From Paenibacillus sp. HGH0039 (GTDB taxonomy: Bacteria > Bacillota > Bacilli > Paenibacillales > NBRC-103111): a DNA stretch of 64,000 bases. The position numbers and the translations under genes are program-made. Each line of letters opens with the position of its first letter. Position 1 is the stretch's first letter. Location of the stretch: positions 1,086,645 through 1,150,644 of the forward strand of contig NZ_KE150412.1 in the NCBI RefSeq assembly GCF_000411255.1, read 5' to 3'. Under the pieces are notes generated by a model, which ran no database searches, was not told the origin of the DNA, and was given only the letters and a program-made list of their open reading frames with translations. Shown piece by piece: positions 1 through 64,000 of this stretch.

Positions 1-139
1 GTTACCGGCAAAAGCGGGAGTCGGTACGGGCGGCTTTGCCTTAGGTGTCTGCCACGGTTATAGTGTAGTTTATGTTAAATCGGATAGAGTGTGACAATGG
101 CCCATCTAGTTCCCTGTAAAAGCTTGATCCTGCGGCCTT
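1..139. other. Window edge, no gene recognised
   Basis: This stretch lies downstream of murG. I see no coding frame, RNA gene or convincing terminator in it. The next dcw gene (murB or divIB in relatives) would lie beyond the left edge, if present. Confidence 0.4.
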
Positions 140-1270
140 TTAGCGCCTCCGTTGTCCGGCGGATACAATCCGTTCCAGCTCCCGGACGACAAGTGCGGCG
201 GAATCCCGCTGGCCCATCTTTGCAGACTGTTTCGCCATATGTTCCCAGCGGACGGAATCTTCCATGATTTTGCCGATCTGGTCGAAAAGAACCCGGCCGC
301 TTAAATCTTTCTCAAGCAGCGTTACGGAGCCGCCCTCGTCGGAAAGAGAGCGGGCGTTGTGCTCCTGGTGGTTGTTCGTCACGTTTGGCGACGGGATTAA
401 GATGGAAGGAATTCCAAGGGCTGTAATCTCCGCCATGGTAGACGCTCCGGCACGGTTCACGACAAGCTTGGACGCCGCCAAAACCTCCGGCATGTTATGA
501 ATATACGGAAGGACTTGAAGATTAACCGGAACCGAACCCGCCTCCTCCTGAATCCGCTGCGCGGTTGATTCGAAATAGGGCTGGCCCGTTCCGAATACAA
601 ACTGCACACCGGGCAGTTCATGTACGAGCGGAGCCAGTTCGACCATCGCTTCGTTAATGGCTTTGGCGCCCCGGCTCCCTCCCACAACGACAACGAGTCT
701 CGCGTCCGGCGTTAATCCGAGCGAGGAGAACCCGCGGGCCGCGTCCGCATTTACCATAGAAGTCGCGCGCGGATTGCCCGTGTAGACGACTTTTTTGGCC
801 TGAGGGAAGATTCCTTCCGTTCCCCGGAAGCTGACGGCTACCGTCGACACGTAGCGGCTCAGAAAACGGTTCGTAAGTCCCGCAATGGCATTCTGCTCAT
901 GCACGAGCGTAGGAATGCCCAGCTTGGCGGCCGCATACAGGACCGGACCGCAGACATAGCCCCCCGTGCCTACCACCGCGTCAGGCTTGAACTCCCTGAG
1001 AAGGCTTTTGGCACGGCCCACACCGCGCAGAAAGCGCAGCACGGTTTTGACATTGTCCAGGGACGCCAGCTTACGCCGGAACCCTGTAATTTCTACGGCT
1101 TCAAAAGGCATATCCAGCCCGGAACGCGCGACAATGTCACGCTCCAGGCCGGAGCTAGTGCCGATGTATAAAAATTTCGAATCGGGGTGGTCCTGCAGAC
1201 ATTGTTCCCCAATGGCCAAAGCCGGGTAAACATGACCGCCGGTTCCTCCCCCGCTGAATACGATACGCAT
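140..1270 (-). CDS. murG: UDP-N-acetylglucosamine transferase MurG
   Basis: MurG adds GlcNAc from UDP-GlcNAc to lipid I on the inner membrane face, making lipid II. The N-terminus has the glycine-rich GGTGGHVYPALA loop, followed by HEQNAIAGLTNR near residue 125 and GGSRGAKAINEA near residue 200; these are standard MurG motifs of a GT-B fold. Length is 376 aa, normal for the family. The longest frame begins at a GTG (1279) that overlaps the ftsW stop but has no ribosome site. The ATG at 1270 has GAGGTG six bases upstream, so I use it. It is the last dcw gene in the window and is probably translated with ftsW. Confidence 0.96.
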   Translation of the reverse strand: MRIVFSGGGTGGHVYPALAIGEQCLQDHPDSKFLYIGTSSGLERDIVARSGLDMPFEAVEITGFRRKLASLDNVKTVLRFLRGVGRAKSLLREFKPDAVVGTGGYVCGPVLYAAAKLGIPTLVHEQNAIAGLTNRFLSRYVSTVAVSFRGTEGIFPQAKKVVYTGNPRATSMVNADAARGFSSLGLTPDARLVVVVGGSRGAKAINEAMVELAPLVHELPGVQFVFGTGQPYFESTAQRIQEEAGSVPVNLQVLPYIHNMPEVLAASKLVVNRAGASTMAEITALGIPSILIPSPNVTNNHQEHNARSLSDEGGSVTLLEKDLSGRVLFDQIGKIMEDSVRWEHMAKQSAKMGQRDSAALVVRELERIVSAGQRRR

Positions 1271-1275
1271 TCGTT

Positions 1276-2373
1276 TCACCTCGAATAGCGGGATATGTTG
1301 AGCAGCACGCCGATCGACGTCAGCATCAGGGTAAGGGACGAGCCTCCGGCGCTTATAAGCGGAAGCGTAATCCCCGTAACCGGAAACATTCCGATCACGA
1401 CGCCGATGTTGATAATCACCTGGACGGCGATCATTCCCACAATACCGACGGCAACAAGGCTGCCGAACGTGTCAGGTGCTGTAATAGCGGTGCGCATGCC
1501 TCTCCATACGAGAATCGTGAACAGGACTAGAACGGCCGCACCGCCGATAAAACCGAGCTCCTCGGCGATGATCGAGAAGATAAAATCCGTCTGGGGCTCG
1601 GGCAGATAGCTGTACTTCTGCCTGCTCATTCCGAGCCCCAGTCCGGCCAGCCCGCCCGGTCCGATCGCATAAAGCGACTGGATGGACTGATAGCCCGCTC
1701 CCAGCGGGTCGGACCACGGGTCCATGAAGGCCGTAATCCGCTGCAGCCGGTATGGGGCGGCAATAATCAGGCCGACGAAGCCTGCGACTCCGGCCATGGC
1801 AAGATAGGATAAATGAAGAATGCGGGCCCCCGCCGTATAGATCACGAGCAGGGAGGCGCCGACCAGGACCGCTCCGGTGCCAAGATCCGGCTGAAGCATG
1901 ATCAAGCCGAAGGCCAGGCCAACGAGCCCCAGAGGAGGCAGCAGCCCCTTCGTAAACAGCGTGATCTGGGACTGCCTGTCAGACAAAAGCTTGGCCAGAA
2001 AAACAATCATGCCGATTTTCATAAATTCGGAAGGCTGAATCCCGAACGACCCGATTCCGAGCCAGCTCCGGGCGCCGCCGCGAACTACGCCTATCCCCGG
2101 GATCAGAACCGCCAGCAGAAGGCCGAAACAAATGAGCAGGCCGACCTTCGCGTACTTTTTCCACACCCAGTAGTCGGTGTTCATCGTAAAAAACATGGCG
2201 ACGATACCGAGCACCGCGAAAAGCAGCTGCCTTTTCAAATAATAAAACCAGTCGCCAAATTCACGGAAGGCCAGCACTCCGCTGGCACTGTACACCATAA
2301 TTACGCCGATCGTCAAAATGAGCAGTGTCGAAACCAGAATCCATACATCCGGAGCGGAACGCGCTTTAGCCAT
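1276..2373 (-). CDS. spoVE: SEDS glycosyltransferase FtsW/SpoVE
   Basis: This polytopic SEDS protein of 365 aa polymerises lipid II into glycan strands with a partner class B PBP. About ten hydrophobic segments are visible. Conserved stretches include GARSWLGIGSFGIQPSEFMK near residue 100, LQPDLGTGAVL near 160 and the C-terminal GMFPVTGITLPLISAGGSS. The position between murD and murG is that of spoVE in Bacillus subtilis, where the vegetative ftsW lies elsewhere. The spoVD-type PBP in the same cluster fits a sporulation cortex role, but sequence alone does not separate SpoVE from FtsW. AAGAGGTG precedes the ATG. Confidence 0.9.
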   Translation of the reverse strand: MAKARSAPDVWILVSTLLILTIGVIMVYSASGVLAFREFGDWFYYLKRQLLFAVLGIVAMFFTMNTDYWVWKKYAKVGLLICFGLLLAVLIPGIGVVRGGARSWLGIGSFGIQPSEFMKIGMIVFLAKLLSDRQSQITLFTKGLLPPLGLVGLAFGLIMLQPDLGTGAVLVGASLLVIYTAGARILHLSYLAMAGVAGFVGLIIAAPYRLQRITAFMDPWSDPLGAGYQSIQSLYAIGPGGLAGLGLGMSRQKYSYLPEPQTDFIFSIIAEELGFIGGAAVLVLFTILVWRGMRTAITAPDTFGSLVAVGIVGMIAVQVIINIGVVIGMFPVTGITLPLISAGGSSLTLMLTSIGVLLNISRYSR

Positions 2374-2482
2374 AGGGACACCTCTTACGAATAAGAATAT
2401 CGGGTGCCTATAGCCTGAAAACTAAGCTGACTGACGCTGCCGCAATCCGGAAGCGGACGAAGGAGGCTTGACTACCCGTTCC

Positions 2483-3871
2483 TTACAGATTATGCACGGA
2501 CTCCTTAAACATGCGTCCCCGTTCCTCGTAAGAAGCAAACATATCCCAGCTGGCGCATGCCGGAGAGAGCAGAACGATGTCCCCTTCCCCTGCCAGCTTG
2601 CTCGCAGCCCGAACGGCCTCACCGATTGCTTCCGTGCTGTTAGCAGTATCGACCGTTTCGATGTCGGCCAATCCGGCTTCACGGGCAACGCGGTTTATTT
2701 TCTCCCTCGTCTCGCCGAGCGTTACGACGGCTTTCACGCGCGAAGCAAGCAGCGGAAGCATTTCTTTGTAGTCCGAACCGCGGTCCAAGCCGCCTGCTAT
2801 CAGAATGACACTTTGTTCGAACGCTTCGACAGACTTCGTCGTGGCGGCGGGGTTCGTCGCTTTCGAATCGTTGTAATAAGCCACGCCGCCGAATTCTCCC
2901 ACGAGTTCGAGACGGTGTTCAACACCGCGGAATGTCCGCAGGACGTCTGCGATCACCTCGACCGGCACGCCTGCGCTCAGAGCGACTGCGGATGCCGCAA
3001 GGGCGTTCTCGATATTATGAGAACCGCGAATGCCCAGCTCTTTGGCAGGTAAAATCGGGTATGTACCGCCCTCTGCATCCCGGTAAGTCAGCACGCCGTC
3101 CCCGGAGAGATAAACCCCTTTGTCCAGCTCCCGCTGCCTGGAAAACAAAAGGACTTCCGAAGATACTTCACCGGCCAGCTTCCTGCATACCTCGTCATCG
3201 GCGTTCAGCACCGCAATATCATCCTGCTTCTGATTCGCAAACAGCTTGGCTTTCGAGGCCACATAGTCTTCCATGGAGCCGTGATAATCCAGATGAGTTT
3301 CGTACACGTTGAGCAGGCAGGCGATTTTCGGCCTGAACTCCCTCGTGCCTTTAAGCTGAAAGCTGCTCAGCTCTACGACCATCCAATCGGACGGCTTCGC
3401 TTCCGCCGCCGCCTCCGTCAAAGCCCGGCCGATGTTGCCCGCAACGATCGGGTTCAGCTTGCCCGCTTCGAGCATCAGGCCGATGAGCGTCGTCGTCGTG
3501 GTTTTGCCGTTGCTTCCCGTAATCCCGATCATCGGAGCCGCACAGATATGGTACGCCACTTCCACTTCCGTCACCACTTCGATTCCGTGCTCCGCAGCCT
3601 GGACGACCGGCGACGCCCCGTAAGGAATGCCGGGATTTTTGACGATCAGAGCCGTATCTTCTCCCACCAGTTCAGGCGGATGCCCCCCGCAGACAACAGA
3701 AATTCCCAAGGCTTCCAATTCGTCGGCCTCGGGACTCGTTTCACGCGTTTTCCGGTCATTGACCGTTACGTCCGCTCCCATTTCATGAAAAAACTTGGCC
3801 GCCGCAACCCCGCTGCGGGCCAGGCCGAGTACGACCACTTTCTTACCCCGGTACTCACTCGGATGCTTCAT
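2483..3871 (-). CDS. murD: UDP-MurNAc-L-alanine:D-glutamate ligase MurD
   Basis: MurD adds D-glutamate to UDP-MurNAc-L-Ala in the cytoplasm, using ATP. The 462 aa protein has the N-terminal nucleotide-sugar binding fold (VVVLGLARSGVAAAKFF), the Mur ligase P-loop GITGSNGKTTTT near residue 115, and the C-terminal YNDSKATNPAAT and GGLDRGSDY segments diagnostic of MurD. The ATG follows GAGGTG, which lies inside the end of mraY, so the two genes are translationally close (3 bp apart). A 109 bp gap separates it from ftsW. Confidence 0.97.
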   Translation of the reverse strand: MKHPSEYRGKKVVVLGLARSGVAAAKFFHEMGADVTVNDRKTRETSPEADELEALGISVVCGGHPPELVGEDTALIVKNPGIPYGASPVVQAAEHGIEVVTEVEVAYHICAAPMIGITGSNGKTTTTTLIGLMLEAGKLNPIVAGNIGRALTEAAAEAKPSDWMVVELSSFQLKGTREFRPKIACLLNVYETHLDYHGSMEDYVASKAKLFANQKQDDIAVLNADDEVCRKLAGEVSSEVLLFSRQRELDKGVYLSGDGVLTYRDAEGGTYPILPAKELGIRGSHNIENALAASAVALSAGVPVEVIADVLRTFRGVEHRLELVGEFGGVAYYNDSKATNPAATTKSVEAFEQSVILIAGGLDRGSDYKEMLPLLASRVKAVVTLGETREKINRVAREAGLADIETVDTANSTEAIGEAVRAASKLAGEGDIVLLSPACASWDMFASYEERGRMFKESVHNL

Positions 3872-3874
3872 TTG

Positions 3875-4837
3875 CTACAACACCTCATTCATGTATAGTC
3901 CCAGTGCCGCCAAAACAAGACCCGCTGCCCAGAAAGTGGTGACAACCCGCCACTCGGACCAGCCGACCAGTTCAAAGTGATGGTGAATCGGGCTCATTCT
4001 AAAGACGCGTTTGCCTGTTGTTTTAAACGAAATAACCTGGATGACAACCGATAAGATCTCAATCAGAAAAACGCCGCCGATAACCGCAAGCAGGAGCTCC
4101 GCTTTGGTCATGATCGCCACCGCTACCAGACCTCCGCCGATTCCCAGCGAGCCGGTATCGCCCATGAATACTTTCGCCGGATGGGCATTGAACACAAGAA
4201 ATCCGAGAACGCCTCCCACCATAGCTGCAGAAAAGATAGCCGCTTCCGGTTGAGTATTGTTCATCGCGATGATCGTAAAAGCGCCGAACGCGATCGCGCT
4301 CGTGCCTGCAAGCAGACCGTCAAGGCCGTCCGTAAAGTTAACCGCGTTGGATGCGCCAAGCATCAGAATCGTCATCAGCGGGAAATACAGCCAGCCTGTA
4401 TCGAAGGAAACATCCAGCACCGGCACGAACAAAGTTGTACTGTGATTGGACGTAACAAGCAGCACGCAGACCACGGCGGATACGACCAGTTGGCCGATAA
4501 GCTTCTGCTTGGCTGTGAGGCCGAGAGAACGTTTAAACACGATTTTGATATAGTCATCGAGAAAACCGACGAGCCCGTATCCGAGCGACGCGATCAGCAA
4601 AATCCAAAGTTCGGTGTTGCTGTCGGCAAACCGGAGCGCCGCAATCGCGAGCGCGATCAATATGATAATGCCGCCCATGGTCGGCGTCCCTTGTTTTTTC
4701 TGATGGCTTTGCGGGCCTTCCGTACGGATGGTCTGTCCGAACTTCAGTCTCCGAAGTAGCGGAATGAACAGAGGGCCCATGATAAGAGCGAGCAGAAATG
4801 CGACTCCCATCGTGAATAAGATCACTTTTAACTCCAC
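3875..4837 (-). CDS. mraY: Phospho-MurNAc-pentapeptide transferase MraY
   Basis: MraY transfers phospho-MurNAc-pentapeptide to undecaprenyl phosphate, forming lipid I in the membrane. Visible motifs are GTPTMGG, the Asp-rich [18 protein letters not shown] and the C-terminal PIHHHFEL, all central to this family. About ten membrane segments are present. A longer frame opens at 4909, but a GTG at 4837 is preceded by AGGAGG at nine bases and gives the usual family N-terminus ([11 protein letters not shown]), so the protein is 320 aa. A 175 bp gap without features separates it from murF. Confidence 0.96.
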
Positions 4838-5012
4838 GTTTGATATCCTCCTACAAGCTCTCCTGCCGGAAAGCTGCTCCGTGTTTCGATTCGGGTATAG
4901 ACACGGCAAGCGGGTTAAGCCTGCCGATTCAGCAGCTGCCGTCCAAGCCGGATGAGTTTGCTCTTATGCTTCTCTGACGGCGGCAGACGCCGCCAGGTTG
5001 CGGCAATAGCGC

Positions 5013-6437
5013 CTATTTTGCCAAGAGCGCCTCCGCCACTTCCTCCAGCTTCATCCCCCGGGACCCTTTGATCAGAACGAGATCCCCCGATTTCAATGCA
5101 GCGTGGAGCGCTGCGGTTAGTTCCGCTTTGTCCTCGAACCAGTGGACGCGTTCAGGACCGAACGACTCCCCGGCCGCTTCCGCGATCTGTCTGCCGAGCG
5201 GCCCGTAGGCATATACGCCCGTCAAAGCGTCCGGCGACAGAAGGGAGCCGATTTCCCGGTGATACCGGATTTCATCCTCGCCCAGCTCCAGCATGTCGGC
5301 AAGGACCACATATTTGCGCGGATATCCCTCCAACTGCTCGACGAGCCGGATGGAGGCTTTCATGGAGCTTGGCGAAGCGTTGTAAGCGTCGTTGAGCACG
5401 GTCACTCCACTAGAGGTCAGACGCTTCTCGATTCTCATGCCGGTCATCTGCATGCCGGCCAGTCCTCTGCGTATGTCCGCATCGGGAACTCCCAGCGCGG
5501 TGCCTACTGCGATAGCCGCCAAAGCGTTGTCGACATTGTGCTCGCCAAGAAGCGGGATGTAGTACTTCTGCGCATCCTTGTCGCTTTCCGAACCGCGCGG
5601 GTTGATCGAAAAATGGGTGCCATCCCCGTCCATTCGGATAAAAGTCGGGTACAAATCGTTCGTATGACCGCGCCCGAAGCGGATCTGACTCAAACGGGCC
5701 GGCTGCTTCATATCCGGAAGCACAAGCGGCAGCAGCGGCTCATCCCCGTGGAACACGTAGGTGCCGCCGTCTTTCAGACCGCTGAGAATTTCCGTCTTGG
5801 CACGGGCAATTTCTTCGCGGGAGCCGAGCTGCAGCAGATGAGCGTCACCGATCATCGTAATGACCGCGATATCCGGCTCGGCAATCTCGGAGAGCAGCTC
5901 GATTTCCCCGCGGCCGCTCATCCCCATTTCGACCACGGCCACTTCCGTCGTATCGTCAAGCTGGAGCAGCGTAAGCGGAAGACCGATGTGATTGTTCAAG
6001 TTGCCTTTAGTTCTGTGTACGTTGTATACCGTGCCGAGAACGGCCCCCATCATATCCTTCGTGGTCGTTTTCCCGTTGCTGCCCGTAATGCCGACCACTT
6101 TAACGTTCAATGATTTCCGGTACGCGTGCGCAAGCTTCTGCAGGGCGGTCAGCGTATCGTCAACCAGTAGAAGCGGCAGTCCTTCCGGACGGCCTTCCTC
6201 CCGGCTTTCCAGCCACAAAGCGGCCGAAGCGCCTTTGGCGGCGGCATCCGGCGCGAACTCGTGCCCGTCAAAGCGTTCTCCGACGAGAGGAACGAACAAG
6301 CTTCCGGGCGCGATCGTACGCGTATCCGTGGATACCGCGTCAATCACGATTCCGTCGGCGCCGTTATCCGGTCCCGGCGGCATCAGCAGCTTCGCACCGG
6401 CCAGCTCGGCTATAGTCGTTAATGGAAGTTTTCTCAT
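5013..6437 (-). CDS. murF: UDP-MurNAc-tripeptide:D-Ala-D-Ala ligase MurF
   Basis: MurF adds the D-Ala-D-Ala dipeptide to UDP-MurNAc-tripeptide. The 474 aa protein carries the P-loop GITGSNGKTTTKDM near residue 115, TKGNLNNHIGLPLTLL, the VVEMGMSGRGEIELL segment and the C-terminal LIKGSRGMKLE, a MurF signature. Its ATG overlaps the murE stop in an ATGA arrangement, with GGAGG inside the end of murE, so translation is coupled. In Bacillus subtilis murF lies far from this cluster. Its place between murE and mraY here is the ancestral dcw order, also seen in many Paenibacillus. Confidence 0.96.
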   Translation of the reverse strand: MRKLPLTTIAELAGAKLLMPPGPDNGADGIVIDAVSTDTRTIAPGSLFVPLVGERFDGHEFAPDAAAKGASAALWLESREEGRPEGLPLLLVDDTLTALQKLAHAYRKSLNVKVVGITGSNGKTTTKDMMGAVLGTVYNVHRTKGNLNNHIGLPLTLLQLDDTTEVAVVEMGMSGRGEIELLSEIAEPDIAVITMIGDAHLLQLGSREEIARAKTEILSGLKDGGTYVFHGDEPLLPLVLPDMKQPARLSQIRFGRGHTNDLYPTFIRMDGDGTHFSINPRGSESDKDAQKYYIPLLGEHNVDNALAAIAVGTALGVPDADIRRGLAGMQMTGMRIEKRLTSSGVTVLNDAYNASPSSMKASIRLVEQLEGYPRKYVVLADMLELGEDEIRYHREIGSLLSPDALTGVYAYGPLGRQIAEAAGESFGPERVHWFEDKAELTAALHAALKSGDLVLIKGSRGMKLEEVAEALLAK

Positions 6438-7921
6438 GACAGTAACCTCCTTAATGCGGCACGGGCTATCAGCCTGTCATCGAAATCGTGCTTGACCCCG
6501 GCGATATCCTGGTAGGTTTCATGTCCTTTTCCCGCTATCAATACTACATCCTGAGGGCCTGCCTCTTCAATAGCCTTTTGGATCGCTTCCGGTCTGTCGA
6601 CAAGAAGCTTATAACGGCTCTCGTCGACGCCCGCTTCGACCAGCCCGGGAACGATGTCGAGCAGGATCATGCCGGGATCTTCCGTCCGCGGATTGTCCGA
6701 AGTCACGTACACATCGTCGCTCAGCTCCCCCGTCACTTTCCCCATGAGAGGACGCTTCGTCCGGTCGCGGTCTCCCCCGCACCCGAACACGCATTTGATC
6801 CGGCCCTGCGCAAATTCGCGTATCGAACCGAGCGCGTTCCGGAGACCGTCCGGCGTATGGGCGTAATCCACCAGGACGAGAAATTCCTGGCCTTCATCGA
6901 CAATCTCCATGCGGCCGTCCACTCCCGGCATGCTGCCGAGGCTTTCCCGGATTCGGGACAGAGAGAGCCCTTCGGCAAGGGATACGGAAATGGCTGCCAG
7001 CGCATTATAAACGTTAAACAAACCTACGAGCTTCATGCGCATCGGCTCCGTTCCCGCAAAGGAAACCACGTCGAATTCCGTCCCTTTGGCCGTAATGCGT
7101 ATGTTGGTCGCTTTGACGTCGCAATCCCGGTTAACTCCGTATGTAATGACTTCCGCCGAGGTCAATTTGGCCAGACGCTCCGCTGAAGGGTCATCCGCGT
7201 TTAAAACCGCATACTGTTTATCTCCGGCATCCCCTGTAAACTCGTTCCCCATACGTGAGAACAGAAGTCCTTTGGCTGCCTCGTATTTATCCATCGTTTC
7301 GTGATAATCCAAATGATCCTGCGTCAGGTTTGTAAAAACGCCTCCACGGAAACGGACTCCTTTGACCCGGCCTAGATCAAGCGCATGGGAAGACACTTCC
7401 ATGACACAATAGTCGGTTCCTTCGTCCGCCATAAGCCGGAAAGTCCTTTGCAGATCTGAGGCTTCCATCGTCGTGCGTTCCATAGGAATAAACTTCGAAC
7501 CGATCTTGGCGGAAATCGTTCCCGTGAGCCCCGTCCGGAAGCCCTGGTCACGTAAAATATGTTCGACCAGAAAACTTGTCGTCGTTTTGCCGTTCGTCCC
7601 CGTAATGCCGATCACTTTCATCTTCCGGCTCGGGAATCCGTAAACGCATGCCGATAAGACCGACATCGCGTATCTGGCGTCCTTTACGATCAACTGCGGA
7701 ACATCAAGCTCCAGTTTCCGTTCCGTCACAAGCGCTGCCGCCCCGAGCTCTATCGCTTTCGGAGCGAAGTCGTGGCCGTCGGACACGAATCCGGGCACAC
7801 AGACGAATAAATCACCGGGGCGTACTTGACGGGAATCGGTAGCGATGCCTGATATTTCTGTTGTCTCTTCACCTATGAGTTGACAAATTAAAAGCTGAGA
7901 AGCCAATTCCTTCAGCTCCAT
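6434..7921 (-). CDS. murE: UDP-MurNAc-tripeptide synthetase MurE (meso-DAP type)
   Basis: MurE adds the third stem-peptide residue to UDP-MurNAc-L-Ala-D-Glu. The P-loop GITGTNGKTTTSFL lies near residue 112. The motif TSDNPRTEDP near residue 400 contains DNPR, which marks enzymes that add meso-diaminopimelate instead of lysine, so the wall should be A1gamma type. A longer frame opens at 7954, but the ATG at 7921 has GGGAGG nine bases upstream and gives MELKELASQL; the product is then 495 aa. It overlaps murF by 4 bp and follows spoVD after about 100 bp. Confidence 0.96.
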   Translation of the reverse strand: MELKELASQLLICQLIGEETTEISGIATDSRQVRPGDLFVCVPGFVSDGHDFAPKAIELGAAALVTERKLELDVPQLIVKDARYAMSVLSACVYGFPSRKMKVIGITGTNGKTTTSFLVEHILRDQGFRTGLTGTISAKIGSKFIPMERTTMEASDLQRTFRLMADEGTDYCVMEVSSHALDLGRVKGVRFRGGVFTNLTQDHLDYHETMDKYEAAKGLLFSRMGNEFTGDAGDKQYAVLNADDPSAERLAKLTSAEVITYGVNRDCDVKATNIRITAKGTEFDVVSFAGTEPMRMKLVGLFNVYNALAAISVSLAEGLSLSRIRESLGSMPGVDGRMEIVDEGQEFLVLVDYAHTPDGLRNALGSIREFAQGRIKCVFGCGGDRDRTKRPLMGKVTGELSDDVYVTSDNPRTEDPGMILLDIVPGLVEAGVDESRYKLLVDRPEAIQKAIEEAGPQDVVLIAGKGHETYQDIAGVKHDFDDRLIARAALRRLLS

Positions 7922-7993
7922 GTCAAATCGCCTCCCACCATTGGCACATTTCATTTGCTATTCTATGTGTTCTTTCTATCAGTATGGACAAAA

Positions 7994-8036
7994 GCCTGAC
8001 AAGAAAGAAGCGCCGAAACAATCAGCGCCCCTCTTT
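7994..8036 (-). terminator. Weak hairpin downstream of spoVD, possible attenuator
   Basis: On the minus strand GAGGGGCGC can pair with GCGCTTCTTTC over about ten base pairs, several of them G-U, followed by a broken T-tract. It overlaps the spoVD stop codon. It may lower read-through into murE; it is not strong enough to call as a full terminator. Confidence 0.3.
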
Positions 8037-9974
8037 TTTGTCCATAGCGCCTTCCGGCGGATTAGATAAGTATACACGAATTGTTGAACCCCGGTCTACT
8101 CTCGTCCCCGGCTTCGGCGCCTGGCTGATCACCGTATTTCCCGTGCCGGACTTGGCAATCAGGAAGTCGGAATTCAGGTCTTCGTAGATATCCTGAACGG
8201 TGGCTCCCACCAGATCGGGCACTTCTACAACCGGCGTTTCGCCATATTTATATTTTTTGGTCAACTGGTTTTTGTCCGGTTCCACCTTCATGTACCGGAG
8301 CGCATCCTGCATGATGTTCTTGACAAGCGGAGCGGCAATCAATCCCCCGAACTGAATGCCCTGAGGATCATCGACCGCTGCATAGACAACCACCTTGGGA
8401 TTGTCGGCCGGTGCGAATCCGATAAAGGATACGATGTGTTCGTTCGGCGAATAACGGCCGTTTACGACTTTCTGGGCGGTCCCCGTCTTGCCCCCGACCC
8501 GGTAGCCGTCAATGAACGCATTGCCGCCGGTCCCTTTTGCCACGACGCTTTCCAGCGCCTCGCGGACTTGCTTCGACGTCGCTTCCGAGATTACCGTATC
8601 CACCAACTCCGGTTTGACCGTTTCGATCACACGTCCCGTTTCGGGCTCTATCCATGATTTGGCGACATGCGGCTTGAATAACTTACCCCCGTTAATCGCC
8701 GCCGAAACGGCTGTGATCTGCTGAATCGGCGTAACGGATACCCCCTGTCCGAAAGCGGTCGTCGCAAGCTCGACCGGACCCACTTGCGAAGGTTTGAACA
8801 TAATTCCGTTCTCTTCTCCGCCGAGGTCGATTCCGGTTTTTCTTCCGAAGCCGAAACGCTTGATGTAGTCGAAAAGGGTTTCCTTGCCCAGGCGCTGTCC
8901 CAGAACGACAAAACCGGGATTGCAGGAGTTTTCCACGACTTCCAGGAACGATTCACTCCCGTGCCCGCCGCGCTTCCAGCAGCGCAGCCTCGCTCCGCCG
9001 ACTTCGATAGCTCCCGGATCATGGAATCTTTCGTTTTTCAAGTCAACTTTCTTCTCTTCCAGCGCGGCGGCCAGCGTAATGATCTTGAACGTTGAGCCGG
9101 GCTCGTACGTCATCCAGATCGGAAGATTCCGGTTATATGTCTCCACCGGGTATTTCCCGAAATTGCTGGGCTCATAAGTCGGCCGGCTTCCCATGGCGAG
9201 AATTTCCCCGTTGTTCGGGTCCATCATAATAGCGATGGCGTGCTTCGGCTGGTACTTCACCATCGCCTGGTCCAGCTCCCGTTCAAGCACCGCCTGCAAG
9301 TGCTGGTCGATCGTCAGCTGCAGGTTCAGACCGTCTTTCGGCTCACTATACTGTTCGGTGGAACCCGGCATTTTGCGATTGGCAGCATCTGCCAGATAAG
9401 AGACATTGCCTTTGATGCCGGTGAGCAGCTTGTCATACTTGCTCTCCACACCCGTAAGCCCCTGGTTGTACGTTCCCGTGAAACCGAGAATATGCGCCGC
9501 TAGGCTGCCGAACGGATAATAGCGGCGGTTATCGCCGGCTACTACGATACCGGGCAGGTTCAGGGCTTTAATCTCCTGCGCCTTCTCCAGCGTAATTTTC
9601 CGTCCGGCGGGTTTGATCTCGTTAATGCGTTCCCGCTTCGTAATCTGCTTGTAAATCGAATCGACGGGCGCCTGCAAAACTTCCGCAAGCTTGGCCGCCG
9701 TTGCATTCGGATCTTTAAGCTGGACCGGGATGGCCATTATGGACGGCGTGCTGATGTTATACGCCAGTTTCTCTCCGTTGCGGTCCCATATCTCGCCGCG
9801 GTTGGCCATAAAAGGAATCTCCCGCCGCCAGGAGTCCTCCGCTTTGGCCGATAAACCGGGGCCGAGCCAAAGCTGCACATACGCCAGCCGGATGATCAGA
9901 GCGGCGAACAAGACCGTTCCCAAAATAAGTGCGGCAAACAACCGGCGCCGCACGGTAAAGCTGGACACTCGCAT
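8022..9974 (-). CDS. spoVD: Penicillin-binding protein SpoVD (class B, PASTA)
   Basis: This 650 aa class B transpeptidase is predicted to cross-link spore cortex peptidoglycan. It has one N-terminal membrane anchor (residues about 10-30), a dimerisation domain, and a transpeptidase domain with the SxxK motif in YEPGSTFK and the KTG motif in GGKTGTAQK. A single PASTA domain follows (VPDLVGATVQDIYEDL onward). Length and the single PASTA match Bacillus SpoVD (about 645 aa). It lies directly after the second class B PBP gene, as in Bacillus, where the pair is pbpB-spoVD. AAGGGGAG precedes the ATG. Confidence 0.92.
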   Translation of the reverse strand: MRVSSFTVRRRLFAALILGTVLFAALIIRLAYVQLWLGPGLSAKAEDSWRREIPFMANRGEIWDRNGEKLAYNISTPSIMAIPVQLKDPNATAAKLAEVLQAPVDSIYKQITKRERINEIKPAGRKITLEKAQEIKALNLPGIVVAGDNRRYYPFGSLAAHILGFTGTYNQGLTGVESKYDKLLTGIKGNVSYLADAANRKMPGSTEQYSEPKDGLNLQLTIDQHLQAVLERELDQAMVKYQPKHAIAIMMDPNNGEILAMGSRPTYEPSNFGKYPVETYNRNLPIWMTYEPGSTFKIITLAAALEEKKVDLKNERFHDPGAIEVGGARLRCWKRGGHGSESFLEVVENSCNPGFVVLGQRLGKETLFDYIKRFGFGRKTGIDLGGEENGIMFKPSQVGPVELATTAFGQGVSVTPIQQITAVSAAINGGKLFKPHVAKSWIEPETGRVIETVKPELVDTVISEATSKQVREALESVVAKGTGGNAFIDGYRVGGKTGTAQKVVNGRYSPNEHIVSFIGFAPADNPKVVVYAAVDDPQGIQFGGLIAAPLVKNIMQDALRYMKVEPDKNQLTKKYKYGETPVVEVPDLVGATVQDIYEDLNSDFLIAKSGTGNTVISQAPKPGTRVDRGSTIRVYLSNPPEGAMDKKEGR

Positions 9975-10059
9975 GGATTCGCTCCCCTTCCAGACAAGTC
10001 ATGACCGTTCTTCTCATGACTATTCCGAACAAGCAGGGGATAGAACAGGCACGTCCGAC

Positions 10060-12393
10060 TTATTCGGACTTTTCCGGGACAGCCTGCTTCTCTTCCGGCG
10101 GCGTTAAGATTTCTCCTCCCAGAGGCTGGAGCTGCAGCGTAAGCACGCGGTCGCTTCCTTCGCCCTGCAAAGCCTGCGAGACGACGTAGCCTTCACCGGT
10201 ACTGGCGGTGCGGATGCCGAGCAGCGTACAGAGCTCGAGCGCGTCCCGCAGCGCCTTGCCTTTCATATCCGGTACCGCAATCTCCGCGGGAGCCTGCATG
10301 GCAAGGTATACCCGCTGGTAAGGACCGATCTCGGTGCCGGCTTTCGGATACTGGGCTACCACCTTGGCGCCCTGACCTACGGTTTCAATGTCCACTCCGG
10401 CGCGTTCCGCCGCAGCTTTTGCCTGAGCCGCCGTCATGTTGCCGAAATCCACGGCTTTCTGCGTGGACGTCTGAACCGGCGTGACCTGAGCCTGCTGCTT
10501 GCTGGACGGGATGCGCAGATAACGAAGGGAATTCTGCATGATTTCTTTGAAAGCCGGAGCCGCCACATAGTGGCCGAGCAGGTAGTTATTTCCCAGCTCA
10601 GGCTCATCGGCGATGATAATGAGAACGAACTGCGGATCTTCCACCGGCGCAAAACCGGCAAAAGAAATGACCCACTTGTTGGCCGCATAACCCTTCTGTC
10701 CCGGGATAACCTTATTGGCGGTACCTGTTTTACCGGCGATCCGGTAACCTTCGATGTAAGCGTCTTTACCGGTCCCCTTCACTTGATCCGCTACGACCTG
10801 CTCCAGATATTCGCCGACTTTTTTGGCCGTCGCGGCGCTAACCGGCTGTCCGACGACTTTAGGTTCTATTTTCTGAATAGGCTGCTGGGTCTTCGGGTCA
10901 ATGATTTCCTTCACGACATGCGGCCACATCAGCTTGCCGCCGTTTGCGATCGCTCCGTACGCGGCCGCTTCCTGAATGGCCGTTGCCGTCAAGGCTTGTC
11001 CATACGTAGCCGCCGCATAGTCGACCTCGTAGGCAAGATTTGTCTGTCCGGCAACCTCGCCGTACAAATCAATGCCTGTCTTTTTACCGAAACCGAACCG
11101 GTCGATATAATCCTTCAAACGCTCGACACCGAGCATTTTATAACCCAAGTTGACAAAAGCCACGTTACTGGATCTTTTCAGTCCATCTAAGTACGAAATA
11201 GGCCCCCATCCGATTCTGTTATGATCATAAACCGGTTTTCGACCGGGCACTTGGACGGAACCCGATTTAAAAGTTGCTCCGGGATTAAAAACACCCTCCT
11301 CCACAGCAGCCGCCAGTGTAACCAGCTTAAACGTGGAACCCGGCTCGTACTGGGACTGAACGTTGTGGTTGGTCTGGTCCCCGCCCTTCCAAAATTCATT
11401 CGGGTTGTAATTCGGGTAGCTCGCCATCCCCAAAATTTCCATCGTCTTCGGATCGGCCGCAATCGCCATCAAGCCTTTCGGGTGCCATTGATCCATAACT
11501 TTGGAGAGGGCGTTCTCCATGTAGTATTGAATGTTTTTGTCAATCGTCAGCTTGACATAATTCCCGTTAACGGGAGGCACATAAACGGATTTGCTCTGAA
11601 CGAGCTCGACACCGTTTTTGTCGCTGTTATAGCTGAGCGAGCCCGGCGTTCCTTTGAGCTGTTCGTCCAGCTGCGCTTCGATGCCCATGCTCGCCTTGCC
11701 TTCGCGGTTTGTATACCCGAGAATATGCGCGGCCAAAGAATTGCCCGGGTAATAACGCTTCTTCCCGGTCGTAAGATAAATGCCCACATCGGCCTGCGTA
11801 CCGTATTTCTTTTTATCTTTATCGTTCAATTGCTGCTGGAGTTTCTTAACGAGCTGCTGTACCTGATCGGCTTTCGCCTTGTCGATGTTTTTGCCTTCGT
11901 TGTTCAATTCGACATTGACGAGATACGCGTCCTCGGGCTTCGGTTCTTTTTTCGCGTCTTTTTTGTTGTCTTTCTTATCGTCCTCGGCTGCATTAGCTGC
12001 ATTTGACTGGGCAGCCGCAGGATCTACCGCTCTTTTCTTCGTAGCCAGGCCTTTGATTTTATCGGACAGGTTTGGAGAATCCGAGTTATCTTTTAGAATC
12101 TCCGTCAGCCCGGCCGTAATATCGTCCGCAAGCCCTGTCTGATAGATCACTTTCGGATTCAGCGAAACCGAGTAAGCCGGAACCTCTTCCGCCAGAATCC
12201 GTCCTTCCCGGTCGAGAATCTTGCCCCTCTCGGCCGGTACGACCCGGTCGGTTTCCCACCTTTTCTCCGCTTCATTAAGAAGCTTGCTGGCGCTGACTCC
12301 CTGGATCCATAAAATCCGGCCTAAAAAAACAATAAAAAGAAGGGTAAAAAACCCTCCAATTAGTAGTGAGCGCATTTTCATTTTCTTAACCAT
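10060..12393 (-). CDS. pbpB: Division penicillin-binding protein PBP2B (FtsI-type)
   Basis: This is the class B transpeptidase for septal wall synthesis. It has an N-terminal anchor (about residues 8-28), a dimerisation domain, a transpeptidase domain with YEPGSTFKLVTL and AGKTGTANK motifs, and two PASTA-like segments at the C-terminus (from VDFGNMTAAQAKAAAER and from VPDMKGKALRDALEL). The longest frame starts at a GTG (12405) inside the ribosome site; the ATG at 12393 has GAGGTG nine bases upstream, giving 777 aa. That is longer than Bacillus PBP2B (about 715 aa), partly because of a Lys/Asp/Ala-rich insert at roughly residues 125-160, just before conserved dimerisation-domain sequence. Confidence 0.93.
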   Translation of the reverse strand: MVKKMKMRSLLIGGFFTLLFIVFLGRILWIQGVSASKLLNEAEKRWETDRVVPAERGKILDREGRILAEEVPAYSVSLNPKVIYQTGLADDITAGLTEILKDNSDSPNLSDKIKGLATKKRAVDPAAAQSNAANAAEDDKKDNKKDAKKEPKPEDAYLVNVELNNEGKNIDKAKADQVQQLVKKLQQQLNDKDKKKYGTQADVGIYLTTGKKRYYPGNSLAAHILGYTNREGKASMGIEAQLDEQLKGTPGSLSYNSDKNGVELVQSKSVYVPPVNGNYVKLTIDKNIQYYMENALSKVMDQWHPKGLMAIAADPKTMEILGMASYPNYNPNEFWKGGDQTNHNVQSQYEPGSTFKLVTLAAAVEEGVFNPGATFKSGSVQVPGRKPVYDHNRIGWGPISYLDGLKRSSNVAFVNLGYKMLGVERLKDYIDRFGFGKKTGIDLYGEVAGQTNLAYEVDYAAATYGQALTATAIQEAAAYGAIANGGKLMWPHVVKEIIDPKTQQPIQKIEPKVVGQPVSAATAKKVGEYLEQVVADQVKGTGKDAYIEGYRIAGKTGTANKVIPGQKGYAANKWVISFAGFAPVEDPQFVLIIIADEPELGNNYLLGHYVAAPAFKEIMQNSLRYLRIPSSKQQAQVTPVQTSTQKAVDFGNMTAAQAKAAAERAGVDIETVGQGAKVVAQYPKAGTEIGPYQRVYLAMQAPAEIAVPDMKGKALRDALELCTLLGIRTASTGEGYVVSQALQGEGSDRVLTLQLQPLGGEILTPPEEKQAVPEKSE

Positions 12394-12428
12394 GTACGTC
12401 CCCACCTCAAATCGAAATTGCCTGCCCG

Positions 12429-12851
12429 CTAGCGACCCGCCGCGACGGAACTTTTCTTATCTATGGAGGCTTGACCCGAACCAGGCGTCACTTGTCTGAC
12501 CTGATCGTCACCGGCAGGCTTGAGCCCTTTTTCCTTCGCGATGGCTTCGAGTCTTTCCGGGTCTTTCAGTTTCTGAACTTCCTGCTGGTTGGCATCGTTT
12601 TCCGCTTTGAGCATTGTAATCGTGGTCTTGGTCGTCTTAATCTCGCTGTTGATCTGATAGATGGTTGTGTAGCGCCATACGATTCCGGTCGCAACGAGCA
12701 CGCAGACTATAACCAAAAGCAAATACATGAGCTTCTCTCCGACAGGCAGCGGCTTGTTTTTGACAATCACTTTCTTCGTTTCACGAACGGTCACGCGTTG
12801 ACTGGTTGCTGTCGACTTTTCGGCTAAATTTCCTTGGATATATCCGGGCAT
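12429..12851 (-). CDS. ftsL: Cell division protein FtsL
   Basis: FtsL is a bitopic divisome protein that joins DivIC/DivIB and activates FtsW-PBP2B. The 140 aa product has a basic cytoplasmic tail (residues 1-38), one membrane segment (LMYLLLVIVCVLVATGIVW, about 41-60) and a leucine-zipper-like coiled coil with the DPERLEAIAKEKGL motif typical of FtsL/DivIC. FtsL is poorly conserved, so the call rests on architecture plus its position between rsmH and pbpB. AGGAGG lies five bases before the ATG. Confidence 0.9.
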   Translation of the reverse strand: MPGYIQGNLAEKSTATSQRVTVRETKKVIVKNKPLPVGEKLMYLLLVIVCVLVATGIVWRYTTIYQINSEIKTTKTTITMLKAENDANQQEVQKLKDPERLEAIAKEKGLKPAGDDQVRQVTPGSGQASIDKKSSVAAGR

Positions 12852-12864
12852 AAGTTCCTCCTGA

Positions 12865-13821
12865 TTACAGCTTTTCTGCGATTCGTAATTTGGCTGATCT
12901 GGCTCTAGTATTGTGTTCGAGTTCAGCAGAACCTGCTGTAATCGGCTTCCGGTTCACAAGCTTTACCACACCGGTGTTTCCGCATACGCACATGGGGAAA
13001 TCCGGAGGGCAGGTGCACCGTCCCACATAGCTGCTAAAAATTTGTTTGCATATACGATCCTCAAGCGAATGGAACGTGATGACGGAAATCCGCCCGCCCG
13101 GAGCCAGGCACCGCACCGATTGATGCAGCGCGTCCTCGAAAGCCCCGAGTTCGTCGTTAACGGCAATCCGCAAAGCCTGGAAGCTTCTTTTGGCGGGATG
13201 TCCGCCTGTTCTCCGCGCGGCTGCGGGGATGCCTTCTTTAATCAGCTCGACCAGTTGGCTCGTCGTTTCGATCGGGCCGTCCGCCCTGGCTCTTACGATA
13301 GCGCCTGCTATACGGCGAGAAAATTTCTCCTCCCCGTATACAAACAAGATGCGGGCGATTTCGGCTTCCGGCCACTCGTTCACGATGATTTTGGCGGTAA
13401 GCTCCGTACTGCGGTCCATGCGCATATCCAATTCGGCTTCCTGGTGGTAGCTGAATCCTCGTTCCGCCTCATCGAGCTGAGGTGAGGAAACTCCAAGGTC
13501 AAACAAAATTCCGTTGACCTGCGGGGCTCCGTCGCGGAACGCTCTCGGCTCATCCCGGAGCACTTCTTCAATGCGTCGAAAGTTCGTTTTGACAATTTTG
13601 ACCCGGTCCCGGTAGGGCGCGAGTATGTGTTCGGCGTTCGCAAGCGCCGCATCGTCCTGATCCAGGGCTATCAGAAGTCCTTCCGGACCCAGTCTGGAGG
13701 CGATTAAGGAACTGTGTCCCGCCCCTCCCAGCGTACAATCCACGTATACGCCGTCAGGTTGTATGTGTAGACCGTCAACTGCCTCTTCTTTTAAAACGGT
13801 GATGTGATGAAACAAACTCAT
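12865..13821 (-). CDS. rsmH: 16S rRNA (cytosine1402-N4)-methyltransferase RsmH
   Basis: RsmH (MraW) methylates N4 of C1402 in 16S rRNA using SAM. The 318 aa protein shows VDCTLGGAGHSSLI (SAM-binding loop), GILFDLGVSSPQLDEAERGFSY, the family hallmark, and ISVITFHSLEDRICK near the C-terminus. A CTCPPDFPMCVC segment is also conserved in this family. The start ATG is unusually close to its GGGAGGG site. It lies 13 bp before ftsL and about 40 bp after mraZ. Confidence 0.96.
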   Translation of the reverse strand: MSLFHHITVLKEEAVDGLHIQPDGVYVDCTLGGAGHSSLIASRLGPEGLLIALDQDDAALANAEHILAPYRDRVKIVKTNFRRIEEVLRDEPRAFRDGAPQVNGILFDLGVSSPQLDEAERGFSYHQEAELDMRMDRSTELTAKIIVNEWPEAEIARILFVYGEEKFSRRIAGAIVRARADGPIETTSQLVELIKEGIPAAARRTGGHPAKRSFQALRIAVNDELGAFEDALHQSVRCLAPGGRISVITFHSLEDRICKQIFSSYVGRCTCPPDFPMCVCGNTGVVKLVNRKPITAGSAELEHNTRARSAKLRIAEKL

Positions 13822-13859
13822 TTCCCTCCCTAAGTAACTCGCAGAGCTTACTCGTGATG

Positions 13860-14297
13860 TTATAAGTCAAAATCGAAATCAACCAGCTTCTCGGCAATTT
13901 CGTTAAAAGACTGTTCCGACTGCTCAAAATAGCTTTCCCAAACCGACTTGCTCCAAATCTCGACTCGATTGGAAACGCCGAGCACAACGCAGTCTTTCTC
14001 GAGTTTGGCATGCTCCACCAGGTTGTTCGGAATATTGACCCTTCCCTGCTTGTCCAGCTCGCTTTCCGTTGCCCCGGAAAAGAAAAAACGCGTAAAAGCG
14101 CGCGCATCGGCTTTCATAAGCGGCAGTGCTTTCAGCTTCTGTTCCAGAACGCTCCATTCAGACTTAGGGTACACAAACAAACATTGGTCCAAACCGCGGG
14201 TGACGACAAAGGATACACCGAGGGCTTCGCGAAACTTAGCCGGAATAATGAGCCGGCCCTTCTCGTCAATGTTATGCTGGTATTCCCCCATAAACAT
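13860..14297 (-). CDS. mraZ: Transcriptional regulator MraZ
   Basis: MraZ is an AbrB-like DNA-binding protein that binds direct repeats in front of its own gene and regulates the dcw operon. The 145 aa protein has two tandem half-domains, one from [22 protein letters not shown] and one around [19 protein letters not shown], each with the conserved D-x-K/Q-GR core. Two ATGs (14297 and 14291) are possible; the second has better spacing to GGTGAGGG, but relatives are normally annotated from MFMGEYQH. It opens the dcw cluster and has repeats just upstream that fit its target. Confidence 0.96.
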
Positions 14298-14300
14298 TGA

Positions 14301-14342
14301 CCCTCACCCCTTTCGCCCCACTTTGCGCCACTTTTCTCCACT
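14301..14342 (-). promoter_or_regulatory. MraZ-box direct repeats
   Basis: On the minus strand the sequence reads TGGAGA, TGGCGC, TGGGGC and a weaker GGGTGA, repeated with an exact 10 bp period, ending just before the mraZ start. Known MraZ sites are short TGGGN-like direct repeats at this spacing between the dcw promoter and mraZ. The first three units are strong, the fourth overlaps the ribosome site. Confidence 0.8.
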
Positions 14343-14344
14343 TC

Positions 14345-14373
14345 AGTATGTTTACTTCTTCATTTACACGCAA
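14345..14373 (-). promoter_or_regulatory. Probable sigma-A promoter of the dcw cluster
   Basis: Minus strand: -35 TTGCGT (14368-14373), 17 bp spacer, -10 CATACT (14345-14350). Both boxes are imperfect, but the placement directly upstream of the MraZ repeats is as expected. Confidence 0.45.
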
Positions 14374-14419
14374 AATCCTTCTATTAAGCATAAATCGTTA
14401 AAATTAATTTTTCTCATTT

Positions 14420-14428
14420 TGTGGATAA
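14420..14428 (-). promoter_or_regulatory. Perfect DnaA box 1
   Basis: The minus strand reads TTATCCACA, the consensus DnaA box. It lies about 47 bp upstream of the proposed dcw -35 box. A second identical site lies 52 bp away (14472-14480). Confidence 0.55.
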
Positions 14429-14435
14429 GTCGGCT

Positions 14436-14471
14436 AAAAAAATAAAAAAGTCCGGCGCAGATGCGCCAGAC
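14436..14471 (-). terminator. Intrinsic terminator of the DUF4349 gene
   Basis: On the minus strand TCTGGCGCA pairs with TGCGCCGGA, followed by a long T-rich tract. It lies just after the DUF4349 stop codon. Confidence 0.85.
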
Positions 14472-14480
14472 TGTGGATAA
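14472..14480 (-). promoter_or_regulatory. Perfect DnaA box 2
   Basis: A second TTATCCACA on the minus strand, 52 bp from the first and in the same orientation, on the other side of the DUF4349 terminator. Confidence 0.5.
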
Positions 14481-14485
14481 TTTGA

Positions 14486-15580
14486 TTATTTTTCTTTTTC
14501 CGGATCTTGTTGTTCGGCTTGCTGCACGGGGGCCGCATTGTCCTCAAGCGGCTGATTATCGGAAGCTTGCGCCGGAGTCTGTGCTTCCACTTGCCTGATT
14601 CGGCGCTTGCTTTTCGACCGGAGGAAAAAATAAATGGGCAGCCCAATGACCAGAGCGATAGCAGCCACAGGAATCAAAGCCGTCATAAAAATGACGAGGC
14701 CTTTAAAAATCATAACCATAAAGTCCACGCTTTTGGTAAATGTACTTCCAATCTGCTTGCCGAAAGGCGTTCCGGCCCCTTTTAAAAGCGCCCCTTCCTT
14801 CGGCTGATACAGCTTCAGTTCTATAGTCGAGTACTCTACGTTTTGATCCAGAAAACGCATCCGGCCTTTGATCCGTTCAATCTCTTCCTGGACTTTGCCA
14901 AGCTCCGCGGAAAAAGCGAGCAGCTCGTCGGACTTCGTCGCCTTCTCCATAAACGCCAGCAGCCTGGCCTCCACGACCTCCTTCGCTTTAAGCCGGGAAG
15001 TCAGGTCCACGTACTCCTCCGTCACGTCCTGACCCGTTATATTTCTTTGCCGGGTGGGGCTGATTTTCTCGATGCCGTCGAGAAGCGAAGGAAAACCTCC
15101 CGCTGCGACTTTGATCGTAAATGTGCCCCCTATTTCGGAGGCGGTGTTGTCTTCGGTAAACTGCAGGATATACGCGCCGCTCGCTGTAACCAGCTCACGC
15201 AGAGCCTTCTGCGCTTTGGCGTAGTCCTCCACTTCGGCTGCGAGATTCCCCTTGTAGATCACCTTGCGGTCAAATCCGTCTGCGGCCGCCGGAGTTGCAG
15301 ACGGATTAACGGCGGCAGGTGCGGGGGAGGCACTGTTTCCATCGGCTTGCTTGTCCGCGCCTTCTTTCTTCATTAATTCCGTGTTCGCGGAAGTAGTTGC
15401 AGCGACTCCCGATTTCTGGTCGGCCGTTGAAGCCCCCTTATCGGCAGCGCTGCATCCCGTCAAGCTGGCACCTATAAGCAGCGCGACGATCAATCCCCGC
15501 CTTGCTATTCTAAAACTGTCCCGTTTGCCGTCTCCGTCCCTTTCCTGCTTCCTTCCCCTTACCGGATGGTTGTGTTTCAT
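14486..15580 (-). CDS. DUF4349 membrane-anchored lipoprotein
   Basis: This 364 aa protein has a long basic N-terminus, a hydrophobic signal (residues 29-42) and a lipobox SLTGC with Cys43, so it should be lipid-anchored. An Ala/Pro/Ser-rich linker (to about residue 105) leads to a DUF4349 domain (DRKVIYKGNLAAEVEDYAKA onward) with a coiled-coil segment around EELGKVQEEIERIKGRM. A strong membrane helix lies near residues 290-320, followed by a basic, Gln-rich cytoplasmic tail. The family function is unknown. It has its own terminator and looks monocistronic. Confidence 0.85.
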   Translation of the reverse strand: MKHNHPVRGRKQERDGDGKRDSFRIARRGLIVALLIGASLTGCSAADKGASTADQKSGVAATTSANTELMKKEGADKQADGNSASPAPAAVNPSATPAAADGFDRKVIYKGNLAAEVEDYAKAQKALRELVTASGAYILQFTEDNTASEIGGTFTIKVAAGGFPSLLDGIEKISPTRQRNITGQDVTEEYVDLTSRLKAKEVVEARLLAFMEKATKSDELLAFSAELGKVQEEIERIKGRMRFLDQNVEYSTIELKLYQPKEGALLKGAGTPFGKQIGSTFTKSVDFMVMIFKGLVIFMTALIPVAAIALVIGLPIYFFLRSKSKRRIRQVEAQTPAQASDNQPLEDNAAPVQQAEQQDPEKEK

Positions 15581-15708
15581 AAGACCCCCTATGGTTATTC
15601 CATATTTTTCTATTCATTCTTTTTGACGCATTCTTATCGGGGAAGTTGCAAACCGGTTCGGGAAATTTTCCGCTCCTTGCAGCCATCTGCGGCCACAAAA
15701 TACAGCCA

Positions 15709-15757
15709 ATAAAAAAACGCCTCCCGCTTCCGGTTATACACCGGAAACAAGAAGCGA
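15709..15757 (-). terminator. Intrinsic terminator of ahcY
   Basis: On the minus strand TTCCGGT and ACCGGAA form the top of a long stem, extended below by CGCTTCTTG pairing with GCGGGAGGCG using some G-U pairs, then seven T. It ends the bshC-ahcY unit. Confidence 0.9.
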
Positions 15758-15776
15758 TTTCTAACCATTCAATAGA

Positions 15777-17039
15777 TTAATGCTCCTGCCAGCTTTGCAG
15801 ATAAGCCTTCTGCTCATCGGAAAGCCGGTCGATGGAAATGCCGAGCGACTCCAGCTTGTAGCGCGCTACCTGCTCATCAAGCTCGTAAGGAACATTCACG
15901 ACGGTTTTACCGATCTCTTCGTAACGTTCGTTCACGTACTTGAGCGACAACGCTTGAAGCGCGAAGGTCATATCCATAATCTCCGCCGGATGCCCGTCTC
16001 CTGCCGCCAGGTTAACCAGACGTCCTTCCGCCAGGAGATAAATTTTACGTCCGTCTTTCAGCTGGTATTCTTCGATGTTACGGCGTACCGTACGCACGGA
16101 AGAAGACTGGGCTGCCAGTTCGGGTTTGTTGACCTCCACATCGAAGTGCCCCGCATTGGACAAAATCGCGCCGTCCTTCATCACTTCGAAATGCTCGCCG
16201 CGGATCACGTCGCGGTTGCCCGTCACCGTTACGAAATAATCGCCGATTTTAGCCGCTTCGGACATCGGAAGAACGGTAAATCCGTCCATGTAAGCCTCAA
16301 CCGCTTTAATCGCGTCGATCTCCGTAACGACGACTTGAGCGCCCAGACCTTTGGCACGCATCGCAACGCCTTTGCCGCACCAGCCGTAGCCGACCACGAC
16401 AACGGTTTTGCCGGCGACCACCAGGTTAGTCGTACGGTTGATTCCGTCGAATACGGATTGTCCGGTTCCGTAGCGGTTGTCGAACAAGTACTTGCAGAAC
16501 GCATCGTTTACGGCCACCATCGGGAACTCCAGACGGCCTTCCTTGTCAAGCGCCTTCAGGCGCAGGATGCCGGTCGTCGTTTCTTCCGCTCCGCCGCGCA
16601 CGCCTGCCAGCAAGTCTCTGCGCTCCGAGTGAAGAATAGTTACCAGATCGCCGCCGTCGTCGATAATCAGATCCGGCTTCGTTTCGAGCGTTTTGATCAT
16701 GAGCTCTTTGTATTCCTTCGGATCGGGATTGTACTTGGCGAACACGGTAATGCCGTCTTCCGCCAGAGCCGCGCAAACGTCGTCCTGCGTCGATAGCGGG
16801 TTGCTTCCCGTAATCGTCACTTCCGCTCCGCCCGCTTGAACGACTTTCGCCAGATAGGCGGTTTTCGCTTCCAAATGAAGAGAAATGGCTACTTTAAGGC
16901 CGCGAAACGGCTGCTCTTTCTCGAACTGCTCGCGGATACGGTTTAATACCGGCATATGCGCCTGAACCCAATCGATTTTCAAATGCCCTTCGGGCGCCAG
17001 AGATTGATCCGCTACGATGCTGCGTTCTACTGCGTTCAT
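15777..17039 (-). CDS. ahcY: S-adenosylhomocysteine hydrolase family protein
   Basis: The enzyme reversibly cleaves S-adenosylhomocysteine to homocysteine and adenosine with bound NAD, removing the product inhibitor of methyltransferases. The 420 aa protein has the NAD-binding Rossmann motif VVVGYGWCGKGVAMRAKGLGA near residue 215 and the VTGNRDVI and SNAGHFDVE segments conserved in the family. It ends with LSDEQKAYLQSW and lacks the C-terminal lysine/tyrosine tail (HYRY type) of typical bacterial and eukaryotic enzymes, so it looks like the shorter archaeal or Thermotoga type. Such enzymes may prefer S-inosylhomocysteine; that is inference. It lies 51 bp after bshC and is probably co-transcribed. 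Confidence 0.92.
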   Translation of the reverse strand: MNAVERSIVADQSLAPEGHLKIDWVQAHMPVLNRIREQFEKEQPFRGLKVAISLHLEAKTAYLAKVVQAGGAEVTITGSNPLSTQDDVCAALAEDGITVFAKYNPDPKEYKELMIKTLETKPDLIIDDGGDLVTILHSERRDLLAGVRGGAEETTTGILRLKALDKEGRLEFPMVAVNDAFCKYLFDNRYGTGQSVFDGINRTTNLVVAGKTVVVVGYGWCGKGVAMRAKGLGAQVVVTEIDAIKAVEAYMDGFTVLPMSEAAKIGDYFVTVTGNRDVIRGEHFEVMKDGAILSNAGHFDVEVNKPELAAQSSSVRTVRRNIEEYQLKDGRKIYLLAEGRLVNLAAGDGHPAEIMDMTFALQALSLKYVNERYEEIGKTVVNVPYELDEQVARYKLESLGISIDRLSDEQKAYLQSWQEH

Positions 17040-17090
17040 CCAACTATTCCTCCTCGATTGCTAAAATCTTCTTCTATATAGGCTGTCTAG

Positions 17091-18725
17091 TTAAATATAA
17101 ACCAGGTAGTGGCCCCCGTCCATCGGCAAATCCGCCTCCAGCAGCTCTTGGAGCCATTTATCCCCGTATCGGTTCAAATAGGCACATACGTTATATACCC
17201 GCTCCTGCGGTTTGCCCAGCGGCATCAGAGCCAGCTCAATGCGCTTCCATTGGGATAAGGCCGTGTCATGCCGGCGGGCAAGCGCCTGCTCCGCCTTGCG
17301 TTCCAGGTAATCGATCTGGTGAAGGATCTTATCCAGATTGGTATGCCCCAGCTCCGGCAGTCCCGCTTCGATAGCGGCAAGCGAGTCCACGAGAGGGGTG
17401 TACACCTCTTTCACGCGTACGCGCGCTTCTTCAAACCGTTCCCGAACCGGAAAAGGGCTCTGCGCGCGGAGCCACGCTTCTCTCCGCTCGTCAATGCCCG
17501 CCTTCACGTCATCCATGGACAGGTCGTACCGGTCCATCCATTTCGTTACGGCATCTTCGACGAGCGTGAACTCCAGCCGCGGCAGGACAATCGGCATCGT
17601 CATGCCGTGCAGCGCGAACGCGTCCCGCGTCATCGCCCAGTAGGCCACTTCCGCGGGTCCGAGCACGGTGCCCAGCACCGGAAGCAGGAACTCCTGCATG
17701 AGCGGGCGGGAAAGAACGCCGTTGCTGAGGCGTTCCGGCTCCCTCTCCGCGAGGGCCAGCAAGTCTTCCCTGCTGTAGGCGCGCAGGTCTTTCTTGTCGG
17801 CGAAGCCTTCCCCGCTGCGCTGCAGCAGGACTCGCTCGCCGCTCGGGTCGATGACGAACAGATGCGACTGTTCGTCCGTCACGTCCACTTGAGGCGCGTA
17901 GCCGAGCGCCTCCAGCTCGCCGCGGCCGCGCATCAGGGCGTCCGCCAGAAGCTCGTTAGCGCCGACGAGACGCGTGAACATCGGCGCCTCCAGCTTACGC
18001 AGGGCGGAATCGTCCGCGTCGAGGAGGACTAGCCCGCTGTCGCCGAACAGCGCAGCCATCCAGCCGGCAAACGTGTCGCTGAGCGTGGCCAGGCCGTTCA
18101 TGGACGAACGCAGGCGGCTCAGCAGCTCCGTCTTGTGCGGGCTGTCCGGCAGCGACTCATCCAGCCGGCGGAGCGCATCTTCCCACGTCTGTTCATCCGC
18201 CTGCCAGCGGCTGACGGATGTCCGCAGATTCCACGGACGGCGGATCGATAGTTTATGTACGTCCAGTTCCGGACGCTGCACCTGGATGTGGTCGACCTCA
18301 TCGAAATCGTGATCCTCTCCGGCGATCCAGAATACCGGTATGACAGGCGTACCCAGCTCCGCCTGAGCTTGCCTCGCGGCGATAAGAACGGTAATCGCTT
18401 TGTAGATGACAAGCAGCGGCCCTCCGAACAAGCCGGCCTGCTGGCCTCCCACTACGGTAAGCGAATTCTCCTCGGCCAGACCGGCAGCCGCACTCAGCGC
18501 CGTCTCCCGGTTGCCGATACGGCGGTTATATTCAAGCAGCACCTCGGCCAGACGCTTCCGGTCCGCCCGGTTCGCTTCCGTTTGGCGGACAGCTTCGGCG
18601 CGGCGGTGCAAACTTCCTTTGTCCCATGGATTATAATCAAACAATGCCGACACACGGTCGAAATGATGGATGTAATCCTCGGTTAAAGGTTGGCTCTTCT
18701 TCCATTGATAAGCTTTCCACGGCAT
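17091..18725 (-). CDS. bshC: Bacillithiol synthase BshC
   Basis: BshC is assigned the last step of bacillithiol synthesis, addition of cysteine to GlcN-malate. The 544 aa protein begins with a family-typical N-terminus (YDYNPWDKGS-like FDYNPWDKGS), has VVGGQQAGLFGGPLLVIYKAI near residue 90 and VFWIAGEDHDFDEVDHI near 130, and an extended coiled-coil C-terminus. Length agrees with Bacillus BshC (about 539 aa). A good sigma-A promoter lies 53 bp upstream. In Bacillus subtilis the gene lies directly beside mraZ; here ahcY and the DUF4349 gene come between. The ribosome site GGGAGG is rather far from the ATG. Confidence 0.95.
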   Translation of the reverse strand: MPWKAYQWKKSQPLTEDYIHHFDRVSALFDYNPWDKGSLHRRAEAVRQTEANRADRKRLAEVLLEYNRRIGNRETALSAAAGLAEENSLTVVGGQQAGLFGGPLLVIYKAITVLIAARQAQAELGTPVIPVFWIAGEDHDFDEVDHIQVQRPELDVHKLSIRRPWNLRTSVSRWQADEQTWEDALRRLDESLPDSPHKTELLSRLRSSMNGLATLSDTFAGWMAALFGDSGLVLLDADDSALRKLEAPMFTRLVGANELLADALMRGRGELEALGYAPQVDVTDEQSHLFVIDPSGERVLLQRSGEGFADKKDLRAYSREDLLALAEREPERLSNGVLSRPLMQEFLLPVLGTVLGPAEVAYWAMTRDAFALHGMTMPIVLPRLEFTLVEDAVTKWMDRYDLSMDDVKAGIDERREAWLRAQSPFPVRERFEEARVRVKEVYTPLVDSLAAIEAGLPELGHTNLDKILHQIDYLERKAEQALARRHDTALSQWKRIELALMPLGKPQERVYNVCAYLNRYGDKWLQELLEADLPMDGGHYLVYI

Positions 18726-18777
18726 CTCTCTGCAGCCGCCTCCCCCGTAACCACTGTCGGATTTTTACTCTTAATTG

Positions 18778-18806
18778 ATTGTACACGGCAATGACCTTGA
18801 CGTCAA
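18778..18806 (-). promoter_or_regulatory. Sigma-A promoter of bshC-ahcY
   Basis: Minus strand: -35 TTGACG (18801-18806), spacer of exactly 17, -10 TACAAT (18778-18783). Each box has five of six consensus bases. The -35 lies in a small palindrome, TTGACGTCAA. Confidence 0.8.
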
Positions 18807-18993
18807 AATGGAAGTTGCTAATTTTTTTATATCGGGTACAAAAAATGCCGTTCCTTCTCTCCGTCTGCAGACCTAGATCCCTTACCGCCTCAGGCTGCTG
18901 AGAGCTTCATTCGCGCGCCTCTTTCATATTCTTCCAATATCTTCTATTATGAATAGAGAACGTACCGCTCGAAAAAAGAAAGGATCGATACCG

Positions 18994-20283
18994 ATGAATG
19001 TGTTCCAAAACCGTATGTTTGTCAAACTGTTTACCGCCAGCTTTTTCTCGCAGCTCGGCACCATGATCGGAAATATGGCGTTTGCCTTCTTCCTGCTCGA
19101 CCGCTTCAGCTCCCAGCCCTTCTATATGACACTGGCCGAGATGATGTATTCCCTACCGACCTTGTTCGTGTTCTTTATCGTCGGAGTTGCGGCCGACCGG
19201 ATGAACCGGAAGTCCATTTGTTTATATTCCAATTATATTCGAATCGGACTGACTGTCCTGCTCTTCCTCTCGCTTTTTCTGGAAATATTGCCGCTCACGT
19301 TCCTGATTCTGTTCCTTCGCAGCGCGGTCGCGAAATTTTTCGCCCCGGCCGAAACCGGCCTTGTGCAAGGCATCTTATCCAAGGAGCAGTATATGCAGGC
19401 TGCCGGTTTGAACCAGACGGTGTTCGGCTTGTTCATGCTCTTCGGAACGGCCCTCGGAGCTTTGGCGTATCACTGGATCGGAGTAGAAGGCGCCGTCATA
19501 ATCGACGGATTGGGGTTTATTCTCTCGGCTCTCCTTATCCGTTCCTGCAGTTTTGAAGAGAAAGTACAGCAGCCTAACGGACCCGGAAAATGGCGGGATA
19601 TGAGCGTTAAAACCGTTTGGGGAGATTTTGCCGAAGGCTTGAAATATATCTGGAGGAAGCCTCTCTTGCTGTCGATCATTACCGGTTTTATCCTCTTCGG
19701 ATTTGTTAACGGCGGCTTTACCGTCCTTCCCCTGTTCTCGCTGAAATACAAACTCGCAGCCTATGAGTATGAGAAATTCGCTTCGCTCTTATCCGTTAGC
19801 CTAGGCGTAGGGGTACTGGTCGGCAGCGCTCTCGGGACCATTTTGGCCAAAAAAATAAAACCGCACGTCATGATCATAGGCAGCGTCGTCTCCAGCGGAC
19901 TTATGGTGATCGGAATCAATTACGTCAATGACATCTGGCTGTTTCTAATCGGCTTCCTCTTTACGGGAATACTAATAGCACCTGCCAATATAGCTATCGG
20001 CGGCTGGATGCCGCAAATTGTGGATGGCAAAATGATGGGGCGGGTAAACGCGTGGATCGATCCGCTAATGATGGGGGCTCAGTCCCTTGCGCTCGGACTT
20101 ATCGCTTTGTTCTACCCGCGATTTATCTCGCTGGACTGGATTTACATAGTACTGGGCTCGCTTATGCTTGTCGTAGCCGTCTTTTACACTCTCAAGCTTC
20201 CCAAACAGGCTGCTGAGGAAGAGTCCGCTCCGAAAGAGTCTCAAGAGAAACCCGTGCAAGGGGCCCCGTCCGTATCGGGTTAA
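18994..20283 (+). CDS. Major facilitator superfamily exporter
   Basis: This is a 429 aa transporter with about twelve membrane segments. The loop between helices 2 and 3 reads GVAADRMNRKSICLYSNYIRIG, the MFS D-R-x-x-R/K motif, and the overall pattern resembles macrolide or siderophore exporters of the EntS-like group. The substrate is not predictable. A longer frame begins at 18949; the ATG at 18994 has AAAGGA at nine bases and gives MNVFQNRMFVKLF, so I prefer it. It is a single plus-strand gene set between bshC and the opp operon and ends in a shared bidirectional terminator. Confidence 0.85.
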   Translation: MNVFQNRMFVKLFTASFFSQLGTMIGNMAFAFFLLDRFSSQPFYMTLAEMMYSLPTLFVFFIVGVAADRMNRKSICLYSNYIRIGLTVLLFLSLFLEILPLTFLILFLRSAVAKFFAPAETGLVQGILSKEQYMQAAGLNQTVFGLFMLFGTALGALAYHWIGVEGAVIIDGLGFILSALLIRSCSFEEKVQQPNGPGKWRDMSVKTVWGDFAEGLKYIWRKPLLLSIITGFILFGFVNGGFTVLPLFSLKYKLAAYEYEKFASLLSVSLGVGVLVGSALGTILAKKIKPHVMIIGSVVSSGLMVIGINYVNDIWLFLIGFLFTGILIAPANIAIGGWMPQIVDGKMMGRVNAWIDPLMMGAQSLALGLIALFYPRFISLDWIYIVLGSLMLVVAVFYTLKLPKQAAEEESAPKESQEKPVQGAPSVSG

Positions 20284-20320
20284 AGCGTTACGTCTACCGT
20301 AGATATATGCGGCAACACGA

Positions 20321-20376
20321 TAAAAAAACCGCCCGTCTCGCATCTCCTGGACCGGAGTGCGAACGGGCGGTTCTTA
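20321..20376. terminator. Bidirectional terminator between MFS gene and oppF
   Basis: AACCGCCCGT and ACGGGCGGTT form a perfect 10 bp stem with an inner TCGCA/TGCGA extension. A seven-T tract serves the minus strand; the plus-strand tract is weak (TTCTTATAAT). Confidence 0.85.
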
Positions 20377-20394
20377 TAATGAAACGATTAATGA

Positions 20395-21351
20395 TTAGTA
20401 CAAGTGGCAGGATACGAAATGCCCCGGCTCCACTTCTTTCATCGGAGGCATCGTTACCGCGCATTGATCCATAGCTTTAGGGCAGCGGGTCCGGAAAGGA
20501 CAGCCGCTAGGCGGGTTCAACGGGCTCGGAACCTCGCCTTTCAGGATGATGCGTTCACGCTTGCGCTCGATTTCCGGATCCGGAATCGGAATCGCGGAAA
20601 GCAGAGATTCGGTGTACGGGTGAAGCGGGTTTGCATAAAGCTCCTTGGAAGTGGTGACTTCCACCAGATTCCCCAGGTACATAACGCCGATACGATCGGA
20701 GATGTGCTTCACCATCGCAAGGTCATGCGCGATGAACAGGTAAGTCAGACCCCGGTCCTTTTGCAGCTTCTTGAACAGGTTGACGACCTGTGCCTGTACG
20801 GACACGTCGAGTGCGGAAATCGGCTCGTCCGCAATAATGAACTGCGGTTCGATTGCGAGCGCGCGGGCGATCCCGATACGCTGACGCTGACCGCCGGAAA
20901 ATTCGTGCGGGAAGCGGCCGGCGTGCTCGGCGTTCAGGCCTACCGCATCCAGCAGTTCGACTACGCGTTCGCGGCGTTTGCTGCCGGAAGCGACACCGTG
21001 GATGTCGAGACCTTCCGCGATGATGTTGCCGACCGTCATTCTCGGGTTAAGCGAGGCGTACGGATCCTGAAACACCATCTGCATGTTCCGGTGAAACTCG
21101 CGCATTTTGCGGCCGCTCAGTTTATGAACGTTCTCGCCGTTAAAAATAACTTCGCCGTCCGTCGCCTCGTAGAGGCGGATGATCGTACGTCCTGCGGTGG
21201 ATTTACCGCAGCCGGATTCACCGACCAGACCGAAAGTTTCACCGCGTTTGATATCAATCGAGAAGTTATCGACCGCTTTCAGGATTTTGCCCTGGCCGAG
21301 GTCGAAGTGCTTCTTCATATTACGGATGGATAAGATCGTTTGATCAGACAT
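20395..21351 (-). CDS. oppF: Oligopeptide ABC transporter ATP-binding protein OppF
   Basis: One of two ATPases powering peptide import. The 318 aa protein has Walker [10 protein letters not shown], signature [14 protein letters not shown], Walker [13 protein letters not shown], and the C-terminal oligopeptide-transporter extension with its Cys cluster ([18 protein letters not shown]), which in related proteins can bind an iron-sulfur cluster. It overlaps oppD by 8 bp with GGAGG inside oppD, so translation is coupled. The opp or dpp label cannot be settled by sequence, so the peptide length preference is uncertain. Confidence 0.9.
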
Positions 21352-22390
21352 GCTGCTTCCCTCCTACTTCAACGGGACGCTCGACTTTAGGCGCATCCGG
21401 ATGGAGCAGCCAGCAGGCTGCGCTGTGCTCGGCCGAAAGCTGGGTATGTTCCGGATCTTCCTCTACGCACACTTTCATGGCGTAAGGACAGCGTGCCGCG
21501 AACGCACAACCTTTCGGCGGAGCGAACAAGTCCGGCGGCGTTCCCGGAATCGGGATAAGCTCTTCGTCCGCCCGCGTATCGAGACGGGGAACGGATTTCA
21601 GAAGTCCCCATGTGTAAGGATGTCTCGGATCGTAGAAGATTTCGTCTACGGTCCCTTTCTCCACGATTTTACCCGCGTACATCACGACCACGCGTTCAGC
21701 CATTTCGGCAACGACGCCAAGGTCATGCGTAATCAGAATGATGGAGGAACCCGTTTTTATGGACAGTTCTCTCATCAGATCGATGATCTGGGCTTGGACG
21801 GTAACGTCGAGAGCCGTTGTAGGCTCATCCGCGATGAGCAGTTTCGGGTTGCAGGCCAGGGCGATGGCAATCATAACCCGCTGACGCATACCGCCCGAAA
21901 ATTCATGCGGGTACTGCTTGATACGGCCTTCCACGTTGGAGAGACCGACCAGACGAAGCAGTTCCATCGAACGCTGACGCGCCTGCTCCTTCGTCATCCC
22001 CTGGTGCTTGATCAAGCTTTCGCTGATCTGTCTGCCCACGGTCATGGTCGGATTGAGCGATGTCATCGGATCCTGGAAAATCATACCCATTTCGGAACCG
22101 CGAACGGATTCCATTTGTCTATTGGAAAGCTTGGTGATATCCACCTTGCCTTTTTTACCCTCAAAAAGGATGGACCCTCCTTTAATAACGCCGGGAGGTG
22201 AAGGAATCAGACGCATAAGCGTTTGGGAGGTTACGGATTTACCGCAGCCGGACTCCCCTACGATTGCAAGCACTTCGCCTTTTCTAAGATCGAATGTGAC
22301 ACCGCGAACCGCCTGAACTTCACCTGCGTAGGTGTTAAAGGAGACCTTCAAATCCTTTACTTCCAAAATATTTTCTTTGGGCTTACTCAA
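21344..22390 (-). CDS. oppD: Oligopeptide ABC transporter ATP-binding protein OppD
   Basis: The partner ATPase of OppF, 348 aa. Walker [10 protein letters not shown], signature FSGGMRQRVMIAIAL and Walker B LLIADEPTTALD are clear, followed by the C-terminal extension with cysteines (PPKGCAFAARCPYAMKVC). Translation starts at TTG with GGGAGGGAG four bases before it. It lies 14 bp after oppC in a tight operon. Confidence 0.9.
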   Translation of the reverse strand: MSKPKENILEVKDLKVSFNTYAGEVQAVRGVTFDLRKGEVLAIVGESGCGKSVTSQTLMRLIPSPPGVIKGGSILFEGKKGKVDITKLSNRQMESVRGSEMGMIFQDPMTSLNPTMTVGRQISESLIKHQGMTKEQARQRSMELLRLVGLSNVEGRIKQYPHEFSGGMRQRVMIAIALACNPKLLIADEPTTALDVTVQAQIIDLMRELSIKTGSSIILITHDLGVVAEMAERVVVMYAGKIVEKGTVDEIFYDPRHPYTWGLLKSVPRLDTRADEELIPIPGTPPDLFAPPKGCAFAARCPYAMKVCVEEDPEHTQLSAEHSAACWLLHPDAPKVERPVEVGGKQHV

Positions 22391-22404
22391 GGTACTCCCT
22401 CCCT

Positions 22405-23340
22405 TTACTTACGCATCTTCGGATCGAGCGCGTCACGAAGACCGTCACCGAGCACGTTGAAGCTTAGCAGAATAAGACTGAATACAGCTGTCGGGAACAG
22501 CAGGCGGAACGGATAATAACGCATGGAAGCCGCTCCGTCCGACAGAAGGGATCCGAGCGACGCGAGCGGCGGACGGATACCGATACCGATGAAGCCCAGG
22601 AAGGCTTCCGCGAATATCGCCGAAGGAACTACGAACGTGATTTGAACCACGATAATACCAAGCGCATTCGGAATCAGGTGGCGCATAATAATCCGGCCTG
22701 TGTTGGCGCCCAGTGTGCGGGAAGCCAGTACGTATTCCTGTTCCTTGAGCTGAAGAACCTGGCCGCGGACGAGCCGCGCCATCGGCACCCAGCCGGTGAT
22801 CGAATAAGCGATGATAATGGACGTAATGCCCGGCTTCAGCACCATCATAAGGAGGATGGCGATCAGCAGGAACGGAATGGAATAAATAATTTCGATAAAG
22901 CGCTGCATCACGGAATCGACTTTGCCGCCGTAGTAACCGGAAATACCGCCGTAGATAACGCCGACGATCAAGTCAATGACAGCTGCTACAATACCGATGA
23001 ACAGGGAGATACGAGTTCCCCACCATACGCGTGTCCACAGATCGCGGCCCAGATCGTCCGTACCGAACCAATGCACGGAATTCGGCTTCGTGTTGGCGAT
23101 GGACGGATTCGTCGCACTATACTCAAATTGCGACAAGAATGGAGCCACGATCGAAACGAGAGTGAGAAGAATGAGTATAAACAAGCCGGCCATAGCCAGT
23201 CGGTTTTTCTTAAGTCGACGCCAAGCATCCTTCCAGTAGGTCAGCGACGGGCGGACGATTTGCTCCTGTAAATGTTCGTCCTTAATCAAGGGCGCAAATT
23301 TACCGGATGCGTTTACAGTCGATTGTCCTGGATTTTGCAT
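22405..23340 (-). CDS. oppC: Oligopeptide ABC transporter permease OppC
   Basis: A 311 aa inner-membrane permease with an N-terminal cytoplasmic tail, a first membrane helix (about residues 48-68), a long external loop and five further helices. The coupling segment ASRTLGANTGRIIMRHLIPNALG is the EAA-type motif that contacts the ATPase. It ends with DGLRDALDPKMRK, a C-terminus characteristic of OppC/DppC. It starts 3 bp after the oppB stop. Confidence 0.92.
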   Translation of the reverse strand: MQNPGQSTVNASGKFAPLIKDEHLQEQIVRPSLTYWKDAWRRLKKNRLAMAGLFILILLTLVSIVAPFLSQFEYSATNPSIANTKPNSVHWFGTDDLGRDLWTRVWWGTRISLFIGIVAAVIDLIVGVIYGGISGYYGGKVDSVMQRFIEIIYSIPFLLIAILLMMVLKPGITSIIIAYSITGWVPMARLVRGQVLQLKEQEYVLASRTLGANTGRIIMRHLIPNALGIIVVQITFVVPSAIFAEAFLGFIGIGIRPPLASLGSLLSDGAASMRYYPFRLLFPTAVFSLILLSFNVLGDGLRDALDPKMRK

Positions 23341-23343
23341 AGT

Positions 23344-24276
23344 TTACTTCCCGCCTTTCCCCAGACGAATTCTCGGGTCAATATAACCGTAGAGGATGTC
23401 GGTAATAAGAATTACGATAATTAGAATCGCAGAGTAGAAGATGGTCATACCGGAAATAACGGTATAGTCATTAGAGTAGATCGCATTAACCAATTGCTTA
23501 CCTAATCCCGGAACGGAGAAAACCTGTTCCACAACAAGCGTACCGGTAATCAATCCCGCAAAAACCGGTCCGATAATGGTGACAACCGGCATGATGGCAT
23601 TACGAATCGTGTGACGCCATACAACCGTGTGACTCGCCAAACCTTTTGCTTTCGCAGTTTTGATATAATCCTGATTCAATACATCCAGCATGGACGTACG
23701 CATCATTCTGGCCACGTTAGCAAGCGTACCGAATGAAAGCGCCAGGGTCGGTAAAACTTTGTAGGAAGGACCTTTCCACAATGCGGCCGGGAGCCAGCCC
23801 AGCTTATTTCCGATATAGTAAGCAAGAAGCGGTCCGAGAACGAACGAAGGAATGGATACGCCTACGACCGCGATAAAGATTGCCGTGCGGTCTTGCCATT
23901 TATTGTGGTTAAGCGCGGCAATAATGCCCAGGAACAAACCGAAAATAAGAGCGACAATAATAGAGTACATACCCAGTTGAAAAGACGGCCAAAAGCCCGC
24001 GCTGATCATGCTTGTTACATCACGAGCCGGAAATTGGAAGGATACCCCCAAATCACCTTGTATCACATGTTTCAGGTAAAGCAGGTACTGCTGCCATTGC
24101 GGCTTATCGAGCCCGTATTGTGCTAGCAGAATCTGATAGTTTTCTTTGGACATCTTCAGTACAGCTTCTCCGAACGGATCGCCCGGAAGCAGCTTCATCA
24201 GAACGAAGGTGACCGTGATGACGAGCCAAAGTGTAATGATGGCATAGAACAGCCGCTGTAGGATATATCTGAACAC
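23344..24276 (-). CDS. oppB: Oligopeptide ABC transporter permease OppB
   Basis: A 310 aa permease partner of OppC. It begins MFRYILQRLFYAIITLW, a typical OppB/DppB first helix, has MKLLPGDPFG near residue 27 and the coupling motif AKGLASHTVVWRHTIRNA near residue 210, and ends IDPRIRLG. Six membrane segments are visible. It starts at GTG with AAGGAGG seven bases upstream. A stem-loop lies in the 103 bp gap after oppA. Confidence 0.92.
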   Translation of the reverse strand: MFRYILQRLFYAIITLWLVITVTFVLMKLLPGDPFGEAVLKMSKENYQILLAQYGLDKPQWQQYLLYLKHVIQGDLGVSFQFPARDVTSMISAGFWPSFQLGMYSIIVALIFGLFLGIIAALNHNKWQDRTAIFIAVVGVSIPSFVLGPLLAYYIGNKLGWLPAALWKGPSYKVLPTLALSFGTLANVARMMRTSMLDVLNQDYIKTAKAKGLASHTVVWRHTIRNAIMPVVTIIGPVFAGLITGTLVVEQVFSVPGLGKQLVNAIYSNDYTVISGMTIFYSAILIIVILITDILYGYIDPRIRLGKGGK

Positions 24277-24305
24277 ATAGGGTCCTCCTTTTGGAAAAAT
24301 GAAGC

Positions 24306-24342
24306 CGGAAGGGGACGTCCCGCGAGGTGCGTCCCCTTCTGA
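24306..24342 (-). terminator. Stem-loop between oppA and oppB
   Basis: AAGGGGACG and CGTCCCCTT form a 9 bp stem with a 13 base loop, followed by a poor T-tract. It could be a processing or partial termination site allowing more OppA than permease, as is common in binding-protein operons. Confidence 0.6.
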
Positions 24343-24379
24343 CTTTAGCTGCTTATTAAGCTAGCTGCGGAATAAAGAA

Positions 24380-26056
24380 TTACTTCTTCGCTTCCGTAAT
24401 TGTTACCCCTTTAACATCCCACTCCATACCGTAGTTCGGCAGTACAAGACCTTGTACCGTGTTGCGAACGAGGTAAGGAACTTTACGGGAATAGACAGGA
24501 CCTACAGCCATATCTTCCATCAGGATTTTCTCTGCGTCTACTAGCAGCTGAGAACGTTTAGCAGGATCCGCTTCTTTGTCAGCGGCTTTGATTTTCTCGT
24601 CATAGGTAGGGTTGCTGTAATACACGTTGTTGAACTCGCTGCCCGTTACCCACATGTCGAGGAAAGTCATCGGATCGTTATAATCAGCGCCCCAAAGTGC
24701 AAGTACGATATCGTAGTCGCCTTTGTTTTGACGTTCTACACGAAGTTTGTGCGGAACAGGCTCGCCGACTGCTTTGTAACCGAGGTTTTTCTCCCACTCG
24801 CCCATCAGGAACTCGATGGATTTCTTACCGGAGCCCTGCTCGTCGCCGAGGAGCTTCAGTTCAGGAAGTTTGTCGATGCCGAGTTCTTTAAGACCTGCTG
24901 CCAGATATTCTTTCGCTTTAGCCGGATCTGCTTTAGGAAGCGTGTCGCCGGCTGTTTTACGGAATTCGTTCTTGTTGCCGTCTTGAGTACCGTCGGCTAC
25001 AAGACCTCTTGCCGCTGCCGTACCGTTGTTGGCCAGCGTCAGTACGTAAGCATCACGGTCAACCGCAAGCGTCAGTGCTTTACGGATGTTTGCGTTGGCC
25101 AGAACTTTGTTCTTCTGGTTGTACATGAAGTACATCGAAGTCAATTCGTTCTTCACTTTGATGTTTTCTTTGTCCGTTTGAGATTTCGCTTTGAACTGGT
25201 CGCTGCTCAGGTTCGTTACGTCTGTTTCTTCGGTTTCATACAGGTTCAAGGAGCTGTTGGAGTCCGTTACGATGTTAACCGTCAGTTTCTCCAGTTTTAC
25301 GTTGGCAGCATCCCAGTAGTTCGGGTTTTTCTCGAATACGAGGTTTTGGTCATGGTTCCATTGTTTCAGAACGAACGGACCAGCACCGATAATTTTGTCA
25401 GCGTCGCCGCCGTATTTTTCACCGTTTTTGGTAACCAGATCTTCACGTTGCGGGAAGAAAATCGGGAAAGCAAGGAGATCTTCGAAGAAGGTAACCGGCT
25501 TTTCCAGTGTAATTTCGAGTGTTTTCTCATCAATCGCTTTAACGCCTAGAGCTTTTTTCTTAGCTTCAACTTCTTCAGGCTTTGCTTTGATGATGTCATT
25601 TCCGCCTTTAATCCAGGCAGTCATGAAGTTGTATTGCGCTTTAGTGCTCGGATCGAGAGTACGTTGGAAGGAATAAACGAAATCGCTTGCTTTGACCGGT
25701 TGGCCGTCTGCCCATTTCGCGTCACGGAGCTTAATGGTGTAAACGAGACCGTCTTTGGAAATTTCCGGTTTGGCAGCTGCAAGTCCAGGCTGCGGTTTGC
25801 CGTCTTTATCGAGACGGTAGAGGCCTTCGTTCAGTGCGTTCAGCATCGTAAATGCTGCATTTGTAGTACCTTTGGAGCTGTCTAGAACCGGTGGCTCGGC
25901 ATTGAAGTTAATGCGAAGTTCTTGCTTAGCGGCATTTGCTTTGTCTGTACCGCCTTTGTCCCCCGTTGCTGCCTTGTCGTCACTGCCACAACCTGCTGCG
26001 ATACTGCCGACAAGCGTCAGTGCAACCGCTGTGGAAACCCACTTTTTAGCTTTCAT
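24380..26056 (-). CDS. oppA: Peptide-binding lipoprotein OppA
   Basis: The extracellular solute-binding protein (SBP family 5) that captures peptides. The 558 aa protein has a signal peptide with lipobox IAAGC and Cys23. The mature part shows LRINFNAEPPVLDSSKGT, the YTIKLRDAKWADGQPVKASDFVYSFQR signature of this family and a C-terminal MEWDVKG segment. Length is normal. It is first in the opp operon. A probable promoter lies near 26208-26235 and a 19 bp palindrome in the leader at 26110-26128. Confidence 0.93.
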   Translation of the reverse strand: MKAKKWVSTAVALTLVGSIAAGCGSDDKAATGDKGGTDKANAAKQELRINFNAEPPVLDSSKGTTNAAFTMLNALNEGLYRLDKDGKPQPGLAAAKPEISKDGLVYTIKLRDAKWADGQPVKASDFVYSFQRTLDPSTKAQYNFMTAWIKGGNDIIKAKPEEVEAKKKALGVKAIDEKTLEITLEKPVTFFEDLLAFPIFFPQREDLVTKNGEKYGGDADKIIGAGPFVLKQWNHDQNLVFEKNPNYWDAANVKLEKLTVNIVTDSNSSLNLYETEETDVTNLSSDQFKAKSQTDKENIKVKNELTSMYFMYNQKNKVLANANIRKALTLAVDRDAYVLTLANNGTAAARGLVADGTQDGNKNEFRKTAGDTLPKADPAKAKEYLAAGLKELGIDKLPELKLLGDEQGSGKKSIEFLMGEWEKNLGYKAVGEPVPHKLRVERQNKGDYDIVLALWGADYNDPMTFLDMWVTGSEFNNVYYSNPTYDEKIKAADKEADPAKRSQLLVDAEKILMEDMAVGPVYSRKVPYLVRNTVQGLVLPNYGMEWDVKGVTITEAKK

Positions 26057-26109
26057 ACGGTAATTATTCCTCCCTTTAATAATAAATCTTATGGTTAAAG
26101 GTGTTTGAC

Positions 26110-26128
26110 GGAAAATTTCGAATTTTCC
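26110..26128. promoter_or_regulatory. Palindrome in the oppA leader, candidate operator
   Basis: GGAAAATT-TCG-AATTTTCC: perfect 8 bp arms around three bases, 54 bp before the oppA start codon and downstream of the proposed promoter. It resembles a CodY half-site pair in inside-out order, but is not a CodY consensus. Confidence 0.5.
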
Positions 26129-26207
26129 AATGACACCGCTTCCCCTAATCGAGGCACTTCTCCGAGCTAAAGCGACAATATCGGCCTTTCGTCCTTACAT
26201 GTTACAT

Positions 26208-26235
26208 TTTATAACACAGTTTGTCAGGAAGTCCA
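26208..26235 (-). promoter_or_regulatory. Probable promoter of oppA
   Basis: Minus strand: -35 TGGACT (26230-26235), 16 bp spacer, -10 TATAAA (26208-26213). Four and five of six consensus bases. Leader would be about 145 nt. Confidence 0.45.
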
Positions 26236-26475
26236 GAATCTTTTTTGTGAAAAAGAACTTTCTCTTGCAAAAATGTTAAAATGCTGTAAAGGCTAAACTG
26301 TTACTAATTACCTATTATACAACCAAAGGTCAATAAAATCTACTTGTAATTTTCTACATAGGTTCGAGTATTTGAGACTTCCGAACCGCGCCTAACCTGC
26401 GCCAGCACTGCTTTAGAGCGTTAATTCGGCAATTAGTTGAACTGCGGTCAATTCATGTCGGCAAAAGGGAGACCG

Positions 26476-26877
26476 CTATCCGAGAACAGCCGTCCCCATG
26501 CGAACCACCATAAACATGACATAGAGAAGAGAAAGTCCCATAAAACTGAGCCGCCATACGATGCGCAGCGACTTCCCCAGTTCCATCTTCCCTTTCCTGT
26601 CGTTCTGGTATCCGCCTATAAGCCCGAAAACGATAAGAATGACCAGCAGAAGAAACCATAATCCGAACGAGCTGGAGAACAAAGAATTCCACAGCGACGC
26701 GACGGATCCGAGCAGCAGGAAGGTCGTGAGATCCATAGTAATCCGGGTGGATTTTTTCTTTTCTTTGGTTACAATATATACGATTATCCATATCAGCACA
26801 AAGGAAAGAAAAGGGAGCATAGCAAGTACCGCATATATGCTGGACAATCCGTCTATGAATGAATCCAATCCCATCAT
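26476..26877 (-). CDS. DUF3397 membrane protein
   Basis: A 133 aa protein with four hydrophobic helices, a KEKKKSTR basic loop after the first pair, and a DRKGKMELGKSLRIVWRLS segment before the last helix. Pattern and position match the DUF3397 family of Bacillales, function unknown. Its start region overlaps the panE stop (TGATG at 26877), so it is probably translated by coupling. Alternative starts at 26880 (GTG) and 26874 (ATG) change only one residue each. Confidence 0.75.
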   Translation of the reverse strand: MMGLDSFIDGLSSIYAVLAMLPFLSFVLIWIIVYIVTKEKKKSTRITMDLTTFLLLGSVASLWNSLFSSSFGLWFLLLVILIVFGLIGGYQNDRKGKMELGKSLRIVWRLSFMGLSLLYVMFMVVRMGTAVLG

Positions 26878-27839
26878 CACCCACTTTGCTCCGCAGCTTT
26901 AATCAGCCGGTATACGGTTTCATGAGTGGGCATAGACATCCCGGCCCGCTCCGCTTTTGCGAGCAGACCACCCGTGATCGCCTCAATTTCCGTCATCCTG
27001 CCCGCCGCGATATCCTGCAGCATCGAAGATCGGTTGACAGCCGTCTTCCGGCAAACTTCCAGGATTTCGTCCCATAAAGATTCTTCAACCGTTACGTGCT
27101 GTGTAAGCGCCAAGTCCCTTCCTTCCTCGAAGAGCTTCCTCATCAGCAGCAGTGAGTCCGAAGTCTCAGGCAGCTTCCCGTTAGGAATCCGGAGCAGAGC
27201 CGTCAGCGGATTAATCACCGCATTGATCAAAAGCTTGCTCCATATATGGCGCTCTATACTCTTCGACACAAAAACGTCAAATCCTGCTTGCTTTAAACAA
27301 TCTTGAACCGTTTTCAAATTTATTTGCGGAACCTTCTCTGTATGCGGTTCCGTATCCTTGGCATGGATATGGCCGATCCGCGTCCAGCCGCGGCCCGTAT
27401 GCGCCACTTCCGAATGCGACAAACGTCTTGCCCCCTCCGTGGTCACCGCCTGGATCATGAAGGGACGGGCTTTCTCGCTGTCCAGCTTCTCCCAGTGGCC
27501 GATCCCGTTCTGCAGCGAAACAAGCCCCGCGCCTTGCTCCATGGAAGAAATCAGATAAGACGCCAATTCTTCCGTAAAAGCCGTCTGTTTGACTGCCAAG
27601 AGAATAAACCTTGCTTCGGATCGATCCGCGGAATTCAAACCGCTCACGGCATCCGGAAAAGCGAGCGCGGGGACTTCAGCCGTTAACTCCGTCCAGCCCT
27701 CCACACGGATTCCTTTCTTGTTTACGGCTTCCGCCTGTTCCCTGCTCCTCGTAACCAGCTTTACCCGGCAGCCGGCTGCCGCCAGTTTGGCCGCAAAAAG
27801 CAGTCCGAGCGAGCCGCCTCCGACGACTTCTACCAGCAT
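26877..27839 (-). CDS. panE: 2-dehydropantoate 2-reductase
   Basis: Ketopantoate reductase makes pantoate for pantothenate and CoA synthesis, using NADPH. The 320 aa protein has the Rossmann motif VVGGGSLGLLFAAKLAAAG at the N-terminus, LLAVKQTAF and SLQNGIGH segments, and KLLINAVINPLTALL with the catalytic lysine region. A GTG-started longer form (27848) is possible, but the ATG at 27839 has AAGGAG eight bases upstream. It is the ylbQ-type gene found between rsfA and bshC in Bacillus subtilis. Confidence 0.9.
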   Translation of the reverse strand: MLVEVVGGGSLGLLFAAKLAAAGCRVKLVTRSREQAEAVNKKGIRVEGWTELTAEVPALAFPDAVSGLNSADRSEARFILLAVKQTAFTEELASYLISSMEQGAGLVSLQNGIGHWEKLDSEKARPFMIQAVTTEGARRLSHSEVAHTGRGWTRIGHIHAKDTEPHTEKVPQINLKTVQDCLKQAGFDVFVSKSIERHIWSKLLINAVINPLTALLRIPNGKLPETSDSLLLMRKLFEEGRDLALTQHVTVEESLWDEILEVCRKTAVNRSSMLQDIAAGRMTEIEAITGGLLAKAERAGMSMPTHETVYRLIKAAEQSG

Positions 27840-27950
27840 GGCCCCCACTCCTTTATCTTATTTTGCATTCGGCCCCTTATTCCTTGCTTGCATAATTCGC
27901 CATTTTTCAGCCATTCCCCGCAAGGACGGCGTAATCCTTCTTGACGCTTC

Positions 27951-27988
27951 AAAAAAAATAAATCCCCCCGGCAGTATACCGGAAGGAT
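27951..27988 (-). terminator. Intrinsic terminator of rsfA
   Basis: On the minus strand TCCTTCCGG pairs with CCGGGGGGA, followed by TTTATTTTTTTT. It lies about 15 bp after the rsfA stop. Confidence 0.8.
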
Positions 27989-28002
27989 TCCCAGGAAGAT
28001 CT

Positions 28003-28650
28003 TTAATCTATTCTCTCTAAATTACCGTTTGCGTCCATCTTGAACCTCGGCTTGCTCTCTTCCTCTTCTTCTACTAAAAAGGCCATTTTCCGGGCACGGT
28101 CCATAATTTGGATAAGTGCCTTATAATCATCGTTGACAACCCGGTAATCGGTTTCAACTTCATTGACCTGCTTGTTGAGCTGCTCGTTCTCTCTGCGGTA
28201 TTTGGAAAGCTCCTCTTCCTTGTCGTTCAAAGAGCGCTCCATCTGCTTGATATGGCGCATCAGTTCCTGATAAGTCTGCTTCCACTGCCGCAGGAACCGG
28301 ATTACCGCATCAATGGAAAGCGCCGCTTCCGTCACTTCACGGCCCGACGGTTCCAGAACGTCCAGAACGGCTAGCGAGGCGCCCCCTGAAATAGTAGAAA
28401 CGGCCGCATGCTTCTTCAGCTGCGCTCTTTTCTGCCGCTGGGATTTCGCAATGGAAATGGCGGCCTCGTATTTCTTGCGCACGAAGCTGTTCCACCGGAA
28501 CCCGCACGCCGCGGCCGTCCGCCCGATACGCTCCCCCACTTCCTCAAACGCGGCCAGTTGAGTGCTGCCTTCCCGGATATGGCGCAGCGTTACCTCCGCG
28601 AGCATCAAATCATCTTCGTCGCTCCAAGCATCCTGCCTGATTGCCGTCAT
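28003..28650 (-). CDS. rsfA: RsfA-family prespore transcriptional regulator
   Basis: RsfA (YlbO) modulates sigma-F dependent genes in the Bacillus forespore. The 215 aa product begins with a Myb/SANT-like helix-turn-helix ([24 protein letters not shown] through [20 protein letters not shown], residues about 5-65). A long coiled coil covers residues 120-185 ([18 protein letters not shown]). It has AGGAGG and its own terminator. Its position upstream of panE matches Bacillus. No sigma-F promoter was resolved. Confidence 0.88.
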
Positions 28651-28729
28651 GTTTTACAATCCTCCTAACCTATTGTCCAAAATAGATCACGTCCTACCGC
28701 GCATTCGACTTTCATGCCCAATCGGCCGG

Positions 28730-28769
28730 ACCGTTCATAAGCCGGGCAGGAGATTTATCCGTGAACGGT
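28730..28769. repeat. Inverted repeat upstream of rsfA
   Basis: ACCGTTCA (28730-28737) and TGAACGGT (28762-28769) are exact complements separated by 24 bp. It lies about 80-120 bp upstream of rsfA and could be an operator or mRNA stem-loop. Confidence 0.35.
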
Positions 28770-28952
28770 TCCGCTCGTAATATCTCTATGCCCCTGGCAG
28801 ATTTCATAGAATCTATTTGATACTATTTGGTATTTCCATTTTTTATGACACTCATACCTAAAAAGAAGACCGGTTAAGAGACAACCGAGGGAGCTTCGCC
28901 TGGAATTGGCAATGCTTGTCACAACTTTTTAACAAAGGCAGACGATTGGATG

Positions 28953-28981
28953 TTTACACTACAGGGTATGCTGGGTATAAT
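28953..28981 (+). promoter_or_regulatory. Sigma-A promoter of the DUF2626 gene
   Basis: -35 TTTACA (28953-28958), 17 bp spacer, -10 TATAAT (28976-28981). Near-consensus; gives a leader of about 40 nt. Confidence 0.85.
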
Positions 28982-29027
28982 GAAGATTAGATTATTTCGC
29001 ATCGTGGTAGGAGAGGGGGAAGTTTTC

Positions 29028-29258
29028 ATGGATCGCATGTTCCGAGTTCTGGGTTTCTGGACTCTGGTGATCGCCCTGATGAGTCTGGCGGGAGAAATGT
29101 ATCCCATGTCCATGCTGTTCTTTTTTCAAACCGTCGTATTCGTACTACTTGGCTATCTGAAGCTGTCGGAACGTACTTACATCGTATTGTTCTGGGGCTA
29201 TATGGTTATTTCGTTTACCGGATTCACGTACTGGTCCGTGTTCAAAATGCCTCTCTAA
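29028..29258 (+). CDS. DUF2626 small membrane protein (YqgY-like)
   Basis: A 76 aa protein with three hydrophobic segments. It begins MDRMFRVLGFWTL and contains FFFQTVVFVLLGYLKLSERTYI, which matches the DUF2626 family typified by Bacillus YqgY. Function is unknown. A longer frame opens at 28950, but that lies within the promoter; the ATG at 29028 follows GAGAGGGGGAA. It is monocistronic. Confidence 0.85.
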   Translation: MDRMFRVLGFWTLVIALMSLAGEMYPMSMLFFFQTVVFVLLGYLKLSERTYIVLFWGYMVISFTGFTYWSVFKMPL

Positions 29259-29277
29259 TTACATACGGCGCTTGAGC

Positions 29278-29320
29278 AAAAAAGGTGATTCGCGATTGAA
29301 CTCGCGGATCACCTTTTTTT
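29278..29320. terminator. Terminator after the DUF2626 gene
   Basis: AAAAAAGGTGATTCGCG pairs with CGCGGATCACCTTTTTTT (one G-T pair). Tracts on both sides make it bidirectional. Confidence 0.9.
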
Positions 29321-29703
29321 CGTTGGACTGGAGAACCTACGTCCGCTCACCGCTAAACCGGTGTATTTGCTCCTTAAAATAAGCTGGTATGTGTACATTC
29401 CGCACCATCACATAGAACCGGGCCCCAAGAACCATGACATGTAGGGTCGGCATGGGAATTACCTGTTTTACCTATTTTACCTATTTCACCTCATTCATCT
29501 ATCTCTGCTCTGGTCATAGGATATTCTTTTCATTCATTTCCCGGCTCAAAAGCTTTGCTTATCGGCTACCCGACATGACCGGCCTTCCGGTCGGCGATTG
29601 TCCGACTCCGAAGGGATCGGGCAAAACCTGCCGGATGATTACCGCATTAAGACACCGCAACGGGCGCCGGGAAAATCGGCTTCCGCGTACTTCATTCGCG
29701 GAT
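29321..29703. other. Non-coding gap downstream of the MidA-like gene
   Basis: About 380 bp with no convincing gene. It contains four 9 bp tandem repeats (29461-29496). Plus-strand open frames crossing it run on antisense to the methyltransferase gene and are judged spurious. No terminator for the minus-strand gene was found. Confidence 0.4.
29461..29496. repeat. Four 9 bp tandem repeats
   Basis: Units ACCTGTTTT, ACCTATTTT, ACCTATTTC and ACCTCATTC follow each other without gaps. The two central units differ by one base. Confidence 0.7.
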
Positions 29704-30870
29704 TCAGCTTTCTTCCCGTTCAAGCGTCAGCACCTTGAACAGCTCGCTCATCCCGTCGCTGATGAGCAGCTGCCGGATCGCCCGGTTCGCCTTCGCTTCC
29801 GGGCTAAACGGATCCCGGCCGGCATGCTCCACGAGCCGGCCGAGGATGCCGCCGCGCACGAGGAACTCGCGCTGCGTCTCGTAACGGGCGACGGTCCATC
29901 CCGCCGCCCGGGCCGCGCGCATGCACGCCGTGAAATCGACGTGCGCGGTTATATCCTTACGCCCCGCGGCGGCGTAAGGATTGTCATCGGCGATATGCCG
30001 CCGATAGCACATCAGCGTCCCGTTCATCCGGTGGGACGCATAGAGCTCTCCGGCGGTATCGCCGTAGTCCACCAGCAGCATCCGTCCGCTGCGGATGCGC
30101 CCCGCGGCGCGGGTGATCCACTCCCCCGCGCCAAGATTCACTTCCGCCTGCTGCCCGTGGGCCAGGCGGATCCCCTCGCGGCCGAGATGCAGCGCGGCCG
30201 GGTGGTCTTCTCCGAGCGGCAGCCACCGCTCGGTAAAACCCGTGCGGTCGTCCCATCCGACCGCACCGAGCTCGAGCCGGCCGTCCCGGCAGCGGACGCG
30301 GTGCACCGGCATCGCGTCCGCCAGCTCGTTGGCGACGGCGAACACTCCGCCGCCGGACGGCTCGGCAAGCCACTCCGCCTCCGTCAGGAACCGGAGGCGG
30401 TCCGCATGCTCCCGCAGCATCTCCCGCTGCAGGGCGCAGTGGTACGCGCTCGATTCGATCGCCGTGATCGAAACGGACGCGTACTGCCCCGGGCTGCGGC
30501 TGCGCAGCGCGTCCAGCGCCTGCAGGGCCAGCCGGCCCGTGCCTCCGCCGAATTCGACGAATTCGACGGGGCTGCCGGACGGCAGGCTCTCGGCAAAAGC
30601 CAGCAGCTCGCCGGCGATGATCTCTCCCATCATGCTTCCCAGATTGGAGCTCGTGTAAAAATCCCCGTCCCGCCCGATTTTGGGTTCTTCGCGGCGGTAA
30701 TATCCAAACTCCGGGTGATACAGACAAATCGTCATATAATCCCGAAAAGGAAGAGGTCCCTCTTCTTCTATTTTTCTTTTCAAAATCGCGACGATTTCCG
30801 GATGACCGGCCTCCGCCTCAGTTTCTCCGGTTCCCGAAGGAATGCCCCTATGACCGTTAAATTCGCTCAT
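29704..30870 (-). CDS. MidA/NDUFAF7-family SAM-dependent methyltransferase
   Basis: A 388 aa protein of the DUF185 family. Eukaryotic members (MidA, NDUFAF7) methylate an arginine of respiratory complex I; the bacterial substrate is unknown. Seen here: RDYMTICLYHPEFGYYRREEPKIGRDGDFYTS at the start of the domain, the SAM loop VEFGGGTGRLALQALDAL near residue 90 and a later LLVDYGDTAGELY segment. A longer frame opens at 31074, but the ATG at 30870 has GGAGG at seven bases. The gene is GC-rich, which makes long antisense frames. It diverges from the lipoprotein gene at 30962. Confidence 0.85.
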   Translation of the reverse strand: MSEFNGHRGIPSGTGETEAEAGHPEIVAILKRKIEEEGPLPFRDYMTICLYHPEFGYYRREEPKIGRDGDFYTSSNLGSMMGEIIAGELLAFAESLPSGSPVEFVEFGGGTGRLALQALDALRSRSPGQYASVSITAIESSAYHCALQREMLREHADRLRFLTEAEWLAEPSGGGVFAVANELADAMPVHRVRCRDGRLELGAVGWDDRTGFTERWLPLGEDHPAALHLGREGIRLAHGQQAEVNLGAGEWITRAAGRIRSGRMLLVDYGDTAGELYASHRMNGTLMCYRRHIADDNPYAAAGRKDITAHVDFTACMRAARAAGWTVARYETQREFLVRGGILGRLVEHAGRDPFSPEAKANRAIRQLLISDGMSELFKVLTLEREES

Positions 30871-30900
30871 TTTCTCGCCTCCAGGAAAATTGTAGGGATA

Positions 30901-30929
30901 AAGACAAATAGAACCTGAATAGATATAAT
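30901..30929 (+). promoter_or_regulatory. Promoter of the lipoprotein gene at 30962
   Basis: -35 AAGACA (30901-30906), 17 bp spacer, -10 TATAAT (30924-30929). The transcript leader would be about 25 nt. Confidence 0.65.
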
Positions 30930-30961
30930 AGAAAAGGTAGAAAAGGAAGGGGATTCCCAGC

Positions 30962-31957
30962 ATGTTCAAAGCACTCATTTCACTTTCTATAGCCATTGTC
31001 ATTCCCGCCGTTCTCATATCCGGCTGTTCGGACCGTGAAGCTGCCAAGGCTGCCGTCAAAGGCGCCCTGCACAAGCAGGCGGAGATGAACGCTTTCGCTT
31101 TCGCGGGCGGGGCCGATCTTCACCTGGACGGGCTTCCGGCAGGGGACTCGTCCACACTGCCCGGGCAGCTGTTTTCGTTTCTCAAAGACAGCAAGCTGGA
31201 ATGGAAGGGCGCCGCTTCCTTAAATCCGGTCCGGTGGGAATCCGATCTCAAGGCAGCTTCACGGAGCGGTTCGGCCGAACTGACGGTTCCTCTTCTTTTC
31301 CAAGATAACAAATTGTTTTTCCATATGCCACTTCTTAACCCGGATAACGAATATTTCGTAACACGGCTGGGGGTGCCCCCGGACTCTCCGGCTTCCGCAG
31401 GGGATAAGACGGGCACGGCTGCGAAAGCCGCGGCTTCTCCCGCGCTGGAGCATCTCTCCCGGCTTTCTTCCGATCTGTCCAAGCTTCTGCAGGAAGGGGC
31501 CGACGAGGCCTGGTTTGAGCATGACGGGGAAGTCAAGCTGACTGACGGTTCGGCTGCCCAGTCGTATACAGCCTCCGTAACCCGCATGAACGCCGGCGCC
31601 TGGAATAAGAAGGTACAGGAGAAGCTCCCCCGTTTCCTGGAAGCGCTGAAATCAAACGGGCTTATTTCCGAGGCGCAGGCCGCCGAATTTAGGCGTTCGG
31701 CAAGTTCGTTTAAATTATCCGCCCCAGGCAAATGGACGGTCCTTGTCGACAAGGAAGGTTTTTTACGAAAGCTCGAGATGGAATTTAAGTTTACCGGCCC
31801 CGGAGGGAATAAATCGTCCGCATCCGCCCAGACTTTCTCCTTCCATCAGTCTTTCGATGCCGTTAACCAAACACCGGAATTCCGGAAGCCGCTGCCTCGG
31901 CAAACCAAGTCTATCGATGAAGTTCTCAAGAGTCTTGGCAGCGCCGGCAAACAATAG
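30962..31957 (+). CDS. Putative lipoprotein of unknown function
   Basis: The 331 aa protein has a signal peptide with lipobox LISGC and Cys22, so it should be anchored outside the membrane. The mature part alternates polar strands and a central Ala-rich linker (about residues 145-165). Sequence such as KWTVLVDKEGFLRKLEMEFKF near residue 265 and repeated amphipathic strands suggest a beta-rich lipid- or polymer-binding fold resembling the LppX/DUF6612 type, but I do not recognise the family with confidence. AAGGAAGGGG precedes the ATG. It may form a unit with the next two genes, though each has its own promoter or gap. Confidence 0.75.
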   Translation: MFKALISLSIAIVIPAVLISGCSDREAAKAAVKGALHKQAEMNAFAFAGGADLHLDGLPAGDSSTLPGQLFSFLKDSKLEWKGAASLNPVRWESDLKAASRSGSAELTVPLLFQDNKLFFHMPLLNPDNEYFVTRLGVPPDSPASAGDKTGTAAKAAASPALEHLSRLSSDLSKLLQEGADEAWFEHDGEVKLTDGSAAQSYTASVTRMNAGAWNKKVQEKLPRFLEALKSNGLISEAQAAEFRRSASSFKLSAPGKWTVLVDKEGFLRKLEMEFKFTGPGGNKSSASAQTFSFHQSFDAVNQTPEFRKPLPRQTKSIDEVLKSLGSAGKQ

Positions 31958-31999
31958 AGCATGCTGCTTACTTTCCGCCTGCGGGAGGTAAGTATTTTT

Positions 32000-32028
32000 T
32001 TGAACCCGTTCTCATAGAATGGGATAAT
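32000..32028 (+). promoter_or_regulatory. Promoter of the coiled-coil protein gene
   Basis: -35 TTGAAC (32000-32005), 17 bp spacer, -10 GATAAT (32023-32028). It lies 24 bp before the start codon at 32052. Confidence 0.7.
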
Positions 32029-32051
32029 TTCGGAATTAAAGGGGTCAACAC

Positions 32052-33149
32052 ATGATTTTGAAAAAATTCACCCTCACCTTCTGCACCCTTCTGTTCGGGA
32101 CAAGCCTCCTTTTTGTTCCGGTTCATGCGGAAAACAGGACGGAAGCGGAAAAGAAAGAAACCGAATCTCTTCTGCAGAAAGGGCTGACGGTCCATGAAAT
32201 CGACCGTGAAATCGTCCGCCTCGCGGAGGAAGACGTGAAGCTCGGCGGTCAGCTAACCGATACAGAGAAAAAGATCGCCGCCCAGGAAATCGTCGTTAAA
32301 GATGCGAAAAAACGGGCGGGCAAGGTCATCCGCTCTTATTATGCCGGCGAGCGCGAATCGCTCTGGTCCGTCCTGCTGTCGGTCCGTTCGCTGCCGGATC
32401 TTCTCAAAACGTACGAGTATCTGGACATCATTCTCGATCATGATCACCGTTCGCTGACGGCTCATCAGGACGCCTACCGCGAGCTGGGCGCCATGAAAAC
32501 CAAATTGGCGAATCAGCGCACCGATTTGCAGAAAACCAAAGAAAATTATGTTAAGCAAAAGGAGCGGATTCTCGCTCTTCAGTCCGAGTTGAACCGGGAA
32601 CTGGACGCAAGCGGAAGGAGCGAACTGATTCTCGCTCTAATCCAGGAACTCAACGGACGCTGGGCACAGGAAGGACTGCCGTTGTTCCGTACATATTTCC
32701 GTTCGCTGGCCGGTGTAATGGATTATTTCCCGGAACTGTTGACACCCGGGGGCAAGGACAGTCATTTGACCCTGGAAACGGGCGGCGGCAAATTTCAAAT
32801 GACCGACCATCAGCTTAACGCGTTCCTTCGCAGCAAAGACAGCAAGTTCGACGATCTAACGTTTCAGTTCAAGCCGGACGGTGTCATGGCCTTCGGCACC
32901 AAGGACGATATGGACGTCTCCATAAAGGGCACCTACGAAATGGAAAAAGACGGAGACCAGCCCGTCATCGCCTTCCGTGTGCAGGAATTAGTGTTTAACG
33001 GGTTTAAACTGCCGGATACAACGGGTAAGTCACTGGAAAAGGAATTTAATCTGCGCATTTATCCGAAGAAGCTCTTCTCCTTCGTTTCCGTGGAACAGAT
33101 TACCCTGGAAGACGGACTTTTAGCCATTAAGCTCGGGCTGAACTGGTAG
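32052..33149 (+). CDS. Secreted coiled-coil protein, PcsB/CwlO N-domain-like
   Basis: The 365 aa product has a cleavable signal peptide (residues 1-26, ending VPVHA-E). Residues about 30-190 are a long coiled coil containing VIRSYYAGERESLWSVLLSVRSLPDLLKTYEYLDIILDHD, a pattern shared with the N-terminal domains of PcsB, CwlO and RipC-type peptidoglycan hydrolases that are controlled by FtsEX. No NlpC/p60 or LytM catalytic domain follows; the C-terminal 170 residues are an unrecognised beta-rich domain. It could be a regulator of wall hydrolases instead of an enzyme. That is inference. AAAGGGG lies seven bases before the ATG. Confidence 0.75.
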   Translation: MILKKFTLTFCTLLFGTSLLFVPVHAENRTEAEKKETESLLQKGLTVHEIDREIVRLAEEDVKLGGQLTDTEKKIAAQEIVVKDAKKRAGKVIRSYYAGERESLWSVLLSVRSLPDLLKTYEYLDIILDHDHRSLTAHQDAYRELGAMKTKLANQRTDLQKTKENYVKQKERILALQSELNRELDASGRSELILALIQELNGRWAQEGLPLFRTYFRSLAGVMDYFPELLTPGGKDSHLTLETGGGKFQMTDHQLNAFLRSKDSKFDDLTFQFKPDGVMAFGTKDDMDVSIKGTYEMEKDGDQPVIAFRVQELVFNGFKLPDTTGKSLEKEFNLRIYPKKLFSFVSVEQITLEDGLLAIKLGLNW

Positions 33150-33287
33150 ACCGATCCTGTCCGGCGTGATCCGCCGCTTTTGTAAGCCCAATGGTTTATT
33201 GTTCGTAAGGATGATGAGGTCCGCGGGGAAGAAGAGTCTTCTTCGGGTTAACGTGAATGCGCCGGATACGAAAGCGAGGAATTGATT

Positions 33288-33812
33288 ATGCAGCTTAAGC
33301 CTGCCCTTATCGTGGATTTCCGCCAAGACGGATCAGCGGCTGATTTCGCCCCGTTTGATCCCGAGCTCAAAGAGACGGTCGAGCTGTTCGATCAGGATAA
33401 GGAAGTGTTTGTTTTTAACCGCGAAGAAGAGCTTGACCAAGCTAAGGAGCTGGTCAGCCGGCACGGTTATGAAGCCGAGCCGATGAATCTCGTGCTGCTT
33501 CCTCCCCATGCGGAACGGACGGGTTATTTTTCGGACTACGGGTTTGAAAGCGGAGCCGGACACCTCTACTTGTACGAACCCGGCATCGCCGTCTTCCGTC
33601 TCGGAACGGGTGCGGTACAAGATCCGGATTCGCCCATGAAAACCGCATCCGAAGCGGAACCGGAGCTGGCGCGGCGGCAGATGGACGAATACGTGATCGC
33701 CCGGTTTCACGAAGCGGACGGTCTTCACTTCGTGGTTGACCGCCAGCATGACGAACTGATGGACCGGACTGCCCGCGCTTACGGTTGTACGGTGCATTTT
33801 ATCATCTCATGA
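33288..33812 (+). CDS. Conserved hypothetical protein
   Basis: A 174 aa acidic, soluble protein with no signal peptide or membrane segment. I do not recognise the family. Notable segments are LFDQDKEVFVFNREEELDQAKELV and ARFHEADGLHFVVDRQHDEL. The frame could begin at a TTG at 33282, but the ATG at 33288 has GCGAGGA at seven bases. It lies 138 bp after the secreted coiled-coil gene and shares a terminator with ylaK. Confidence 0.7.
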   Translation: MQLKPALIVDFRQDGSAADFAPFDPELKETVELFDQDKEVFVFNREEELDQAKELVSRHGYEAEPMNLVLLPPHAERTGYFSDYGFESGAGHLYLYEPGIAVFRLGTGAVQDPDSPMKTASEAEPELARRQMDEYVIARFHEADGLHFVVDRQHDELMDRTARAYGCTVHFIIS

Positions 33813-33847
33813 TTAACGAATGCTGTACCGGAAACCTCCGGCAGGCA

Positions 33848-33888
33848 CAACAAAAAGCGGCAGGCTTTAGGCCCGCCGCTTTTGTTAT
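33848..33888. terminator. Bidirectional terminator, 33812 gene and ylaK
   Basis: AAAAAGCGGC and GCCGCTTTT flank inner AGGC/GCCC pairs. T-tracts exist on both strands between the convergent genes. Confidence 0.85.
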
Positions 33889-33891
33889 GCG

Positions 33892-35223
33892 CTACAGCAG
33901 ATCGGCCGCCAGTTGGGCGAGGTGGGAGCGCTCGCCTTTTTCCAGCGTGACGTGTCCGCTGATTTCTTCCTGCTTGAACCTCTCGACCGCATAGGTCAAA
34001 CCGTTGCTGGCCGCGTCCAGGTAAGGATGATCGATCTGACCGGGATCTCCCAGCAGAACGATTTTGCTGCCTTCGCCTACCCGGGATACGATCGTTTTCA
34101 CTTCGTGTTTCGAAAGATTCTGCGCTTCATCGATAATAATAAACTGTCCCGGAATCGAGCGACCGCGGATATAAGTCAGGGCTTCGACCTGAATACTGCC
34201 GAGCCCGGCGAGTATTTTCTCGATATCGCCCGCTTTTTTCGTATCGAAGAGAAATTCCAGGTTATCGTAGATCGGCTGCATCCAAGGCCGGAGCTTCTCG
34301 TCCTTCTCGCCCGGCAGGTAGCCGATATCTTTCCCCATCGGAACGACAGGACGCGCGATCGTCAATTTTTTGTATTTACGCTCGTCTTCCACTTTGAGCA
34401 GTCCCGCTGCCAGCGTCAGCAACGTTTTGCCGGTGCCGGCCTTGCCCGAAAGGGTGACGAAGGAAATGTCGTCGTTCAGAAGCAGCTCCAATGCCATCCG
34501 CTGCTGAGCGTTGCGTGCGGCGATTCCCCACACCGGTTCATTCGACAAGAAGAGCGGTTCCAGCTTTTTGCCGTCGGACGACGTTTTGAGCAGCGCCGAT
34601 TTCGAGGTGCCCAGCTCATCCCGGAGAATGACGAATTCATGCGGATTGAGCCGGTAGCCCAGATTCAGCGTAGGCACGCTCAGAAACCGGAACGAGTAAA
34701 ACTCGTCGATGACGGACGGATGGACATGAAGCGTCGTGCAGCCCGCATACATTTCGTGATCGGATACGACACGGTCGCTCAAGTAGTCCTGTGCGGTCAG
34801 ACCGAGCACATCCGCCTTAATACGGACGAGCATATCCTTACTGACCAGGATGACGGGCCGCGGCTCAGATTTCGTCTGTTCCTCCGTCCGGTAATTTAGC
34901 GCCACCGCTATAATCCGGTTATCGTTCGTCACCTCGGCGAAGACTTCCTGCATTTTATTGAAGCTCTTGTGATTAAGCTCCACTTTCAGGCTGCCTCCGC
35001 TGTCGAGCGTAATTCCGTCATGCAGCCGTCCCCGTGCCCGCATCGCGTCCAGCAGTCTGGAAACCATCCGGGCGTTGCGTCCGATTTCGTCGGCGTTGCG
35101 CTTCTTGGAATCGATCTCCTCCAGCACGACGGCCGGAATGATGACCTCGTTATCTTCAAAAGAAAACATCGCGTTCGGATCCTGCAGCAGTACGTTGGTA
35201 TCGAGCACGAAAATTTTTTTCAT
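33892..35223 (-). CDS. ylaK: PIN-PhoH family ATPase (YlaK)
   Basis: A 443 aa fusion of an N-terminal PIN RNase domain (VLDTNVLLQDP, conserved acidic residues, residues 1-130) and a C-terminal PhoH ATPase with Walker A SGKAGTGKTLLTLAAG near residue 258 and Walker B FIIIDEAQNLS. Related PhoH2 proteins act as RNA helicase-nucleases. Length equals Bacillus YlaK. The nearby ylaL, ylaH and typA genes support the assignment. GGGAGGG lies ten bases before the ATG. Confidence 0.9.
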   Translation of the reverse strand: MKKIFVLDTNVLLQDPNAMFSFEDNEVIIPAVVLEEIDSKKRNADEIGRNARMVSRLLDAMRARGRLHDGITLDSGGSLKVELNHKSFNKMQEVFAEVTNDNRIIAVALNYRTEEQTKSEPRPVILVSKDMLVRIKADVLGLTAQDYLSDRVVSDHEMYAGCTTLHVHPSVIDEFYSFRFLSVPTLNLGYRLNPHEFVILRDELGTSKSALLKTSSDGKKLEPLFLSNEPVWGIAARNAQQRMALELLLNDDISFVTLSGKAGTGKTLLTLAAGLLKVEDERKYKKLTIARPVVPMGKDIGYLPGEKDEKLRPWMQPIYDNLEFLFDTKKAGDIEKILAGLGSIQVEALTYIRGRSIPGQFIIIDEAQNLSKHEVKTIVSRVGEGSKIVLLGDPGQIDHPYLDAASNGLTYAVERFKQEEISGHVTLEKGERSHLAQLAADLL

Positions 35224-35428
35224 TCCCGAAATTCCCTCCCGAATCTGTAATGTTTACGGGGTTACCACGATACGGCCCCTGGGGAAAAGCTACAGGCTTA
35301 CATCCTTTCCGCGGATCGGTATCCGGCGGTTACGGCGGCTACATCCAGCTCTCGGTTCTTTCCCGTCGTCCGCCCGCATCCCCCGATTCCGCAGAAAGCG
35401 GCATTTTCAGACAAAGCGCCAAAGTGAC

Positions 35429-35461
35429 AAAAAGCCCGGGCACAAAAGTGCCTAGGCTTTT
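35429..35461. terminator. Terminator overlapping the end of ylaL
   Basis: AAAAAGCCcGGGCAC pairs with GTGCCtAGGCTTTTTT. The minus-strand left arm begins in the last codons of the gene and includes its TAG stop. Confidence 0.85.
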
Positions 35462-35904
35462 TTCATCGCTTCAAATACTTGTCCGTCCAGCTTGTCGGCT
35501 GCACGTTTGTCATAAGTTTTCTCGAATTCAGGGTCTACGGAAATACGGGCGCCGTAGAACATCGCGTCGCGAACGACACGGATATTCAGATCATAGCAGG
35601 CCAGCTTGAAGGGAACCCCTTCAAGAACTTCGGCCGCCGGCGCGGCTTCCGCGTAAATAGCGTGTACGGTCCCCGCGGCAATCATCGTCACGGTAGCCGA
35701 CGGGCTTTTCTCCAAGTTAGCAATCAGACGTGAGCGCTTGTCAACAGCAAAGCGTATTCTTCCCGGGTCCGGGGCATATACCCACGAAATGGCATTGGCC
35801 GTAGGTGCTCCCGTTTCCGAGTCGATCGTATGCAGCAGGACGAGCTTTTCCTTGTGAAATTCCGCAATCAATTGTTCCGAGAGAGCTGTAATTTCTTCCG
35901 CCAT
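35452..35904 (-). CDS. ylaL: Pyridoxamine 5'-phosphate oxidase-like flavin protein (YlaL)
   Basis: A 150 aa split-barrel protein of the PNPOx-like superfamily, which usually binds FMN or a related cofactor. The N-terminal LVLLHTIDSETGAPTANAISWVYAPDPGRIRFAVDKRSRL is typical of the fold. It resembles Bacillus YlaL, which also lies beside ylaK. The substrate is unknown. GGAGG precedes the ATG by about ten bases, and an extended -10 promoter lies at 35970-35978. Confidence 0.78.
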   Translation of the reverse strand: MAEEITALSEQLIAEFHKEKLVLLHTIDSETGAPTANAISWVYAPDPGRIRFAVDKRSRLIANLEKSPSATVTMIAAGTVHAIYAEAAPAAEVLEGVPFKLACYDLNIRVVRDAMFYGARISVDPEFEKTYDKRAADKLDGQVFEAMKKA

Positions 35905-35969
35905 GCCTGCAGCGCCTCCTGCATCATTTTAAATAAGTGCTGTTAGCGAACCAAGGCCCGCCTGATTTC

Positions 35970-35978
35970 ATTATATCA
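35970..35978 (-). promoter_or_regulatory. Extended -10 promoter of ylaL
   Basis: The minus strand reads TGATATAAT, an extended -10 with perfect TATAAT. No good -35 lies at 17 bp, as is usual for this class. Confidence 0.55.
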
Positions 35979-36118
35979 TATGGAAAAAGCTTCACGCTAT
36001 GTACAACAGCGGTCAGGCACGGATTCACACTCCTTTAGCGACAGATACAACCATTGTATTCGTCTCCACAAGGAAGATATGTCACCCTTGTCTATCCGGG
36101 CGTGAAAAAGATCGCTAG

Positions 36119-36394
36119 TTATTCGTTATATTTGGGGTTGGAACCGATATCGGCAAGCAGGCGCCCGGCTTGCTCACGGTCGAAAAAGACGGAATGCTTC
36201 TCCCCCTGCCGCACATAGTCGATCCGAAGACGGTACTCATCCGCCTCTGTTCTTTCAAATTCGCTTACACCATGATCTTCCCGCAAAATCTCTTCGAAGA
36301 AGTCGGCCGTTTTCCCTGCCGCCTCGTCAAGAGGTCTTGCATCGGCCACAATGCGGATCTGCAGCCAGTTGAACAAAGCGTCCTGAAGCGTCAT
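36119..36394 (-). CDS. Small hypothetical protein
   Basis: A 91 aa acidic protein with no membrane segment. It starts MTLQDALFNWLQIRIVADARP and contains a FFEEILREDHGV helix and YRLRIDYVRQGEKHSVFF strands. I do not recognise the family. It replaces ylaI/ylaJ at this position of the Bacillus gene order. GGGGGG lies nine bases before the ATG. The 214 bp to ylaL hold the ylaL promoter. Confidence 0.65.
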   Translation of the reverse strand: MTLQDALFNWLQIRIVADARPLDEAAGKTADFFEEILREDHGVSEFERTEADEYRLRIDYVRQGEKHSVFFDREQAGRLLADIGSNPKYNE

Positions 36395-36444
36395 AGAATT
36401 CGGCCCCCCGGTTTGAAATCAAATTTGGCACAACCTTGTCGTCG

Positions 36445-36741
36445 TTACTGACCCGTTTGTCCGGAGTCCTTCTTCTTGCGTCTTCCCTCGACAAAATAAC
36501 GGATCCGCAGAATCAGCATAAGCAAAATCGCTACGGCGAGCGAAGGGACAATCGGAATTTGCGGTCCGAGCACCTGGAAAAACGTAAGCATAAACGAACC
36601 CAGCGCAAGCAGGACGTAAACGATCAGCGCTTTCAAAACCGGCAGTCTGCGTGTACGGAAAACCTTGTTATACACGAAGGACATCATGATGAAGATGATG
36701 AGGCACGTCAGCCAAAAATTTTCGGCGAACCATTGGTACAT
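36445..36741 (-). CDS. ylaH: YlaH-like membrane protein
   Basis: A 98 aa protein with three membrane helices (about residues 8-25, 36-58, 63-82) and a basic C-terminus (EGRRKKKDSG). It matches the YlaH-like family in size and pattern (FWLTCLIIFIMMSFVYNKVFRTRRLP) and follows typA as in Bacillus. Function is unknown. AAGGGGG precedes the ATG. Confidence 0.8.
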   Translation of the reverse strand: MYQWFAENFWLTCLIIFIMMSFVYNKVFRTRRLPVLKALIVYVLLALGSFMLTFFQVLGPQIPIVPSLAVAILLMLILRIRYFVEGRRKKKDSGQTGQ

Positions 36742-36765
36742 TACGCTGCAACCCCCTTTGTATAG

Positions 36766-36826
36766 TTAAAAAAGAAGGGAAATAAGGCGAAGGAACACAA
36801 ATTCCCGCTTATTTCCCTTCGTAGGT
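36766..36826 (-). terminator. Intrinsic terminator of typA
   Basis: GAAGGGAAATAAGCG pairs with CGCCTTATTTCCCTTC (one bulge), followed by TTTTTT on the minus strand. Confidence 0.9.
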
Positions 36827-36848
36827 GAAAAGATGGATTCAGTTAAGC

Positions 36849-38690
36849 TTACGCGTTGGCGTCAGCGGTTTTGCGCTGCTTCTCCGCGCGTTCACGCTCG
36901 TTCTTGTTCAAGATCTTCTTGCGAAGACGGATCGACTTCGGCGTGATTTCGCAATACTCGTCATCGTTCAGATATTCGAGAGCCTGCTCCAGAGAATAGA
37001 TTCTCGGAACTTTCAGCTTAACGGTATCATCTTTCCCTGCGGAACGGATGTTGTTAAGCTGTTTTTCTTTACAAATGTTAACGACGATATCGTTATCGCG
37101 CGTATGCTCGCCAACGATCATGCCTTCGTACACTTCAGTAGCCGGCGTTACGAAGAGCGTACCGCGGTCTTCGATCGACATCAGGCCGTAAGTGGTGGCT
37201 ACACCGTTCTCCATGGAAACCAGCACGCCTTCGTGACGGCCGCCGACACCCGCGCCGGCATAAGGGCCGTAGCTGTCGAAAGCATGGTTCATGATGCCGT
37301 AACCGCGTGTCAGCGTCAGGAAGTTCGTCCGGTAACCGATCAAGCCGCGGGCCGGGATCAGGAATTCAAGGCGAACGTTGCCGTTGCCGTGGTTCACCAT
37401 GTTCACCATTTCGGCTTTGCGCGTTCCGAGGCTTTCCATTACGGCGCCCATGCTGTCTTCCGGTACGTCGATCAGAAGACGCTCGATCGGCTCCATTTTC
37501 TGGCCGTCGATTTGACGGATAATGACTTCCGGCTTGGAAACTTGAAGCTCGAAGCCTTCACGGCGCATATTCTCGATGAGAATACCGAGGTGAAGCTCGC
37601 CGCGTCCCGATACGATAAACATATCCGGGCTGTCGGTTTCTTCCACACGCAGGGAAACGTCCGTTTCCAGCTCGTTGAACAGACGCTCGCGAAGCTTGCG
37701 GGATGTCACCCATTTGCCTTCGCGGCCTGCGAAAGGACTGTTGTTGACGATGAACGTCATTTGCAGAGTAGGCTCGTCGATTTTCAGAACCGGCAGTGCT
37801 TCCGGGTTAGCCGGATCGGCAATCGTTTCACCGATGTTGATGTCCTTAATACCGGAGATGGCGATAATGTCACCGGCGCCCGCCTGCTCGATTTCAACAC
37901 GCTTCAAGCCTTGGAAACCGAACAGTTTCTCGATGCGCGCTTGCTTCATTCCGCCTTCGCGGGTCATAACGGCCACGGGCTGGCCTTGCTTGATGATACC
38001 GCGGTTCACACGGCCGATCCCGATTCTTCCGAGATATTCGTTAAAGTCCATCAGGGTAACGAGGAATTGAAGAGGCTCGTCCACGCTTTCCGTCGGATGC
38101 GGGATATGGCTGACGATCGTCTCGTAAAGAGCCAGCATATTCTCGCCTTGAGAATCAGATTCCAAGCTGGACGTGCCCTGCAGAGCGGATGCGTAAACAA
38201 CCGGGAATTCCAGCTGATCGTCATTGGCGCCCAGTTCGATGAACAGATCCAGTACTTCATCAATGACTTCGAGCGGGCGAGCGTTCGGACGGTCGATTTT
38301 GTTCACGACGACAACCGGAGTCAGGTTCTGCTCGAGTGCTTTACGAAGCACGAACTTCGTCTGAGGCATCGTTCCTTCAAAAGCATCGACGACCAGAAGA
38401 ACACCGTCAACCATTTTCATAATCCGTTCCACTTCTCCGCCGAAATCGGCGTGTCCGGGAGTATCCATGATGTTAATCAGGTGGTCTTTATAGTTAATGG
38501 CCGTATTTTTGGCAAGAATGGTGATGCCGCGTTCCCGTTCCAAATCGCCGGAATCCATGGCGCGTTCCTGAACGGCTTCGTTCTCGCGGAATGTACCGGA
38601 CTGTTGGAGCAGCTTATCAACTAGCGTGGTTTTACCGTGGTCAACGTGGGCAATGATCGCGATGTTGCGGATTTTCTCTCTGGGAAACAT
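36849..38690 (-). CDS. typA: Ribosome-associated GTPase TypA/BipA
   Basis: TypA is a translational GTPase that helps 50S assembly and growth at low temperature or stress. The 613 aa protein has G1 [16 protein letters not shown]3 [15 protein letters not shown] and G4 NKIDRPNA motifs, domain II, EF-G-like domains III and V, and the BipA-specific C-terminus ([32 protein letters not shown]). Length is typical. The promoter proposed at 38959-38987 would give a leader of about 260 nt. Confidence 0.97.
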
Positions 38691-39043
38691 AAAGGTAGGT
38701 CCTCTCTCCTTGGGCGCTGCGCGCTTTTATTGAATGGCAAAGCCGTGATGCTTGGCAAAAACGTTGTGATACCGTATGTGACGCGGAAGACCGTAAGCCT
38801 AAAGCCTCGGCCGTTCCGGGGAACATGCCTGTCTGAGACAGCTTTGACAGCTTTGTATACCGGGCGGTCTGCCGGGACGGCTGCAAGAACCGTAAAAGCA
38901 TCCGACCGGGCTCTGTTTCAAAATAAGCGCCGGATGCATTCCGACGCTACAACGTTCCGATTATACGCGATAGAACTTCTAAAAGCAAGATTTTTCGGCA
39001 GTAAAAGAGGTTTTCTCCTCCGATTTCCACTCTATTTTACACG
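38691..39043. other. Long leader and promoter region of typA
   Basis: No gene is seen in these 353 bp. A promoter lies at 38959-38987; the intervening 260 bp would be transcribed as leader RNA and contain GCATCCG/CGGATGC complementary segments and two AGCTTTG-like copies. Confidence 0.45.
38959..38987 (-). promoter_or_regulatory. Probable typA promoter
   Basis: Minus strand: -35 TTGCTT (38982-38987), 17 bp spacer, perfect -10 TATAAT (38959-38964). Confidence 0.6.
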
Positions 39044-39529
39044 CTACCAGATTCTTTTGCCTGATACGATCAGTACGACGCCTGCCGCCAGCAGAAGCAC
39101 GATAAACACGTAGATGCTCACCGTAAACACCAGGTTGAAGAGCAGCAGCACTACGGAGACGAGCGCGAGTCCGATGGCAATCATCCGCAGCCCGTTATCC
39201 CGGCCTTTTTCGAAATAGACGAGTTCATAGAGCCCGACCGCGATCCCGAAAATGAATCCCGGCCACAGAATGGACATGAGCCCCCAGCCGAACAGGCTGC
39301 ACAGGAAAAAGAGAATACCGTACGTAACGAGAACGCCGCCCGGAAAAACCGCCGCGGATGGCAGTGTCCGGTTGAAGACGAGGGCGTGCAGCACAAGGCC
39401 GGGCAGCACGAGCAGCACAAGCGGCCACAAAAGCGCCCCGATGAACGTGAAAACGCCGATTTTTCCGAGCAGCAGAACTAGAGCCACCCCGACAAGAATG
39501 ATTCCCATAGATAACGGTTTGTTCGACAT
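39044..39529 (-). CDS. Hypothetical multi-pass membrane protein
   Basis: A 161 aa protein with about six hydrophobic segments (GIILVGVALVLLLGKIGVF, LLWPLVLLVLPGLVLHALVF and others) and the short polar stretch YFEKGRDNG. The LLWPLVLLVLPG and IFGIAVGLYEL pattern resembles LiaI/LiaF-like membrane proteins, but I cannot assign it. A longer frame opens at 39616; the ATG at 39529 has AGGGGGA six bases upstream. The gene stands alone between typA and the ABC/DUF3299 unit. Confidence 0.7.
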   Translation of the reverse strand: MSNKPLSMGIILVGVALVLLLGKIGVFTFIGALLWPLVLLVLPGLVLHALVFNRTLPSAAVFPGGVLVTYGILFFLCSLFGWGLMSILWPGFIFGIAVGLYELVYFEKGRDNGLRMIAIGLALVSVVLLLFNLVFTVSIYVFIVLLLAAGVVLIVSGKRIW

Positions 39530-39757
39530 CTGCGATCCCCCTGTATTCGGACGACACCTTGACGGATAGCGGATCTGCGGATTGCCGGAATTGCGGCGAG
39601 GTTTCCTGATCGCCATCTCCGTATCTTGGAAGTCCGGCAGTCCGCCCCTCCGCGTCCGCGGGCAATTCCGCCCGGTATCGACACGCTTTTTATTTCCAGT
39701 TTATCGCAAACGGGAAATGCTGGCTAGAGCCAATCCTCGGGCGGAAATGCGGAGAAG

Positions 39758-40615
39758 CTATTCTTTTATCGATTCAAAAGAGGCGTCGTAGAGCCGGAAC
39801 ATCGTTTTGTAGCCGGACTCGTCGACTTTAATGCCCACGTCGAGTCTGCCCTTGATTTTAAGGGGACCTGACGTGTAGCGCAGCTTCGTCTCCTTCGGCA
39901 CGAATACGATCATAATCTTGTTCCAGTAAGTCTCGTCCCCGTTGTCAAAAGGGCATTCCGCCCCGGGCGCGGGAATGAGCAGAAACCAGTGCTTGTCGAA
40001 GGACAGGACTTCGCCCATAAACCCGCGGATCTCTACGCTTTTGCCGTTGAGATCCCAGAATTTATTCGACGGCGTCGCCTGTTTCTCGTCGTCGAAGAAC
40101 TCCGTCCACTTCAGCACGGGGGACGAAGATTTGGCCGGGGCCGCCGTCGGCTTCGCGGCGGCCGGAGTCTTGTCCGCGGGGCCGTTCCCGGCGGACGCAT
40201 TCTTCTGCGGCGGCGCGCTTGCCGCAGGAGCGGTCCCGGCGGCCGTGCCGCCGGAAGGAGCCGCCGACGGCTGCACGGAGCCGCCCGCTGCTGCCGCGCC
40301 CGGCGCAGGGCTCTGCCGCGGAGCCGTTCCCGGCGATGCGGATGATGCGGGCGCTCCGCCCGCATCGCCGGCAGCCGGCGGCAGGCCGCCCGGGGCGCCT
40401 GTGCCTGTGCCGGTCGGGGCGGGCGTCCCCTCCGGCGCGGCGCTTCCCGCGGGAGGCGCTGCCGCGGACGGGGACGCGGCGGCGTCTGCCGGCGTCTGCG
40501 CGGCCGATGCGGAGCCGAACGACTGCGCGGCAGTCTTCGGCGCCTCTTCTTTGCCGCAGGCGGATGTCAGGAGCGCGGCGGCGAGAATCGTCAAAACCGT
40601 GCGGGTATACTTCAT
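39758..40615 (-). CDS. DUF3299-like lipoprotein of a putative metal ABC system
   Basis: A 285 aa lipoprotein with lipobox LTSAC and Cys20. Residues about 28-165 are an Ala/Pro/Gly/Ser-rich linker with few charged residues. The C-terminal 115 residues form a domain starting LKWTEFFDDE, with GKSVEIRGFMGEV, HWFLLIPAPGAECPF, NKIMIVFVP and a GYKTMFRLYDASFE end. This order and spacing resemble DUF3299, a periplasmic domain found with ABC systems such as Vibrio ZrgE. The single Cys in GAECPF matches a conserved cysteine position as I recall the family. It is the last gene of the ABC unit, 81 bp after the permease. AGGAGG precedes the ATG. Confidence 0.75.
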   Translation of the reverse strand: MKYTRTVLTILAAALLTSACGKEEAPKTAAQSFGSASAAQTPADAAASPSAAAPPAGSAAPEGTPAPTGTGTGAPGGLPPAAGDAGGAPASSASPGTAPRQSPAPGAAAAGGSVQPSAAPSGGTAAGTAPAASAPPQKNASAGNGPADKTPAAAKPTAAPAKSSSPVLKWTEFFDDEKQATPSNKFWDLNGKSVEIRGFMGEVLSFDKHWFLLIPAPGAECPFDNGDETYWNKIMIVFVPKETKLRYTSGPLKIKGRLDVGIKVDESGYKTMFRLYDASFESIKE

Positions 40616-40696
40616 TATGGATCTCCTCCTACATAAGGGAATGGAATTGCTGTCCGGTCTTTCGGACAGCGCGGCGGCGGCGCTGCCGCAGCCGGA

Positions 40697-41980
40697 TCAG
40701 GAACGGAACAGATACAAGGGGTCCACCCGGTAAACCTGCCAGGCCGGAATCGCCGAAGCGGCTATGCCGAGCAGGACGGCTCCTCCCGCAAGCAGCAGCT
40801 CGCCGGGCGCAAGCGACCATGGATCGATCTGGATTCCCGCGAAGTCAAACAGCAGGGAGCTTCCGGCGGCTCCGGCGCTATGGCCGAGCAGAAGGCCGAC
40901 AAGCAGACCTCCCGCGGTCAGAAAAACCCCTTCGCCGACAAGCGCCGCCCACACGTACCGTCCCGGTTTGCCGATCAGGCGCAGCAGCGCGACATCTTTG
41001 CGGCGTTCGCTTGCCGCCGCCAGCAAAGAAAGCAGCAGGGTCAAAGCGGCCAAAAGGACGCAAAGGTACGTAACGATCTGCACGACCTGCGTGCCTTTAT
41101 CCACCACATTGACGACGTCCGCTACGGCCTTGCCGGTATACATGGCCTGAAGGCCCGTCATTGCGTCGTATTTGTTTTTGAGCGCCTGGGCTCCGAGAAG
41201 CGATTTCGGCTTCACCATAAGCGCCGTCACTTCGCGGTCGTGCTGCGCTGCTTCCCCGTGGACCGCCCAGGCGTAGTCCAGTGTCGTGAACACGGCACGA
41301 TCGTCGGGAGAGTGCAGAGGCGGCAGGATGCCGACGACTTTGTACGAGAAAGCTTCATGCTCGTCATGCTCGTTATGCTCGTTATGCTCGCCTTGTGCGC
41401 CCTCATGGCTTGCGTCCGCATGCCCCCCGCTCTCTTCCTCATGGTGCTCCTCCGCATGCTCTCCCGCCGCTTCGGCGGAATGGACAAGGCCGTGCCCGCC
41501 CTTGAACGTATCTCCCACATTCAAGCCGAGCGTACGGGCGGCATGTGAGCCGATAACCGCTTCGCCGAGCCCGTCGTACAAGCTTCCTGACGCGAGCTGT
41601 TTATCTCCGTACCGGACGGCGAAATACCGGGCGTCTACGCCTACTATGGGATAACCGTTCAGATTATCTCCCGTCGTTATGGCGAAAACTTCCTCCGCCT
41701 CGGCTTCTTTCTTCACCTGCTCATATAAGGCGTTCGGAATATTCCCGGTCGGCGCCCCGATATGATAGTAGGTGCTCATCGCAAGCTGGGTCTTGCTCCC
41801 CTCCGCGCCCATCGTAATCTCGAACGGACCGTATCCTTTCTCAGCGCCTTTCTCCACGCCTTCGTTCCACATCAGCACGAACAGCAGCAAAGCGGCCGTC
41901 AAGGCGACCGAAAGCATCGTTAAGACCGATAATGTCTTACGGTGAAGCGCATTGCGCCAAATAACCCGGAAAACACTCAT
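40697..41980 (-). CDS. FtsX/MacB-type ABC permease with His-rich insert
   Basis: A 427 aa permease with one N-terminal helix (residues 17-38), a large extracytoplasmic domain (about 40-290) and three C-terminal helices, the FtsX/LolC layout. The external domain has VVGILPPLHSPDDRAVFTTLD, usual in this family. Residues 163-208 contain eleven histidines and many Glu/Asp (for example EHAEEHHEEE and EHNEHNEHDEHE), a probable metal-binding loop. Start is the ATG at 41980, which overlaps the ATPase stop as ATGA and has AAGGGG nine bases upstream; a frame from 42001 lacks a site. Likely function is metal-linked transport or lipoprotein handling. Confidence 0.85.
   Translation of the reverse strand: MSVFRVIWRNALHRKTLSVLTMLSVALTAALLLFVLMWNEGVEKGAEKGYGPFEITMGAEGSKTQLAMSTYYHIGAPTGNIPNALYEQVKKEAEAEEVFAITTGDNLNGYPIVGVDARYFAVRYGDKQLASGSLYDGLGEAVIGSHAARTLGLNVGDTFKGGHGLVHSAEAAGEHAEEHHEEESGGHADASHEGAQGEHNEHNEHDEHEAFSYKVVGILPPLHSPDDRAVFTTLDYAWAVHGEAAQHDREVTALMVKPKSLLGAQALKNKYDAMTGLQAMYTGKAVADVVNVVDKGTQVVQIVTYLCVLLAALTLLLSLLAAASERRKDVALLRLIGKPGRYVWAALVGEGVFLTAGGLLVGLLLGHSAGAAGSSLLFDFAGIQIDPWSLAPGELLLAGGAVLLGIAASAIPAWQVYRVDPLYLFRS
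41359..41394. repeat. Four 9 bp repeats coding for the EHN/EHD units
   Basis: Four consecutive 9 bp units (ATGCTCGTC, ATGCTCGTT twice, ATGCTCGCC) code on the minus strand for repeated His-Glu-Asn/Asp tripeptides in the permease loop. Confidence 0.85.
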
Positions 41981-42756
41981 CCCAGCTTTTCCCCTTTCCA
42001 TCCGGACGTCCCCGAGGGTTCAGCTATATCTCCCGGCAAAATACGGTCACGACCAGGCCCGCCCGCCGGGCGGATCGCTTCCTTCGGCGTGTACCACTCG
42101 TTAAGCTCCCCGATGTGCGTCCTGGTCCGGAACCCGGCCGCCAGCTCGAGATCATGGGTCACGACCAGCAGCGTCGCATTCGAGGATGCGGTAAGCTCGA
42201 GGAGAAGCCGCATCACGTCCTCGGCCGTTTCCCGGTCCAGGCTTCCCGTCGGCTCATCGGCCAGCACGATTTTCGGGCTGCGGATCAGGGCCCGGATCAT
42301 CGCCACCCTCTGCTGCTGTCCGCGGGACAGCTGACCGGGCAGATGATTCATCCGGTCGGCAAGTCCGACGCGTTCGAACCATTCCGCTGTGAGTTCCCGC
42401 TTACGCGGTTTAGGCATTTTCACGGGCAGGGCCAGCTCCACGTTCTGCCTCGCTGTCAGCGAGGCCATGAGGTGAAAATCCTGAAAGATGATTCCGACCT
42501 TCTCGGAACGGAAGCGGTCGCGCTGGGCCTGGGATTGGGCATGAAGAGGCACATCGTCGACAGTTATCTGCCCTTCGTCCGGGGCGAGTACGCCGCAGAG
42601 CAGATGGAGCAGCGTACTTTTGCCGCTTCCGCTGGGACCGGTTAACGCAAGCTGCGCGCCTTCCCCCACTTCCCATTCCGGAACGGATAAAATGGGGAGC
42701 TCCCCTTCGCCGGGCAGCCGGAACTGTTTTTTAACGCCTGTAAGCTTAATCATCAT
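41977..42756 (-). CDS. LolD/MacB-type ABC transporter ATPase
   Basis: A 259 aa ATPase with Walker A GPSGSGKST near residue 40, Q-loop in IFQDFHLMASL, signature LSRGQQQRVAM, and Walker B IVLADEPTGSLD. The sequence belongs to the LolD/MacB/FtsE group that pairs with FtsX-type permeases, as the next gene confirms. GGAGG is seven bases before the ATG. It is the first gene of a three-gene unit; phoA lies upstream on the same strand but is separated by a terminator-like hairpin. Confidence 0.88.
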   Translation of the reverse strand: MMIKLTGVKKQFRLPGEGELPILSVPEWEVGEGAQLALTGPSGSGKSTLLHLLCGVLAPDEGQITVDDVPLHAQSQAQRDRFRSEKVGIIFQDFHLMASLTARQNVELALPVKMPKPRKRELTAEWFERVGLADRMNHLPGQLSRGQQQRVAMIRALIRSPKIVLADEPTGSLDRETAEDVMRLLLELTASSNATLLVVTHDLELAAGFRTRTHIGELNEWYTPKEAIRPAGGPGRDRILPGDIAEPSGTSGWKGEKLG

Positions 42757-42770
42757 GTATCAGCCTCCAT

Positions 42771-42813
42771 TGAAAACGGACAGGAGCTTCATGCCCCTGT
42801 CCGTCGGATGATG
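42771..42813 (-). terminator. Hairpin after phoA
   Basis: Minus strand ACGGACAGGGG pairs with CCTGTCCGT, followed by TTTTC. A moderate terminator that may allow read-through from phoA into the ABC unit. Confidence 0.6.
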
Positions 42814-42836
42814 CCGGTACTGCTCCGCCCGGCCGA

Positions 42837-44570
42837 TTATTTCAGCTTGATCCGCTCGGAGAGCGCGTCCCATGTCAAGTTTTTGCCCGTAAGCTTGTTG
42901 AATGCTTCCAGCGGGAGATAGAGGACGTTGTTGTCGATGTTCGCTTTGAAGCCGCTTGGCTGGCCGTTCAAGGCCGCTGCCTGCGTATCGATGTTTACGG
43001 AAAGATTGACGCCGCCCGCGCTCAGAACGACTTCTCTTGCATCCCCGTTCCATTTCACTTCGGCGCCCAGCGTTTCAGCCAGCGCTCTGGCCGGATAAAG
43101 TACCGCACCTTCGCGGGTCACTTTGAATTTCGGGTACGCATATTCGCTCTGCAGCTTGTCTGTCGCCGCTTTCAGATCGATACCCGCCACGGAAGCCACG
43201 GCGCGCGCGATTTCGGTGTTGTCGATCTGGCCTTTGACCTTCTCGGCGATAGGACCGTAAGCCCATACGCCCACGTCGACGGCGGAATGACCGTGTCCGG
43301 ACCAGCCTACAAGGTAGCGCTTGGACATTACGGCGTTAAATGCGCCTTCCTGCTTGTACGAAGAGCCGTCTCCGGCGAGAATGAATTTCGCTTCGTCGTC
43401 GGTCAGATCCGTATGGCCGGTATATTTGGCTACGAGCGCTTTCACGTCTTCGACGGTTTTGGCGTTTTTGAGCTCTCCGCCGATCAGTTCCGACGATTTT
43501 TGCTGGTCGTCCCAAGCGTCCACGTTGATCTCGTAAATGTTGTCACGGGAAAGCGAGAGACCGCCTGTTTCGTGATCCGCCGTTACGACGACGGACGTGT
43601 TACCGTCTTTTTTCGCAAATTCCATGGCGACTTTAACCGCTGCGTCGAAATCGAGCATTTCCTGCACGACGGACGGCAGATCGTTCGCATGACCCGCATG
43701 GTCGATGCGTCCGCCTTCCACCATCATCGTAAATCCTTTCGGATTGGCGGAAAGAATGTCGATCGCTTTGCTGGTCATTTCCGCGAGATTAGGGACGGTG
43801 TTCGTGCGGTCCAGCACATAATCCACGTGGGAGTTTCCGAACAGGCCGAGCGCTTTTCCGGTTTTGCCGTCCAGCGATGACAGCCCCTGCTTGTCGTACA
43901 CGACTTTGTAGCCTTCTTTTTCGAAGTCCGGAATGATCGTTTTGTCCGTCCGCTTGCCCTTCTCGTCCTTGCTCAGGAAAAACTGCTTGCCGCCGCCGAA
44001 CAGCACGTCCACATTCCCGTCGTTCAAATATTGGGACGCGATGGCGCTCTCGTTGTCGCGGTTGCGCACGTGAGAAGCGTAAACGGCCGGTGTAGCGTGA
44101 GTGATACGAGCGGTGGTGACGAGTCCCGTCGCTTTGCCCGCCAGCTCGGAAGCTTCGATCACGGAAGCGAACGGCTTGGACACGTCTTCGTTCGAAACGC
44201 TGATCGCGGCGTTGTATGTTTTATTGCCCGTTGCGAAAGCCGTTCCCGCCGAAGCGGAGTCCGTCACTTCACCGGAAACGATTGTGCCGCCGTCTTCTCC
44301 CCGGTCCGCATATGTAGTGGCTTGTCCGACGTAGTAGGAGTCGAGCTCCAAATGATCCTTGCCCAGCTTATTTTTGGAAAACGTACGTCCGGCCGACACC
44401 TGGGCCGGTCCCATTCCGTCGCCGATCAGCACGATCACGTTCTTGGATACCGCCTTCTGTTCTTTCTCTGCAGCCGTTGTGCCTGCGGCCAGTGCGCCGC
44501 TTGCCAGCGTGAATGGAAGAAGTGCGATTGCCGTTCCGGCAATCATCGAACGATGAATGATCTTTTTCAA
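42837..44570 (-). CDS. phoA: Alkaline phosphatase with C-terminal Cu-amine-oxidase-N-like domain
   Basis: A secreted phosphomonoesterase of the alkaline phosphatase family. Seen: signal peptide (ends ASGALAA), VIVLIGDGMGPAQV metal ligand region, nucleophile serine in VTDSASAGTAFATG, MVEGGRIDHAGHAND, VVTADHETGGL and WSGHGHS, which together hold the zinc and magnesium ligands. The last ~95 residues (KVTREGAVLYPARALAETLGAEVKW onward) form a copper amine oxidase N-terminal-like stalk domain, common on Paenibacillus surface proteins. Translation probably starts at TTG 44570, with GGAGGGG six bases upstream, giving 577 aa; the longer frame from 44609 has no site. Confidence 0.93.
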   Translation of the reverse strand: MKKIIHRSMIAGTAIALLPFTLASGALAAGTTAAEKEQKAVSKNVIVLIGDGMGPAQVSAGRTFSKNKLGKDHLELDSYYVGQATTYADRGEDGGTIVSGEVTDSASAGTAFATGNKTYNAAISVSNEDVSKPFASVIEASELAGKATGLVTTARITHATPAVYASHVRNRDNESAIASQYLNDGNVDVLFGGGKQFFLSKDEKGKRTDKTIIPDFEKEGYKVVYDKQGLSSLDGKTGKALGLFGNSHVDYVLDRTNTVPNLAEMTSKAIDILSANPKGFTMMVEGGRIDHAGHANDLPSVVQEMLDFDAAVKVAMEFAKKDGNTSVVVTADHETGGLSLSRDNIYEINVDAWDDQQKSSELIGGELKNAKTVEDVKALVAKYTGHTDLTDDEAKFILAGDGSSYKQEGAFNAVMSKRYLVGWSGHGHSAVDVGVWAYGPIAEKVKGQIDNTEIARAVASVAGIDLKAATDKLQSEYAYPKFKVTREGAVLYPARALAETLGAEVKWNGDAREVVLSAGGVNLSVNIDTQAAALNGQPSGFKANIDNNVLYLPLEAFNKLTGKNLTWDALSERIKLK

Positions 44571-44732
44571 AAGAATCCCCTCCGACTTTAAGTTCCCAAC
44601 AAGTCTCATCGTACGGCTTTACTATTTCCGACAGTTAAAAGAAAACGCGCAAGTTTGTTAAATTAAGGGGATACTATTAAGCCGATGTAAAAAGGGGATA
44701 CTACCGGTAACCAGAAGGACAGGAGAACGGAG

Positions 44733-45941
44733 ATGGCTACGAACCGGAAATCCAAGAAAAAACCGCTCTGGACCCGAGACTTTGCGGTAACCTCCCTTTC
44801 GAACCTGCTTTTATTTTTCAGTTTTCAGCTGCTCATTCCGACCATTCCGCTTTATGCGGCCGGTATCGGCGGCGGGCAGACCCAGATCGGGCTTGCCATG
44901 GGTACTTTTACCGTCGCCTCTCTGCTGACGCGCCCCTTCGCGGGCAGAGCGCTGGACACGATCGGCCGGAGGCATGTGCTTTCCGCGGGGCTCGCCTTGT
45001 GCGGGCTGGCCGTGCTCGGTTATTCGGCGGCCGCCGTTGTCGCCATGCTGCTCGCGCTCCGATTTATTCACGGAATCGGCTGGGGAATTTCCACCACCTC
45101 GCTCGGGACGGTGATTTCGGATATCATCCCTTCCGAGCGCCGGGGCGAAGGGATGGGCATCTACGGATTGTCCAATACGATGGCGATGGCCCTGGCCCCC
45201 TTGACGGGCTTGTGGATCGCCGCGGAGTACGGCTTTCACCCGTTGTTCATTTTCTCCACCGCCCTCGCTTTCTCGGCTTTGCTGCTCTCCTTGTTTATCA
45301 GATCGGGGCGTAAAAAACCACCCGCTTCTTCCCGCCCCTTCTCATGGCGCGGGTTCCGCGAAGGGCTGATCGAGCCGGGGGCGCTGCTTCCGTCCCTTCT
45401 GCTGTTCTGTACGGCCGTCTGCTACGGCGGAATCGTCACTTTCCTCACCCTGTTCGGTAAGGAAGCCGGTATCGGCAACGTCGGCTGGTTCTTCGTCTGC
45501 AATGCGGTCATGCTGCTAATCACCCGTCCGCTGACGGGACTGGTTTATGACCGCAAGGGGCCGGCGTGGGTGCTGTTTCCGGGCGCCTTCTTTACCGGCG
45601 CGGGTCTGTGGCTGCTCTCCTACGCCCATTCCGCGTCGTCGCTTGCCGCAGCTGCGGCTGTCTTCGGAGCGGGATTCGGCTCCGTGCAGCCCGCCCTGCT
45701 GGCGTGGACGATCGACCGGACGGAGCCGTCCCGAAGGGGAGCGGCCAACGGCACGTTCTACTCCGCCAACGATCTGGGCATCGGGACCGGCTCGATGCTG
45801 CTCGGCGCGTTCGCTTCTCTTGTCGGCAGCTACGGGGCCGCCTATCGCTGGTCCGTGCTGCTCATCGTGCTGCTGATCGTCATTTACAGCGTCTATCTGC
45901 TGCTGACACGGCGCAAAAGCGCGCAGCTTAAAGCCGCATAA
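44733..45941 (+). CDS. Major facilitator superfamily transporter
   Basis: A 402 aa transporter with about twelve helices. The loop 2-3 motif is GRALDTIGRRHVLSAG, and the motif C-like stretch in helix 5 (GLSNTMAMALAPLTG) suggests a drug/proton antiporter; related Bacillus proteins include the YfkF/YttB group. Substrate is unknown. CAGGAGA precedes the ATG. It diverges from phoA across a 162 bp region and ends near a bidirectional terminator. Confidence 0.85.
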   Translation: MATNRKSKKKPLWTRDFAVTSLSNLLLFFSFQLLIPTIPLYAAGIGGGQTQIGLAMGTFTVASLLTRPFAGRALDTIGRRHVLSAGLALCGLAVLGYSAAAVVAMLLALRFIHGIGWGISTTSLGTVISDIIPSERRGEGMGIYGLSNTMAMALAPLTGLWIAAEYGFHPLFIFSTALAFSALLLSLFIRSGRKKPPASSRPFSWRGFREGLIEPGALLPSLLLFCTAVCYGGIVTFLTLFGKEAGIGNVGWFFVCNAVMLLITRPLTGLVYDRKGPAWVLFPGAFFTGAGLWLLSYAHSASSLAAAAAVFGAGFGSVQPALLAWTIDRTEPSRRGAANGTFYSANDLGIGTGSMLLGAFASLVGSYGAAYRWSVLLIVLLIVIYSVYLLLTRRKSAQLKAA

Positions 45942-46123
45942 AGCGGCTTAACCAGACGCTTGGTAAACTCGGGGCACGCCGCGAAGAACAAAACGGCTGA
46001 CAATCCCGCGCAGGCAGGGTCCCGGCGCACCGTGCGACATCGCATGACGCCGTCAACCGCCTGCACCACAGCCGCTGCAAGCTGGCCCTGCATTAGTCGC
46101 AGGCTCGCCAAATTACCCGAACC

Positions 46124-46166
46124 CAAATAAAACCGCCGTTACTCCGGGAGCAACGGCGGTTTTTGG
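46124..46166. terminator. Bidirectional terminator after the MFS gene
   Basis: AAACCGCCGTT pairs with AACGGCGGTTTTT around a short loop. It lies between convergent genes. The 180 bp before it hold no gene. Confidence 0.9.
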
Positions 46167-46221
46167 TGCGCGAGGCGCGTGAAACGGCCGAGATTGCAGA
46201 TGCAACCGGCTTGCCCGCAGT

Positions 46222-47046
46222 CTACTTGCTTCTGGCCGAAATAATTTCTTCCGCACGGCGGGAGCGGTGTTCTTCCGTAATGGCCGGACACGTGTAACAG
46301 TAGGTGTCCGTCAGCTTGTAATACAGACAGCAGCGGTATTTCATGCGCACTGTTTTGCCTGCGTTATAAACGTCCGGCACAAACTTGAAAGGAAGATCCA
46401 GCGGGTGCCGGTCCCGAATTCCCGAACATTCGAACCAGGCAGGGTCCGAGACTCCGACGATATATTCATAGTCTTCCCGGAGAAGGAGTTTAAGCTCCTC
46501 CGTGGCAGCCGTATCCATCCAATTTTGATAGCTTCTATGCAGCGTTAATGCGGCGTATGACCACTGGGAATGCTTATCTATCCCAGTCAGTTCCCGGAGC
46601 CTCTGAAACACGGGCTTCATATAAGAGTCGAACAAGCCGCCGACCAAATGTGCCCGCCTCTCTTCCCGCGAAAGTTCCGGCACCGCAAAGGTTGAGGGGC
46701 TTCCCTGCAGATGCAGGTAGAACGATTCTTGATCGTACTGGATGGACGTTGAAGCCGGATCCAGCGGCAAAGCGATGTTATGGTGCGACATGGCGTGAAG
46801 AAAAGCGGCCGGTATCAGGCTCAGGTAGCTCGATAGAGTGGCGCCGATTGCGCGAAGGTGTTCGGTTTTATACACGTCCTTGTAATGCCCGATCATTTCC
46901 TGCAAGCCTTCCTGCAAAAAATCGCTTCCTCCGGTCGTTTTCTCAAGGAGTTTCTCTCCGCCTAGAAGGACGCGAAACTGTTTGGCATAAAATTCCTGGA
47001 ATTTCGCCGGATCTTCCGTCCATGCGTGATGGTTTTCCGTCTGCAC
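46222..47046 (-). CDS. FhuF-like iron-sulfur siderophore-iron reductase
   Basis: The 274 aa protein ends with a cysteine pattern CC-x9-C-x2-C (CCLYYKLTDTYCYTC), close to the CC-x10-C-x2-C motif that binds the [2Fe-2S] cluster of FhuF, which reduces ferric siderophores in the cytoplasm. The N-terminal part (FAVPELSREERRAHLVGGLFDSYMKPVFQRL) fits the IucA/IucC-FhuF helical region. A GTG at 47055 opens the frame, but the GTG at 47046 has AGGGGG eight bases upstream. A near-perfect Fur box lies 69 bp upstream, so iron control is likely. Confidence 0.85.
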   Translation of the reverse strand: MQTENHHAWTEDPAKFQEFYAKQFRVLLGGEKLLEKTTGGSDFLQEGLQEMIGHYKDVYKTEHLRAIGATLSSYLSLIPAAFLHAMSHHNIALPLDPASTSIQYDQESFYLHLQGSPSTFAVPELSREERRAHLVGGLFDSYMKPVFQRLRELTGIDKHSQWSYAALTLHRSYQNWMDTAATEELKLLLREDYEYIVGVSDPAWFECSGIRDRHPLDLPFKFVPDVYNAGKTVRMKYRCCLYYKLTDTYCYTCPAITEEHRSRRAEEIISARSK

Positions 47047-47114
47047 ATCTCTCACCCCCTGTAAAATCAGCCTGCCGGGTCGGCAGAATCCTGTTTACAA
47101 CGACTTCTCATAAA

Positions 47115-47129
47115 TGAGAACCATTATCA
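47115..47129 (-). promoter_or_regulatory. Fur box
   Basis: TGAGAAC-C-ATTATCA matches the 7-1-7 Fur consensus (TGATAAT-n-ATTATCA) at 12 of 14 palindrome positions. It lies upstream of the FhuF-like gene. Confidence 0.8.
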
Positions 47130-47159
47130 CTGATGAACAGTTTACCATATCGTACACAG

Positions 47160-47195
47160 CATGAAAAGACCGGCCCCTGAAGGACCGGCCGTTTG
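47160..47195 (-). terminator. Terminator of the TerC gene
   Basis: Minus strand CCGGTCC pairs with GGGCCGG (one G-T) around TTCA, then TCTTTT. It lies 55 bp after the stop. Confidence 0.6.
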
Positions 47196-47249
47196 AATGA
47201 TCAGACTCCGCATACACCTTGAAAAAGCAGGCTAGACTGCGATGCCCTG

Positions 47250-47921
47250 TCAGAACACGGTTTTTCTTTTGGCCGGAAGCAGCCATTTTTTCAAGAGACC
47301 GATGCCAACGACCAGAACGGCCCCCAGCCACGGAACCGGCCAATGCGGCCATTCCCCGAGAAGCCAACCGCTCAGCTTCGCATCGCTGAGGAACATCTCT
47401 CCGGCGGTAAAGCCCAGAACGGCCGCCCCCATGTAAATGAGCACCGGCATCTTTTCCAGAAGCTCCACGACAACGGCGCTTCCCCAGATGATGATGGGAA
47501 TGCTCAGCCCGATCCCCAGGATCAGAATGGTCAGATTATTCCCGGCAGCAGCGGCAATCGCCAGCACATTGTCCAAACTCATGACGAAATCGGCCGCAAT
47601 GATCGTCCAGACCGCCTTCGACAGGGTGCTGGCCTGCAGGACGGACGAATGAGCATCGTTGTCCATCAACAGCTTCACGGCGATCCAGAGCAGGAATACC
47701 GAGCCTGCCGCCTGGATAAAGGGGATTTTCAGAACGCCCACGGCGATAATGGTCAAAATGAGCCGCAGGGCGATCGCGCCGAACGCTCCCCACCATACGG
47801 CCTGCCTGCGCTGCGCGGCCGGCAGATTTTTGCTTGCCATCGCGATGACGACGGCGTTGTCTCCGCTGAGTACGATGTTGATCAGCATGATTTGCAGAAA
47901 CAGTCCAAGCTGTTCGAGCAC
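47250..47921 (-). CDS. TerC-family membrane protein (YjbE type)
   Basis: A 223 aa protein with seven predicted helices. The TerC signatures INIVLSGDNAVVIAMA (residues about 14-29) and DFVMSLDNVLAIAA (about 110) carry the conserved Asp-Asn pairs. Bacillus relatives (YceF, YkoY, YjbE) export manganese, in part to metallate secreted proteins, so metal efflux is likely. It starts at GTG with GGGGAG seven bases before. Confidence 0.88.
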   Translation of the reverse strand: MLEQLGLFLQIMLINIVLSGDNAVVIAMASKNLPAAQRRQAVWWGAFGAIALRLILTIIAVGVLKIPFIQAAGSVFLLWIAVKLLMDNDAHSSVLQASTLSKAVWTIIAADFVMSLDNVLAIAAAAGNNLTILILGIGLSIPIIIWGSAVVVELLEKMPVLIYMGAAVLGFTAGEMFLSDAKLSGWLLGEWPHWPVPWLGAVLVVGIGLLKKWLLPAKRKTVF

Positions 47922-47996
47922 ACCGCTTCTCCCCTTCCGCTTCAGGCTCCACTCGTAGTCAAAGCAAAGCCGCCTAAGCCTAGAGCTTAAAGCTGC

Positions 47997-48012
47997 CCGC
48001 GGCCGGCCGCGG
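47997..48012. repeat. Perfect 16 bp palindrome
   Basis: CCGCGGCCGGCCGCGG lies between thiI and the TerC gene. It has no T-tract, so it is not a standard terminator. Confidence 0.6.
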
Positions 48013-48071
48013 CCTCACATCGCCGGATCGGACACCCCTTCCTTTTCCTTATCCGTCCGTGACGGAAGGAA

Positions 48072-49289
48072 TCAGAAATAGGCGTCCTCTTCCGCCTTAT
48101 CCTCAGGAGTCACGACGACGGTTTCCGCCTCCTGCGCAGCTCGCAGGATCCATTCCTCTAGCTGCGGAAGGCCTCTTTCGATCGCTTCGATGACCCGGAG
48201 GTTCGGGTTGGTGCTCGGCGACGGCGGCAGGAACAGCGTACAGCAGTCTTCGTAAGGCTGAATCGATAACGTATACGTATCGATTTGCTCGGCCATGCGG
48301 ATGATCTCCTTCTTGTCCGTCGCAATCAAAGGCTGCAGGACAGGAAGCGATACGGCCCGGCCGATCGCATTCAAGCTCGGCAGCGTCTGGCTCGCCACCT
48401 GCCCGAGACTTTCTCCCGTCACCAGCGCCAGCGCCTTCTCCCGCTCCGCAATCGTCTCCGCAATGCGGTACATGGCGCGGCGGAGAATGGTGACGAGCAG
48501 ATTGTCCTTGTACGCGGCATAAATCGACGTCTGCACCTCGGTGAAAGACACGAGGTGCAGCTTGATGCTTCCGCCGCTGTACGCGGACAACTTGCGGGCC
48601 AGCTGGATCACCTTCTCCTTGGCCCGCTCGCTCGTGTACGGGAAGCTGTGGAAATGCACCGCTTCCAGCTCAAGACCCCGGCGCATCGCCTGCCAGCCCG
48701 CCACCGGGCTGTCGATCCCGCCGGAGAGCAGGAGCACGGCTTTGCCGTTCGTGCCGAGCGGGTAACCTCCCGCTCCCTCGAAGGTCTCCACGAACAGCAG
48801 CGCCCCTTGCTCCCGAAGCTCCACCCTCAGGGTCGTTTCGGGGCTGCGCACATCTACGCTGAGCTCCGGACAAGCCCGGAGCACGGCGCCGCCGACGATC
48901 CGGTTCATTTCCAGCGTATCGAACGGAAAGCTTTTATCCACGCGCTTGACTTCCACTTTAAACGTCTGCGGACGCTTCACGACTTTCTTCATAAGCGCGA
49001 CCGCCACCGCCTGAATCGCTTCGCTGTCGGATGGAGCCGTGTACACGGGACTGTATGTTTCAATACCGAACACTTTCGAGACGGCTTTGCCTACATCTTC
49101 GGCGGGCGCATCGGAGAGCCGGATATACACCCGGCCGTATTCGGTCACCAGCTTGACCTGCGCAAAGGGCGCAAGAACGCCACGGAGCTGGCTGACGACC
49201 TTTTTTTCAAACCGCGAGCGGTTTTTGCCCTTCAGCATCATTTCTCCGAAACGGACGAGCAGCAGATCGGGCTTCAAAGGAGACATCAT
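48072..49289 (-). CDS. thiI: tRNA 4-thiouridine synthetase ThiI
   Basis: ThiI adenylates and thiolates uridine 8 of tRNA, taking sulfur from a cysteine desulfurase. The 405 aa protein has a ferredoxin-like/THUMP region (residues about 1-165) and the PP-loop LLLSGGIDSPVAGWQAMRRG near residue 185, with VTGESLGQVASQTL and YEDCCTLFLPPSPSTNP later. It lacks the rhodanese domain, like other Bacillota. A frame from 49487 is antisense-like read-through; the ATG at 49289, two bases after the desulfurase stop, has AAGGGGGA. Confidence 0.95.
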   Translation of the reverse strand: MMSPLKPDLLLVRFGEMMLKGKNRSRFEKKVVSQLRGVLAPFAQVKLVTEYGRVYIRLSDAPAEDVGKAVSKVFGIETYSPVYTAPSDSEAIQAVAVALMKKVVKRPQTFKVEVKRVDKSFPFDTLEMNRIVGGAVLRACPELSVDVRSPETTLRVELREQGALLFVETFEGAGGYPLGTNGKAVLLLSGGIDSPVAGWQAMRRGLELEAVHFHSFPYTSERAKEKVIQLARKLSAYSGGSIKLHLVSFTEVQTSIYAAYKDNLLVTILRRAMYRIAETIAEREKALALVTGESLGQVASQTLPSLNAIGRAVSLPVLQPLIATDKKEIIRMAEQIDTYTLSIQPYEDCCTLFLPPSPSTNPNLRVIEAIERGLPQLEEWILRAAQEAETVVVTPEDKAEEDAYF

Positions 49290-49291
49290 GG

Positions 49292-50458
49292 TCAGCGTCC
49301 CCCTTTCGTCCGCGCAGACACCGGTACGAGATCGGCGATTACGCCGCGGAGCGCTTCTACGAACCGGCGGGCATCGTCTTCCGAATGCTCTTCGGTCCAG
49401 CTGACCCGCAGGCCGCTTGAAGCATGCGCCCGGTCCAGCCCCATGGAGAGCAGCACTTTGCTCGGCTCCGGCTCTCCCGAAGAACAAGCCGACTTCGTTG
49501 ATATATATATGCCCCGCTGCTCCAAAGCATGTACGACAACTTCGGAATTCATGCCCGGGTAAGTAAAATGAACGAGATGGGGCGCCATGTCTTCTTCTTC
49601 GCGGGAACCTGTCAGAGCCAGCCCGGGAAGCCCGAGAATGCCTTCGACCGCAATGGTGCGGAAAGCCCGCTTACGCCGGATGTCTTCTTCCAGATTATCG
49701 GTGGCGATCCGAAGCGCTTTAGCCATCCCGACGATCAGGGGCACGTTCTCGGTGCCGGAGCGTATTCCCTGCTCCTGGCCTCCCCCGGCAAGCTGGGCCT
49801 GAAGGTCGATGCCCGTCCGCTTATAGAGGAAGCCCGCTCCTTTGGGGCCTTTGAACTTGTGAGCGGACGCGCTCATCAGGTCGATGCCCAGCTCGTCCGG
49901 AGAAAGAGGCAGCTTGCCTACTCCCTGTACGGCGTCCACATGAAACAGCACGGTCTGCTTCTCTCGCAGCCACCGGCCGATCTCTCCGATCGGCTGTATC
50001 CGCCCCATCTCGTTGTTCACATGCATGACGCTGACGAGAATGGTCTCCCCGGTGACGGCCGCCTTCAGATCCTCCACACGGACTTGGCCCGTTTCGTCTA
50101 CGGGAAGAACCGTCACTTCAAAGCCTTCCGCCTGCAATTGACGGAAAGCCTCCGTTACGGAAGCGTGCTCGACAGCTGTTGTAATCAGATGACGGCCCCG
50201 GCTGCGGTACCGGTAAGCCGCTCCTTTGATGGCCAGATTGCTGCTCTCCGTACCGCCCGACGTAAAAATGATTTCTTCCGGCCGGGCCTTAAGAGCGGAG
50301 GCAATCACCTCGCGGCTCTTTTTAACCAGTTTCTCGGCGTCCAGGCCGAATTTATGAATCGAAGACGGATTGCCGAAATGCTGGAGCATCACGTCCGCAA
50401 CCGTCTCCGCCACTTCCTTGTAAGGCTGGGTTGTTGCCGCGTTATCCAAATAAAGCAT
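49292..50458 (-). CDS. Cysteine desulfurase (NifZ/IscS-like)
   Basis: A 388 aa PLP enzyme that takes sulfur from cysteine as persulfide. It has YLDNAATTQP, the HVDAVQGVGKLPLS segment, the PLP lysine in SASAHKFKGPKGAGFLY near residue 200 and the catalytic Cys in STKSACSSGEPEPS near residue 325. The two-base spacing to thiI makes it the dedicated sulfur donor, like NifZ-ThiI in Bacillus subtilis. AAGGA precedes the ATG. The 230 bp upstream contain the transglycosylase terminator. Confidence 0.93.
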   Translation of the reverse strand: MLYLDNAATTQPYKEVAETVADVMLQHFGNPSSIHKFGLDAEKLVKKSREVIASALKARPEEIIFTSGGTESSNLAIKGAAYRYRSRGRHLITTAVEHASVTEAFRQLQAEGFEVTVLPVDETGQVRVEDLKAAVTGETILVSVMHVNNEMGRIQPIGEIGRWLREKQTVLFHVDAVQGVGKLPLSPDELGIDLMSASAHKFKGPKGAGFLYKRTGIDLQAQLAGGGQEQGIRSGTENVPLIVGMAKALRIATDNLEEDIRRKRAFRTIAVEGILGLPGLALTGSREEEDMAPHLVHFTYPGMNSEVVVHALEQRGIYISTKSACSSGEPEPSKVLLSMGLDRAHASSGLRVSWTEEHSEDDARRFVEALRGVIADLVPVSARTKGGR

Positions 50459-50632
50459 CTATCTCTGTCCTTTCTAATAGAAAAAAAGATCGCGTTAAAG
50501 GTTGTGCCTGTCACGTGCATATTCCTCATTAAATCGCAAAACCACCCCGAACACAAGCCGCCTTTATCATCAAAGCAAGCCGATTGCCTTTTCCAAGATC
50601 GCTTCCGCACCTTGCCGGACCTTCTGTAAAAA

Positions 50633-50676
50633 AAGAAAGAAGCGGCCTCTCCAGCCGGAGAAACCGCTTCTTTCCA
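50633..50676 (-). terminator. Terminator of the transglycosylase gene
   Basis: GAAAGAAGCGG pairs with CCGCTTCTTTC; an inner TCTCCGGC/GCTGGAGA stem adds stability. A run of seven T follows on the minus strand. Confidence 0.9.
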
Positions 50677-50689
50677 ACGTTATTAAGGC

Positions 50690-51475
50690 TTAAGTAAATT
50701 CCCGATCGTACCGTTCCTTGGCATTCATAACCTTTTTCACATACTGCTGAGTTTCATTCGGCAGCAGATGCATTTTCTCTAGTAAATCGGAATCGTTTTT
50801 GATCCCCAGCTTGTTGACCCGTCCGGGTCCCGCGTTATAGGCCGCCAAAGCGACGCCGACATTTCCGTCGAAACGCTTAAGCTGGTAGGACAAGTACTGC
50901 GCTCCGCCCTGGATATTCTGCTGCGGATCGAAGGCGTTCGTGACGCCCAGTCCGTTTGCCGTGCCGTCCATCAGCTGCATAAGCCCCTTGGCTCCCGCTC
51001 TCGAAACCGTATTCGGGTTAAAGGAGGACTCCTGGCGAATCACCGCTTTAATCAGGGCGGGATCTACGCCCGTACGCTCGCTCGCTTGTACGATGTAAGC
51101 GTCGTAAGCCGCTTCGCGCGCGGAAGCGGGCAGAGAAGCTTGTACGGCTCCGGCGGCCGTTTCGTAGGAACGGAGTGCTTTCGCCTGCCGCTGAACGCTT
51201 AAGCCGGTGCCGGCGGCAGCGGGAACCGCGCCTGCCGAGCCCGTCCACGCGCCCTGCAGCGCTTCCAGCGGCAGAATGCCGAGCGCATCCTCCCCGGTCG
51301 GATCGGCGGACAGGCCGCCTTGCTCCATGAGAAGCGTGTTGAGGAGCGAGCTGAATTCCTCGCCGGATTCGGAGGCACCCGACACTGCTCCGCCGGCGCC
51401 GGAAAACAACGTTGATTTGTTCAGCATTTCCAGTTTTAAAAGTTCTTTCATTAATCGCGGATCAATAGACACCAT
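50690..51475 (-). CDS. Lytic transglycosylase SLT-domain protein
   Basis: The 261 aa protein has a C-terminal SLT domain: catalytic Glu in IRQESSFNP near residue 148, SRAGAKGLMQLMDGTA, NIQGGAQYLSYQL and AYNAGPGRV. It cleaves glycan strands to 1,6-anhydro products. The N-terminal 110 residues (MVSIDPRLMKELLKLEMLN) are polar, Ser/Gly/Ala-rich and lack a signal peptide, so export must use another route, perhaps flagellar; that is inference. Relatives include Bacillus YjbJ. It ends in a strong terminator. Confidence 0.88.
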   Translation of the reverse strand: MVSIDPRLMKELLKLEMLNKSTLFSGAGGAVSGASESGEEFSSLLNTLLMEQGGLSADPTGEDALGILPLEALQGAWTGSAGAVPAAAGTGLSVQRQAKALRSYETAAGAVQASLPASAREAAYDAYIVQASERTGVDPALIKAVIRQESSFNPNTVSRAGAKGLMQLMDGTANGLGVTNAFDPQQNIQGGAQYLSYQLKRFDGNVGVALAAYNAGPGRVNKLGIKNDSDLLEKMHLLPNETQQYVKKVMNAKERYDREFT

Positions 51476-51599
51476 TTTCTCATCCCCGTTTGTAAGCCCA
51501 TAAGCAAATTATAAGCCTTATATCGGCACAAATCGTTCCGTTTTGAACCCTTTTTGCCAAATTTGACGAAAATCCGGCTTCGCAGCCGGAATTATCCGC

Positions 51600-52373
51600 T
51601 CAGGCCACGTCTCTTTTCCGGAAAACCAGGATCGTAACGCCTAGGAGAACGATCAGATGCAGCACATAGATCGTCAGTGAAAACCCGAAGGTCATTCCCG
51701 GGAAAGGAGGCGGCGAATCCTGATTGACAAGAGGATTGGGATCATAGATCTTCCAGTTCGTATTGTTGAATATCAGGTACCGTGCCCAGTTGTACTGCAG
51801 GGCGGCAAAAGCCGAACCCGCCAGATTCATGACAATGGACACCGTAATCGCCAGCGCACTGCTGCGGAACACCGTCGCGATAAAGAAGGCCAGTGTGAAC
51901 ATGAAAAGCATGTCGGGCAGCGAGTACCAGTACGAGCTGGACAGCACGATAAAATGCTCGTCAGGCAGCTCGGCCGTCCCGAACAGTGCGGCCCCTGCCG
52001 CTATGGAGCTCAGAAAAAGAACCGCGTAAGCGATGAGCACCATAATCACGCAGGCAGTATACTTCGACAGCAGAATGGCCGTCCGGCCGGCCGGCCGGAT
52101 CAGCAGCTGCTTGATCGTTCCGTCCTTGTACTCTTCCGTCACCGTCTGCGCCCCAAGAACAAGGGCAAACAAGGTAACAAACAGCGAGCAGACCATAAAA
52201 ACGGTACCGGCAAAGCTGATATAATTGTGACCGTCCGAATAGCCGGGAATCCACAATTTAATGGGAAGACCGACAAACAGACTGAGCAGCAGCAGAAAGA
52301 TATAGAAAATCCAAGTCGATTTTTTGCTTGTGATTTTCATGATTTCATTTTGTACGAGCGAAAGGAATTTCAT
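51600..52373 (-). CDS. ABC-2 family transporter permease
   Basis: A 257 aa membrane protein with six helices. The N-terminus MKFLSLVQNEIMKITSKKSTWIFYIFLLLL and the VTEEYKDGTIKQLLIRPAGRTAILLSKY segment are typical of NosY/BcrB-like ABC-2 permeases. Its ATG overlaps the stop of the ATPase gene (ATGA), so the two form one exporter. Substrate unknown; related systems handle bacitracin-like peptides or act in stress. Confidence 0.87.
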   Translation of the reverse strand: MKFLSLVQNEIMKITSKKSTWIFYIFLLLLSLFVGLPIKLWIPGYSDGHNYISFAGTVFMVCSLFVTLFALVLGAQTVTEEYKDGTIKQLLIRPAGRTAILLSKYTACVIMVLIAYAVLFLSSIAAGAALFGTAELPDEHFIVLSSSYWYSLPDMLFMFTLAFFIATVFRSSALAITVSIVMNLAGSAFAALQYNWARYLIFNNTNWKIYDPNPLVNQDSPPPFPGMTFGFSLTIYVLHLIVLLGVTILVFRKRDVA

Positions 52374-53293
52374 CGGCTGTCCTCTCCTTTCGTCAGCTGG
52401 AGGAAGGTGTCTTCAAGCGTCGGCTTGCGGATAGCCACCTGATACACATCAATCCCCTGCCCGACGAGCCGGGACACGATTTCCGGAATCGCCGACTTGG
52501 ACAAATTGGCGGTATACAGCCCGTTCTCGCGCCTCAGCAGCCCGTATTCCCCGGCCGTATGCTCTCCCGCCTCGATTCCCTTCAGTTCGAATTCGACCAG
52601 CACCAGCTCATCCTCTGCGGTTGCTCCGCCGCGAACGATACGTTCGCCGACAAGCCGGCCTTCCTGGATGATCAGGGCGCGGTCGCAAATCAGCTCGACC
52701 TCCGCCAGAAGGTGGGAGGAGATGAGGATCGCAATCGATTCCGTCTTGGCCAAATTGCGCAAATAATCGCGGAGCTCCCGTATGCCGGCCGGATCGAGAC
52801 CGTTGGTCGGTTCATCCAGAATAAGCACCGTCGGCCGGTGAAGAAGCGCCTGGGCGATTCCCAGCCTCTGCCGCATACCGAGCGAGTACGTTTTGACTTT
52901 GTCGTGAATCGCGTCGGTCAGCCCGACCAGCTCTACGATTTCCTCCATACGTCCCGCCGGTATGGGTCCGGCCGCCATGCGGGCAAAGTGGACGAGATTT
53001 TTATGGCCCGACATATAAGGATACAGCTCGGGGTTCTCGACAATAGCGCCCACATGGGCAAGCGCCTTGGAACGCTGTGTCCTTACGGGAAAGCCCGCAA
53101 TCCGGATTTCGCCCGCGCTCATCGACATCAAGCCGACCATCATACGGATCGTCGTCGTTTTACCGGAACCGTTCGGTCCCAGAAAACCGCAAATTTCCCC
53201 CCGCCGGACGGAAAAGGACAAGTCCTTGATAATCGGTTTTCCGCCTATCGTTTTCGATACGCCTACCAGTTCCATAGCTTGTTCGGTTTCCAT
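52370..53293 (-). CDS. ABC-2 exporter ATP-binding protein
   Basis: A 307 aa ATPase of the CcmA/BcrA type with Walker A GPNGSGKTTTIRM, signature YSLGMRQRLGIAQAL and Walker B VLILDEPTNGLDPAG. The C-terminal 80 residues are a variable domain. GGAGG lies before the ATG, and a good promoter lies 42 bp upstream. Paired with the permease at 51600. Confidence 0.9.
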   Translation of the reverse strand: METEQAMELVGVSKTIGGKPIIKDLSFSVRRGEICGFLGPNGSGKTTTIRMMVGLMSMSAGEIRIAGFPVRTQRSKALAHVGAIVENPELYPYMSGHKNLVHFARMAAGPIPAGRMEEIVELVGLTDAIHDKVKTYSLGMRQRLGIAQALLHRPTVLILDEPTNGLDPAGIRELRDYLRNLAKTESIAILISSHLLAEVELICDRALIIQEGRLVGERIVRGGATAEDELVLVEFELKGIEAGEHTAGEYGLLRRENGLYTANLSKSAIPEIVSRLVGQGIDVYQVAIRKPTLEDTFLQLTKGEDSR

Positions 53294-53334
53294 TTAATCC
53301 TCCAATCCTATCCAGCACTAACATGTCTGAGCAA

Positions 53335-53363
53335 ATTATAACGGTTTGAAGGGGTTTCGTCTA
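53335..53363 (-). promoter_or_regulatory. Promoter of the ABC-2 exporter operon
   Basis: Minus strand: -35 TAGACG (53358-53363), 17 bp spacer, -10 TATAAT (53335-53340). Confidence 0.65.
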
Positions 53364-53397
53364 ATTTCGTCTGTCCCGTCCCTTCCATGACCGATAT

Positions 53398-53426
53398 AAA
53401 AAAAGGGCCCGGAGGCCCTTTTCCGC
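53398..53426 (-). terminator. Terminator of the DUF4190-like gene
   Basis: AAAAGGGCC-TCCG-GGCCCTTTT followed by TTTT on the minus strand. It lies just upstream of the ABC-2 promoter. Confidence 0.9.
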
Positions 53427-53432
53427 CGTTCG

Positions 53433-53849
53433 CTAGATCACAAACGGGACGAAAAACAAATTGGAAAAAAAGCTGATCAGTCCGATCGCGATTGCCCAGC
53501 CGCCGGCTTTCCGGCTTCCGTCCGCAAACGCCATGTACCCGAGAATCGCCCCAAGGGGTCCCAGCACAAACGGGAGCAGGAAAAACGAAAGAACGGACGA
53601 CACGAGCGCCATAACACCGAGCGTCCGGGCGCTTATCCACGAATCCGAGTCGGCATCCTCCCTGCTTCGGGCGCCTGCGTCTTCCACATTGCGTCCCGCA
53701 AGCCCCGGGGCCAGTTCGCCCGCATATTCCTCACGGTCCGAATGCCCGGCGTGCTCCCGACCCGCAGAAGAATTCGCTTTAGCCGGGTCATGCTTTTGAG
53801 AATGTTCCCGCGTGCGCTCCTGCTTCTTACGGCTTTTGTGGTGAGTCAT
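53433..53849 (-). CDS. Small DUF4190-like membrane protein
   Basis: A 138 aa protein. The first 75 residues are highly charged and rich in His, Lys, Arg and Glu (MTHHKSRKKQERTREH). Two hydrophobic helices follow (ISARTLGVMALVSSVLSFFLLPFVLGPLGAILGYMAF and AGGWAIAIGLISFFSNLFFV), the usual DUF4190 pattern. A frame from 53927 is possible, but the ATG at 53849 has GAGGAGG nine bases upstream. Function unknown. Confidence 0.75.
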   Translation of the reverse strand: MTHHKSRKKQERTREHSQKHDPAKANSSAGREHAGHSDREEYAGELAPGLAGRNVEDAGARSREDADSDSWISARTLGVMALVSSVLSFFLLPFVLGPLGAILGYMAFADGSRKAGGWAIAIGLISFFSNLFFVPFVI

Positions 53850-53896
53850 ACGTGAAGACCTCCTCTTACTGTGCTGAGGAATTTCGGATGCGCGTG

Positions 53897-54106
53897 TTAC
53901 TTCTTCTCTTTGAACGTGTGACAGCACGTATTGGCACGGTCCGCAGCCTGATCCTTATGACGCGTATCAAATTCTTCGCCGGCAAATTCGGAAGACAGGT
54001 CGGCATTCGCATGCTCGTCCACTTCGATCATAATGATATCCGCACGGCAGTTGTTCCCTTGTCCCCAGTAAGCACAGTTCGAGACGGCGCATTTGACTTC
54101 TGGCAT
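53897..54106 (-). CDS. DUF1540 cysteine-rich small protein
   Basis: A 69 aa protein with the DUF1540 pattern: VKCAVSNCAYWGQGNNCRAD at the N-terminus and a C-terminal TCCHTF. Five cysteines in these segments suggest a metal site. Function is unknown, but the family is frequent in spore formers. The ATG at 54106 follows GGGGGTGATC; the frame can be read from 54208 without a ribosome site. Confidence 0.8.
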   Translation of the reverse strand: MPEVKCAVSNCAYWGQGNNCRADIIMIEVDEHANADLSSEFAGEEFDTRHKDQAADRANTCCHTFKEKK

Positions 54107-54203
54107 ATCGATCACCCCCAAGCATAGGGTCTCACGAAGGCTGGGCGGATATCCGCGGGGAGTGCTGTCACAACCTGACAGACGGACTGACCGCAACCAT
54201 GAC

Positions 54204-54240
54204 CGCAAACAAAAAAGCCCCCGCGCGCGGAGGCTTCATT
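54204..54240 (-). terminator. Terminator of the DUF3907 gene
   Basis: AAGCCTCCGCG pairs with CGCGGGGGCTT (with one G-T pair), then TTTTTTGTTT on the minus strand. Confidence 0.88.
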
Positions 54241-54249
54241 TCTCTTATT

Positions 54250-54750
54250 TTAAACCCGTTCGCCCTGCATGCGGCGCTGGGTAATGTAGTCATTTTCATA
54301 GTAAGACAGTTCTTCGCGGAGCTCTTCGAAAATTTTGGACAATTCAATCGTCAGATCTCGTACTTCACGATTCGGTTTTTTGCGGAAACGAATGGCATCC
54401 TGTCCGGTGTACGCGTAGCGGCCGTCTTCAGAATAGCACTCGTTCTTCGGGTAAAAGAAAGGGCTGATACAGTTGTGGTACACTTCATACAGCACTTTTT
54501 CGGTAAAGTCCACATTGAAGGTCGGTCTGCGCAAGCTGACTCCGAGCTTCTCGTAAGCCACCTCGCAGAAAACAAGCAGGTGACGAGTATCCTGCAAATA
54601 GCCGCGGTAAAACTCTTCCATTTCGGAATCGGACTCTGCATTCAACTGCGGAAGAGAGTAGGTGTTCAGAAACGACTCGATGCGGTCCGCCGCTTCCTTC
54701 AGTTTCTTTCTCGTTGTCTCGCACGCCTTCTTAACATTATCCATTGCCAT
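54250..54750 (-). CDS. DUF3907 protein (YpuI-like)
   Basis: A 166 aa helical protein with no membrane segment. The sequence (YLQDTRHLLVFCEVAYEKLGVSLRR, VYHNCISPFFYPKNECYSEDGRYAYTGQDAIRF) matches the DUF3907 family typified by Bacillus YpuI. Function unknown. GAGGAGG lies eleven bases before the ATG. Confidence 0.85.
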   Translation of the reverse strand: MAMDNVKKACETTRKKLKEAADRIESFLNTYSLPQLNAESDSEMEEFYRGYLQDTRHLLVFCEVAYEKLGVSLRRPTFNVDFTEKVLYEVYHNCISPFFYPKNECYSEDGRYAYTGQDAIRFRKKPNREVRDLTIELSKIFEELREELSYYENDYITQRRMQGERV

Positions 54751-54942
54751 TACGGTTATGACCTCCTCTAGTTAACAGAGCGGGAACTCGCACCCGGCTC
54801 AGCCCATCCATATAGTATCACACTTTCTCTGGAAAAGGTACCCGATTCTTAAGGGGAAATGTCCGGCTTCCGTATAAAAAAAGCGCCCCTTTCCCACCCT
54901 ACTTTTATGCAGTCCAGACGAAGGAAAGGAGGCCTCCGACCC

Positions 54943-57024
54943 ATGCGACGCCCCACTGCCGCCCTAGGCGGCATGATACTCGGCAGCCTGCTTGTCGTAA
55001 CAAGCGCCTGTCAGACGAAACCCGAAGCAAGGAACATACAGCCGGAAGCCGAGCTGAAATATAAACAAGCGCTTGTCGAACAGGATGTCGCCGTAACCGA
55101 CCAATTGTGCCGGAACCAGTGCCTGCTCCATGTTAACCAAATGTATGCTTCCCTGAACCAAGCCGATCCTAAAAAGATCAAAGAAACGCTGAAGGACATG
55201 CAGAGCAAGCATGGCCACATTATTATGCTGGATTGGATTCCCGCGAAGTCTGATCCGGGTGTTGTACCGGGCAAATCGCCTTCTTCTGTTCTACCCGACA
55301 GTTTCACCAAGACCGGTTCGGGCACATCCGGCGGCTCCGGTACTACCGGTGCTCCCGAGACTCCCGGCGCATCTTCAACTCCGTCCGGTTCGGGCTCTTC
55401 CGGTTCCGCTGCCGGCGCTTCCGAAATCGTCTCCGGCAAACTGTCCAAAGAACTTGCCAAGAGCGCCCAGCCTTATATCGAGGAGGCGAAAAAAGCGGCC
55501 TCACAAGGAAACGCATATCAGTCGCCTAATTTCACGGTAGCGGATAAACCGTACTTTGTGCTGAACGTGCCCGCTCCCGACAAGAAAAGCTCAGTCGTCG
55601 CCGTCGTACGCCAGCATATTTTGCAGGAGGTTTCCAATCATCAGCGTAAAAATCTCCGCCTGCAATCTTTCCATTCCGATAAAAGCCGCTGGAAAATCGA
55701 AAGCGTAGATACCGACACGCTGCGCAGCAAACGGGTGACTCATCCCGACGACCATGAAGGCACCAGCCATTACGAGCGTCATGACGTCGTGGTCCAGTTT
55801 AACCGTCCTCCGCGCGAAGCCGAGCTGTCCCGTATCCGGACCGAGATCGGCGCCACCAAGGTCAAGCTTATCGGAAATACGTATATTATTACCGCCCGCA
55901 GCCTCGAAGCCAAGCAGCTAATGGATTATTTCCGCAAACGCCAGGATGTCCGCTTTGTGGAGCCCCACTATATTTACGAAACGAATGACTTGTCCCGCGG
56001 CACCAAACCGCTAAGCTGGTTTTTTGACTGGTGGCCCGGCAGCCGAAGCGACAATTCCGGACCGGCACGCTCCGGGGCCGGGGAGCAGGCGGCCGCGCAG
56101 CCGGACGTCATTCCCAATGACGTTCTTTTCAACAAATATCAGTGGAACCTTCCGATCACGAATACGCTGAGAGGGTGGAATTTCAACAAGGGCACTCAGG
56201 ATGTCAAGGTTGCGATCGTGGATACGGGAGCCGACGTCAATCATGAGGACTTGAAAGGTCAACTCATCGAAGGCTACAACGTCCTGGATCCGACCGCGCA
56301 GCCGATGGATGATGTCGGACACGGCACGCACGTAGCCGGAATTATCGGCGCGCAGGTTAATAACGGATTGGGAGTAGCCGGTATGACCTGGTATAACAAA
56401 ATTATGCCGGTCAAGGCTCTGGACAGCAGCGGAGTTGGCAGCACGTATGCCGTTGCCCAGGGAATCATCTGGGCCACCGACCACGGCGCCAAGGTGATTA
56501 ACCTCAGTCTCGGCAACTACGCCAGCTCGGATTTCCTGCACGATGCCATCAAATACGCTTACGACCGCGACGTCGTCCTAATCGCCGCAAGCGGCAACGA
56601 CAACACGGAACGGCCGGGCTACCCCGCGGCCTACCCCGAAGTGTTCGCGGTAGCCGCTACGGATTCAAGCAACGGGCGGGCGTCTTTCTCGAACTACGGA
56701 GACTATATCGACGTCGCCGCTCCGGGCGTGAGCATCGCCAGCACCTACCCGCAGAACCAGTACGCGGCGCTCTCCGGCACGTCCATGGCCTGCCCGCATG
56801 TAACGGCACTGGCGGCCCTGCTCCGTTCGGCGAATCCGTCCCTCAAAAATACCGAGGTGATGGAACTGATGCGCCAGACAGCCTCGGATATCGGAGACAA
56901 AGGACGCGACACTTACTTCGGGTTCGGGCTCATCAATGTCGACAAAGCCGTGGAAGCCGCCCTTGGCCGGGGTCCCGTACAGGCCGGCCTTCCGGGGACG
57001 AAACCGGCGCCCGTAGCCCCGTAA
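54943..57024 (+). CDS. Lipid-anchored subtilisin-like serine protease (S8)
   Basis: A 693 aa protease with lipobox VVTSAC (Cys23). Residues 24-105 are polar, followed by a Gly/Ser/Thr-rich linker (about 125-165). An I9-type propeptide inhibitor domain (VVVQFNRPPREAELSRI through VRFVEPHYIYE) precedes the S8 domain. Catalytic triad: Asp427 in IVDTGADVN, His460 in GHGTHVAG and Ser614 in GTSMACPH. It should act on the outer membrane face or wall. A frame from 54859 exists, but the ATG at 54943 has AAAGGAGG ten bases upstream and gives a normal lipoprotein signal. Confidence 0.9.
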   Translation: MRRPTAALGGMILGSLLVVTSACQTKPEARNIQPEAELKYKQALVEQDVAVTDQLCRNQCLLHVNQMYASLNQADPKKIKETLKDMQSKHGHIIMLDWIPAKSDPGVVPGKSPSSVLPDSFTKTGSGTSGGSGTTGAPETPGASSTPSGSGSSGSAAGASEIVSGKLSKELAKSAQPYIEEAKKAASQGNAYQSPNFTVADKPYFVLNVPAPDKKSSVVAVVRQHILQEVSNHQRKNLRLQSFHSDKSRWKIESVDTDTLRSKRVTHPDDHEGTSHYERHDVVVQFNRPPREAELSRIRTEIGATKVKLIGNTYIITARSLEAKQLMDYFRKRQDVRFVEPHYIYETNDLSRGTKPLSWFFDWWPGSRSDNSGPARSGAGEQAAAQPDVIPNDVLFNKYQWNLPITNTLRGWNFNKGTQDVKVAIVDTGADVNHEDLKGQLIEGYNVLDPTAQPMDDVGHGTHVAGIIGAQVNNGLGVAGMTWYNKIMPVKALDSSGVGSTYAVAQGIIWATDHGAKVINLSLGNYASSDFLHDAIKYAYDRDVVLIAASGNDNTERPGYPAAYPEVFAVAATDSSNGRASFSNYGDYIDVAAPGVSIASTYPQNQYAALSGTSMACPHVTALAALLRSANPSLKNTEVMELMRQTASDIGDKGRDTYFGFGLINVDKAVEAALGRGPVQAGLPGTKPAPVAP

Positions 57025-57206
57025 CAGTACTGTCCTGGCCTGGGCACATGTAAGCCGGGGGCTGGGCATCAAACCCGCACTGCGCCTGGACCACGGGTAC
57101 ATTTAAGCCGAGGCCGTGGAGAATAGGCCCGGGGATAAACTAAAATTCCTTCATACTTTAAAGTAAGAAGGAAGCGCGAAAAAAACAGTGCCCCGGCGCA
57201 CAACTC

Positions 57207-57249
57207 AAAAACCGCCTCGTTATCCGAAGATAACGGGCGGTTTTTCGAT
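57207..57249. terminator. Bidirectional terminator, protease gene and rnpB
   Basis: AAAAACCGCC and GGCGGTTTTT flank an inner GTTATC-CGAA-GATAAC stem. T-tracts on both strands serve the convergent units. Confidence 0.9.
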
Positions 57250-57261
57250 GTCGTAAGGATG

Positions 57262-57684
57262 GAAAGCTTGCCGTAAGCCGGGTTCTGTACTTCCGGTGGT
57301 GCAGCGGGCTACGATACCCTCCCACCATTGAAGTGACAATCATCTATCTAGGCCATACATTGCTATACAGCTCAAGCGACCAACCCGGACGCGCCTCGGG
57401 CTAAGGCTGTCTGTCAGGCAAGCCTGCAGACCGCGTCCCATTAGGTCTTGCTCCAAGTGGGGTTTACCAGGGGTAAAGTCACCAGTACCCCTCGTGGTCT
57501 CTTACACCACGGTTCCACCCTTGCCTGTGCGTCTTGCGACGCCATCGGCGGTCCATTTCTGTGGCACTATCCTTCAGCTCGCGCTGACTGGACGTTATCC
57601 AGCACCCTGCCCTATGGAGCCCGGACTTTCCTCTCGCGATGCAAGCATCACCAGCGATTGTCTGTCAAACTTTCCGAGAACATT
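57262..57684 (-). ncRNA. rnpB: RNase P RNA (type B)
   Basis: The catalytic RNA of RNase P, which matures tRNA 5' ends. On the minus strand the universally conserved GAGGAAAGTCCGGGCTC lies about 45 nt from the 5' end, and the matching 3' element ACAGAACCCGGCTTA lies near 57275-57290. The order of helices fits the Bacillus-type (B) RNA, as does the length of about 420 nt. The 5' end is set by the promoter at 57691-57719, and the 3' end by the hairpin at 57207-57249; both ends are approximate. Confidence 0.93.
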
Positions 57685-57690
57685 TGCTAG

Positions 57691-57719
57691 TATACAGGTT
57701 ATCGGCGCCGAATTCAACA
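57691..57719 (-). promoter_or_regulatory. Promoter of rnpB
   Basis: Minus strand: -35 TTGAAT (57714-57719), 17 bp spacer, -10 TATACT (57691-57696). Confidence 0.8.
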
Positions 57720-57753
57720 ACGAATGACTGGGAATGCAGCCAATTCGCGTTTT

Positions 57754-58869
57754 TTAAAGGAATTGGAACGGTTCCGTACTCGGTTCCGAAGCGGCCGCCA
57801 CCGTTCCGTATTTCTTTTCCGCAAGCGCGCGGTTCATGTAATCCGCCACCGCGCGCTTCATGATTTTCTCGACGTTGTGCCCCACGTCGATCAGGCACAT
57901 GCCGGCGGCCAGCGCGTCGTGCGCGGTGTGGTAGTCGATGTCCCCGGTCACGAGGACATCGGCTCCCGCAAACATCGCGCCGCGCACATACCGGCCGCCG
58001 GAGCCTCCCAGCACCGCCGCCTTGCGGACGGTGCGGTCCAGATCGCCGACGACGCGCACCATCGGCACGTCGAAGGCCTCCTTCGCGGCCGCGACAAGCT
58101 CGCGCAGCGTGAGAGGCTCCGGCAGCTTGCCGGCGCGTCCAAGGCCGAACGTACGGCCTTTGAGGTCCATCGGATAGAGGTCGTAAGCGACCTCTTCGTA
58201 CGGATGCGCCTTCAACATCGCCTGCACCACCGCCCGCTGGATGCCCGCGGGCACGATCGTCTCCACGCGCACCTCGTCCGCGCGCTCCAGCTTGCCCTGC
58301 TCGCCCAGGAACGGCTTCGTGCCCTCGCGGGGCATAAACGTCCCCATGCCGGGAATGTTGAACGAGCAGTGGCTGTAGTCGCCGATCCAGCCCGCTCCGG
58401 CCTGGAACAGCGCCTGAAGCACCTTCTCGTGATGGCTTTCCGGCACGAAGACGACCAGCTTGCTGAGCTTCTCCGTGTGAACCTCGTCCAGAGGCACCAG
58501 GTCCTTCAGGCCGAGAGCTTCGGCCATCAGGTCGTTGATGCCTCCTTCCGCCACATCCAGATTCGTATGCGCGATGTAGACCGCGATATCGCTCTTGATG
58601 AGCTTCTCGTACAGCCGTCCGGCCGGCGTATCCGTCTGCAGGTGGGCCAGAGGTCTGAAAATGATCGCATGATGCGCGATAATCAGATCCGCGCCCGTCC
58701 GGATCGCTTCATCCACAACCTCGTCGGTAACGTCCAGCGCCACGAGGATCTTTTTGATTTCCTTCTGCAAGGTACCGAGCTGCAGGCCGATTTTATCGTC
58801 AGGCACGGCGTAGTGCTTGGGCGCCAGCTTTTCGAACAATTGAATTACGGTTTGTCCTTTCGCAAACAT
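57754..58869 (-). CDS. yqfO: Nif3-like dinuclear metal center protein (YqfO)
   Basis: A 371 aa protein of the Nif3/GTP cyclohydrolase I type 2-like family. The N- and C-terminal parts form the metal-binding fold (ADLIIAHHAIIFRPL near residue 60, YIAHTNLDVAEGG, and GDIDYHTAHDALAAGMCLIDVGHNVE near 325). A CutA/PII-like insert occupies the middle (LVVFVPESHHEKVLQALFQAGAGWIG), as in YqfO. The function is unsettled. It overlaps trmK by 25 bp, with AAGGAGG inside trmK. Confidence 0.9.
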   Translation of the reverse strand: MFAKGQTVIQLFEKLAPKHYAVPDDKIGLQLGTLQKEIKKILVALDVTDEVVDEAIRTGADLIIAHHAIIFRPLAHLQTDTPAGRLYEKLIKSDIAVYIAHTNLDVAEGGINDLMAEALGLKDLVPLDEVHTEKLSKLVVFVPESHHEKVLQALFQAGAGWIGDYSHCSFNIPGMGTFMPREGTKPFLGEQGKLERADEVRVETIVPAGIQRAVVQAMLKAHPYEEVAYDLYPMDLKGRTFGLGRAGKLPEPLTLRELVAAAKEAFDVPMVRVVGDLDRTVRKAAVLGGSGGRYVRGAMFAGADVLVTGDIDYHTAHDALAAGMCLIDVGHNVEKIMKRAVADYMNRALAEKKYGTVAAASEPSTEPFQFL

Positions 58870-59603
58870 TCCAGGACCTCCTTGATACGCGAGATTTCCG
58901 CCTCCAGCCCGGACCGCTTCTCTTCCGCCTTTTCGGAAACCGAACGGTCCAGCTGTCTGCGGATCATGGCCAGTTTATCGAGTTCGTATTCCCACTTCGA
59001 AAACCAGACCGCCGGGGGATCCTGAATCAGGTAGGGACCCATCTGCAGGAGCGTGTCGCCGGTTACCCGGAGCCCGTCAAGAAGGCGATCCGCGTATAAC
59101 GCGGCATCCCCCTCATCCTCCGGCTTCATCCGGACGGCCGTCAAAATTTCATAAATTTTGCCGTCCTCCTCCAGAATGGTCTCGTCGGCCAGGTGCCAGC
59201 CGTGACTGCGCAGCCATTTGCGCACGATGTCCTCGCCCACGTTCGGCTGCAGAATCAGCGTGGTCACGCCTGCAAGGTTGTCCTCGCCCGCATCGAGAAT
59301 GGACGCAATCAAAGCCCCGCCCATTCCCGCGATTGTCACTGCATCCACTTCGCCCGGCCGCAGCACGGAAAGGCCGTCCCCGAGGCGGACTTCGATCTGC
59401 CCGCTCAGATTGGCGTCACGGACCTGCCGCTGCGCCGCCTCGGCCGGACCGCGGTTCACTTCGCCCGCAACCGCAGACGGAACAGTGCCCTGCTGCACCA
59501 GAAAGGTCGGCAGCAGGGCATGATCGGATCCGATATCCGCAAGTTTTGCCCCTTGAGGGACTTTTTTTGCAATTTCCAATAAACGTTGAGACAATTTCAC
59601 CAT
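58845..59603 (-). CDS. trmK: tRNA (adenine22-N1)-methyltransferase TrmK
   Basis: TrmK methylates N1 of adenine 22 in tRNA with SAM. The 252 aa protein has MVKLSQRLLEIAKKVP, the SAM-binding stretch LADIGSDHALLPTFLV, and the catalytic-region motif VDAVTIAGMGGALI, then a C-terminal coiled coil (YELDKLAMIRRQL). It resembles Bacillus YqfN, which also lies between sigA and yqfO. The ribosome site is weak and the start is 4 bp before the upstream gene's stop region, suggesting coupling. Confidence 0.93.
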   Translation of the reverse strand: MVKLSQRLLEIAKKVPQGAKLADIGSDHALLPTFLVQQGTVPSAVAGEVNRGPAEAAQRQVRDANLSGQIEVRLGDGLSVLRPGEVDAVTIAGMGGALIASILDAGEDNLAGVTTLILQPNVGEDIVRKWLRSHGWHLADETILEEDGKIYEILTAVRMKPEDEGDAALYADRLLDGLRVTGDTLLQMGPYLIQDPPAVWFSKWEYELDKLAMIRRQLDRSVSEKAEEKRSGLEAEISRIKEVLECLRKDKP

Positions 59604-59606
59604 ATT

Positions 59607-60434
59607 TTAAGCAACCCATTCCGTCCAATTTTTACGATAGGCAAACAGCGCGATTCCCGCCGCCGCCACTTTACCGGCAAGCGAAAGCTGGAGAAGCTGC
59701 TGCGCCGAGGTGCCCCAGGCCAATCCGAACAGCTCGGGCGCGATCCACACGGTCGCTCCAGCGAGCAGCAGAACCAGGCCTGGTTTCTTCCAGCGGTGCT
59801 GAATGAGCCACCCGATCCACATGAGGATAAAAGAAAGCGGAAGCCAGGCTAGCTGCAGCTTGTACCAGGTAGCAGGCTCCAGACGCTGGCTTAATACGAA
59901 TCCGTACGTAATAAGCAGTGCCAGCCATCCGCAGTATTGAAGAAGCGGCGTCCGCCCGAGAAGACCGACAAGCAGCCAGACGAGACCGCAAAGGGCTACG
60001 AAGGACCCGAGGTACAACTGCGCGGTCAAGCCGTTTCCATAAAGAATCCAGACTCCGAAACCGATCAGGGACGCCGAAGCGATGCCCGTCGAAAGCTGGG
60101 CCCTGAAAGGCTGCTCTTCTTTTTGCCGGAAGCCGATTATATACCAAGATACAACAAATACGGCGGAAACGCCAATTTGCAAAGAAATTCCAAAAGAGTT
60201 AAAATTAAGTAGTGTCAATGATAAAATAATGATAGTGACGACGGCTGCAACCCAGAATTTCCAGTGACTCCCCCGGATGGATTTGGTCGATATGCCCAAA
60301 ACCCTTCTGGAATGGTCCGCACCCGTTTCCATGTACAAATTGAGCAGAAAGTCGCAGTACTGTGCGGGCAGAAGCCTAGATCTCCGCCAGTGTTCGATTT
60401 CCTTAATAATAGCCGTTCGTTTCTCGTCATCCAT
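59607..60434 (-). CDS. Hypothetical multi-pass membrane protein
   Basis: A 275 aa protein. The soluble N-terminus (MDDEKRTAIIKEIEHWRRSRLLPAQYCDFLLNLYMET) resembles the start of DUF2157 proteins, and about eight helices follow (from FWVAAVVTIIILSLTLL). Function unknown. A GTG at 60443 lies within the ribosome site; the ATG at 60434 has AAGGTG six bases upstream. It runs directly into trmK. Confidence 0.75.
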   Translation of the reverse strand: MDDEKRTAIIKEIEHWRRSRLLPAQYCDFLLNLYMETGADHSRRVLGISTKSIRGSHWKFWVAAVVTIIILSLTLLNFNSFGISLQIGVSAVFVVSWYIIGFRQKEEQPFRAQLSTGIASASLIGFGVWILYGNGLTAQLYLGSFVALCGLVWLLVGLLGRTPLLQYCGWLALLITYGFVLSQRLEPATWYKLQLAWLPLSFILMWIGWLIQHRWKKPGLVLLLAGATVWIAPELFGLAWGTSAQQLLQLSLAGKVAAAGIALFAYRKNWTEWVA

Positions 60435-60516
60435 TAGCTTCACCTTCCCAACAACTTTATCGGTTCGCCGCCTTCCGAATTTGAGAAGGAAATCCGATGA
60501 TCCTGCATTTGCGGAT

Positions 60517-61503
60517 TCAAGCTTCTGACCGTGCCTGCAGGACCTTTTGCTTTTCTTCCAGGCATTGCTTGGCGAAATCGGTCACCCTGCTCCGGTAGCC
60601 CTCCTTGTCCGTCATAAAAGCAAGCCCGTGTCCCGCACGGGGCACCATGAACAGATCTTTGCCCGCGGGAGCCGCCTTATACAAGCCGTGCACCATAAAA
60701 AACGGAACGAACGTATCCGCTTCTCCATGGATAAAAAGAATCGGCTTTTCCGTTCGCTTTACCTGCTTCAGCGCCGAAGCTTCCCCGAAGAAATAGCCCG
60801 CTTTTATTTTGCAGATCAGGCTGGTAAGGGGAATGAGCGGAAAAGCGGGCAGCTTGAACATCCGCTTGAGCTGGTAGCTCAGAATGTCTTTGACGGACGT
60901 ATAGGAACAATCGGCGATGATTCCTTTCACCTGCTCCGGCAGCCTTTCGCCGCTTGCCATCAGCACGGTAGCTCCGCCCATGGATACGCCGTGGAGCAGA
61001 ATCCGGGCGTCTTCGCCGCTCCGCTGCAGAATATACCGGGTCCAGTTGACGTAATCCAATCGGTCCGTCCAGCCGAAACCGATATATTCCCCTTCGCTCT
61101 GTCCGTGCCCCCGGTTGTCCGGCATCAGCACGTTATACCCGAGCTCGTGGTGAATTTGAGCGAAACTGGCCATGTCCCTGCCCTGCCCGGAATACCCGTG
61201 CGCCAGCAGCGCCGTTACGCCCGAAGGCCGCTCGGCCTCCAAATACCAGCCGTTCAGACGAAGGCCGTCCGCCGATTGAATGGACACCTGCTCAAGCGTC
61301 TGGCGGGCAAGCCAGTTATCCGCCGTAGCCGGTGACGGGTCTACCGCGATTTCTTCCATGTGACCCGCAAGATCCGGGCTGTTCTGCAGAAATTCCTTGC
61401 TGCTGCGACGTATTCCCAGCCCGAACATATAGAAGGCTGCCGCTGTCAAAGCCACAGCAAGAACCGCAAGTATGCACAAACTGATCAACAGGGTCTTTGA
61501 CAT
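60517..61503 (-). CDS. Membrane-anchored alpha/beta hydrolase
   Basis: A 328 aa protein with one N-terminal helix (residues 5-27) and an alpha/beta hydrolase domain: LLAHGYSGQGRDM (oxyanion region near residue 97), nucleophile elbow HGVSMGG near 172, acid in HGEADTFVPF near 260 and His in PRAGHGLAF near 290. Similar to Bacillus YqkD-type hydrolases; substrate unknown. GGAGG lies before the ATG. It follows sigA after a terminator. Confidence 0.85.
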   Translation of the reverse strand: MSKTLLISLCILAVLAVALTAAAFYMFGLGIRRSSKEFLQNSPDLAGHMEEIAVDPSPATADNWLARQTLEQVSIQSADGLRLNGWYLEAERPSGVTALLAHGYSGQGRDMASFAQIHHELGYNVLMPDNRGHGQSEGEYIGFGWTDRLDYVNWTRYILQRSGEDARILLHGVSMGGATVLMASGERLPEQVKGIIADCSYTSVKDILSYQLKRMFKLPAFPLIPLTSLICKIKAGYFFGEASALKQVKRTEKPILFIHGEADTFVPFFMVHGLYKAAPAGKDLFMVPRAGHGLAFMTDKEGYRSRVTDFAKQCLEEKQKVLQARSEA

Positions 61504-61525
61504 TTCAACATTCCTCCTTCTATTT

Positions 61526-61556
61526 GAAAAAAAGAAACCCGCCGGAGGCGGGCATT
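61526..61556 (-). terminator. Terminator of the dnaG-sigA operon
   Basis: GCCCGCC-TCC-GGCGGG followed by TTTCTTTTTTT on the minus strand, just after sigA. Confidence 0.9.
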
Positions 61557-61562
61557 CGGATT

Positions 61563-62687
61563 CTATTCAAGGAAATCTTTTAACCGTTTGCTGCGGCTCG
61601 GGTGCCTCAGCTTGCGAAGCGCTTTGGCTTCGATTTGACGAATCCGTTCACGGGTAACCCCGAAAACTTTGCCCACCTCTTCCAGAGTCCGGGTACGCCC
61701 GTCATCCAGACCGAAACGAAGACGAAGCACGTTTTCTTCACGCTCGGTCAGCGTATCGAGAACATCTTCTAGCTGTTCTTTAAGAAGCTCGTAAGCCGCC
61801 GCATCCGCCGGTGCCAGCGCTTCCTGATCTTCAATAAAGTCGCCCAGATGGGAATCGTCCTCTTCACCGATCGGAGTTTCCAGAGATACCGGTTCCTGCG
61901 CGATCTTCATGATTTCGCGGACTTTATCCGTGCTCAGTTCCATTTCCTTCGCGATTTCTTCCGGCGTCGGTTCACGCCCCAGTTCCTGCAGCAGTTGACG
62001 GGATACCCGGATCAACTTGTTGATGGTTTCCACCATGTGAACCGGAATACGGATCGTTCTCGCCTGATCGGCAATGGCGCGCGTAATGGCTTGACGAATC
62101 CACCAGGTGGCATACGTACTAAATTTATACCCTTTGGTATGGTCGAATTTCTCCACCGCTTTGATCAGACCCATGTTTCCTTCCTGGATCAGATCCAGGA
62201 ACAGCATGCCCCGTCCGACGTAGCGTTTGGCGATGCTGACGACGAGACGGAGGTTCGCTTCGGCCAGACGGCGCTTCGCTTCCTCGTCGCCTTGCTCGAT
62301 TCTTTTCGCCAGATCTACTTCATTCTCTGCCGAAAGAAGGGGAACACGACCGATCTCTTTCAAATACATCCGCACCGGGTCATTGATTTTAATGCCTGGC
62401 GGGAGAGTCAGATCATCTTCAAAGCTGAATTCATCGTTCTCTTGATCGCCCTCCGGACGCATTCTTCCTTCGTCCTCGTCAGACTCGTTCCCTACGTCAA
62501 TTCCCATTTCGGACAATTGTTCGAAAAACTCGTCAATCTGTTCCGGATCTTGATCATAAGGAGCCAGCCGTTCTGTGATGTCTTTATAAGTGAGCGAGGA
62601 GCGCTTTTTGCCTAACTCGATGAGCTGCTCCTTTACCTGCTCCAGGGTCAACTCGGTTTCGATCTCAGTATGTTGATCGTTCGCCAT
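61563..62687 (-). CDS. sigA: Primary sigma factor SigA (RpoD)
   Basis: The housekeeping sigma subunit of RNA polymerase, 374 aa, as in Bacillus (371 aa). Region 1.1 is short and followed by an acidic stretch. Region 1.2 ([16 protein letters not shown]), region 2 ([35 protein letters not shown], which contacts -10), region 3, and region 4 with a helix-turn-helix ([33 protein letters not shown], which contacts -35) are all present. It follows dnaG by 39 bp, the usual macromolecular synthesis operon. GGAGGAGGG precedes the ATG. Confidence 0.98.
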
Positions 62688-62726
62688 AATCCAACTCCCT
62701 CCTCCCTAGATTATCCGGAACCTGCG

Positions 62727-64000
62727 TTACGAAAATTTAAGCTGTTTCTCTAGGGCAATAATTTCACTAAGAATTTGCGCAGCCCGCAAAGGATCCCCTG
62801 AGCGCTCCGCACGGATCATTTCTTCTTTTTTTCTGGATATTTCCTGCTGCTTCGGATATTTTTTGATTTCTTTGATGTAGTCGTCGATGACGACTTCGTT
62901 CACACCGTGGTGCGCGCCCATCATCGCGATGGAACTCGCCAGATTTTCGAGCTTGTCGTCCTGAATCATCGCCATGTAACGGCTCACGCTCGGTGTGGAG
63001 TTTTGGGCGTAAAAAGCATATAAATAAGCCGCCAGAACGGCATGAGCATCCACGTTAAATTCGTCGCCTAACCGTTCTTCCACATAGGCGCTAACATCCC
63101 GATCGTGCATCATGACGGCTAGAAGCTGCCGTTCCGCGTTATGATAAGCCGGATAAAGCGGCGCTTTTGGCGTTTCTTTCCTATTATGCCTACCATTATT
63201 CCACGGAACGTCGATATTATCCCTGACTGTCCGGTTTTTTTCCGATTTCATCCGGAGGTTGGCCAAATCTTGCTTGAGCGACTCGTAAGAGGTCTCAAAC
63301 TCCCCGGCGAGCTGTTTTAAATAATGCTCCCGTTCGATCGAGCTCAAGTCCGCAATCATCTTCAAAGCCGTTTGCTGGTAGCGTATCCGATCGCCTTCCT
63401 CCTGCAAACGGAAATGCCGGCGAATGTAGTGCAGCCTGTATTTGATCGAGGGTACGGCGTAATCAATGATTTCCCGTACAAATCTCTCGGAGCCGTATGC
63501 AGTAATGTATTCATCCGGATCTTGGGCATCCGGAAGCATAGCCACTTTCACTTCGCAGCCCGCTTGTTCAAGCAGGGGGATTGCCTTGTAAGCCGCATTC
63601 TGTCCGGCCGAATCTCCGTCGTAACAGATCACGACCCGTCCGGCGTTGCGCCGGATCAGTTCCGCATGCTCGGGGGTCAGCGCGGTACCCATCGTACCGA
63701 CACCGTTTCTCACCCCAGCTTCCCAAGCTTTTACCACATCCATATAACCTTCAAACAATACCATGGTATTCGTTTTCCGGATTTGCGGACGTGCCTGGTG
63801 AAAATTATACAGCACACGGCTTTTGTTGAAGAGCATCGTTTCAGGACTGTTCAAGTACTTAGGCTGCACATCCCCGAGCGCCCGGCCGCCGAAGGCAATG
63901 ACTTTGCCCTGCGCGTCCCAGATCGGGAAAATCACTCTGTCCCTGAACTTGTCGATATAACCGTCTCCCTCGGAACGGGCCGAAACGAGCCCTCCCCGTT
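62727..64000 (-). CDS. dnaG: DNA primase DnaG (5' end outside window)
   Basis: Primase makes RNA primers at the replication fork. The visible C-terminal ~424 residues continue without a stop to the window edge, so the gene is cut, not broken. Seen: YIDKFRDRVIFPIWDAQGKVIAFGGRALGD, Toprim acidic motifs VLFEGYMDVVKAWEAG and VICYDGDSAGQNAA, the AMLPDAQDPDEYI segment, and a C-terminal DnaB helicase-interaction domain. The zinc-ribbon N-terminus lies beyond 64000. Confidence 0.96.
   Translation of the reverse strand, partial: RGGLVSARSEGDGYIDKFRDRVIFPIWDAQGKVIAFGGRALGDVQPKYLNSPETMLFNKSRVLYNFHQARPQIRKTNTMVLFEGYMDVVKAWEAGVRNGVGTMGTALTPEHAELIRRNAGRVVICYDGDSAGQNAAYKAIPLLEQAGCEVKVAMLPDAQDPDEYITAYGSERFVREIIDYAVPSIKYRLHYIRRHFRLQEEGDRIRYQQTALKMIADLSSIEREHYLKQLAGEFETSYESLKQDLANLRMKSEKNRTVRDNIDVPWNNGRHNRKETPKAPLYPAYHNAERQLLAVMMHDRDVSAYVEERLGDEFNVDAHAVLAAYLYAFYAQNSTPSVSRYMAMIQDDKLENLASSIAMMGAHHGVNEVVIDDYIKEIKKYPKQQEISRKKEEMIRAERSGDPLRAAQILSEIIALEKQLKFS

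Follow-up and report, generated by a model that had tools for sequence, protein, structure and literature searches.

The stretch of Paenibacillus sp. HGH0039 DNA analysed here, 64,000 nucleotides in full and called the window below, carries on its minus strand a run of four genes for an alkaline phosphatase, an ABC ATPase, an FtsX/MacB-type permease and a lipoprotein (Table 1). The latter three genes exist as an earlier note on this DNA had described them, and the ATGA overlap it had placed between ATPase and permease genes (41977-41980) holds if the permease begins at Met8, where most relatives' starts align; permease residues are numbered here from the ORF opening and not from Met8. The phosphatase, which lay outside the coordinates considered earlier, is a conserved fourth member of the unit. 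Its start is probably the TTG behind a GGAGG, the listed ORF extending to an ATG at 44609.

Table 1. Features of the four-gene unit (window positions).
Feature	Position	Strand	Basis or remark
ABC ATPase, LolD/FtsE/MacB type	41977..42756	-	ORF list; Pfam and NCBIfam profiles
FtsX/MacB-type permease, 427 aa from Met8	40697..41980	-	ORF opens at 42001; Pfam, AlphaFold, fold searches
Lipoprotein (low-complexity linker, C-terminal OB-fold domain), predicted to be distantly related to DUF3299	39758..40615	-	
C-terminal OB-fold domain of the lipoprotein	39758..40132	-	used in searches and modelling
Alkaline phosphatase, upstream of ATPase	42837..44570	-	PF00245; signal peptide; C-terminal Cu_amine_oxidN1 domain
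RNA hairpin ACGGACAGGGGC-loop-GCTCCTGTCCGT, then TTTC	42776..42804	-	between phosphatase and ATPase genes
Pho-box-like repeats TTTACA, TTAATA, TTAACA	44691-44686, 44680-44675, 44661-44656	-	upstream of phosphatase
His/Glu-rich extracytoplasmic loop, permease residues 170-215	41357..41494	-	11 His in 46
Codon of permease H248, third family-wide histidine	41258..41260	-	alignment

The phosphatase matched PF00245 with an E-value of 4.9e-99, and the Zn/Mg and catalytic residues, with the roles we take them to have, were intact in all 111 linked phosphatase rows, including the window's own. The C-terminal tail (PF07833 in addition to PF00245) recurs in the phosphatase of locus L055 and places the window's enzyme among the alkaline phosphatases with a Cu_amine_oxidN1 domain, from which it differs by the ABC unit paired with it. 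Phosphatase and permease distances correlated with r = 0.96 overall and 0.78 within type A, values that species history alone may produce; 2 of the 76 type-A phosphatases dropped out of the residue and distance analyses.

Profile searches bore out the earlier assignment of a LolD-type ATPase and an FtsX/LolC-type permease, with Pfam matches to ABC_tran (1.5e-32) for the former and to FtsX (2.1e-12) and MacB_PCD (1e-9) for the latter, while the NCBIfam equivalogs stayed below cut-off (LolC/E 36.7 bits, cut-off 362; LolD 181 bits, cut-off 308). The permease comprises four helices with the ectodomain between helices 1 and 2 (Pfam and AlphaFold), and its model matched 5xu1_M (Z 23.3, rmsd 7.0, 351 aligned) and MacB 5gko (E 1.3e-13), with LolE, MacB, FtsX and YbbP among the closest folds and the heme exporter HrtB also close (Z 20.9). 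By its domains, helices, ectodomain position and modelled fold it is a type VII ABC (MacB/FtsX/Lol) protein. The eleven histidines previously noted within 46 residues of the external domain proved an exact count and are accompanied by 14 Asp/Glu; two of them, H170 and H215, are family-wide histidines, and the remaining nine fall within residues 172-214, which AlphaFold left unstructured (pLDDT <50). Histidines 170, 215 and 248 were found in 122, 119 and 122 of 122 aligned permeases, Zrg ones included, in an alignment made without L031-L050 (genomes represented again from L093 on) and without permeases below 330 or above 800 aa. None of the 13 other FtsX-family places of the window's own genome has all three.

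The lipoprotein begins with a lipobox-like LTSAC, in which Thr at -3 is atypical, and an Ala/Pro/Ser/Gly-rich linker of about 140 residues precedes its 124-residue C-terminal domain; a loose lipobox pattern was found in 69 of 127 relatives and in only 4 of 18 among Deinococcota and Alphaproteobacteria. Its C-terminus had been called DUF3299-like, which survives as a distant relation only. The full-length protein had no Pfam match at E ≤ 10, and the OB domain alone reached PF11736 (DUF3299) at E 0.037 and 14.5 bits, below the cut-off of 22. Among 29 relatives, PF11736 was matched at E ≤ 10 by 23 (best 0.0016) and rival families by fewer, namely DUF4431 by 8 (best 0.001), DUF1980_C by 8 (0.0011) and TIGR03943 by 11 (2.5e-5). 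The best structural match of the predicted domain (pLDDT 87) was 4hsp, the DUF3299 protein PA4066 (Foldseek E 4.4e-5; VIA Z 11.7, rmsd 2.5, 110 aligned), the next row lying 2.9 lower at Z 8.8. Neither phmmer of the lipoprotein nor hmmsearch with A1 returned a DUF3299 chain from the PDB sequences (best E 0.82 and 0.71, unrelated); fold comparison alone led to one. Alignment of the domain with four DUF3299 proteins by hhalign was weak (prob 19.9, E 0.0011), and their GAC-H-PPPP-NQ motif is missing, the window reading PGAECPFDNGDETYWNK, in which agreement is confined to the Cys and the residues around it. PF11736 found nothing in the window's genome, in a search that also gave 0 in 14 control genomes and hence lacked a positive control. 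Full-length OB proteins from other groups (n = 7) yielded DUF3299 at E ≤ 1 once (L086, E 0.0021, below cut-off), the five from Deinococcota and Alphaproteobacteria and that of L085 giving none. In sum, the profile similarity to DUF3299 is sub-threshold and has the modelled fold behind it. One draft genome, Gorillibacterium timonense (G003), encodes permease and lipoprotein in a single frame of 753 codons that contains an internal lipoprotein signal; as a lone case it was given no weight.

The locus survey covered 80 named loci, the best 80 of 488 retained by the scan. In 76 of these, the order phoA-ATPase-permease-lipoprotein was found on one strand, the other four ending at contig ends, and further neighbours seldom recurred (typA and LiaF-TM in 3 of the 80, MFS in 1). 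Co-occurrence of the three genes in other genomes, which the earlier note had made a check on its proposal, is thus strong in these loci, and the phosphatase, described there as a neighbour with a plausible link to metal supply, is a conserved member. Of the 104 family genomes, 61 carry the OB domain, each of them together with PF00245; 6 have PF00245 without it, and 37 lack both. Within this family, OB-domain places number 63, of which 56 have PF00245 within 8 kb and 4 of the remaining 7 are at contig ends, and 27 of 83 PF00245 places are without a linked unit, a few merely through contig ends. A second gene order, phoA-lipoprotein-ATPase-permease (18 second-type places, G066 left out), accompanies phosphatases only 27-29% identical to the window's in Paenibacillaceae and is also found in three other Bacillota families (L082-L084). 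Of 57 matched Deinococcota and Alphaproteobacteria plasmid records, 18 were examined; the phosphatase gene precedes that of the OB protein in all 18, and 17 of them show this second order with the ABC genes. The unit's genes are clustered in Deinococcus, Thermus, Rhizobium and Paracoccus, among others, so that four-gene linkage is conserved across Bacillota, Deinococcota and Alphaproteobacteria and the label of a Gram-positive version had to be given up. In Deinococcus radiodurans R1, ATPase and permease correspond to DR_RS15695-DR_RS15700 and the OB gene to DR_RS15690.

Exceptions to the linkage run in both directions. D. aetherius has kept phosphatase and OB protein without the ABC genes, which points to a direct relation between the two. 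In the congeners G059 and G060, an 80%-identical phoA occupies the same site and the ABC unit is gone. Units without a linked phosphatase were found in G102, G013 and G042 and at L085-L088, L091 and L092, those of L085 and L087 sitting among cobalamin genes. In the permease tree the backbone is open and long branches meet, a pattern compatible with one origin of the phosphatase pairing as well as with several. No description of this pairing was found in the literature searched, in which subscription journals were thinly covered.

Upstream of the phosphatase, repeats resembling what we take to be the Pho-box consensus lie at -121, -110 and -91 relative to the TTG start, and an 11-nt period was commoner across 77 upstream regions than in shuffled sequence. 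They are not universal: the exact TT[ATC]A[TC]A was missing on the coding strand in 6 of 76 upstream regions, with start codons assigned by rule. Scoring against an assumed Zur-box consensus left the window without a site of ≤2 mismatches and with four at 3 mismatches, at chance level and far from the unit, compared with 51 sites at ≤2 mismatches genome-wide (7 for the reversed control); the best matches in the 76 upstream regions had 3-7 mismatches. Judged by these matches, Zur control of the unit appears improbable and was rejected. The hairpin following the phosphatase gene covaries across relatives, as assessed on 20 gaps chosen from 58 for a visible stem, a choice that favours pairing, and repeated on all 58; of the five measures applied to the chosen 20, that of further pair types failed to beat shuffles (196/500). 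No promoter was seen directly before the ATPase gene, the scan's single promoter-like match lying at the phosphatase start at chance level. The same scan did not list the hairpin, in which the T run is short.

Using tblastn, the permease reached ZrgA-ATPase-permease-DUF3299 operons on a P. aeruginosa plasmid (23% identity, E 5e-4) and in Sulfitobacter (25%, E 1e-6), where homologous ATPases are also present. ZrgA itself (DUF2796, PF10986) was over cut-off in none of the 104 family genomes, weak below cut-off in two and absent from the window's own genome; the model did detect ZrgA in L201 as positive control. The suggested Zrg-like ABC unit therefore stands as to the homologous permease, the three shared histidines and the PA4066 fold, and fails on ZrgA and the Zur box. 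Identity with a Zrg operon was rejected on these two absences and on the sub-threshold DUF3299 score, and kinship with the Zrg/PA4063-PA4066 systems of Vibrio and Pseudomonas is supported. Common to both are an ATPase, a MacB-type permease with three histidines and an OB-fold extracytoplasmic protein, whereas here a phosphatase takes ZrgA's place, Pho-type repeats occur and the OB protein is mostly, in Paenibacillus, a linker-borne lipoprotein. With LolCDE, MacB, FtsEX, YbbAP and HrtBA the unit has in common the type VII fold and likely mechanotransmission; it differs from them by the three-histidine signature, His-rich inserts and a phosphatase partner. An analogy of purpose alone is offered by vertebrate ZNT5-ZNT6 and ZNT7, which, according to PMC3799634, load alkaline phosphatase with zinc; they likewise provide a dedicated supply to a secreted enzyme, but are unrelated proteins of the early secretory pathway.

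We propose, with a probability of roughly 45%, that these genes form a phosphate-starvation operon in which a secreted zinc alkaline phosphatase is produced along with an ATP-driven device of its own for extracytoplasmic metal loading. PhoP would switch on phoA, and readthrough past the intercistronic hairpin would provide the transporter at a lower level. ATPase and four-helix permease would work by mechanotransmission and not as a channel. The His/Glu loop would gather the metal, probably zinc, from outside and pass it to a site formed by the three near-invariant ectodomain histidines, while the membrane-tethered lipoprotein, on its long flexible linker, would dock freshly secreted phosphatase, the hand-over into PhoA being completed upon ATP hydrolysis. 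The stricter version, a type VII ABC transporter that moves nothing across the membrane and uses ATP to drive metal from a His-rich antenna via an OB-fold adaptor into the phosphatase, is put forward tentatively, and we hold it to be doubtful.

Metal loading of the phosphatase is supported by the four-gene linkage, the second gene order and the D. aetherius pair, by the three permease histidines and the intact phosphatase residues, and by Pho-type repeats without a Zur box and the type VII fold. Against it count a V. cholerae zrgE (DUF3299) knock-out that alone had no growth effect (PMC9820375), the reported lack of evident zinc binding by PA4066 and the reading of PA4065 mutants as defective in pyochelin-cobalt export (both PMC11481552). 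The closeness of the HrtB fold, phoA without the unit in G059 and G060, the 27 unlinked PF00245 places and the units without a linked phosphatase, two of them among cobalamin genes, weigh in the same direction. PF00245 is, moreover, present in E. coli and B. subtilis, with DUF3299 matches in 0 of 14 control genomes, which suggests that such phosphatases manage without the unit.

Machines like LolE, MacB, FtsX and YbbP mostly act on proteins or lipids. Their place among the closest folds, and the phosphatase as conserved partner, would suit a unit acting on the phosphatase protein, through Lol-, FtsEX- or YbbAP-like release, folding or presentation of PhoA with the OB lipoprotein as docking part; this we consider unlikely, as protein release would leave three near-invariant histidines and the His-rich inserts without an evident task and the same core also occurs with ZrgA and without any linked phosphatase. 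Less probable again is a MacB-type exporter of metal or metallophore relieving cytoplasmic or membrane metal load, as proposed for PA4064-PA4065, with the phosphatase benefiting indirectly from pumped zinc or cobalt. It would agree with the HrtB fold, with two Bacillota units between cobalamin genes and B12-dependent methionine synthase, with PCu(A)C genes adjoining two alphaproteobacterial units (one also beside an arsenic cluster), and with the cobalt and pyochelin accumulation in PA4065 mutants reported in PMC11481552. Putative control of Pho and not of metal type and the absence of an outer-membrane or MacA partner from the unit speak against export, and phosphatase linkage in three phyla would be unexplained unless export serves the phosphatase.

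That the unit imports zinc, with abundant phosphatase as an external zinc-binding store replacing ZrgA, whose operon position it occupies, seems improbable: we know of no import pathway for the type VII fold, and the unit has no Zur box. Published accounts diverge here, Vibrio zrg genes being reported necessary for low-zinc growth (PMC9820375, PMC9817125) and zinc import by the Pseudomonas relative being argued against (PMC11481552). We give just as little credence to linkage through joint phosphate-starvation regulation only, with a transporter substrate unrelated to the phosphatase. Upstream Pho-type repeats and the readthrough arrangement would fit it, but the same partners persist in both gene orders, with phosphatases of different subtypes and in three phyla, and in D. 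aetherius the OB protein has remained beside the phosphatase with no ABC genes present.

According to one review (PMC4192464), an estimated 70% or so of metalloenzymes have no delivery system and draw on buffered pools in competition with one another; the four-gene unit bears on how secreted bacterial zinc enzymes acquire the right metal. It also touches the dispute over Zrg/PA4063-PA4066 as zinc importer or metallophore exporter: if ATP-driven metallation is true, those systems would be a Zur-controlled version for a different client, which could reconcile both claims. In Bacillota, Deinococcota and Alphaproteobacteria, the unit couples one zinc enzyme to an ATP-driven, histidine-marked device with phosphatase activity as an easy readout, and its conserved four-gene company in such different bacteria suggests a dedicated route for fitting the phosphatase with metal.

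The ATPase, permease and lipoprotein genes were found as the earlier note had described them, including the ATGA overlap of the first two and the eleven histidines within 46 residues of the permease, and together with an alkaline phosphatase gene (PF00245) they form a unit preceded by Pho-type repeats. The OB domain of the lipoprotein is 100% identical in a record named Paenibacillus chitinolyticus. A LiaF-TM-like membrane protein encoded downstream of the unit (39044-39616) falls below the cut-off (E 1e-4) and is not a conserved neighbour.

Features of the phosphatase-transporter unit in the window
Feature	Coordinates	Strand	Remark
Pho-type repeat array	44656-44691	minus	
Alkaline phosphatase	42837-44570	minus	
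Hairpin	42776-42804	minus	between phosphatase and ATPase
ABC ATPase	41977-42756	minus	
FtsX/MacB-type permease	40697-41980	minus	
Lipoprotein	39758-40615	minus	

The description of the lipoprotein as DUF3299-like stood only as a distant relationship. The AlphaFold model of the OB domain (pLDDT 87, pTM 0.81) matched PA4066 of P. aeruginosa best (4hsp, Z 11.7, rmsd 2.5, 110 residues), ahead of generic OB folds (Z 8.8 and lower), while the profile score of 14.5 bits is under the curated DUF3299 cut-off of 22; the domain is thus a distant relative and a non-member by the curated rule. The DUF3299 profile was matched at E≤10 by 23/29 OB-domain relatives, and certain relatives scored equally or higher with DUF4431 (8/29), DUF1980_C (8/29) or TIGR03943 (11/29, best 2.5e-5), a resemblance that, judged by these profiles, suggests a wider OB superfamily.

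Among 104 family genomes, the OB domain is present in 61 and PF00245 in 67, including all 61, and 37 have neither (Fisher p 3e-22, uncorrected for kinship). A PF00245 gene lies within 8 kb of 56/63 OB-domain places, four of the other seven being at contig ends. A genome-wide scan gave 488 relatives, and in the best 80, which are named and mostly Paenibacillus, the order phosphatase-ATPase-permease-OB was kept on one strand in 76, the exceptions (L093, L101, L153, L171) all being cut by contig ends. Since flanking genes rarely recur in these best 80 of 488 loci (typA and LiaF-TM in three, an MFS gene in one), we consider the four-gene linkage to be more than mere synteny. In Gorillibacterium timonense (L046/L167), permease and lipoprotein share one open frame of 753 codons with an internal lipobox-like LLSAC.

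A second Paenibacillaceae arrangement (17 of 18 such places taken, L051-L067) has the order OB-ATPase-permease in all but L065, with a phosphatase 27-29% identical to that of the window ahead of it in 14/17; L056 opens at a contig end, and L051 and L065 have no phosphatase before the unit. Among 398 sampled Bacillota genomes, the OB domain occurs in 13: our own, one Paenibacillus-type locus (L081), three from other families with the order phosphatase-OB-ATPase-permease (L082-L084), and eight without linked PF00245 (L085-L092). By tblastn, ATPase and permease adjoin the OB gene in six of these eight (L091 is fragmentary), lie about 4 kb away in L090 and are absent from L089. In L085 and L087 (family f59), this phosphatase-free core is flanked on one side by cobalamin genes (CobS in L085; CobA and a FecCD-type permease in L087) and on the other by a B12-dependent methionine synthase, which suggests cobalt or a corrinoid as another client.

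In a plasmid collection, the OB domain was matched in 57 records, two of them at chance level; in all 18 examined, a phosphatase precedes the OB gene, which in 17 is followed by ATPase and permease (L204 and L212, unannotated, by tblastn reading only). The 18 are Deinococcus radiodurans MP1 (DR_RS15680-DR_RS15700), D. wulumuqiensis (short permease gene abutting an IS6 transposase), D. aetherius (restricted to phosphatase and OB protein), Thermus thermophilus, Allomeiothermus silvanus, three Paracoccus, two Shinella, and a single representative each of Rhizobium, Ensifer (permease gene split in two by tblastn), Sinorhizobium, Microvirga, Roseomonas, Azospirillum, Qingshengfaniella and Cereibacter. 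The alphaproteobacterial units comprise at least two phosphatase subtypes, judged by best-scoring query. The unit neighbours PCu(A)C copper chaperone genes in Ensifer (L200) and Paracoccus liaowanqingii (L209), with an arsenic cluster ahead of it in the former.

The permease model (pLDDT 84.8) consists of one helix, an ectodomain and three helices. Its nearest solved structures are the non-canonical S. pneumoniae ABC permease 5xu1 (Z 23.3, rmsd 7.0, 351 aligned), LolE (Z 22.3, rmsd 9.7, 364 aligned), HrtB, which exports heme (Z 20.9, rmsd 6.4, 326 aligned), and MacB (5gko), matched by Foldseek at E 1.3e-13. We know of no import activity for this fold. The His/Glu stretch (residues 172-214) is disordered in the model. 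Across 122 permeases (the window, 17 of the second arrangement, nine from the phylum sample, 77 named, 18 on plasmids), H170 and H248 are invariant and H215 is kept in 119 (numbering from ORF start 42001), with variable His-rich inserts between the first and second histidine (window type) or after the third (Rhizobium type). The three are shared with permeases from operons that contain ZrgA (L201, L203) and from the Catenovulum DUF3299-ATPase-permease locus (L202); within the limits of remote alignment, none of 13 other FtsX-family places of our genome, several being halves of the same genes, has all three. In L202, the opposite strand carries a PhoD-type phosphatase at a distance of two genes from the permease.

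Upstream of 77 phosphatase genes, TTWAYA hexamers recur with an 11-nt period, the layout of B. subtilis PhoP boxes, far above dinucleotide shuffles (three-copy score mean 14.40 vs 12.64, sd 0.06, z 27, 12 shuffled sets; periods 8-10 and 12-14, z 2.4-6.2). The window carries TTTACA, TTAATA and TTAACA at -121, -110 and -91 from the probable TTG start; the exact hexamer is absent from the coding strand in 6/76 upstream regions. No Zur-type site at up to two mismatches was found in the window, the genome having 51 (control 7). The phosphatase-ATPase gap, window included, measures 7-14 nt in 19 cases and at least 30 nt in 58. The window and relatives share a covarying intercistronic hairpin (AAACAGGAGAA-loop-TTCTCCTGTTT); at least 9/11 pairs around CAGG...CCTG occur in 32/58 long gaps versus 0/580 shuffles, and several of the remaining ones have a stem of other sequence at this position. 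In 20 gaps chosen for a visible stem, 9/11 pairs show two-sided changes and 98.2% of cells pair (0/500 shuffles on both). The hairpin is likely a partial terminator that would lower the transporter relative to the phosphatase.

From gene context and sequence, we propose that the unit may load the phosphatase with metal. This reading is favoured jointly because the partner is a one-family metalloenzyme in units of three phyla, with Zn/Mg and catalytic residues kept in 111/111 linked phosphatase rows, because the permease, of a fold not known to import anything, has three near-invariant histidines and metal-binding-like inserts, and because control appears to be of Pho rather than Zur type. Against a strict requirement, two congeners (G059, G060) lack the unit but carry, at the same site, a phosphatase of 80% identity, 27 of the family's 83 PF00245 places are unlinked (in some cases owing to contig ends), and in 7/7 genomes of the second arrangement whose second phosphatase was examined, this is a window-type one (57-60% identical) that lacks the unit; the unit is thus dispensable. 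Our own genome has a second PF00245 phosphatase (G000:C1:1283157-1284413, 32% identical) without the unit. Trp at what we take to be position 328 in E. coli numbering occurs in 8/20 unlinked phosphatases, a small and related sample, and in 0/111 linked ones, which hints that one metal-preference class may do without the unit.

The role of the closest studied systems is disputed: the Vibrio relative is reported as necessary for growth at low zinc (PMC9820375, PMC9817125), with growth unaffected by zrgE knock-out alone (PMC9820375), whereas the Pseudomonas relative is proposed as a pyochelin-cobalt exporter (PMC11481552). The words "alkaline phosphatase" do not occur in the available main text of PMC11481552 or PMC8561739. 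While the parts are of known kinds, their pairing with alkaline phosphatase, their spread and their control appear undescribed in the literature searched, and we put the probability that the unit is a dedicated metallation machine at roughly one in three.
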